Positions 1-32,709 of a DNA stretch of 32,709 nucleotides are shown here, one piece after another. How positions within the stretch are numbered: the stretch's first letter is position 1; the number at the start of each line of letters is the position of its first letter. Source of the DNA: Opitutia bacterium (lineage in GTDB: Bacteria > Verrucomicrobiota > Verrucomicrobiia > Opitutales > UBA953); NCBI GenBank assembly GCA_947456525.1, contig CANGRI010000011.1, forward strand, positions 1-32,709. The letters are read 5' to 3'. Under the pieces are notes generated by a model. That model searched no databases. It was not told the origin of the DNA and saw only the letters and a list, made by a program, of their open reading frames with translations. The translations under genes and the position numbers were made by a program.

Positions 1-1
1 C

Positions 2-760
2 CTGCCCTACCTCCCCCGCGACCTCGAAGACCTCGCCGAAGAAGACGCGCTGCTCGAACTGCGCGGACGCTCGGGCGAAGTCGCCAAGCGCGTGCTGGCG
101 GCGGAACCGAACCTTTCGCTGGGCCTGAAGCGCCGGGCCCTCGAACGCTTCCGCAACAAGACGAAGCACGCCCGCGCCCGCATCAAGGAAGTCGGCTGGG
201 ATGCCGCCTGCCACGAGCTCTTCGTGGAATCGCTCGGCCTCGGCGGAAACCGCGCCCCGATGTCCGAACTCGCCCGCAGCCATTCTCCGGAACAGATGCT
301 CATCCTGGGGATCGATGCGCTCTACATGGAGAAGTGCGGGCGATGGCGCCTCCGCGGCCTTCGCCCCGCCGGCCATCCTCATCGTCGCCTCGCCCAATAC
401 CTGGAGCTCTATCGGCGAAGGCCCGATTGGCGTGCGCAGCTCCGCGCGTGGGCGCTCGCCCTGCCCTCTTCGCCGCTGGTCTCCGCGCGAAGGAGACTGA
501 TCGACGACGTCTTCGCGTGCCTGCTCTCCGACGGACGGGCCGACACCTTATGCGTCAACGCGTTGCTGCCGCTGCTTCAGGACCCTCGGCATACGCTCGA
601 CCGCAGCTGGCTCGATTGGCCGCCGGGTCATCACCCGGACGACATCCATGAAGCCCGGGCCCTGATCGGCCTCCCGGGGGCGGCCCGGAACTGGGAAATC
701 CAAGGAATCCTCGACATCCTGCGTCGGTCGATGGCCTCGGCCGAACCCGAGACAACCTGA
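2..760 (+). CDS. DUF2851-like protein, C-terminal part (5' truncated by window edge)
   Basis: Frame 2 is open from the window edge (LPYLPRDLEDLAEEDALLELRGRSGEVAKRV...) to TGA at 758-760; WRLRGLRPAGHPHRRLAQ and the C-terminal pattern resemble DUF2851 proteins. Confidence 0.7.
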   Translation: MPYLPRDLEDLAEEDALLELRGRSGEVAKRVLAAEPNLSLGLKRRALERFRNKTKHARARIKEVGWDAACHELFVESLGLGGNRAPMSELARSHSPEQMLILGIDALYMEKCGRWRLRGLRPAGHPHRRLAQYLELYRRRPDWRAQLRAWALALPSSPLVSARRRLIDDVFACLLSDGRADTLCVNALLPLLQDPRHTLDRSWLDWPPGHHPDDIHEARALIGLPGAARNWEIQGILDILRRSMASAEPETT

Positions 761-795
761 GGCAAGCTCCCTAGGCGGGTCGCTGCGAACGCGGA

Positions 796-824
796 TTGAC
801 CACCCCGAAGGCCCATCCTATATT
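796..824 (+). promoter_or_regulatory. Sigma70-like promoter: TTGACC, 17 bp, TATATT, then only 6 nt to the ATG at 831
   Basis: TTGACC at 796-801, 17-nt spacer 802-818, TATATT at 819-824, ATG at 831. Confidence 0.65.
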
Positions 825-830
825 ATTCCT

Positions 831-1436
831 ATGAACCCCAAGCTCACCCTGGCGCTGCTCGCCCTCGGCCTTTCCGTCCCTGCCTTCGCGGTCTCCTCCG
901 CCGACCCGACCTCCCACCTCCTCTCGTCCGGCCCCACCGGCCCCGGCCCGTCCGGCCCCGGTGGCGACTACGGCGTCGTCGACGAGTGGGACGAGCAGGA
1001 AGACACACTCCTCGACCAGGCCATCAAGCTGCTCGAAGCCTCCCAAGCCGCACCGTCGGTGAAGGACCTCAACGAAGCCATCAAGGACCTCTCCGTCGCC
1101 GAGGACATGGAAGAACAGGAAATCCATCCGCGCGAGCCCAAGGGTCCCCGCGGCAGCGCCGGCCCCCGCAAGCCGACCTCCTCCCGTCCGCGCCACGTGA
1201 AGGAAGACCACGACGAGATCATCAAGCAGGAGAAGTCCGCCATCGCCCTCGTGCAGGACGCCGTCAACGCCCTCAAGTCCAACAATCGCGCCAAGACCGC
1301 CGATAGCATCGAGGCCGCCCTGGCTGCCATCCGCAAGGCCGACGACCTCAACGAGGACATCGACCCGAACGAAGGCAACGAGAAGGTCCGCGCCGCCCGC
1401 GCCGCCGCGCCGGCCGTCAAGGCTCGCAAGAAGTAA
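831..1436 (+). CDS. Secreted hypothetical protein with signal peptide, Gly/Pro-rich linkers and two related helical segments
   Basis: Signal peptide MNPKLTLALLALGLSVPAFA; strong promoter upstream and hairpin terminator downstream. Confidence 0.8.
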   Translation: MNPKLTLALLALGLSVPAFAVSSADPTSHLLSSGPTGPGPSGPGGDYGVVDEWDEQEDTLLDQAIKLLEASQAAPSVKDLNEAIKDLSVAEDMEEQEIHPREPKGPRGSAGPRKPTSSRPRHVKEDHDEIIKQEKSAIALVQDAVNALKSNNRAKTADSIEAALAAIRKADDLNEDIDPNEGNEKVRAARAAAPAVKARKK

Positions 1437-1458
1437 GCCCTTCCGGCACCCCCTTTCG

Positions 1459-1484
1459 AAGGCCCCTCACGGGGCCTTTTTGTT
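1459..1484 (+). terminator. Rho-independent terminator
   Basis: AAGGCCCC-TCAC-GGGGCCTTTTTGTTT, directly after the 831-1436 CDS. Confidence 0.85.
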
Positions 1485-1558
1485 TGGGGGCGCGCACCTT
1501 TCCCCAAAACGATTGTCTCAAGCGAGACGCCACGACTACAAACCCATCACCCGCCCCG

Positions 1559-3250
1559 ATGATCAAAGCAGCCCTCCGACTCCTGACTCTGGCCGCCCTT
1601 GCCGTCTCCGCCTTCGGAAGGGAACTGCCCAAGCCCGCCACGCCGAACCCCGGACTGCGCTATTACTACCCGATACCCAAGGAGGCCGCGACGAAGACGT
1701 TCGAGTTCGACGTCGTGATCTACGGCGCCAGCCCGGCGGCGGTCTCCGCGGCCTGCCAGGCGAAGAAGATGGGCAAGTCGGTAGGCGTCTTCGTCTTCCG
1801 CCGCCACGTCGGTGGGATGTCCTCCTCCGGCCTGAGCGATGTCGACTACGGCAAAAAGACCGCCATCGGCGGCATGGCGAAGACGGTCTACCTCGATTTC
1901 TTCAAGAAGCAGGTCCAGAGCCCGGCCGAGGTGGAGACGCTCTTCCTGACGATGCTCGCCGACCTCGGCATCCCGGTCTTCTTCGAGCACCGCCTCGAGC
2001 GCGTGGAACGCGACGGCGGCCGGATCGCGAAGCTGGTCTTCGAGAACGGCAACGCCGCCCGCGGCAAGGTGTTCATGGACACGACCTACGAAGGCGACCT
2101 GATGGCCCGCGCGGGCATCGCCCTCGTGGCCGGCCGCGAACCGGCCGCCGAGTTCGGCGAGAAGCTCAACGGCATCCAGATCGGCGCCGGTTCCTCGCCT
2201 CACAACTTCCAGTGGAAGGTCGATCCCTACGTGGTGCCCGGCGACCCGAAGAGCGGCGTCATCGAAGGCGTGGATGCGAAGCCTTACGCCGCGGAAGACC
2301 ACGGCAAGCCGGACAAGCGCTACCAGCCCTTCTGCTTCCGCGTCTTCGCCACGAAGAAGGACCCCCTGCCCTGGCCGAAGCCGGAAGGCTACCGCCCCGA
2401 GCGCTACGAACTGCTGAAGCGCTACGTCAACGCGGCGCCGGACTCCGGCTGGTGGAACCTCATGTACTCCCGCGGTCCGTTGAAGCTGAACGAAGGCGAT
2501 TGCAACAGCGCCGGCCCAGTGTCGCTCGACTATGTCGATGGCAGCAAGCACTGGGCCGAAGCCAGCTACGAGGAACGCGAAAAGATCTTCCAGGACCACG
2601 TGAACTACCAGCAGGGCTACCTCTACTTCCTCGCCAACGACGCGAGCATCCCGGCCGAACTGCGCGGCCGGGTCAGCCAGTTCGGCCTGACGAAGGGCGA
2701 GTTCCCCGAGACCGCCGGCTGGCCGCACGAGCTCTACGTGCGCGAGGGACGACGTCTCCGCGGCGACTACGTCCTCACGGAGCACGACTGCCTCGGCAAG
2801 ACGAAGGTCGAGGACTCCGTCGGCCTGGGCAGCTTCATCATGGATTCGCACGTGGTGCGTCGCATCATCTACAAGACCGCCAAGGAAGGCCGCATCACCC
2901 ACCTGCGCACGTCCAAACCCGAGGAGATCACCGAAGTCCAGCGCGAATGGAAAGGCGACATGGTCGGCGTCGAAGGCCAGTTCGACTACGCCGTGCCGAA
3001 GCCCTACCGCATCAGCTACCGCTGCCTACGCCCGAAGAAGGACGACTGCGTCAACCTGCTTGTCCCGACGGTCATCTCCTCCACCCACCCCGCCTTCGGC
3101 TCGATGCGCATGGAGCCCGTCTTCATGATCCTCGGCCAGAGCGCCGGCGCCGCGGCGGCCCTCGCCATCGACGGTGGCCTGGCGGTCCAGGACGTCGACT
3201 ACGCGAAGCTTCGCGCCATCCTCCTAAAGGAAGGCCAGCTGCTCGACTGA
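1559..3250 (+). CDS. Secreted FAD-dependent oxidoreductase (FAD_oxidored family-like)
   Basis: Signal peptide MIKAALRLLTLAALAVSAFG; FDVVIYGASPAAVSAACQAKKMGKSVGVF Rossmann motif; RHVGGMSSSGLSDVDYG; C-terminal SAGAAAALAI. The ATG at 1559 is preferred over the ORF-track start at 1484. Confidence 0.8.
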   Translation: MIKAALRLLTLAALAVSAFGRELPKPATPNPGLRYYYPIPKEAATKTFEFDVVIYGASPAAVSAACQAKKMGKSVGVFVFRRHVGGMSSSGLSDVDYGKKTAIGGMAKTVYLDFFKKQVQSPAEVETLFLTMLADLGIPVFFEHRLERVERDGGRIAKLVFENGNAARGKVFMDTTYEGDLMARAGIALVAGREPAAEFGEKLNGIQIGAGSSPHNFQWKVDPYVVPGDPKSGVIEGVDAKPYAAEDHGKPDKRYQPFCFRVFATKKDPLPWPKPEGYRPERYELLKRYVNAAPDSGWWNLMYSRGPLKLNEGDCNSAGPVSLDYVDGSKHWAEASYEEREKIFQDHVNYQQGYLYFLANDASIPAELRGRVSQFGLTKGEFPETAGWPHELYVREGRRLRGDYVLTEHDCLGKTKVEDSVGLGSFIMDSHVVRRIIYKTAKEGRITHLRTSKPEEITEVQREWKGDMVGVEGQFDYAVPKPYRISYRCLRPKKDDCVNLLVPTVISSTHPAFGSMRMEPVFMILGQSAGAAAALAIDGGLAVQDVDYAKLRAILLKEGQLLD

Positions 3251-3263
3251 GTCCGGACCGGCC

Positions 3264-4484
3264 TCAGGCCATCATCTTCCGCGCCTTCTCGAGCGAGACG
3301 GCCAGGCGGTCGACTTCCTCGAGCGTATTGTAGAACGCGAACGAGGCGCGGGCGGTCCCGCTGAGTCCGTAATGCTTCATGAGGGGCATGCAGCAATGAT
3401 GTCCGGTGCGGATGGCGATGCCGTCCGCGTCGAGCAACGTGCCGATGTCGTGCGGATGGCCGCCTTCGATGTTGAAGGAGATCACGGCGACCTTCTCCGG
3501 CGCTTCGCCCACGATGGTCAGTCCCTTGATGGCCTTGAGGCGCTCGGTGGCCGCGGCGAGCAAGGTCTGCTCATGCGCATGCGCGGCCGCCTGGATGGGC
3601 ATGAAATACTCGAGGGCGACGCCGAGGGCGATCGCGCCGGAGATGTCCGGCGTGCCGGCCTCGAAACGCTCCGGGGCCTCGCGGAAAGTGGTGCCGGCGA
3701 AGTCGACCTTGCGGATCATGTCGCCTCCGAACTGGTAAGGCGGCATGGCGTCGAGCAGCTCGGGCCGGCCCCAGAGCACGCCGATGCCGGTCGGCCCGAA
3801 GGTCTTATGGCCGGAGAAGGCGTAGAAGTCGCAACCAAGCGCGGGGACGTCGACCTTGAAGTGCGCGGCGGCCTGGCAGCCGTCGATGAGCACGAGGGCG
3901 CCGGCGGCCTTGGCGAGACGCGTCATCTCGGCGGCGGGGTTGACCGTGCCGAGGGCGTTGGAGACGTGGGCGAAGGCGACGAGCTTGGTGCGGGCCGAGA
4001 GCAGTCCTTTGAAGGCGACGAGGTCGACCTCGCCGCGCGGCGTGACGGGCGTGACGACGACCTTGGCGCCGGTGCGTTCAGCGATGACCTGCCAAGGTAC
4101 GATGTTAGCGTGGTGCTCAAGGTGCGTGAGCAGGATCTCATCCCCGGCCCGGAGGTTCGCGCGCCCCCAGCATTCAGCGACGAGATTGATGCCTTCGGTA
4201 GCGCCGCGGACGAAGACGCAGCCGCGGGCATCCTTGAGGCCGAGGAATTTCGCGACCGAGGCGCGGGCGGATTCATAGGCCGTGGTGGCCTCCTCGCTCA
4301 GGAGGTGGACGCCACGGTGCACGTTGGCGTTCTGCTCGGAGTAGTAGCGCTCGAGGGCCTTGATGACCGCCGCCGGCTTCTGGGAAGTGGCCGCGTTATC
4401 GAGGTAGGTCAGCGGACGACCGCGCACGGATCGTCCCAGGATCGGGAAGTCCTTGCGGAGGGCGGCGACGTCGAACACAGGCAT
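3264..4484 (-). CDS. sufS: Cysteine desulfurase, SufS family
   Basis: FPILGRSVRGRPLTYLDNAATSQKPAAVIKALERYY..NVHRGVHLLSEEAT; FSGHKTFGPTGIGVLWG PLP-lysine motif; RTGHHCCMPLM active-site Cys. Confidence 0.95.
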   Translation of the reverse strand: MPVFDVAALRKDFPILGRSVRGRPLTYLDNAATSQKPAAVIKALERYYSEQNANVHRGVHLLSEEATTAYESARASVAKFLGLKDARGCVFVRGATEGINLVAECWGRANLRAGDEILLTHLEHHANIVPWQVIAERTGAKVVVTPVTPRGEVDLVAFKGLLSARTKLVAFAHVSNALGTVNPAAEMTRLAKAAGALVLIDGCQAAAHFKVDVPALGCDFYAFSGHKTFGPTGIGVLWGRPELLDAMPPYQFGGDMIRKVDFAGTTFREAPERFEAGTPDISGAIALGVALEYFMPIQAAAHAHEQTLLAAATERLKAIKGLTIVGEAPEKVAVISFNIEGGHPHDIGTLLDADGIAIRTGHHCCMPLMKHYGLSGTARASFAFYNTLEEVDRLAVSLEKARKMMA

Positions 4485-4531
4485 GGGCCGAACGTAGGAG
4501 GACCCGGGCGAGGCGCAACCGGGAAGCGAAA

Positions 4532-5659
4532 TCAGGGCGACGGAGGCAGGCGTACGGCCTTGCGGATATAGGCCGGCACGTCCACGTCCTGTCCGTCGAT
4601 GAAGGTCATCGGGGTGCCGCCGAACAGGCCGCGGCGCATGGATTCTTCCGTCGCGAACTCGAAGATCGGCTGAGCGGGGTCCTCGGCCTTGGCGCCCTTC
4701 TTGGGCTTGGCCGGAGCCTTCGGCGCCGGCAGCGAAGCGCCGAGCACCGAGACTTCGATGCGGTCGCCGAGGGCCGGCTCGATGCGCGCGCAGAGGACCG
4801 TGGAAGTCTCGCCGCCGAAACGCGTGCGGACCGCGGCCACGGCCTCGAAGGCCTCGGTCGAGGTCATCGCGGGACCGCCGGCGACATAGACGAAGAGCGA
4901 GGCGACCTTGGCGACCGCGCCGGGCGCGTGCGCGAGCGGACAGTCGCAGGCCGCGCGGGCGGCCTTCATCGCGGCGCCTTCGCCCTCGCCGACGCCATAG
5001 GCGAAGAGCGTGGGCGAGCCGGGCGTGGAAAGGAGCGAGCGGACCGCGGCGGGATCGACGGCGATGAGCGCGCCGGGCGCGAAGGCCGAGGCGAGTCCGC
5101 GGATGGCGCCGCCGACCCAGTTGTCCGCCGCGGCGAACGACTCGGAGAGCGGAGCGTCGGGCGAGACCTGCTGGAGCAGGAGATCGTTATGCACCACGAC
5201 GAGCCCGTGGCACTTCTGCCCGAGCTTGACCGTGGCGTCGTTGGCCTGACGCATGCGACGTTCGCCTTCGTGCGAGAACGGCATCGTGGCGAAGGAGAGC
5301 ACCGTCGCGCCGGTCTCGGCCGCGAGGCCGGCGACCACCGGTGCGGCGCCGCTGCCGGTGCCGCCGCCGAGGCCGGTGACAAGCACCACGAGCGGCACGC
5401 CGGCGAACAGCCGACGGAGGCCGGCTTCTTCGGACTCCGCGGAAGCGAGCCCCAGCGCGGCTTCGCCGCCCGTCCCCATGCCGCGGGTCTGCGCGCGTCC
5501 GAGCTGTAGGGTCTGCGCGGTGCCGGCGGGCAAGGAACGGGCGTCGGTGTCGAGCAAGGCCACGGCGACCTCGGCCGGTAGCTGCGCCGACAGGCGCGTG
5601 ACCATCGAGCACCCCGCCCCGCCGAGGCCGACCAGGAGGATGGAAGCGGGCGTCGACAT
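4532..5659 (-). CDS. ftsZ: Cell division protein FtsZ (divergent, with degenerate T7 loop)
   Basis: Signature GLGGGTGSGAAPVVA (T4), VGLGGAGCSMV (T1), TRGMGTGGEAALG (T3), HNDLLL (T6), C-terminal RGLF...DVDVPAYIRK; located directly after ftsA. Confidence 0.93.
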   Translation of the reverse strand: MSTPASILLVGLGGAGCSMVTRLSAQLPAEVAVALLDTDARSLPAGTAQTLQLGRAQTRGMGTGGEAALGLASAESEEAGLRRLFAGVPLVVLVTGLGGGTGSGAAPVVAGLAAETGATVLSFATMPFSHEGERRMRQANDATVKLGQKCHGLVVVHNDLLLQQVSPDAPLSESFAAADNWVGGAIRGLASAFAPGALIAVDPAAVRSLLSTPGSPTLFAYGVGEGEGAAMKAARAACDCPLAHAPGAVAKVASLFVYVAGGPAMTSTEAFEAVAAVRTRFGGETSTVLCARIEPALGDRIEVSVLGASLPAPKAPAKPKKGAKAEDPAQPIFEFATEESMRRGLFGGTPMTFIDGQDVDVPAYIRKAVRLPPSP

Positions 5660-5660
5660 C

Positions 5661-6896
5661 TTAGAGGCGGAAGAGCTCCTTGAGCTGGGCGAGGAAACCG
5701 CGCGGGCGCCGCACGGGCGGCGGAGCGTCGGTGATCGCGGCGGTCATGAGGCCCACCACGCCGGCATACTCGGGCTTGCGGAGGGATTCGTTCTCGAAGT
5801 TCGGGACGCCCACGCGGGCGGAGAGACCGGTCACGAGCTGCACCGCCTCGGCCGCATCGGCCAGGCTGGCGGAACCGCCGGTCAGGATGACGCCGGAGGG
5901 GATCATGTTCTGATCAAGCTTCACGGCGTGGCCGGGGAAGATGGCCTCGAGGCGGCGGAGCACGTCCTTGCGCACGAACTCGATCGTCTCCTGGTAGCGG
6001 AGCGAGAGCACCTGCGTGATGGTGCCGCGGTTGAACTGCTGGTCGCCGACGCCCTTGTCGCCGTCCTTCCAGATGGTCTGGTTGACGTCGGTGTCGCGGT
6101 GCATCGCCGAACCGAAGCGCAGCTTCAGGTCCTCGGCCGTCTCGCGGCTGATGCGGAGCGCGACGCTTAGGTCGTTGGTCAGGTGCTCGCCGCCCACGGG
6201 GATCGAGCCCGCGCAGAGGATGTGCTCCTTGTAATAGAGGATCCAGTCGGTCGTGCCGGCGCCCATGTCGATCACCAGCACCCCGCCCTGCTTGTCGGCG
6301 TCGCTGGCGGTGGCGCAGGCCGCGGCGTGCGAGGCCAGGATGAAGTCGCGGACGCGGATGCTCATGCCGTTCACCATCCCGACGCGCATGCGCATGTTGC
6401 CCTCCTCCATCGTCACGCGCCAGAAGTTCACCTCGAGGCGCTTGCCGGCCATGCCGACCGGGTTGCTGACCGGACGGTTGTCCAGCATCGTCGGCTGGCG
6501 CATGTAGAGGATCGTCGCGCGGCCCGACGGCGGTTCGAGGCGCTTGGCCGAGGCGATCGCGTCGGCCACGTCCTTGGCGGTGACCTTGCCGTCGTGCGCG
6601 GGCACGGCGACGAAGCCCTTCACGCGTTCGCCTTCGGCGGCGGGACCGGACAGGGAGAGGTAGACGTGGTCGACGGCGCGGCCGGAACCGCGTTCGATGT
6701 CGTTGACGACCTCATGGACGCACTGCGTGAGCTTCTCGAGGTCGGTGACGGTGCCTTTCACGACGCCGTCGGTGCGGCGTTCGCTGAAGCTGAGCATGCG
6801 GGCCTTGCCGTCGATGATCTGGCCGAGGAGGCTGGCGGTCTTGTGCGTGCCGATGTCGATGACGGCGATGAGGGAAGGAAGGGGCTTGGGGGTCAT
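5661..6896 (-). CDS. ftsA: Cell division protein FtsA
   Basis: MTPKPLPSLIAVIDIGTHKTASLLG; VIDMGAGTTDW; SIPVGGEHLTNDL; C-terminal amphipathic GFLAQLKELFRL. The ATG at 6896 overlaps the ftsQ stop (ATGA). Confidence 0.93.
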   Translation of the reverse strand: MTPKPLPSLIAVIDIGTHKTASLLGQIIDGKARMLSFSERRTDGVVKGTVTDLEKLTQCVHEVVNDIERGSGRAVDHVYLSLSGPAAEGERVKGFVAVPAHDGKVTAKDVADAIASAKRLEPPSGRATILYMRQPTMLDNRPVSNPVGMAGKRLEVNFWRVTMEEGNMRMRVGMVNGMSIRVRDFILASHAAACATASDADKQGGVLVIDMGAGTTDWILYYKEHILCAGSIPVGGEHLTNDLSVALRISRETAEDLKLRFGSAMHRDTDVNQTIWKDGDKGVGDQQFNRGTITQVLSLRYQETIEFVRKDVLRRLEAIFPGHAVKLDQNMIPSGVILTGGSASLADAAEAVQLVTGLSARVGVPNFENESLRKPEYAGVVGLMTAAITDAPPPVRRPRGFLAQLKELFRL

Positions 6897-7876
6897 CGGA
6901 TGGGAGCGGCGGGGGCGGGGACGAGGCGAGGTTCGGGAACGGGAGAGGAGGCGTTCGTGCGATTCTGGATCGACATCTTCAGCACGTAGGCCTGCGCGGT
7001 CGTGCCGGGCCGGCGGAGCAGTTCGTCGACGTTGATGCGCCCGAGCAACGCGAGCTCGTTGCGCCAGTTGGCGGTGGAGAAGACGATCTCGACGAGCGCG
7101 GGCCGGTCCATCGGCTGGGTGCCGGGACGCACGGTGACGCGCAGGTTGGAGCCCGGCGAATCCTCCTGCGCGCCGAAGCAGTCGCGGAGCGAGACCGCCG
7201 ACCACTGCTTGTAGAGGTTCGGATACTGCGTGCGGACGACGAGCAGGAACGGGGCGGCGATCTCGACGCCTTCGATCAGCATCTTGTCGTCGCTGCCGGT
7301 GGCGCGGTAGTCCTGGATCTCGGGCAGGCTGCGGACGGCCTGCTCGGGGTAGCCCGTGCCGGCGAAGGTCTGTCCGTCGGAGGCCACGAGGCGGACCTGG
7401 ATCGGCGCGCTCTTGCCGGACTGGGTCGTGATCCTGGCCACCGCGAGGCGCTCGCGCAGCGAGATCTCGAGCGAGCCGTCGTTACGGCGGCGGACGTCGG
7501 CGGCGACGACCTGGTTGTCCGACTCGAGGTCGGCCTTGATGACGCGCACATCGCGCCCGAAACCATCGGGGCCGTTGGCGACGATCTTCTTCACGAAGTC
7601 GGCGGGCAGGAAACCGTCGGTCTTGAAACGGAGCGCTCCGCCCGCGGGGGCGGAGGTGGCGGATTCGTCGACGGCCCACCAGAGCACGCCGACGACGGCG
7701 GCGAAGAAGATCACCGCGAGGACGGTGGGCAGCTTCGAGCGCACGGCGCGCTTGCGGCCGATTTCGCCCTCGGGGACACGGTTGACGTCCTGCGGGACGA
7801 GCGCGCGCCAATCGCGGTCGGCCGGACCCATGAAGGCGTCGCGGCGTTTGCGGAAGAGGTTGTCGAAGAGGCCCAT
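6893..7876 (-). CDS. ftsQ: FtsQ/DivIB-like cell division protein
   Basis: Cytoplasmic N-terminus, one TM (LPTVLAVIFFAAVVGVLWWAV), POTRA-like region with SLRERLAVARI; position between ddl and ftsA. Confidence 0.75.
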   Translation of the reverse strand: MGLFDNLFRKRRDAFMGPADRDWRALVPQDVNRVPEGEIGRKRAVRSKLPTVLAVIFFAAVVGVLWWAVDESATSAPAGGALRFKTDGFLPADFVKKIVANGPDGFGRDVRVIKADLESDNQVVAADVRRRNDGSLEISLRERLAVARITTQSGKSAPIQVRLVASDGQTFAGTGYPEQAVRSLPEIQDYRATGSDDKMLIEGVEIAAPFLLVVRTQYPNLYKQWSAVSLRDCFGAQEDSPGSNLRVTVRPGTQPMDRPALVEIVFSTANWRNELALLGRINVDELLRRPGTTAQAYVLKMSIQNRTNASSPVPEPRLVPAPAAPIR

Positions 7877-7878
7877 GT

Positions 7879-8802
7879 TCAGCGGCGGACGGGTTGGGCG
7901 GCGCGCGCAAGGGCCGGAGCGGCCATGCGGCGGACGAGGGCGGGGAAGTCGAGGCCGACGCAGGAAGCGCTCTTGGGCATCAGGCTGGTTTCGGTCATGC
8001 CGGGCATCGTGTTGATCTCGAGGAAATAGAACCTTCCGTCAGGCTCAAGGAAGACATCCGCGCGGGCGAAGTCCCGGCAGCCGCAGGCGGCGAAGAGCCG
8101 GGCGGCCGCCGCACCGATGGCGGCGGTCGCTTCCGGGCCCACGGGCGCCGGGAAGCGGTACTCCGAGGCGCCCTTGGTGTATTTGGTCTTATAATCGTAC
8201 ACGCCGGCCAGAGGGACGATCTCGACGAGACCCATGGGCTGGCCGTCCAGGAGACCGATGGACATCTCGCGGCCGCGGAGGCGGCGTTCGGCCATCCATT
8301 GGCCGGAAGCGGGGATCTCGGCCAGGGCCTTGGCCACGGCGGCCTGCCCTTCCAGCATGTAGAGGCCGACGCTGCTGCCCTGGTCCGAAGGCTTGATGAC
8401 GACCTGCTCGCCCAAGGCGGCCACGAGCGCGGCGGCGGCGGGCTTGGCGGCGCCCGCGAAGGCGACCTCCGGGATGGCGGGGACATCGGCACCGCGCATG
8501 GCGCGCTTGGTCGCGACCTTGTCCATGCAGAGGCGGTTGGCGGAGGAGGAACAGCCGGCGAAGGCGATGCCGCGGGCTTCCATCTCGGCCTGGGCGCGGC
8601 CATCCTCGCCCCAGCCTCCATGCAGGACGGGCAGGACGACATGCTTGGCGCCGTCGAGCCAGCCGGGCAGGACGTCGGCCTCGAGCTCGACGAGACGCGA
8701 ACCCGGGAGCGCCGACGCCACGGCCTTGCCGGAGCGCAGCGAGACCTCGCGTTCGGAGGAGAGGCCGCCGCAGAGGACGACGATTTCAGGGACGAAGGTC
8801 AT
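7879..8802 (-). CDS. ddl: D-alanine--D-alanine ligase
   Basis: IVVLCGGLSSEREVSLRSG; VLPVLHGGWGEDG; VIKPSDQGSSVGLY; FLEINTMPGMTETSLMPKSA. The ATG at 8802 overlaps the upstream TGA. Confidence 0.95.
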   Translation of the reverse strand: MTFVPEIVVLCGGLSSEREVSLRSGKAVASALPGSRLVELEADVLPGWLDGAKHVVLPVLHGGWGEDGRAQAEMEARGIAFAGCSSSANRLCMDKVATKRAMRGADVPAIPEVAFAGAAKPAAAALVAALGEQVVIKPSDQGSSVGLYMLEGQAAVAKALAEIPASGQWMAERRLRGREMSIGLLDGQPMGLVEIVPLAGVYDYKTKYTKGASEYRFPAPVGPEATAAIGAAAARLFAACGCRDFARADVFLEPDGRFYFLEINTMPGMTETSLMPKSASCVGLDFPALVRRMAAPALARAAQPVRR

Positions 8803-11075
8803 AGCAGTTCCTTCCATTCGCGGCCGAGGGCGACGATCTCCGGCTGGAGCTCGACGCCTTGGCGCGACTTCACCTCGGCGCGGACGGCGCGCATGAGTTC
8901 GATGAAGTCGGCGGCCTTGGCGTCGCCGGCGTTCACGAGGAAGTTGGCGTGCGTCGGCGAGACGGAGACCGGACCGACGGCGCGGCCCTTGAGCCCGCTG
9001 ACGTCGATGAGGCGGCCGGCCTTGTCGCCTTCGGGATTCTTGAACACGCAGCCGGCGCTGGCTTCGCGGGGCTGGGAGGCGCGGCGTTGCGCGGCCATGT
9101 CGTCCATCCGCGCGCGGATGGCGGCGGGCTCGTCGCGGCCGGCCGCGCGGAGCACGGCCGAGAGGACCACGGAGCCGTGCAGCTGCGGGCAGTCGCGATA
9201 AAGGGCGTCGAAGCTGTCGCGGCGCGCGGCGCGCACCCTGCCCTGCGGCGTCAGCCACTCGATCGACTCCACGACGTCGAAGATCCAGCCGCCCATCGCG
9301 CCGGCGTTCATGCGCAGCGAGCCGCCGACCGTGCCGGGAATGCCTTCGAGGAATTCGAAACCCTTCCAGCCTTCGCGGGCGGCGAAACCGCAGAGCTCCT
9401 TGAGTCGCGTGCCGCCGCCGACGCGCAGACGGCCTTCGCCGAGGTCGGTGACGGCGCCCCAATGGGCCGCGTCGAGATGCAGGATGAGGCCGTCGTAGCC
9501 TTCGTCGGGCACGAGGAGGTTGGAACCGCGTCCGAGGGCGAACCAGCGCAGGTCGAGCTCCGCGGCGGCGCGGAGCAACGTGACGATGTCGTCGACGGCC
9601 GCCGGCTCGGCGTACCAGCGGGCGGCGCCGCCGAGTCCGAGCGTGGTGCGGCGGGCGAGCGGCTCGTTGGCGCGCAGGACGCAATCCGCGGAAAGCCGGC
9701 CGGAGACGAGGTCCGGCAGGTCGAGCGAAAGGATGTCGTCGCCGCGGCGGCGGAGCACCTTCGCGTAGGCTTCGGCGTCGCGCTCGATGTCACCCGCGCC
9801 CACGAAGGCGACGACCGTGTCGGCGCCCTGGGCGAGGCCGTCGAGCAAGGTCGGCAGCGCGCGGCGATCCTCGACGAGGCGATGCGACGAACCGGCCACG
9901 ATCGCGTCGGAACCACCTCCTTCGACCGCGGCTTCGCCCGCGGAATAGACAGGCAGGACCAACGCATGGTCGGCGACCGCGAGGGCGTCGCGGAATTCGC
10001 GCGAGTACTGGCGCGTGCGCGTGTGACGATGCGGCTGGAAGACGACGATGAGGCGGCCGGCGTGCGTCTCGCGGACCCATTTGAGCAAGGCGGCGATCTC
10101 CGTCGGATGGTGCGCGTAGTCGGCGAGCACGCGGAGCCCCGTGCGTTCGAAGAGCACGTCCTGGCGGCGCCGGATGCCGCGCCAGCGGGCGAGCGGCTCG
10201 GCGACAAGCCCGCCGGTGATGAAATGCGTGACCGCGAGCGCCAGCGAGGCATTCGAACGGTTGAACGTGCCCGCGACAGGCAGGTTGAACTGGCCCTCCG
10301 GGAAACGTCCGCCGAGCGAGATCACCGAGGAGGAATGCCCGCCCTGCACGAGACGGAAGGAATAATCGCCGCCCTCGCCGACGCGGATCACCGGGACCTT
10401 GAGTCCGGCGACGAGCCGCTCGAGGCGTTCGTTGCCGACGGGGATCACGACGGCGGTGCGGGTGCGTTCGAACAGCGCACGGAAGACGCCTTCGAGCGCG
10501 GCTTCGTCGCGGTAATAGTCGGGATGGTCCCAGTCGAGGTTCACCGCGACGGTGACATCGGGCGAGAAGGCGCCGATCGTGCCGTCGCTCTCGTCGACCT
10601 CGGCCACGACCCAGGGAGAAGAGGCGGAGGCGCGGGCGGGCGGGAAGGAGGGGTCGCGGAAGAGACCGCCGAGCACGTAACCGAAATCGGCCTCGGCGCT
10701 GGCGAGCGCGGCGACGAGCAGGCCGCAGGTGGTCGTCTTGCCGTGGCTGCCGCAGACGGCGACGAAACGACGCTTCGCGACGGCTTCCGCGAGGAGTTCG
10801 CCGCGGCGCAACGTGCGGACCTCATGGCGCCCGGCGAGCGTGAGCGCGGCGTGGCCGGGCTTCACCGCGCTGGAACGGCCGACGACGGCAGGATGGCGAC
10901 CCGCGGCCCACGGATCGCGCAGCAGCGGGATGTCGGCGTTGGCGAGCTGCAGTTCCATCGGGCTACCCGTCGAATCATCCCAGCCCGAGACGTCCCAGCC
11001 CTCCCCTTTCAGGTAGATGGCGAGCGGACCGACGCCCATGCCGCAGGCGCCGAGCATCCAGGCGGAGGCGCTCAT
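8799..11075 (-). CDS. Fused UDP-N-acetylmuramate--L-alanine ligase (MurC) and UDP-N-acetylenolpyruvoylglucosamine reductase (MurB)
   Basis: Single 758-aa ORF. MurC half: AVCGSHGKTTTCGLL, EVDESDGTI, DYAHHPTEI. MurB half: RRTTLGLGGAARWYAEP, LGRGSNLLVPDEGYDG, GFEFLEGIPGTVGGSLRMNAGAMGG, AGCVFKNPEGDKAGRLID. Confidence 0.93.
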   Translation of the reverse strand: MSASAWMLGACGMGVGPLAIYLKGEGWDVSGWDDSTGSPMELQLANADIPLLRDPWAAGRHPAVVGRSSAVKPGHAALTLAGRHEVRTLRRGELLAEAVAKRRFVAVCGSHGKTTTCGLLVAALASAEADFGYVLGGLFRDPSFPPARASASSPWVVAEVDESDGTIGAFSPDVTVAVNLDWDHPDYYRDEAALEGVFRALFERTRTAVVIPVGNERLERLVAGLKVPVIRVGEGGDYSFRLVQGGHSSSVISLGGRFPEGQFNLPVAGTFNRSNASLALAVTHFITGGLVAEPLARWRGIRRRQDVLFERTGLRVLADYAHHPTEIAALLKWVRETHAGRLIVVFQPHRHTRTRQYSREFRDALAVADHALVLPVYSAGEAAVEGGGSDAIVAGSSHRLVEDRRALPTLLDGLAQGADTVVAFVGAGDIERDAEAYAKVLRRRGDDILSLDLPDLVSGRLSADCVLRANEPLARRTTLGLGGAARWYAEPAAVDDIVTLLRAAAELDLRWFALGRGSNLLVPDEGYDGLILHLDAAHWGAVTDLGEGRLRVGGGTRLKELCGFAAREGWKGFEFLEGIPGTVGGSLRMNAGAMGGWIFDVVESIEWLTPQGRVRAARRDSFDALYRDCPQLHGSVVLSAVLRAAGRDEPAAIRARMDDMAAQRRASQPREASAGCVFKNPEGDKAGRLIDVSGLKGRAVGPVSVSPTHANFLVNAGDAKAADFIELMRAVRAEVKSRQGVELQPEIVALGREWKELL

Positions 11076-12160
11076 GCGGCGGCGGGCCGGCGGCGGCCGG
11101 CGAGCGCGAGGGTTTCCCGGGCGAGTTCTTCCCAGCGGTTGGCGGCGTCGGCCAAGGCGAGCGCGTCACGCATCACGGCCAACGCGGCGACGTCGGCGAG
11201 CCGTTCGAACACGACGGTCGAAAGGCGCGCCAGGTCGGACTCGGCGAGCAGGATCGCCGCGCCGGCCTGTTCGCTCTGGCGGGCGTTGGCCGTCTGATGG
11301 TCGTCGGCAGCGCGCGGATAAGGGACGAGTACCGCCGGCGTGCGGCAGGTGGCGAGTTCGGCGAGCGTGCCCGCGCCGGCGCGCGTGACCGCGAGGTCGG
11401 CCGCGGAATAGGCCATCGCCATCTGGTGGCAGAACGGGACGAACTTCACCGACGACTGCGGGGCGCGCACCTCGTCCTCGCGGCCGCCCGGGCCGGTGAG
11501 GCAGAGCACGTGGACGCCGCGGATCGCGAACTCCTCGAGGTTGTCCTCCACCCAGCGGTTGAGGGACGAGGCGCCCTGGCTGCCGCCCGTGACCAGCAAG
11601 AGGCGACCCGTCGGAGGCAGGCCGAGCGCGCGACGCGCGGCGTCACGGGCCTGCGGACGGATCTCGGCCCGCACCGGATAGCCGGAATCATGCTGACGCT
11701 CCGCGTCGAGGCCCGGAAGGCGCACGCCGGCGGGAAGATGCACCGAGTCGGCGAAACGGGCGATGAGCCGGACCGCCTTGCCGGGCTTGCGGTTCGCCTC
11801 ATGCACCAGCACCGGGACGCCGGCAAGACGGCACGCGAGCGCGGGACCGAGGCTCATGAAGCCGCCGAAGCACACCAGCGCGTCGGGCCGGAAACGGCGG
11901 AGCAGACGCCACGAAGACCAGACCGCGCCGAGCAACGCCGGGAAGAAAAGCAACTTCGCGACCAGCCCGGGACCGAAACCGCGGCCCTTGCCCGGCACGA
12001 AGCTGAGGCGCGGGTAGTTGGACGTCATGCGCGCGTCGACGGCCTTGCTGCTGACGATCAGCAGGCATTCGTGACCATCCTCCGTGAGCCGCTGGGCGAG
12101 GGCGATGCCCGGGGCGAGATGCCCGCCGGTGCCGCCGCACGCGAGCAGCACGCGGCTCAT
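11072..12160 (-). CDS. murG: UDP-N-acetylglucosamine--N-acetylmuramyl-(pentapeptide) pyrophosphoryl-undecaprenol GlcNAc transferase MurG
   Basis: LLACGGTGGHLAPGIALAQRL; GGSQGASSLN; TRAGAGTLAELATCRTPAVLVPYPRAADDHQTANA. Strong SD AAGGAGG upstream of the ATG at 12160. Confidence 0.95.
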   Translation of the reverse strand: MSRVLLACGGTGGHLAPGIALAQRLTEDGHECLLIVSSKAVDARMTSNYPRLSFVPGKGRGFGPGLVAKLLFFPALLGAVWSSWRLLRRFRPDALVCFGGFMSLGPALACRLAGVPVLVHEANRKPGKAVRLIARFADSVHLPAGVRLPGLDAERQHDSGYPVRAEIRPQARDAARRALGLPPTGRLLLVTGGSQGASSLNRWVEDNLEEFAIRGVHVLCLTGPGGREDEVRAPQSSVKFVPFCHQMAMAYSAADLAVTRAGAGTLAELATCRTPAVLVPYPRAADDHQTANARQSEQAGAAILLAESDLARLSTVVFERLADVAALAVMRDALALADAANRWEELARETLALAGRRRPAAA

Positions 12161-13371
12161 GCGCGAGCCTCCTTGGCCACGAAGGCGGGTTGGGCCGACG
12201 CGCGGATGCAATTGAGGACGAGCCCGACCATGCAGCCCATGATCACGAGATTGGTGCCGCCATAGCTGATGAACGGGAGCGAGATGCCCTTGGTCGGCAG
12301 CAGGCCCGTCACCACGCCCATGTTGATGAGCGCCTGGAGGACGAGGAAGAGCGTGGCGCCGAGGCAGACGTTGAAGCGGTAGAGGTCCGCCGAATAGCGC
12401 ATCGCGCGGTAGGCGCACCAGAAGATGCCGAGATAGACCGCGGCCACGATCGTCGTCGCCACGAGGCCGTATTCCTCGCCGATCACCGAGAACACGAAGT
12501 CCGTGTGCGCTTCCGGCAGGTAGGCGCGCCCCTGGATGCCGTTGGCCGCGCCCTTGCCGGTGAGGCCGCCGACGCCGAAGGCGACCATGCCCTCGAAGAG
12601 CTGGTAAGCCTCGTCGCCGCGTTTCTCCCACGGCTCGAGGAACGACGTGAAGCGGCGGAGACGGTTGGGCCAGTTAAGGATGAGGACGGTGAAGCCGCTG
12701 AGCCCAATGAGGAAGGTCGGGACGACGTAGGCCCAGCGCACGCCCGAGACCAGCATCATCGTGCCGCCCACCGCGCAGCAGAGGATGATCGTACCGAGGT
12801 CGGGACCGAGCGCGATGAAGCCCGCGATGGTCACCAGCACCGCCACCGGCTTCACGAAGCCTTCGCGGCAGTCGATCCAACCGAGCGGGGTGAAGAGGTA
12901 AGGCTCACGCGCGCTGAGCCGATAGATCGTGAACTTGTTGGGCAACGTGTGCCGCTGCATGCGGGCGAGGACGTCGGAAAGCACGACCACCAGGGCGAGC
13001 TTGCCGAGGTCCGAGGCCTGCAGGCGGAAGAAACCGAAATCGATCCAGCGCCACGAACCGTTCACCGAGACGCCGATGTGCGGGATGCGCGCGAGGAGCA
13101 TCGCGACGCAGGCGCCGCCGAGGATGTACCAGCGCCACACACGCGCCTTCTCGAGGTCGATCCGGAAGAACACGTAGCCGGCCACGATCGCGATCGGCAC
13201 GTAGGCCAGCTGGCGATAGAACGCCGCGGTGCGGTTGCTCGACGAAAGCGAGATGCCGGCGCTGTACTGCACCACCAGCCCGAACAGCGCCAGGGACAAG
13301 GCGAGCAGCAGGATGCCCCAGGAGTACCCACCCAGGGCTCCCGGACCTTCCTGCTTCTCCTTGATGACCAT
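12157..13371 (-). CDS. ftsW: FtsW, SEDS-family peptidoglycan glycosyltransferase
   Basis: Polytopic; GLTGKGAANGIQGRAYLPEAHTDFVFSVIGEEYGL; LLPTKGISLPFISYGGTNLVIMGCMVGLVLNC. Confidence 0.95.
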   Translation of the reverse strand: MVIKEKQEGPGALGGYSWGILLLALSLALFGLVVQYSAGISLSSSNRTAAFYRQLAYVPIAIVAGYVFFRIDLEKARVWRWYILGGACVAMLLARIPHIGVSVNGSWRWIDFGFFRLQASDLGKLALVVVLSDVLARMQRHTLPNKFTIYRLSAREPYLFTPLGWIDCREGFVKPVAVLVTIAGFIALGPDLGTIILCCAVGGTMMLVSGVRWAYVVPTFLIGLSGFTVLILNWPNRLRRFTSFLEPWEKRGDEAYQLFEGMVAFGVGGLTGKGAANGIQGRAYLPEAHTDFVFSVIGEEYGLVATTIVAAVYLGIFWCAYRAMRYSADLYRFNVCLGATLFLVLQALINMGVVTGLLPTKGISLPFISYGGTNLVIMGCMVGLVLNCIRASAQPAFVAKEARA

Positions 13372-13391
13372 GGCGCGGCGCGAAGCTCAGC

Positions 13392-13964
13392 TTACTTCTT
13401 GTCGGCCGGAGCCGGAGCGGCGTCGGCCGGCTTGGCTCCGGTGAGCGGGACGAGCTTGAGCGGGGTGAAGGTCGGAGCAGGCGCGGCCGGAGCGGCGGTC
13501 GTGGTCGCGGGCTTGGCGGCGGTCGCAGCGGACTTCGTACCGGCCTTCGTGCCAGCCTTCGTCGGGGCCTTGGAGGCGGCCGGAATCGTCAGGACCTGGC
13601 CGGGCTTGAGGTCGGCGTTGAGGCTGAGCTTGTTGGCCTTGGCGAGGTCGGCGCGGGAGACCTTCTCGCTGTCGGCGATGCTCATGAGGGTCTCGCCCTT
13701 GGCGACCGTGCGCTTGCCACCGGGGCCGACGGCGCCGACGGGCGTGAGCTTCGTCGGCACGGGGGCCGGAAGGCGGTCGGCGACCGGCAGGGGCGCGGCG
13801 GCGGAAGCGACCGGGGTGGTCGCGCGGGCACCGCCCGAGAAGGCGGCGAGGTCGCCGGGCTGTTCGAAGCCGCTGGTGCTTCGGCAGCCGTTGACGCCGA
13901 CGAGGACGGCGATGACGCAGAGGTGCACGAGCACGACGGCAGTGACGGTGATGATGGGACGCAT
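13392..13964 (-). CDS. LysM-domain membrane/lipoprotein-like protein inside the dcw cluster
   Basis: N-terminal TM/signal MRPIITVTAVVLVHLCVIAVLVGVNGC; LysM core VAKGETLMSIADSEKVSRADLAKANKLSLNADLKPGQVLTIP; Ala/Pro/Lys-rich tail. The ATG at 13964 is preferred because the longer ORF overlaps murD. Confidence 0.85.
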   Translation of the reverse strand: MRPIITVTAVVLVHLCVIAVLVGVNGCRSTSGFEQPGDLAAFSGGARATTPVASAAAPLPVADRLPAPVPTKLTPVGAVGPGGKRTVAKGETLMSIADSEKVSRADLAKANKLSLNADLKPGQVLTIPAASKAPTKAGTKAGTKSAATAAKPATTTAAPAAPAPTFTPLKLVPLTGAKPADAAPAPADKK

Positions 13965-14008
13965 GGTGGTGGTCTTGTTTGTTTGGGTGGGTGTTTTGGT
14001 TGGAAAGA

Positions 14009-15283
14009 TCAGACGCGGTTGGCGAGGGCGGTGGCCGCGCGTTCGAACACGAGGCCGCGCTCGGCGTAGCCACGGAACTGGTCGAAGCTCGAGAAGCCGG
14101 GGCTCAGCAGGATGGCGGCGGGCCCCTGCGCGTCCTTGGCGGCCGCGACGACGGCGTCCTGGAGCGACGGATAGCAACGGGCGGTCTTGCCGACTTCGTC
14201 GAAGTGGCGCTTCAGCTCGTCGGCGGTCTCGCCGATGAGGTAGGCGGAATCCACCAGCGGAGCGATGTTGCGGACGAAACGGGCGAGGTCTCCGCCCTTC
14301 CACTTCCCTCCCCCGATCCAGCGGACCGGGATGCTGAACTGCGAGAGCGCGGCCTGGACCGCGTGGAAATTCGTGCCCTTCGAGTCGTTCCAGAATTCGA
14401 CGCCCTTGTTCTCGGCGACCTTGCGGAGGCGGTGCGGCGGGACGCGGAAGAGGCGGGCCGCCTCCTCGAGATGGCGCATCGGGATCCCGCGCGCCTGCCA
14501 GTACTTGCAGAGGATGGCCCAGTTCTCGCGCTGCGGCCAGGAATCGAAGACCGATCCCGCGGGCACCGTGTCGGCGACCTCGGCGCGCGTGGCGACGAGC
14601 GCCTCGGCGGGCAGCTCGATGCCGAACGCCCGGGCGGCGGCCACGACGGATTCGCCGACGACGAGGATGCCGCCGGGCATCATGCGCTCGATGAGCCTGA
14701 ACTTAGCGCGGAAGTAACTCTCCAGGTCGCCGTGACGGTCGAGATGGTCCTCGTCGAAATTGGTCCAGAGCACCGCCTCGGGCGTGAAGTGGCGGAGGTC
14801 TTCGGCCTGGAAGGAGCTCACCTCCACGATGGCGACGAACGAACCGTTCGAGACCGTGCGGTGGAGCGACGTGAGCGGGAGGCCGACGTTGCCGCAGGCG
14901 ATGGCGTCGAGCCCGGAACGCTTGAAGGCGAACGAGAGGAACTCGGTGATGGTCGTCTTGCCGTTGGTGCCGGTGATGGCGATCGCCGGGCCGGTCCAGA
15001 GCAGCGCGCCGAAGTCGAGCTCGGTCAGGCAATGCAGGCCGGCGCGGCGCGCGGCGAGGATCCACGGGTGCGACTGCGCGAAGCCCGGACTGTAGACCAG
15101 GAGATCGTGACGTGCGGCCTCCTCGGGACCGAACTGCCGGTTCTCCCCGCGTTCGTCATAGATGACCGAAGCGAAGCCGGCGGTGGCGAGGGATTCCGCG
15201 ACGGAACGCCCGCTCACGCCCTCGCCGAAGACGGCGGCGGGCCGGGTGAGCCGGCGTCGGAGGGATTCGGGGAACTCGCTCAT
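14009..15283 (-). CDS. murD: UDP-N-acetylmuramoylalanine--D-glutamate ligase
   Basis: AIAITGTNGKTTITEFLSFAFKRSG; NFDEDHLDRHGDLESYFRAKFRL; WNDSKGTNFHAVQAAL; LLSPGFSSFDQFRGYAERG. ATGA overlap with mraY at 15280-15283. Confidence 0.93.
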   Translation of the reverse strand: MSEFPESLRRRLTRPAAVFGEGVSGRSVAESLATAGFASVIYDERGENRQFGPEEAARHDLLVYSPGFAQSHPWILAARRAGLHCLTELDFGALLWTGPAIAITGTNGKTTITEFLSFAFKRSGLDAIACGNVGLPLTSLHRTVSNGSFVAIVEVSSFQAEDLRHFTPEAVLWTNFDEDHLDRHGDLESYFRAKFRLIERMMPGGILVVGESVVAAARAFGIELPAEALVATRAEVADTVPAGSVFDSWPQRENWAILCKYWQARGIPMRHLEEAARLFRVPPHRLRKVAENKGVEFWNDSKGTNFHAVQAALSQFSIPVRWIGGGKWKGGDLARFVRNIAPLVDSAYLIGETADELKRHFDEVGKTARCYPSLQDAVVAAAKDAQGPAAILLSPGFSSFDQFRGYAERGLVFERAATALANRV

Positions 15284-16392
15284 CGGAGCTTCAGGGAGAG
15301 CAGGCCGAGGAGGCCGCACAGAAGGGAGAGGATCCAGAAGCGCGCCACGACCTTCGTCGCGGGCCAGCCCTTCTTCTGGAAATGGTGATGGATGGGCGTC
15401 ATCAGGAACAGGCGCTGGCCGCCCGTCCGCTTGAAGTAGGCCACCTGCAGCATGACCGAGACCGCTTCGACGACGAAGACGCCGCCGACGATCGCGAGCA
15501 GGAACGGCTGGTGCATCAGGCAGGCCACGGCGCCGAGTCCGCCGCCGAGCCCGAGCGCGCCGACGTCGCCCATGTAGATCTCCGCCGGGGCCGCGTTGTG
15601 CCAGAGGAAGACGAGGCTGCCGCCGACGAGGGCCGAGCAGAACACCGCCAGTTCGCCCGCGCCGGGGACGTAGCTGATGCGAAGGTAGGTGGCGAACTCA
15701 TGGTGGCCGGCGAGATAGGCGACCGCGCCGAGGATCATGGTGGTGATGAGCACGCAGCCGATCGCGAGCCCGTCGAGGCCGTCGGTGAGGTTGACCGCGT
15801 TGGAACAGCCCACGCAGACCAGCACGAAGAACACGCCGGCGACGCCGAGGCACGCGAGGAAAGGCCAGCCGAGGGACTTCGCTGACCAGAGCGGTCCGTT
15901 GAGGATGGGGAGCCAGACCTCGCAGAGGCTTTCGCGATAGGCCGGGTCGAGGAGCACGATACCGAAGGCGATCAGCGCGACGAGGCCCTGCCCCGCCAGC
16001 TTCATGCGCGCCGAGATGCCGTCGGAGCTGCCATGCCGGACCTTCAGCCAGTCGTCGTATAGACCCACCAGGCCCATGCCGATCAGGCACCAGAGAGCCG
16101 CGAGCACGAGGACGTTGAGACGGGCCCAGAGGAGCACCGACGGGATCATCGCCACGGCGATGATGAGCCCGCCCATGGTCGGGACCTTGCCGCCTTCCTT
16201 GGCGAGCTCACCCATGAGCTTGGCCGAACGCTCCGGCTGGCGCAGGCGCGCGAGCACGGCGATGAGGCGGCCGGAGAAGAACATGCCCAGCAGCAACGCC
16301 GTCACGCCGGCCATGATCGCGCGGACGGAGATGTATTCGAAGAGTCGGAAAGGTCCCCAGGTGTGGACGAGTTCGCTGAGACGGTAAAGCAT
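15280..16392 (-). CDS. mraY: Phospho-N-acetylmuramoyl-pentapeptide-transferase
   Basis: GKVPTMGGLIIAVAM; NLTDGLDGLAIG; YMGDVGALGLGGGLGAVA; PIHHHFQKKGWPATKVVARFWI. Confidence 0.96.
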   Translation of the reverse strand: MLYRLSELVHTWGPFRLFEYISVRAIMAGVTALLLGMFFSGRLIAVLARLRQPERSAKLMGELAKEGGKVPTMGGLIIAVAMIPSVLLWARLNVLVLAALWCLIGMGLVGLYDDWLKVRHGSSDGISARMKLAGQGLVALIAFGIVLLDPAYRESLCEVWLPILNGPLWSAKSLGWPFLACLGVAGVFFVLVCVGCSNAVNLTDGLDGLAIGCVLITTMILGAVAYLAGHHEFATYLRISYVPGAGELAVFCSALVGGSLVFLWHNAAPAEIYMGDVGALGLGGGLGAVACLMHQPFLLAIVGGVFVVEAVSVMLQVAYFKRTGGQRLFLMTPIHHHFQKKGWPATKVVARFWILSLLCGLLGLLSLKLR

Positions 16393-16393
16393 C

Positions 16394-17770
16394 CTAGTGG
16401 AAAGAGAGCGCGGCGCGCAGGGGTTCGGGCAGGCAACGCTCGAGGGCGAAGGAACGGCTGCCCTTCAGGAAGACGAAGCCGCGGTGCGCGGCGACGCGGG
16501 CGGCGGCGTCCTCGACGGAAGCCGCGACGGAAAGCTCCACCCCCGGGAGCGCAACTCCCTGCAGCAGCGCGGCCGACTCGCCGCCGAAGACGACCACATG
16601 GTCGCCGGAGCGGAGAGGCAGCTGCGCGCCGCAGTCGCGGTGGAGTTGCGCGGAGGTGGGACCGAGCTCGGCCATGCCGCCGAGCAGGAAAAGACGAGGG
16701 GCCGCGGAGGCGCGGCTGAGACGCTCGAACGCGCGGGCCGAATCCAGGAGCGAGGCCGGGCTGGAGTTATAGCAGTCGACGTAGAAGGTGCGGTCGCCTT
16801 CGACGTGCACGCTGCCGCGACCGGCGGGCGGCATCCAGCGCGATAGCGCGGCGGCGAGGGCTTCGGCCGGCCGGCCGACCGCGAGGGCGGCGACGAGCGC
16901 GAGCGCCGCGTTGCGGGCCAGCCCGTCGGAGATCGGGGCGAGCGGAAAGGCTTCGCCGTCGAGGACGAGGGAACGCAGGCCGCGCGCGTCGGTGACGAAG
17001 GAGGCGCGGACGAGACGGGCCGGGGCGACGGCCGGGGCGGCTTCACCCTCGAACTGCACGGCGACGCAGCGGGCGGCATGGGCGGCGAACTCGGGCCAGG
17101 CCAGGAGCGCGGCCGGGATGACGGCGCGGCCGCCGGGGGCGAGCGCGGCGACGAGCGTGGCCTTCTCGCGGGCGATACCGGCGAGCGAACCGACGCCTTC
17201 GAGATGGACCGGGGCGACGTTGGTCACGATCGCGACATCGGGACGGATGACGGCGGCGGAGACGCCGAGTTCGCCCGGGACGCTCATGCCGGCCTCGATG
17301 ACGGCGAAACGATGCCGCGTAGGCTCGACGCGCAGCAGCATGAGCGGCACGCCGATCAGGTTGTTGAGATTGGCTTCGGTGACGAAGGCCTCGGCGCCGA
17401 GGAGCGCGGCGAGCAGCTCCTTGGTGGAAGTCTTGCCGACGCTGCCGGTCACGCCGATGACCTGGCCTTGGAAGCGCGCGCGCCAGCGGGCGGCGACGCG
17501 ACGTAGCGCGGCGAGCGGATCGTCGACGACGAGCTGGGGCAGGTCGTCCGCGACCGGGCGGGCGACGAGCGCGCAGGCGGCGCCCTGCGAACGGGCGGCG
17601 CCCAGGAAATCATGGCCGTCGCGGCGATCGGTGCGCACGGCCACGAAGACGTCGCCGGAACGGAGCGCCCGGGTGTCCGTGCCGAAGCCCGTGACCGCGG
17701 CGCGCGGCGCGGCGGTCCAGCGGCCTTCGGCCCAGGCGGCGAGGTCGGCTGACGAGAACGTGGGCATCAC
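16394..17770 (-). CDS. murF: UDP-N-acetylmuramoyl-tripeptide--D-alanyl-D-alanine ligase
   Basis: VIGVTGSVGKTSTKELLAALLG; EANLNNLIGVPLMLLR; DCYNSSPASL; LLGGMAELG. Start is either GTG at 17770 or ATG at 17767. Confidence 0.93.
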   Translation of the reverse strand: MMPTFSSADLAAWAEGRWTAAPRAAVTGFGTDTRALRSGDVFVAVRTDRRDGHDFLGAARSQGAACALVARPVADDLPQLVVDDPLAALRRVAARWRARFQGQVIGVTGSVGKTSTKELLAALLGAEAFVTEANLNNLIGVPLMLLRVEPTRHRFAVIEAGMSVPGELGVSAAVIRPDVAIVTNVAPVHLEGVGSLAGIAREKATLVAALAPGGRAVIPAALLAWPEFAAHAARCVAVQFEGEAAPAVAPARLVRASFVTDARGLRSLVLDGEAFPLAPISDGLARNAALALVAALAVGRPAEALAAALSRWMPPAGRGSVHVEGDRTFYVDCYNSSPASLLDSARAFERLSRASAAPRLFLLGGMAELGPTSAQLHRDCGAQLPLRSGDHVVVFGGESAALLQGVALPGVELSVAASVEDAAARVAAHRGFVFLKGSRSFALERCLPEPLRAALSFH

Positions 17771-19290
17771 GACTGCGCGCCCCTCCGGAGCTCGAGGATC
17801 TCGCGCACGACCTGACGGTCGTCGAAAGGCACCACCGTGTCGGCGAATTCCTGGGTCGTCTCATGGCCCTTGCCGGCGATCACGACGCAGTCGCCGGATT
17901 TCGCGGCGGCGAGGGCGCGGCCGATGGCGTCGCGGCGATCAGCCACGAATTCGATGGTCGGCAACGCGCCGAGGCCTTCGCGCATGTCGGCGAAGATCCG
18001 GTCGAGGCTTTCCTTGCGCGGGTTGTCGGCGGTGGCCCAGGCGAGGTGGGCGAGGTCGGCGACGGCCTTGGTCATCGCGGGACGCTTGCCGCGGTCGCGG
18101 TCGCCTCCGCAGCCGTAGACGCAGAGCACGCGGCCCGGGGTGATGTCGCGCAGCATGCGCAGGGCGTTGCGGAGGGCGTCGTCGGTGTGGGCGTAATCGA
18201 CGAAGACCGGGAACGGCTGGCCGGCCTCGACGCGTTCCATGCGGCCGGGGACGCCGGGGAAGGAAGCGAGCGCGGGCGCGAGCGCCAGCGGGTCGCGGCC
18301 GAGGGCCGCCGCCATCGCGAGCGCGCAGAGGACGTTCGAGACGTTATACCCGCCGGGCAGCGTCGACTTGAAGATCGTGGCCCGGCCTTCGTGGCGCACG
18401 GTGAAGACCGCGCCGCCGGTATCGAGGGCGAGGTCGGTCGCGCGCACGTCGGCGTCGGCCGCGAGACCGAAGGTGATCACCGCGCCTCGGCGGCGGCAGG
18501 CCTCGGCGAGCACGCGTCCCGCGGGATCGTCGAGGTTGATGACGCAGACGTCGGGCACCGAGCCGTTGCGGCCGTCGAAGAGGGCCGTCTTCGCGTCGAG
18601 GTAGGAAGCGAGGTCACCGTGGTAGTCGACGTGATCGCGGGTCAGGTTGGTGAACGCCGCGACGCGGAAGCGGAAGCCGTGGACGCGGTCCTGGTGGAGC
18701 GCGTGGGAGCTGACCTCGAGGCAGGCGCCGGCGCAACCCGCGTCGACCATCTGGCGGAAGAAGGCGGCGAGGTCGGCGGATTCCGGCGTCGTCTTATAGG
18801 AAGGGATCGAACGGCGGCCGAGATGGTAGCGTACCGTGCCCACCAGGCCCCACTGCGATCCGTCGGCCTGCAGCAGATGGCGGAGGAGCGTGGAGATCGT
18901 GGTCTTGCCGTTGGTGCCCGTCACGCCGACGAGCTGGAGCGCGGCTTCGGGATGGCCGTAGAAGCGGCGGGCGATTTCGGCGAGGGCGCGACGCGGATCG
19001 GCGACATGGGCGGCCGCGACGGCGGGCAGGCCGCTGACCGGCTCACCCGAGATGATGGCGGCGGCGCCGCGCGCGATCGCGTCGTCGAGGAAGGCGTGGC
19101 CGTTGGCGCGCAGGCCGGGCAGCGCGAAGAAGAGGGAGCCCGGGATGATCCGGCGGCTGTCGGTGACGATCGAGGAGATGCGGACCGAGCCGTCGCCGGC
19201 GCGGCCGAGGACCGGGAAGCCTTGCAGCAGGGAGTTGAAGGTCGGGCGCTCCATGGCGGCGGGCATCGTCATCGCGGGCAGGGGCGTCAT
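17767..19290 (-). CDS. murE: UDP-N-acetylmuramoyl-tripeptide synthetase MurE (probable meso-DAP-adding)
   Basis: VGVTGTNGKTTISTLLRHLL; TTPESADLAAFFRQMVDAGC; EVSSHALHQDRVHG; TADNPRKE (DNPR motif associated with meso-DAP). ATGA overlap with ftsI at 19287-19290. Confidence 0.94.
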   Translation of the reverse strand: MTPLPAMTMPAAMERPTFNSLLQGFPVLGRAGDGSVRISSIVTDSRRIIPGSLFFALPGLRANGHAFLDDAIARGAAAIISGEPVSGLPAVAAAHVADPRRALAEIARRFYGHPEAALQLVGVTGTNGKTTISTLLRHLLQADGSQWGLVGTVRYHLGRRSIPSYKTTPESADLAAFFRQMVDAGCAGACLEVSSHALHQDRVHGFRFRVAAFTNLTRDHVDYHGDLASYLDAKTALFDGRNGSVPDVCVINLDDPAGRVLAEACRRRGAVITFGLAADADVRATDLALDTGGAVFTVRHEGRATIFKSTLPGGYNVSNVLCALAMAAALGRDPLALAPALASFPGVPGRMERVEAGQPFPVFVDYAHTDDALRNALRMLRDITPGRVLCVYGCGGDRDRGKRPAMTKAVADLAHLAWATADNPRKESLDRIFADMREGLGALPTIEFVADRRDAIGRALAAAKSGDCVVIAGKGHETTQEFADTVVPFDDRQVVREILELRRGAQS

Positions 19291-21083
19291 CGGCCGAGAT
19301 CGGCGACGTGGCCGCGCGGGACGGTGGTGACGGGAGGCAGGTCGAGCCAGCGGATGCACTTCTCCGCGACCTCGCGGAAGACCGGCGCCGAGATCTTGCC
19401 GCCGTAGGCGATGCCTTCGGTATGCGGCTCGTCGATGATCACCGTGATCGCGAGCTTCGGGTCGCCGACGGGGAAGAAGCCGGCGAACGAAGCCACGTGA
19501 TGCGAGGAGGAATAATGGCCGTTGATGATCTTCTGCGTGGTGCCCGTCTTGCCGGCGACCTCGTAGCCCGGGATGTCGGCGATCGGCGCCGTGCCGCCCT
19601 TGCCGCAGACGGCGCGGAGGAGCGAGGCCGTCTGCGCGGCCGTGGCGGCCGTGATGGCGCGACCGCGGGAACGCGGGGCGTAGTTGATGACGGAAGCCTT
19701 GGTCTTCGGATCCTCGACGCGCAGCACCAGCTGCGGCTGCATCAGGAGGCCGTCGGCGGCGATGACCGACATCGCGAAGTGCATCTGCATCGCCGTGACG
19801 CTGACCGAGTGGCCCATGGGCATGCGCGAGATCGTCATGCCGTCCCAGCGCTTCGGCGGGATGAGGAGTCCCGGCACCTCGGCGCCGGTGATCAGGCCCG
19901 TGTTGGCGCCGAAGCCGAAGGACTTGATCAGCGAGAAGAACCGCTCTTCGCCCATCCGCTCGGCATACTGCATGCCCACCTGGACGGTGCCGCGGTTGGA
20001 GGATTCGCGGACGATCTCGCGGATGTCGGCGGCGCCGATCGCGTGGGAGTCGGCAGGCAGCGAGACCATGCGGCCGCGGTACGGGACGCTCGTGGCGGCG
20101 CAGTCGAAGACCGAGTTCGGCGTGATGAGGTGTTCCTCGAGGGCGCCGGAGATCGAGACGATCTTGAAGACGGAACCCGGCTCGTAGACGTCGGACACCG
20201 CGCGGTTGCGCTGGCTGTCCATCGGCGCGGCCTTCGCGTCGAAGAAGCGGTTGAGATCGAAGGTCGGCCAATTGGCGAGGCCGAGGATGCGGCCGGTGCG
20301 CGGCTCGCTGACGATGATGATGCCGCTCTTGGGGGTATAGCGGGCGGCGGCGGCGGCGAGGGCGTCCTCGCAGGTGCGCTGGATGAGGCTGTTGATCGTC
20401 AGCACGACCGTGCTGCCGTCGACCGGGGCGACTTCGCGCAGTCGGTTGCTGGCGATCTCGCGATGGCGGCCGTCGCGCTCGGATTCGATCCACCCCTTCT
20501 GGCCGATGAGGAGCGGGTTCATCACGCTCTCGATGCCGGCGGCGGGGACGCCGTCCTTGTTCACATAGCCGAGCACGTGGGCGGCGAGCTGTCCTTTCGG
20601 ATAGTTGCGGCGATACTTCAGGTCGGCGCGGATGGCCTTGATGCCGAGCGCCTTGATGCGCTTCGTCGTGGCTTCGTCGACCTCATGGGCGAGGATCGTC
20701 CAGCGGATCGTCTTCTCTTCGCCCGCGTCGTCGGTGCGCGTGAGGGTCTCGAAGGCCTGGCGGACCTTGAGGAAGGGCAGGCCCAGGATCTTCGCGACCT
20801 CGGCGGCGCGGTCGTGGTCTCCCTTGGCGAGGGAATCCGGATCCACGCCGATGTCCCAGACGTCTTCGGAGACCGCGAGGAGGTTGTCCTGCGCGTCACG
20901 GATCTCCCCGCGGCGGCAAGGGATCTCCTGGAACACGCGGCGAGCCTGCTGGGCTTCGGCGCGCAGACGAGGGGCGTCGACCCAATGCAACCAGACCAGC
21001 CGTGCGGTCACGGCCAGGAAGCAGAGGGAAACGGCCCAAGCCAGCAAACGGTAGCGCGTTCGCCTGGCGTGGGGGAGGCTCAT
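19287..21083 (-). CDS. ftsI: Penicillin-binding transpeptidase (FtsI/PBP3 type)
   Basis: SxxK motif YEPGSVFKIVS, SSN motif RESSNRGTVQVG, KTG motif VAGKTGTTQK; N-terminal TM; dimerisation domain with RRGEIRDAQDNLLA. Confidence 0.93.
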   Translation of the reverse strand: MSLPHARRTRYRLLAWAVSLCFLAVTARLVWLHWVDAPRLRAEAQQARRVFQEIPCRRGEIRDAQDNLLAVSEDVWDIGVDPDSLAKGDHDRAAEVAKILGLPFLKVRQAFETLTRTDDAGEEKTIRWTILAHEVDEATTKRIKALGIKAIRADLKYRRNYPKGQLAAHVLGYVNKDGVPAAGIESVMNPLLIGQKGWIESERDGRHREIASNRLREVAPVDGSTVVLTINSLIQRTCEDALAAAAARYTPKSGIIIVSEPRTGRILGLANWPTFDLNRFFDAKAAPMDSQRNRAVSDVYEPGSVFKIVSISGALEEHLITPNSVFDCAATSVPYRGRMVSLPADSHAIGAADIREIVRESSNRGTVQVGMQYAERMGEERFFSLIKSFGFGANTGLITGAEVPGLLIPPKRWDGMTISRMPMGHSVSVTAMQMHFAMSVIAADGLLMQPQLVLRVEDPKTKASVINYAPRSRGRAITAATAAQTASLLRAVCGKGGTAPIADIPGYEVAGKTGTTQKIINGHYSSSHHVASFAGFFPVGDPKLAITVIIDEPHTEGIAYGGKISAPVFREVAEKCIRWLDLPPVTTVPRGHVADLGR

Positions 21084-21463
21084 CGAGAGCGCGGTCCTCC
21101 CTGCCCTCCTGCGGAAAGGAAGGCGGTTTCGCGGGCCGTCATCCGGGGGCTCGCGGAAAGCAGAGGGGTCGGGGATGTGACCGCTGGGAAATACCGGACC
21201 CAGACCACCTGTTCGGGGACCGGGGGCTTGAGCGCATCGCCGATGCGCTGCTGGAGTTCGAGGGTGTTGATGGCCTGGTCGCGCTGGCGACGGACCGATT
21301 CGAGCTCCTTCTTAGAGAAGGCGATGTCGCGCTCGATGCGCTGGATGCGGCTGCCGATCGTCTCGGCCTCGACGCGCAGGCGCATGATATTGATCGTCCC
21401 GACGGCGGCGGCGGCGACGGTCCCGAACACGCAGACCCAGGCGAGGAAGAAGCGCGGGCTCAT
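21080..21463 (-). CDS. ftsL: FtsL-like bitopic division protein
   Basis: Small, single N-terminal TM (FFLAWVCVFGTVAAAAVGTINIM) followed by coiled coil; position between rsmH and ftsI. Confidence 0.65.
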   Translation of the reverse strand: MSPRFFLAWVCVFGTVAAAAVGTINIMRLRVEAETIGSRIQRIERDIAFSKKELESVRRQRDQAINTLELQQRIGDALKPPVPEQVVWVRYFPAVTSPTPLLSASPRMTARETAFLSAGGQGGPRSR

Positions 21464-22377
21464 GCGGAGAGGCGGCGCACGGCGCGGAGGCGCGCCGAGC
21501 GGCTGCGGGGGTTGCGTTCCTGTTCGGCGTCCGAGGGCTGGAGCGCCTTGCGGGTGAGGAGGTCGGCCTGCTTCACGCGGTCGTCCTGGTTGCGGGAGTC
21601 GTCGCGGTCGACCGGACGGCCGGCGACCTCGTTCATGTAGCGCTTCACCATCCGGTCCTCGAGGGAGTGGAAGGAGATGACGGCGAGCACGCCGCCGGCG
21701 TTGAGCTTGCCGAAGGCGAGCGGCAGGGCGTCGGCCAGGGCGCCGAGCTCGTCGTTGACCGCGATGCGGACGCCTTGGAAGGTCCGGGTGGCGGGATGCG
21801 GGCCGCGGGGACCGGGCGCGGGGGGCGCGGCTTCGGCGACCAGTTCGGCGAAGGTCGAAGTGCGGGCGAGGCGGCCGGTGCCGCGGGCGGCGATGATCGC
21901 GTTGACCACGCGGAACCAGCGGGGCTCCTCGCCGTAGTCGCGGACCGCGCGTTCGAGCTCGGCGCGTTCGCCGCGCTCGAGGAACTCGGCGGCGCTGCGG
22001 CCGACGCGTGTGTCCATGCGCATGTCGTTCGGCGCGTCGTAGCGGAAGGAGAAGCCGCGCTCCGGGACATCCAACTGGTACGAGGACACCCCAATGTCCA
22101 TCAGAACACCATCGAACAGTCCCGGAACGCGGTCAAGGTGGCGGAAATTCTCGGAATGGAAACGCAGGCGGCCCGGATGGGCGGCGAGCAGCGCGGCGGA
22201 GCGTTCGCCGGCGGCGGGATCGCGGTCCATCGCGTCGACCGTGCAACGCGGCGCGCGGGCGAGGATCGCCGACGTATGGCCGCCGCCGCCGAACGTGCAG
22301 TCCAGGTAGGCGCGCCCGTCCTGCGGGGCGAGGAGCGTCAGGCACTCCTCGAGCAGGACTGGAACGTGGCTGGTCAT
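21460..22377 (-). CDS. rsmH: 16S rRNA (cytosine(1402)-N(4))-methyltransferase RsmH (MraW)
   Basis: HVPVLLEECLTLLAPQDGRAYLDCTFGGGGHTSAIL; GVLMDIGVSSYQLDVPERGFSFRYDAPNDMRMD; VISFHSLEDRMVKRYM. Confidence 0.96.
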   Translation of the reverse strand: MTSHVPVLLEECLTLLAPQDGRAYLDCTFGGGGHTSAILARAPRCTVDAMDRDPAAGERSAALLAAHPGRLRFHSENFRHLDRVPGLFDGVLMDIGVSSYQLDVPERGFSFRYDAPNDMRMDTRVGRSAAEFLERGERAELERAVRDYGEEPRWFRVVNAIIAARGTGRLARTSTFAELVAEAAPPAPGPRGPHPATRTFQGVRIAVNDELGALADALPLAFGKLNAGGVLAVISFHSLEDRMVKRYMNEVAGRPVDRDDSRNQDDRVKQADLLTRKALQPSDAEQERNPRSRSARLRAVRRLSA

Positions 22378-22386
22378 GCGGCGGTC

Positions 22387-22395
22387 TGTGAATAA
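22387..22395 (-). promoter_or_regulatory. DnaA-box-like sequence TTATTCACA in the mraZ-rsmH gap
   Basis: Plus strand TGTGAATAA at 22387-22395 is TTATTCACA on the coding strand, matching TTATNCACA. Confidence 0.4.
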
Positions 22396-22429
22396 GGTGT
22401 GAGCAGTGTAAGTAACTTCCGGATACGCT

Positions 22430-22882
22430 TCACAGGCCGAGCTCGCGCAAGGCGCGGAGGATGGTGAGCGCGGACTCGGATTCGCGGTCGGCCTTGGGCG
22501 GCGTCGGCGACGAGATGTGGAAGGTGGTGAAGCCGCCGCGGAAGATCACCTCGTGCTCGAGCTTCGCCTCCTTGACGATGTGCTCGTTGAGCGTGATGCG
22601 GCCGGCCTTGTCGCACGTGACCTGGATGCTGTTCGTGCCGAGCAGGCTCAGCGCGTCCATCTTCACCGGATCGCTGACGGTGACCTGCGAGGCGGCGACG
22701 CGGATGCGTTCGGCCATCGACGGAGGGAACACCACGACCGACGCGAGCGCCGGGTGATACATCGCGAGGAAAGTCGCTTCCGCATCGAAACGCCAGGCCG
22801 CCGGGATGGTGACACGGTTCTTCTCATCCAGCTTTCCGTTATGGATGCCGGTGAAGAGACCGTTGTTGGCGCCAATAGACAT
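22430..22882 (-). CDS. mraZ: Transcriptional regulator MraZ
   Basis: TGIHNGKLDEKNRVTIPAAWR and CDKAGRITLNEHIVKEAKLEHEVIFRGGFTTFHIS, two SpoVT/AbrB-like halves; first gene before rsmH. The ATG at 22882 is chosen over 22924 by homology length. Confidence 0.9.
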   Translation of the reverse strand: MSIGANNGLFTGIHNGKLDEKNRVTIPAAWRFDAEATFLAMYHPALASVVVFPPSMAERIRVAASQVTVSDPVKMDALSLLGTNSIQVTCDKAGRITLNEHIVKEAKLEHEVIFRGGFTTFHISSPTPPKADRESESALTILRALRELGL

Positions 22883-22898
22883 TGCGTATGGGGAGTTG

Positions 22899-22933
22899 CC
22901 CCCAGATGACCCACTTTTCCCCACAGCCCTCCA
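22899..22933 (-). promoter_or_regulatory. Putative MraZ-binding direct repeats upstream of mraZ
   Basis: Coding strand TGGAG-N5-TGGGG-N5-TGGGT-N4-TGGGG (repeat starts at 22933, 22923, 22913, 22904), matching the TGGGN repeat type with ~10-bp phasing reported for MraZ operators. Confidence 0.65.
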
Positions 22934-22935
22934 CC

Positions 22936-22941
22936 CGTCAA
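22936..22941 (-). promoter_or_regulatory. Possible -35 element (TTGACG) of the dcw promoter, overlapping the MraZ repeats downstream
   Basis: TTGACG on the minus strand; the -10 region 17 nt downstream (AAAAGT) is poor, so the call is weak. Confidence 0.25.
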
Positions 22942-23143
22942 CAATTTAGCCTCAGATCGGGCCAATTTCTTGTTCACAGCGCGACCAGGGGGATTAAATG
23001 ACTGATTTCCGTCTTTATTTTATTTAAAACATTGATTATTAGTGTTTTGCGTAAAAATAGGCGCAACGAAGCTCCAGACGGCCCCATTCTCGCCCTTCCC
23101 GGCCGCTTCCGCGACCCCGCGATCCGCGCCGGTGCCAGGGCAT

Positions 23144-23160
23144 TTGTAGTTGAATTACAA
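23144..23160. repeat. Imperfect 17-bp palindrome TTGTAgTTGAAtTACAA (operator-like)
   Basis: 8-bp arms TTGTAGTT / AATTACAA with one mismatch around a central G, followed by a further TTACAA. Confidence 0.4.
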
Positions 23161-23263
23161 TTACAAAATGACGGTCCGCAGGCCCCGGGAGCGAGGGCGA
23201 AACTGTTTGCCAACGGACCCCGGCTGTGCTTTGTGTCCAAGCACTCCCACACGACTCTCGCAC

Positions 23264-23680
23264 ATGAAAACCGCCCTCGCCCTCCTCGCCGCCCTCGTCC
23301 TTTCCGGATGCTCCACCCAGATCGGCGTGGATAACTCCCAGAACCACGAAGCCTCCTTCTCCAACGTCACGGGCGTCCTGACCACCCGCTACAGCTCCGA
23401 CACCGAGGCCGTCTTCAACGCCGTCAAGCGCACCATCGACGCCATGCCCGGCACCCTTCGCACCGGCGAGACCGACGAGCGCGGCGCCAACAAGGAGCTG
23501 CTGAGCGTCGTGGCCTACGCCCGCACGATCGGCGACCTCGAGATCAAGATCACCATCGAGAAGGCCGAAGACGAGGTCACCAAGGCCGTCTTCACCCAGG
23601 TGAAGGTCAAGTACGGCTTCTTCGGCAACCTGCCGGAAAGCCAGAAGATCGTCTCCAAGATCACCTCCAACCTGCGCTAA
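23264..23680 (+). CDS. DUF3568-like lipoprotein
   Basis: Lipobox [34 protein letters not shown]...[21 protein letters not shown]. The ATG at 23264 is preferred to the ORF-track start. Confidence 0.75.
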
Positions 23681-23705
23681 GCGCCGGGGCGGAACCGCCA
23701 AACGG

Positions 23706-23743
23706 ACGCCGCCCAGCCATCTGGCTAGGCGGCGTTCTTTTTT
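23706..23743 (+). terminator. Strong Rho-independent terminator between the lipoprotein gene and aroC
   Basis: ACGCCGCC-CAGCC-ATCT-GGCTA-GGCGGCGT followed by TCTTTTTT. Confidence 0.85.
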
Positions 23744-23756
23744 AACCACTTTACCA

Positions 23757-24866
23757 ATGGGCAACATCCACGGACACAGTTTCCGCATCACCACCTTCGG
23801 CGAAAGCCACGGACCGGCCCTCGGCGTCATCATCGACGGCTGCCCGCCCCGCGTGCCCTTCGACGCCGCGTTCCTGCGCAGCGAGCTCGATCGGCGCCGT
23901 CCCGGCCAGAGCGCGCTGACCACCCAGCGCAAGGAAGCCGACGCCCCCGAAGTGCTCTCGGGCGTCTCGCACGACGGCCTCACCCTCGGCTCGCCGATCG
24001 CCATCGTCATCCGCAACGGCGACCAGCGTCCGCAGGCCTACGCCGAGATGAAGGCCGCTTACCGTCCTTCGCACGCCGACTTCACCTACGACGCCAAGTA
24101 CGGCATCCGCGCCGTCGAAGGCGGCGGCCGTTCCTCCGCCCGCGAGACCGCCGCGCGCGTCGCCGCCGGCGCCGTCGCCAAGACGGTGCTCAAGCACGCC
24201 TGCGGCGCCCGCATCATCGCCTGGGTCGAGAGCGTCGGCGACGTCCGCATGCCCGCCGCCGCCAAGGCGCCCACGCTCAAGCAGGTCGAGGCCACGCCTA
24301 CGCGGTGCCCGCATCCCGCCACCGCCGCGAAGATCGACGCCCTCATCCGCGACGCGCGCGCCGACGGCGACTCCGTGGGCGGCGTGATCTGCTGCGTCAT
24401 CGAGAACCTTCCCGCCGGCCTCGGCTCCCCGGTCTTCGACCGCTTCGAGGCCGACCTCGCCAAGGCCATGCTCTCGCTGCCCGCGACCAAGGGCTTCGAG
24501 ATCGGCAGCGGCTTCGCCGGCACCGTGCTGCGCGGCAGCGCGCACAACGACGAGTTCGTCCGCAAGGGCGGCCGCATCCGCACCGCGACCAACCGCTCGG
24601 GCGGCACGCAGGGCGGCATCACCAACGGCGAAGACGTCGTCTTCCGCATCGCCTTCAAGCCCACCGCGACCGTGCTCAAGCCGCAGAAGACCGTCCGTCC
24701 CGACGGCCGCGCCACCGAGCTCAGCGCCAAGGGCCGCCACGACCCGTGCGTCCTCCCGCGCGCCGTGCCCATCGTCGAAGCCATGGCCGCCCTGGTCGCC
24801 GTGGACCACTGGATCCGCGACCGCGGACAGAACGCTCCCTTCGGCCGCTGCGGACGCAAGGCATGA
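23757..24866 (+). CDS. aroC: Chorismate synthase
   Basis: [91 protein letters not shown]. Confidence 0.97.
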
Positions 24867-25594
24867 CGCCGCTCATCCTCATCCTCGGACCCACGGGCGC
24901 CGGCCGGGCCGACACGGTGCGCGAACTGGCCGAGAACGCCTGGCCCGAAGGCCGCAAGATCCGCATCCTCCGCGAGGTCCGCGAAGGCGGCGTCGCGCCC
25001 GACGCCTGGGAATTCAAGGACGGCCAGGCCATCCTGCCCGCGCCGGGCGACGAAGACGCCGCGATCCTCGTGACCAACGGCGCGCTCCACGTCATCGACC
25101 AGATGGAGGCGCTGCACCGCACCATCCGCCCGACGCTGCCCGACGCGGTATGGCATGTCGCGCGCATCATCACCGTCGCGGACTGCCCGCTCGCGATGAA
25201 GCACAAGGCCGTCGAGGAATGGTACCGCGTGTGCGTGCACTTCTCCGACGCCGTCATCATCAACCGCCGCTGGGAGGTCCCGGGCCAGTGGGTGAGCAAG
25301 TTCCTCGAACCGTACGAGAAGGAATTCTATCCCTGCCTCTTCTTCAACCTGACCAAGGTCGGCGCGATCTCGAATCCCGCCGCGGTCATCGACGGCGAAC
25401 CGCTGCGCCTGACGCACATCTTCGACGACATCGACGCCGTCGACGAGATGGAGTTCGACGAGGACAACCTGCCCGACGAGCCGTTCGACCTCATCCGCCA
25501 GGTCGACAAGTATTTCGCGCGCGACGAACTCGGCCGCCGCAACATCCTCGTCCCTGAGATCGGCGACCTGCTCCGGCAGGAAGGCCGCTGCTGA
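24863..25594 (+). CDS. Uncharacterised protein with degenerate P-loop (GPTGAGRAD), possibly NTPase-derived
   Basis: [19 protein letters not shown] at the N-terminus; ATGA overlap with aroC; acidic C-terminus. The ORF-track start (24305) lies inside aroC and is not credible. Confidence 0.7.
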
Positions 25595-25605
25595 GGATCC
25601 GACGC

Positions 25606-26478
25606 ATGCGGCCGCTGATCGTCACCTACGCCTGGCTGCTGACCCGCCTTCCCGAAGCGTTCGCACGCCTCAACGCCGCGCTCCTAGGCGAAGTCCTCTG
25701 GCTCATCCGCGGCAAGGTGATCCGCCGCAACCTCGCGAGGGCCTTCCCGCAGAAGGACGCCGCCTGGGTCCGCCGCATCGGCCGGACGTCCTGCCGCCGC
25801 ACCGCGGAGATGGGTCTCTTCTCCATCGCCTCGCCGATGATGTCCGAGGCGGAGATCCGCCGCCGCATCGTCGTGGATGACAGCGTCACCAGCGAGACCG
25901 ACGGCCTGCCGCCCAAAGGCACGGGGGTCGTCCTCTTCGTGCCGCACTTCGCGCTGATGGAGATGATGACGACGACCACGCTGCTCCGCCCCGACCTCGC
26001 GAAGCGCGAATGGGTCGTCATCTACCGCCCCCTGGACCAGCCGGCCGCCGAACGCTGGGTCAAGGAGGCGCGCGAACGCTTCGGCATGAAGCTCGCCTCG
26101 CGACGCGACGGCTTCGCCCGCTCGATGAAGGCCGTGCGCGAAGGCCATGTCGCGGCGGTGCTCTTCGACCAGACCACGCAGACGGGCTCGATCTGGCGCT
26201 TCATGGGGTCGCCCTGCTCGGTCACCGAGCTGCCCGGCATCATCGCGCAACGCTTCAAGTGCCCGAGCCGCATCTACTGGGCCGACCGCACCGGCTTCTG
26301 GCGCTGCCGCCTGCGGATGGAGGCCCTGCGCGCGACGGACTCGATCGGGCTCACGATCGAATCCAACGCGTGGCTCGAGCAGAAGCTGCTTTCCGGCGAA
26401 GACACCTGCGCGAACTGGCTCTGGGCGCACGACCGCTGGAAGCACGGCGAGGCGCCCTTCCGGAAGCTCGGGGAATGA
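25606..26478 (+). CDS. LpxL/HtrB-family lipid A acyltransferase-like protein
   Basis: VVLFVPHFALMEM (HX4E motif); AAVLFDQTTQTGSIWRFMGSPCSVTELPGIIAQRF; C-terminal WLWAHDRWK. Confidence 0.8.
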   Translation: MRPLIVTYAWLLTRLPEAFARLNAALLGEVLWLIRGKVIRRNLARAFPQKDAAWVRRIGRTSCRRTAEMGLFSIASPMMSEAEIRRRIVVDDSVTSETDGLPPKGTGVVLFVPHFALMEMMTTTTLLRPDLAKREWVVIYRPLDQPAAERWVKEARERFGMKLASRRDGFARSMKAVREGHVAAVLFDQTTQTGSIWRFMGSPCSVTELPGIIAQRFKCPSRIYWADRTGFWRCRLRMEALRATDSIGLTIESNAWLEQKLLSGEDTCANWLWAHDRWKHGEAPFRKLGE

Positions 26479-26481
26479 CCG

Positions 26482-27054
26482 TTACTGCTTAGGCTCGGCG
26501 GCCGCGGCCGGAGCCTCGGTCTCGTCCTTCTTGCGGCGCTTCTTTTCGCCTTCCTTGGCGTCGCCGCCCTTGCCCTTCTCCTTGGCATCTCCGGTCTTGT
26601 TGCCCTTCTCCTTCGCGAGCTCGGGACCGTACTTCTCGGCGAGCTTGCGGACGAATTCCATGCGCTGTTCCGGCGTGAGGGCCTGGATGCGGGCCCGCTC
26701 GGCCTTGGCTTCCTCGGGGCTCAGCGTCTTGAAATGGTGTTCGAGCACGCGCGCGCCGAGACCGCCGCGTTCGCGCATCTCCTTCATGATCTTGTGACGC
26801 TCCTCGGGGGTCGCGGTCTCGTACTTGGCAAGGTTGGCGGCGAACTCGCGACGGGACTCGGGCGACATACGCTCCATCTTCTCGATGGCGGAGCGCATGC
26901 GCGCGAGACGTTCGGGCGGGAGCTCGACGATCTTGCGGATGGTCTGGATCTCCTCGACCGTCGGGTCGGAGTCGGGCGAACGGACGGGAGCCTGCTGCGC
27001 ATAGGCCAGCGAGGCTGCCATCGCGAGAGCCGGAAGAAGGAAGAGCTTCTTCAT
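26482..27054 (-). CDS. Secreted Arg/Glu-rich helical protein (DUF3106-like) with Lys-rich tail
   Basis: Signal peptide MKKLFLLPALAMAASLAYA; ELPPERLARMRSAIEKMERMSPESRREFAANLAKYETATPEERHKIMKEM repeats. Confidence 0.65.
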   Translation of the reverse strand: MKKLFLLPALAMAASLAYAQQAPVRSPDSDPTVEEIQTIRKIVELPPERLARMRSAIEKMERMSPESRREFAANLAKYETATPEERHKIMKEMRERGGLGARVLEHHFKTLSPEEAKAERARIQALTPEQRMEFVRKLAEKYGPELAKEKGNKTGDAKEKGKGGDAKEGEKKRRKKDETEAPAAAAEPKQ

Positions 27055-27058
27055 CGGA

Positions 27059-27421
27059 TCAGGAGCCGGGGGCGTTGAGGACCTCGACCACGCTGGGCTT
27101 CTCGACCGCGGGGGAAAGGAGCGAAAGGTCGTCGGCCGCGCCGAGCAGGTCGGCGAGCTGGGCGGATTCGTCGCGGGCGACGAGCGCGAGGGTCTGGCGG
27201 TTGAGCGCCTCCTCGGAGGGGGCGGACAAAGTGAGGACGGCCACCAGGCAGGCGGCGGCGGCCGTGGCCACGGAACTCCAGCGGATGACGATGCGGCGGC
27301 GGCGATCGGCGCGGACGGCCTCGACGACGCGGCCGGAGAAGCCGGGGACGGCCACGGTGCGGCCACGGCTGAGCGAGGCGGCAAGCTCCTGGTCGAAGGC
27401 GTTGTGGTTAGGATTGTCCAT
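27059..27421 (-). CDS. Small single-TM protein, putative anti-sigma factor
   Basis: Follows the ECF sigma gene; about 45-aa cytosolic N-terminus, TM VIRWSSVATAAAACLVAVLTLSA, extracytoplasmic C-terminus; function inferred from context. Confidence 0.5.
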   Translation of the reverse strand: MDNPNHNAFDQELAASLSRGRTVAVPGFSGRVVEAVRADRRRRIVIRWSSVATAAAACLVAVLTLSAPSEEALNRQTLALVARDESAQLADLLGAADDLSLLSPAVEKPSVVEVLNAPGS

Positions 27422-27470
27422 GGCTCAGTTCATTAGGTTAAACACCGCCGTGGGCGGCAAGTTGCAGGGC

Positions 27471-28043
27471 TCATTCGTTTCCATAGAAGTCTTTCAGGAG
27501 CTCGCGGAGGCGGCTCCGGGCGCGGTGGATCCAGGTCTTCACCGAGGAGACCGGGACGCCCATGATTTCGGCGATATCCTCGTAGGGCAGCTCCTGCTGG
27601 ACGACCAGGAGGATGGCGGTGCGCTGTTCCGGGGGCAGCTGGGCGATCGCCCGCTGGAAAGCCTCGTCGAGCTCGGCCACGCGGCGGGCGGACTGCTGGG
27701 TGCTGTCGCCCGGCTCGGCGGCGAATTCCAAGGCGGTGGTCGGCTTGCGGCCTCGTCGGCGCCACTCGTTGAGCACGAGGTTGTGCGCGATGTGGATCAG
27801 GTAGGTGCTCAGCTTCGCTTCGGGCCGCCAGCGAGAAGCCGCGCGGTGCAGGCGGATGAAGACCTCCATGGCCAGCTCTTCGGCGGTGGCCTGCGAACCC
27901 ACTTCGCCGCGGAGGTAGCCGACCAACCGGGCATGATGCCGGTTGACGAGCAGGCGGAGGGCGTCGTCATCCCCTTCCGCGACCAAAGCCATCAGCCGCT
28001 TGTCGTCCTCGTCATCCGGGAGCGTGGGCTCTTCCTGGGCCAT
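27471..28043 (-). CDS. ECF-family RNA polymerase sigma factor
   Basis: Region 2 AEELAMEVFIRLHRAASRWRPEAKLSTYLIHIAHNLVLNEWRRRGR; region 4 AIAQLPPEQRTAILLVVQQELPYEDIAEIMGVPVSSVKTWIHRARSRLRELL. Confidence 0.93.
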   Translation of the reverse strand: MAQEEPTLPDDEDDKRLMALVAEGDDDALRLLVNRHHARLVGYLRGEVGSQATAEELAMEVFIRLHRAASRWRPEAKLSTYLIHIAHNLVLNEWRRRGRKPTTALEFAAEPGDSTQQSARRVAELDEAFQRAIAQLPPEQRTAILLVVQQELPYEDIAEIMGVPVSSVKTWIHRARSRLRELLKDFYGNE

Positions 28044-28075
28044 CTCTAGGTTATAACTCCGGGAAACGGGTTAAG

Positions 28076-29011
28076 TTACGCCGTCCGGGGGCGGAGGGCG
28101 AAAGCGCGCAAGGTGCGCAGGAGGAACTGTTCGAAAGCGGCCAGGACCTGGTAGTTCAGCTCCATGCGGCGGCGGGCGTCCTCGAGATAGCCGACCGACA
28201 GGGCGACCTGCTCGGCGCAGCCGGCGTGGTTACGGCCGATGAGCCGGAGCTTCTCCTCTACCGAGACGAGCATGCGGGCCCGGATTCCTTTGGTGATGGT
28301 CGCCTCATGCGCCTTCACCACGTCGTCCTTGTCGTCATCGGACGGCGGGGGCGGCGGCGCGGCCTCGAGGGCCTCTTCGACGAAAAGTTCCAGCAGCACC
28401 TCGAAGCGTGCGCACAGGGCGTAGAGCGGGATGAAGACTTCGGAGACGCGGGCCGTCGGCGAGGCCGGTCCCTTGACCATGCGGGTGAGCAGCTTGTCCA
28501 TCTCCCGCAGCCAGTCGGCCCAGGAGGCGTCGGCGATGGTCGGCGCCTCACCGGCGATATGGAAACGCATGCACCGGCTGATGACCGTCGGCAGCACGGA
28601 GTAATAGTTGGCCGTCTGGAGCACCACGAGCGTGCCGCGCGGAGGTTCCTCCAAGGTCTTCAGGAGGCAGTTCGCAGCCGTCGCGTTGAGCCGGTCGGGC
28701 TCATGGATGAGGACGACGCGGCGTTCGGAAACCGAGGTGAGGTTCAGCGAGGAGACCACCTGCTGCGCATACTCGACCTTGATGGTGCGGGAGAGCCCGG
28801 ATGGCCGCAGCACGCGGCAATCCGGATCGGCGACGGGATCCGACACGCCGAGATGCAACGCGGACAGGTGTTCGGCGGCGCGGGCGAGCAAGGCGCCGTC
28901 GGCGCCGGTGAGCAGCACGGCATGCGGCATACGTCCCTCGGCACGGGCGCGGGCGAGCACCTTCAGGACCGGGAGGTCCGAAAGCTCAGCGGAAGCGGCG
29001 GGCGATTTCAT
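28076..29011 (-). CDS. holB: DNA polymerase III delta'-like subunit
   Basis: VVLIHEPDRLNATAANCLLKTLEEPPRGTLVVLQTANYYSVLPTVISRCMRF; overlaps tmk by 26 nt. Confidence 0.85.
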   Translation of the reverse strand: MKSPAASAELSDLPVLKVLARARAEGRMPHAVLLTGADGALLARAAEHLSALHLGVSDPVADPDCRVLRPSGLSRTIKVEYAQQVVSSLNLTSVSERRVVLIHEPDRLNATAANCLLKTLEEPPRGTLVVLQTANYYSVLPTVISRCMRFHIAGEAPTIADASWADWLREMDKLLTRMVKGPASPTARVSEVFIPLYALCARFEVLLELFVEEALEAAPPPPPSDDDKDDVVKAHEATITKGIRARMLVSVEEKLRLIGRNHAGCAEQVALSVGYLEDARRRMELNYQVLAAFEQFLLRTLRAFALRPRTA

Positions 29012-29615
29012 GCCAGACCTCCTGTTCGACGGCTTCGGCCGGGCGGGCAGCGTCGACCACGAAGAAACGCCCGGGCTCCTCCTTCGCCAGCGAGTGATAA
29101 AGTTCGCGGACCTTGCGATGGAACTCGGCGCCGAGCACCTCGAAGCGGTCGGCCTGCCCTTGGTCGCGGACCGAAGCACGCCCGAGACCACGGGTCGGGT
29201 CGAGGTCGAGCAGGACCGTCAGGTCCGGCAGCACGGAGCCGCAGGCCAGACGGTTGGCGGATTCGATGAGCGCGCGGTCGAGGCCGCGACCGCCGGACTG
29301 GTAGGCGACGGTGGAGTCGATGAAACGATCGCAGAGGACGACCTTGCCGGCGGCGAGCGCGGGGGCGATGACATCGGCGACGAGCTGCGCGCGGCAGGAA
29401 GCGAAGAGCAGGGCCTCGGCGGCCGGCTGGATCGCCGAACCGGGCTGCTTGAGCACGTCGCGCATCTTCTCGCCGAATGGCGTGCCGCCCGGTTCGCGCA
29501 GGCTGAGCACGGTCTCGCCGGCGGCGCGCAGACGCTCCGCCAGACGGGTCAGCTGCGTGGACTTGCCCGCGCCCTCCCCTCCTTCGAACGTGATGAATTT
29601 ACCGGCGATCGGCAT
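28986..29615 (-). CDS. tmk: Thymidylate kinase
   Basis: KFITFEGGEGAGKSTQLTRLAERLRAAGETVLSLREPGGTPFGEKMRDVL; LCDRFIDSTVAYQSGGRGLD; LDLDPTRGLGRA. Confidence 0.95.
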   Translation of the reverse strand: MPIAGKFITFEGGEGAGKSTQLTRLAERLRAAGETVLSLREPGGTPFGEKMRDVLKQPGSAIQPAAEALLFASCRAQLVADVIAPALAAGKVVLCDRFIDSTVAYQSGGRGLDRALIESANRLACGSVLPDLTVLLDLDPTRGLGRASVRDQGQADRFEVLGAEFHRKVRELYHSLAKEEPGRFFVVDAARPAEAVEQEVWHEIARRFR

Positions 29616-29634
29616 GCGCTTCCAAGATGTCCGC

Positions 29635-29669
29635 CGCAGCGGTCAAAGCGAGCGGAGAAAACCGCTGCG
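29635..29669. repeat. Perfect 9-bp inverted repeat CGCAGCGGT-N17-ACCGCTGCG upstream of tmk
   Basis: Arms at 29635-29643 and 29661-29669. Confidence 0.6.
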
Positions 29670-29672
29670 AAT

Positions 29673-29701
29673 AAAAAGGCCCGGCGGACGCCGGGCCTTT
29701 T
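29673..29701 (-). terminator. Rho-independent terminator for the FecR-domain gene
   Basis: AAAAAGGCCCGGCGGACGCCGGGCCTTTT; U-tract on either strand. Confidence 0.85.
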
Positions 29702-29723
29702 CAACGGAACTGAGGAGCGAGGC

Positions 29724-30809
29724 TCAGACGCCGGTCGGCGTCGGGTTGACCTGCGTCTGCTCGACGGTGCGGTCGACGTTGTCGGTGATCTTCTTGAGCG
29801 TCGCGTCGAGGGTCTCGCTGCCGCCGGTGGTGGTGTTCATCGGGGCGCCCGGCGCGAACTTCTTGTCCTCCTTGGCGACGTCGTCGGTCACCTGGGCCTC
29901 GGAGATCACGGAGCCGAAAGCCTTCGACGGAGCGCCGCCGATGCCGCCGGCGAAGATCTGCGAGCGGCTGGGCATCGTCTGGGCCATGGCGTTGACGGTG
30001 GCGGCGACTTCGGCCGGGAGCGTGGAATTGTCGCCGAGCATGGCGGCGATCGCGGCGAGGTCTTCGGCCGGGATCGGATAGAGCATGACCTGCACCGGCT
30101 TGGAAAGCGTGGCGAGGGTCGCGGCGGAGGGCGCGGCGGCCTTCGGCGCGCCCGGAGCGGCGGCGGCGGACTTGGCGAGGCTGGCGATCAGTGCGGCGGA
30201 CGGGACGGAGCTCGAGACCTGCATGCCGGGGTCGACGGTGACCGGGCCGGCGTTGCAGCTGTAGACGGTCGTCTCGACCGAGCCGCGCACGCAGTCGACG
30301 ACGATCTGGCCGACGCCATCGGGACCGACGCGATATTCGACGGTGAAGACGGTGCCGCGGATGCGGACGAGACCGGCCGGCGTCTTGACGGTGAAGGTGG
30401 AAAGCGAGTTCAGCTTGCGGACTTCGCCGATGATCTTACCGCGCGGGATCTCGAGCTCGGTGACGGAAGGACTCGGGTCTTTCTCGATCTGCCGATAAGG
30501 GGCGGCGATGCCGGCGGCAGGAACCTGACGGAACGTACGCACGTCGAGCAGCGTGTTCGGCGTGAGCACGACGGAGGCGCCGTTGGAGAAGACGAGTTCG
30601 GCCGTGGAATTGATGCCGGTCTCGACAAGGGAGCCCTCTTGGAACGTCGTTCCGGCCGCGAGCGCCTTGCGCTGCGACTTCGCATCCACGAGGGTCACGG
30701 TACCGGTGACCTTGCCGACCTGGACCTTGCCGGACTGCAGTGCGGCAGAAGACAGGATAGGCAGGAGCGCAAAGGCGACCATTCCCAGGTGCTTGAAAAA
30801 GGAACTCAT
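29724..30809 (-). CDS. Secreted FecR-domain protein
   Basis: Signal peptide MSSFFKHLGMVAFALLPILSSAA; VGKVTGTVTLVDAKS..LAAGTTFQEGSLVETGINSTAELVFSNGASVVLTPNTLLDV...FTVKTPAGLVRIRGTVFTVEY. Confidence 0.82.
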   Translation of the reverse strand: MSSFFKHLGMVAFALLPILSSAALQSGKVQVGKVTGTVTLVDAKSQRKALAAGTTFQEGSLVETGINSTAELVFSNGASVVLTPNTLLDVRTFRQVPAAGIAAPYRQIEKDPSPSVTELEIPRGKIIGEVRKLNSLSTFTVKTPAGLVRIRGTVFTVEYRVGPDGVGQIVVDCVRGSVETTVYSCNAGPVTVDPGMQVSSSVPSAALIASLAKSAAAAPGAPKAAAPSAATLATLSKPVQVMLYPIPAEDLAAIAAMLGDNSTLPAEVAATVNAMAQTMPSRSQIFAGGIGGAPSKAFGSVISEAQVTDDVAKEDKKFAPGAPMNTTTGGSETLDATLKKITDNVDRTVEQTQVNPTPTGV

Positions 30810-30871
30810 GGAGACTGTGGGGAGACGGAAAACTAACCTACCCCAACACCGAGGCAAACCCTTTAAAACGA

Positions 30872-30896
30872 AAAGACCCCCGAAACGGGGGTCTTT
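30872..30896 (-). terminator. Rho-independent terminator downstream of pfp
   Basis: AAAGACCCCCG-AAA-CGGGGGTCTTT. Confidence 0.85.
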
Positions 30897-30919
30897 GTTC
30901 ACGGTCTTGGCGACTTTCC

Positions 30920-32221
30920 TTAGGCCGTGACGTACTTCTCGAGGCGACGCTGGACGGCGATCGCAGAGAGCTGCGCGTACTTCGGAAGTCCCTGATCGAA
31001 AGGCAGTTGCAGTTCGCCTTGGATGAGGGGGAGAGCGTAGCGGACGAAGTCGGGGTGGATGGACATCTTGTCTTCGCCGATCCACTTCTCCGGGAAGGCC
31101 TTCACGCCGTTGGCGATCTGGTCGAGAGGAGCGAGGAGGGTCTGGACCGCGTAGGTCTCTTTTTCCGAGCGGGCGAGGATGACCATCTTGCCGGACTCGC
31201 CTTCGAGGGCGGCCTTGACGGCGGCGCCGCCGCAAAGTTCAGCCTCATCGACGTCGGTCTTCGAAGCGTTGTGCGAAGCCGCGCGCTGGGTGATACCGAG
31301 CTTGGAGGAGCGGGCCTTGACGCCGTCGAAACGGGATTCGACGAGCGTGCGGAGGTATTCGCCGGCGCCGCCGAGGACGGCGTGGCCGAAGGCGTCGGTG
31401 CTGGAAGTGTCGGCGCCGAGGTAGTTGCCGGTGGCGTCCTGGACGCCTTCGGAGACCACGACGAAGCAGTGTCCGTTGCTCTTCAGGACTTCTTCGACGC
31501 GGCGGATGAAGTTGTCGGCGTTGAAGGCGACTTCCGGCAGTAGCACGATGTGCGGCGCGGTGTTGGTGTAGTGGGTGTTCTTGACGGACTTGTCTTCGCC
31601 CTTGTCGCGGCGATGCGCGAGGACGGACGAGGCGGCGAGCCAGCCGGCGTTGCGGCCCATGACTTCGAGGATCGAGACGAAGTCGTTCTGGCCCATGGCG
31701 GCGTTGTCGAGGGCGGTCTCACGGATGGTCACGCCGATGTGCTTGGCGACGGAGCCGAAGCCGGGGCAGTGGTCGGTGAGGGGCAGGTCGTTGTCGATGG
31801 TCTTGGGCACGCCGACGACGCGGAGCTCGTAGCCGCGCTCCTTGGCGAGGGCGTCGATCTTGGCGGCGGTGTCCTGGGAGTCGTTGCCGCCGATGTAGTG
31901 GAAGTAGCGGATGTTGTGGGCTTCGAATACCTGGAGGATACGATCGAAGTCTTCGGCCTTCTTCACCTTGTAGCGGCAGGTGCCGAGGGCGGCGCCGGGG
32001 GTATGACGGAGGGCGCGGAGGGTCTGCTGGGATTCGGCGGCGAGGTCGACGAGCTGCTCGTGAAGGACGCCCTGGATGCCGTTGAGGCCACCGTAGATCT
32101 CGACGATCTCGTCCTCATGCTTGAGGGCTTCCGAGATCACTCCGGCGAGGCTGGCGTTGATGACGGGGGTCGGACCGCCGCTCTGCGCGACGAGAAGATT
32201 GCCAATGAGGGGAGAAGACAT
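30920..32221 (-). CDS. pfp: Pyrophosphate-dependent 6-phosphofructokinase
   Basis: LVAQSGGPTPVINASLAGV; YIGGNDSQDTA and VGVPKTIDNDLPLTDHCPGFGS (Asp and Lys at the positions associated with PPi use); EVMGRNAGWLAA. Confidence 0.92.
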   Translation of the reverse strand: MSSPLIGNLLVAQSGGPTPVINASLAGVISEALKHEDEIVEIYGGLNGIQGVLHEQLVDLAAESQQTLRALRHTPGAALGTCRYKVKKAEDFDRILQVFEAHNIRYFHYIGGNDSQDTAAKIDALAKERGYELRVVGVPKTIDNDLPLTDHCPGFGSVAKHIGVTIRETALDNAAMGQNDFVSILEVMGRNAGWLAASSVLAHRRDKGEDKSVKNTHYTNTAPHIVLLPEVAFNADNFIRRVEEVLKSNGHCFVVVSEGVQDATGNYLGADTSSTDAFGHAVLGGAGEYLRTLVESRFDGVKARSSKLGITQRAASHNASKTDVDEAELCGGAAVKAALEGESGKMVILARSEKETYAVQTLLAPLDQIANGVKAFPEKWIGEDKMSIHPDFVRYALPLIQGELQLPFDQGLPKYAQLSAIAVQRRLEKYVTA

Positions 32222-32283
32222 GGGAGTGAACGAGTTGAAAAGTGGGTTGTGGGAAGCCCCACCCCCCTTGGCAACACGGAAAA

Positions 32284-32305
32284 CCCTCCCCTGCCCGCAC
32301 CCCCC
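32284..32305 (-). other. Canonical G-quadruplex motif on the minus strand between purB and pfp
   Basis: Minus strand GGGGGG-TGC-GGG-CA-GGGG-A-GGG. Confidence 0.6.
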
Positions 32306-32314
32306 TGATAAGGC

Positions 32315-32709
32315 CTACAAAATGCGTCCGGCTTTGACCTGAGCGGACTCAGGCACCTTCCGGGACCAGTCCGAGGCCTGCTTCACGAAAGCGTCCACCT
32401 GGGCGCCCGCGGAGCCGGTCAGCTCGCCCGCCTTGGTGACGGCATCGAGCAGGACGGACTTAGGCAGGCGGAGGCGGCTGTCGGCGGCGAGGCGGTCGAC
32501 GAGGTCGTTACGCTCGATCTTGCCGGTACGGAGCTCCTTGGCGACGGCGACGGCGTGTTCCTTGATGGCCTCGTGGGCCTCTTCGCGGCCGGCACCGGCC
32601 TTGACGGCTTCCATGAGGAAGGTGGTCGTGAGCAGGAACGGCAGGTAGTGGCGCGACTCGCGGTCGATGACCGGGCGATTGACCTCCATCTGGCCGAGCA
32701 CGGTGAGGA
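32315..32709 (-). CDS. purB: Adenylosuccinate lyase-like, C-terminal part (truncated by window edge)
   Basis: MEVNRPVIDRESRHYLPFLLTTTFLMEAVKAGAGREEAHEAIKEHAV resembles the PurB C-terminal domain. Confidence 0.75.
   Translation of the reverse strand, partial: LTVLGQMEVNRPVIDRESRHYLPFLLTTTFLMEAVKAGAGREEAHEAIKEHAVAVAKELRTGKIERNDLVDRLAADSRLRLPKSVLLDAVTKAGELTGSAGAQVDAFVKQASDWSRKVPESAQVKAGRIL

Follow-up and report, generated by a model that had tools for sequence, protein, structure and literature searches.

The window, by which we mean the whole stretch of 32,709 nucleotides analysed here, carries an ftsZ gene on its minus strand at positions 4532..5659. It encodes a protein of 375 aa and, judged by open reading frame, Pfam and PDB matches, is the sole tubulin-superfamily gene that we found in the genome. 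The translation passes the Pfam cut-offs for Tubulin (PF00091, 99.5 against 33 bits) and FtsZ_C (PF12327, 31.5 against 27 bits) and matches 51 distinct PDB FtsZ sequences, the best at 2.5e-44; membership of the FtsZl1/Tubulin_2 family (PF13809) was rejected at 18 bits, below the cut-off of 27. An AlphaFold2 model has the FtsZ fold (pLDDT 87.6, pTM 0.79), its top PDB matches are all FtsZ (target-normalised TM 0.88-0.93) and the closest structure is Staphylococcus aureus FtsZ with GDP-BeF3-Mg (target-normalised TM 0.88).

The neighbouring genes, all on the minus strand, form a dcw cluster. Directly upstream of ftsZ lies ftsA (5661..6899, Pfam FtsA and SHS2_FTSA; its start is approximate, the listed reading frame running to 7205), followed by a reading frame without a Pfam match that we assign to ftsQ from its position (6893..7876), by ddl and a murC-murB fusion, which make up the remainder of the local cluster (7879..11075, Pfam), and, further upstream, by a gene of the ftsW/rodA family (12202..13311, Pfam). 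The murC-murB fusion itself occupies 8799-11075; such a fusion is also reported to exist in Verrucomicrobium spinosum. The order ftsQ-ftsA-ftsZ, described as normal in the original prediction, holds in the window and in all 27 related loci carrying the three genes, and near-identical loci come from freshwater Opitutae/Opitutales assemblies. The identification of the gene as the orthologous FtsZ of the dcw cluster is supported at the level of sequence, and it is most likely the organism's real, essential FtsZ.

Two parts of the protein that had been predicted to be intact are indeed so. The residues of the nucleotide pocket are present in the alignment, among them the tubulin signature GGGTGSG (5348..5368, minus strand), and the C-terminal peptide of the FtsA-binding type, DVDVPAYIRK (4559..4588, minus strand), has four positions, D358, D360, P362 and R366, that are invariant in 56 sequences. 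R135 (5255..5257, minus strand) aligns with E. coli R142, an arginine whose equivalent bridges to the gamma-phosphate (PMC8936486), and is kept throughout the genus.

The T7 (synergy) loop and the start of helix H8 lie at 5039..5077 on the minus strand, where translation of 5077-5039 within ftsZ gives PGALIAVDPAAVR; the loop reads ALIAVDPAAVR. Through this region the protein aligns without gaps to the FtsZs of both Mycobacterium tuberculosis and E. coli, and its residues are therefore A207, D209, P210, A212 and R214 in E. coli numbering, that is, N207A, F210P and D212A, with D209 and R214 kept. The corresponding minus-strand codons are 5062-5060 for A207, 5054..5056 (GAT) for D209, which is D202 of the protein itself and the sole acidic residue left in T7, 5053-5051 for P210, and 5045..5047 (GCG) for A205, which stands where the aspartate D212 is missing. 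The canonical motif NxDFxD is incomplete, since of N207, D209 and D212 the second alone remains. An alignment shift bringing Asn or Asp into position 207 or 212 was rejected, there being no gap and no acidic residue nearby. The A-V-D-P-A-A reading from which this work started, with alanine for N207 and D212 and with D209 retained, was thus exact, and alignment to E. coli FtsZ finds T7 altered as it described; it overlooked F210P and two changes on the T2/H2 surface that faces the T7 loop of the neighbouring subunit (5537..5551, minus strand; contact roles from PMC8936486). There D37 replaces E. coli N43 and R41 replaces Q47, whereas D39 corresponds to the conserved D45.

The altered loop type is common to all 42 FtsZ records of the same genus that we aligned. 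D209 and P210 are invariant in these, position 212 is alanine in 40 (valine and serine once each) and position 207 is alanine in 25, proline in 16 and serine in one. The genus also retains R142, D45 and the tubulin signature alongside D209, and every member has D43 in place of N43. Codons vary synonymously (GAT or GAC for D209, and four alanine codons at 212), which shows that selection maintains the residues.

Most of the FtsZ sequences compared come from metagenome assemblies, and our names for groups above genus level are inferred, the order being taken as Opitutales. In this order, D209 is kept with no acidic residue at 212 in 117 of 129 FtsZs; three of the others have both aspartates, two have an acid only at 212, six have neither and one has D209 with Glu212 (one further row, with no sequence at the T7 loop, was excluded). 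Additional members gave the same D209-only loop in five of five readable cases, a sixth not covering the loop. Typical loops of Opitutaceae are GLINLDFATLRQAF, and Opitutaceae without D212 retain N43 and N207 unchanged. Elsewhere in the class the pattern is reversed: in all 28 FtsZs sampled from sister orders (14 plus 14 more) D209 has been lost to Gly, Thr or Ala and position 212 is Asp or Glu, as in GLINVGLDDLM. Sister-order sequences without D209 (L179-L188 and L286-L299) usually carry an extra acid at 211 (GLDDL), a possible substitute. The sister orders sampled include family f33, whose genomes contain additional tubulin genes like those of Prosthecobacter and which, on that ground, we presume to be Verrucomicrobiaceae. 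Other families of the phylum keep both aspartates in 14 of 32 genomes, and all 60 controls (30 Pseudomonadota and 30 Bacillota) keep N43, D45, Q47, R142, N207, D209, F210 and D212.

In an FtsZ tree built with the T7 and T2 columns left out, the order forms one clade (SH-aLRT 99) and the window's genus forms another with its sister genus g5 (98). Since the order is monophyletic at this support, loss of D212 is old and order-wide; the few order lineages that carry D212 do so through regain or retention. The replacement of N207 by Ala or Pro and of F210 by Pro maps to the stem of the window's genus and g5, and on this mapping N207 and F210 were lost after D212. What had been put forward as a peculiarity of one gene therefore divides in two: the absence of D212 belongs to the order at large, and only the changes at 207 and 210 are special to the window's genus and its sister. 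For the class as a whole, it is quite possible, though we propose it tentatively, that the T7 aspartates have been lost reciprocally, the order keeping D209 only and its sisters D212 only, and that either half suffices or fast treadmilling is unneeded. General divergence of verrucomicrobial FtsZ is already known, and Pilhofer 2008 is said to contain a comparison of division genes. In the open literature that could be searched, coverage of which is partial, we found no prior report of T7 aspartate loss or of reciprocal loss in Verrucomicrobiota, and within those bounds the reciprocal loss is apparently new.

We think it probable that the organism has a single working orthologous FtsZ, the composite GTPase site of which has been reduced stepwise, giving slow hydrolysis and a scaffold-like Z-ring. 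First, as its distribution shows, D212 gave way to Thr, Ser or Ala in the order. N207 and F210 were then replaced on the stem of the genus and its sister genus, alongside the change of N43 to Asp on the facing subunit surface. With an intact pocket, GTP binding would be retained, and head-to-tail filaments would be anchored to FtsA through the kept C-terminal peptide. Hydrolysis would be slow and would depend on D209 and R142, the catalytic residues still present, as point mutants elsewhere suggest, and the Z-ring would be mainly a scaffold with slow turnover. By analogy, slow or altered GTP hydrolysis is plausible for the window FtsZ: E. coli FtsZ D212A retains ~7% GTPase activity (PMC8142252), and E. 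coli cells with extra D212A and FtsA formed and completed septa (PMC4383033). In S. aureus FtsZ, D210 (E. coli D209) swings, positioning the catalytic water, D213 (D212) and R143 (R142) shape the active site, and N208 (N207) binds K+ and is also in contact with Q48 and D46 on the adjoining subunit (PMC8936486). N208L, D210N and D213N suppress S. aureus FtsZ assembly (PMC8936486), and since N208L and D213N each affect assembly and not hydrolysis alone, results from point mutants cannot be carried over straightforwardly. In so old a lineage, normal hydrolysis may have been restored through other residues. D209 may also owe its conservation to capping a helix and not to catalysis, because in the AlphaFold2 model helix H8 starts directly after it at P210, placing a proline in the first turn.

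Several other explanations have to be set against a single, slowly hydrolysing FtsZ. The source is a fragmented metagenome assembly, such as might yield a T7 change through faulty sequencing, assembly or alignment, yet the same residues occur in dozens of independent assemblies with synonymously variable codons, and the alignment is gap-free; we regard an artefact as extremely improbable. The sequencing error at 5055-5070 that had been allowed for is excluded by the recurrence of the loop in independent assemblies, 42 same-genus FtsZ records among them. A second catalytic FtsZ was also suggested by the original prediction; such an FtsZ, or a tubulin, might co-polymerise with the window FtsZ, like plant FtsZ1 with FtsZ2. 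Room for one is left by a genome that is 64.6% complete and by two congeneric assemblies with two ftsZ contigs each, but our searches gave one Tubulin match in the window's genome and one in each of the congeners that are 97-99% complete, and both copies in the doubled assemblies carry the altered loop, so the idea finds no support here and we consider it very improbable. The doubled assemblies (G029 and G037) are probably mixed strains, because both copies have the altered loop.

Planctomycetes and Chlamydiae divide without FtsZ, and the window's lineage might be heading the same way, with its ftsZ a decaying remnant. Four families of the order with genomes of 0.9-1.0 Mb (92-95% complete) have no detectable FtsZ or FtsA and keep FtsW/RodA: in G084, G102, G106 and G111 (f7, f25, f27 and f28) an order-specific profile found no FtsZ, no FtsA was found either and two FtsW/RodA were present in each. 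This suggests that FtsZ has been lost within the order, making these members candidates for FtsZ-free division inside Verrucomicrobiota. G274 (f11, 1.3 Mb, 98% complete) also lacks FtsZ and FtsA, both of which its congener G088 has; as ftsZ and ftsA adjoin, this absence could be a contig gap. Absence from incomplete congeners was not accepted as loss, two of them having yielded pieces of FtsZ with a better profile. Family f4 has strongly eroded FtsZs, several GTP-site motifs being affected in L098-L101 (for example GGGFAGG, and HND changed to LDD or CDD) in open frames of ~400 aa. In genus g2 of the window's own family (L074, L076, L077, L080-L082, L092 and L093) GGGTGSG has become GRGTGSG or GHGTGSG, and most members have Ser for D45 and for R142, leaving a nucleotide site more altered than that of the window. 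Against decay in the window's own genus, the median dN/dS of ftsZ is 0.11, and over the same 90 pairs it is 0.107 for ftsZ, 0.097 for ftsA and 0.072 for sufS, with no relaxation seen in ftsZ relative to ftsA; the reading frames are uninterrupted, 134 of the 375 sites do not vary across 40 genus sequences, the FtsA-binding peptide and the gene order are retained, and V. spinosum, which belongs to a sister order, cannot do without its FtsZ (PMC12283558). With a dN/dS of about 0.1, like that of ftsA, ftsZ in the window's genus is under purifying selection and not decaying, and a remnant gene seems to us improbable.

The strongest challenge to slow turnover is a rebuilt GTPase site, in which near-normal hydrolysis persists because the lost T7 carboxylate and contacts have been replaced, for example by D43 (with R47) on the nucleotide-bearing subunit, or by D211 in the sister orders. 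All genus members have D43 for N43, the S. aureus counterpart of position 43 holds an Mg-bound water (PMC8936486), and D209-less sister orders have mostly gained D211. Over the tips of the tree, N43 and N207 are both lost in 82, both kept in 63 and mixed in 29, but the tree-aware association is p = 0.09 for N43 with N207 and p = 0.23 for Q47 with N207, and in seven independent pairs on supported branches N43 and N207 do not change together. In Opitutaceae, moreover, D212 is absent and N43 and N207 are both in place; D43 is therefore not required to tolerate the loss of D212. Coupled change of T7 and the facing T2/H2 surface was favoured by raw counts but reached no significance in tree-aware tests (p 0.07-0.48), and the independent-pairs tests had just seven pairs to draw on. 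Compensation across the interface by D43 or R47 is possible, and a site rebuilt to near-normal activity strikes us as rather unlikely.

Rapid turnover of FtsZ, powered by GTP, is held to be a central feature of bacterial division, and its T7 aspartates are said to be conserved between species. A class in which one of the two is seemingly missing, while FtsZ remains under selection, offers natural experiments on the role of each aspartate and on the slowest turnover that FtsZ can afford. The class may also contain intermediate stages on the way to dividing without FtsZ, as Planctomycetes, Chlamydiae and, apparently, some tiny-genome members of the order do.

The FtsZ of V. spinosum, from the same phylum, is reported to diverge to an unusual degree at positions that are conserved elsewhere (PMC1845146). 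FtsZs related to it have, in our alignments, lost D209 and kept D212, the opposite of the window's order; a long C-terminal extension is a further difference. Accelerated ftsZ evolution in Methylacidiphilum infernorum, divergence of the Prosthecobacter and Methylacidiphilum FtsZs and, in a reviewer's words, a non-functional Lentisphaera FtsZ are all mentioned in the accessible portion of PMC2474590, in which we found no T7 analysis for Methylacidiphilum or Lentisphaera. Candidatus Thiosymbion oneisti likewise has a natural FtsZ whose GTPase activity is low and for which no polymerisation was observed in vitro (PMC8953583). In plants, the GTPase activity of FtsZ1 falls to ~15% when its T7 aspartate is mutated in D275A (PMC8142252), although FtsZ1 and FtsZ2 are a two-protein system whereas the window organism has one FtsZ. 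Close parallels are E. coli D212A and D212N and B. subtilis D213A, which lose the same T7 aspartate and keep D209 and N207, like most of the order; such mutants form stable filaments and hydrolyse GTP slowly (PMC8142252, PMC12754632, PMC8079713, PMC4383033), and with B. subtilis D213A beside wild type Z-rings are thick and partly condensed while division continues (PMC8079713). However, these laboratory proteins are engineered and stood beside wild type in the cited cell studies, whereas the change in the window is natural, fixed and borne by the only FtsZ, and in the window's genus, unlike in the mutants, N207 and F210 have gone as well.
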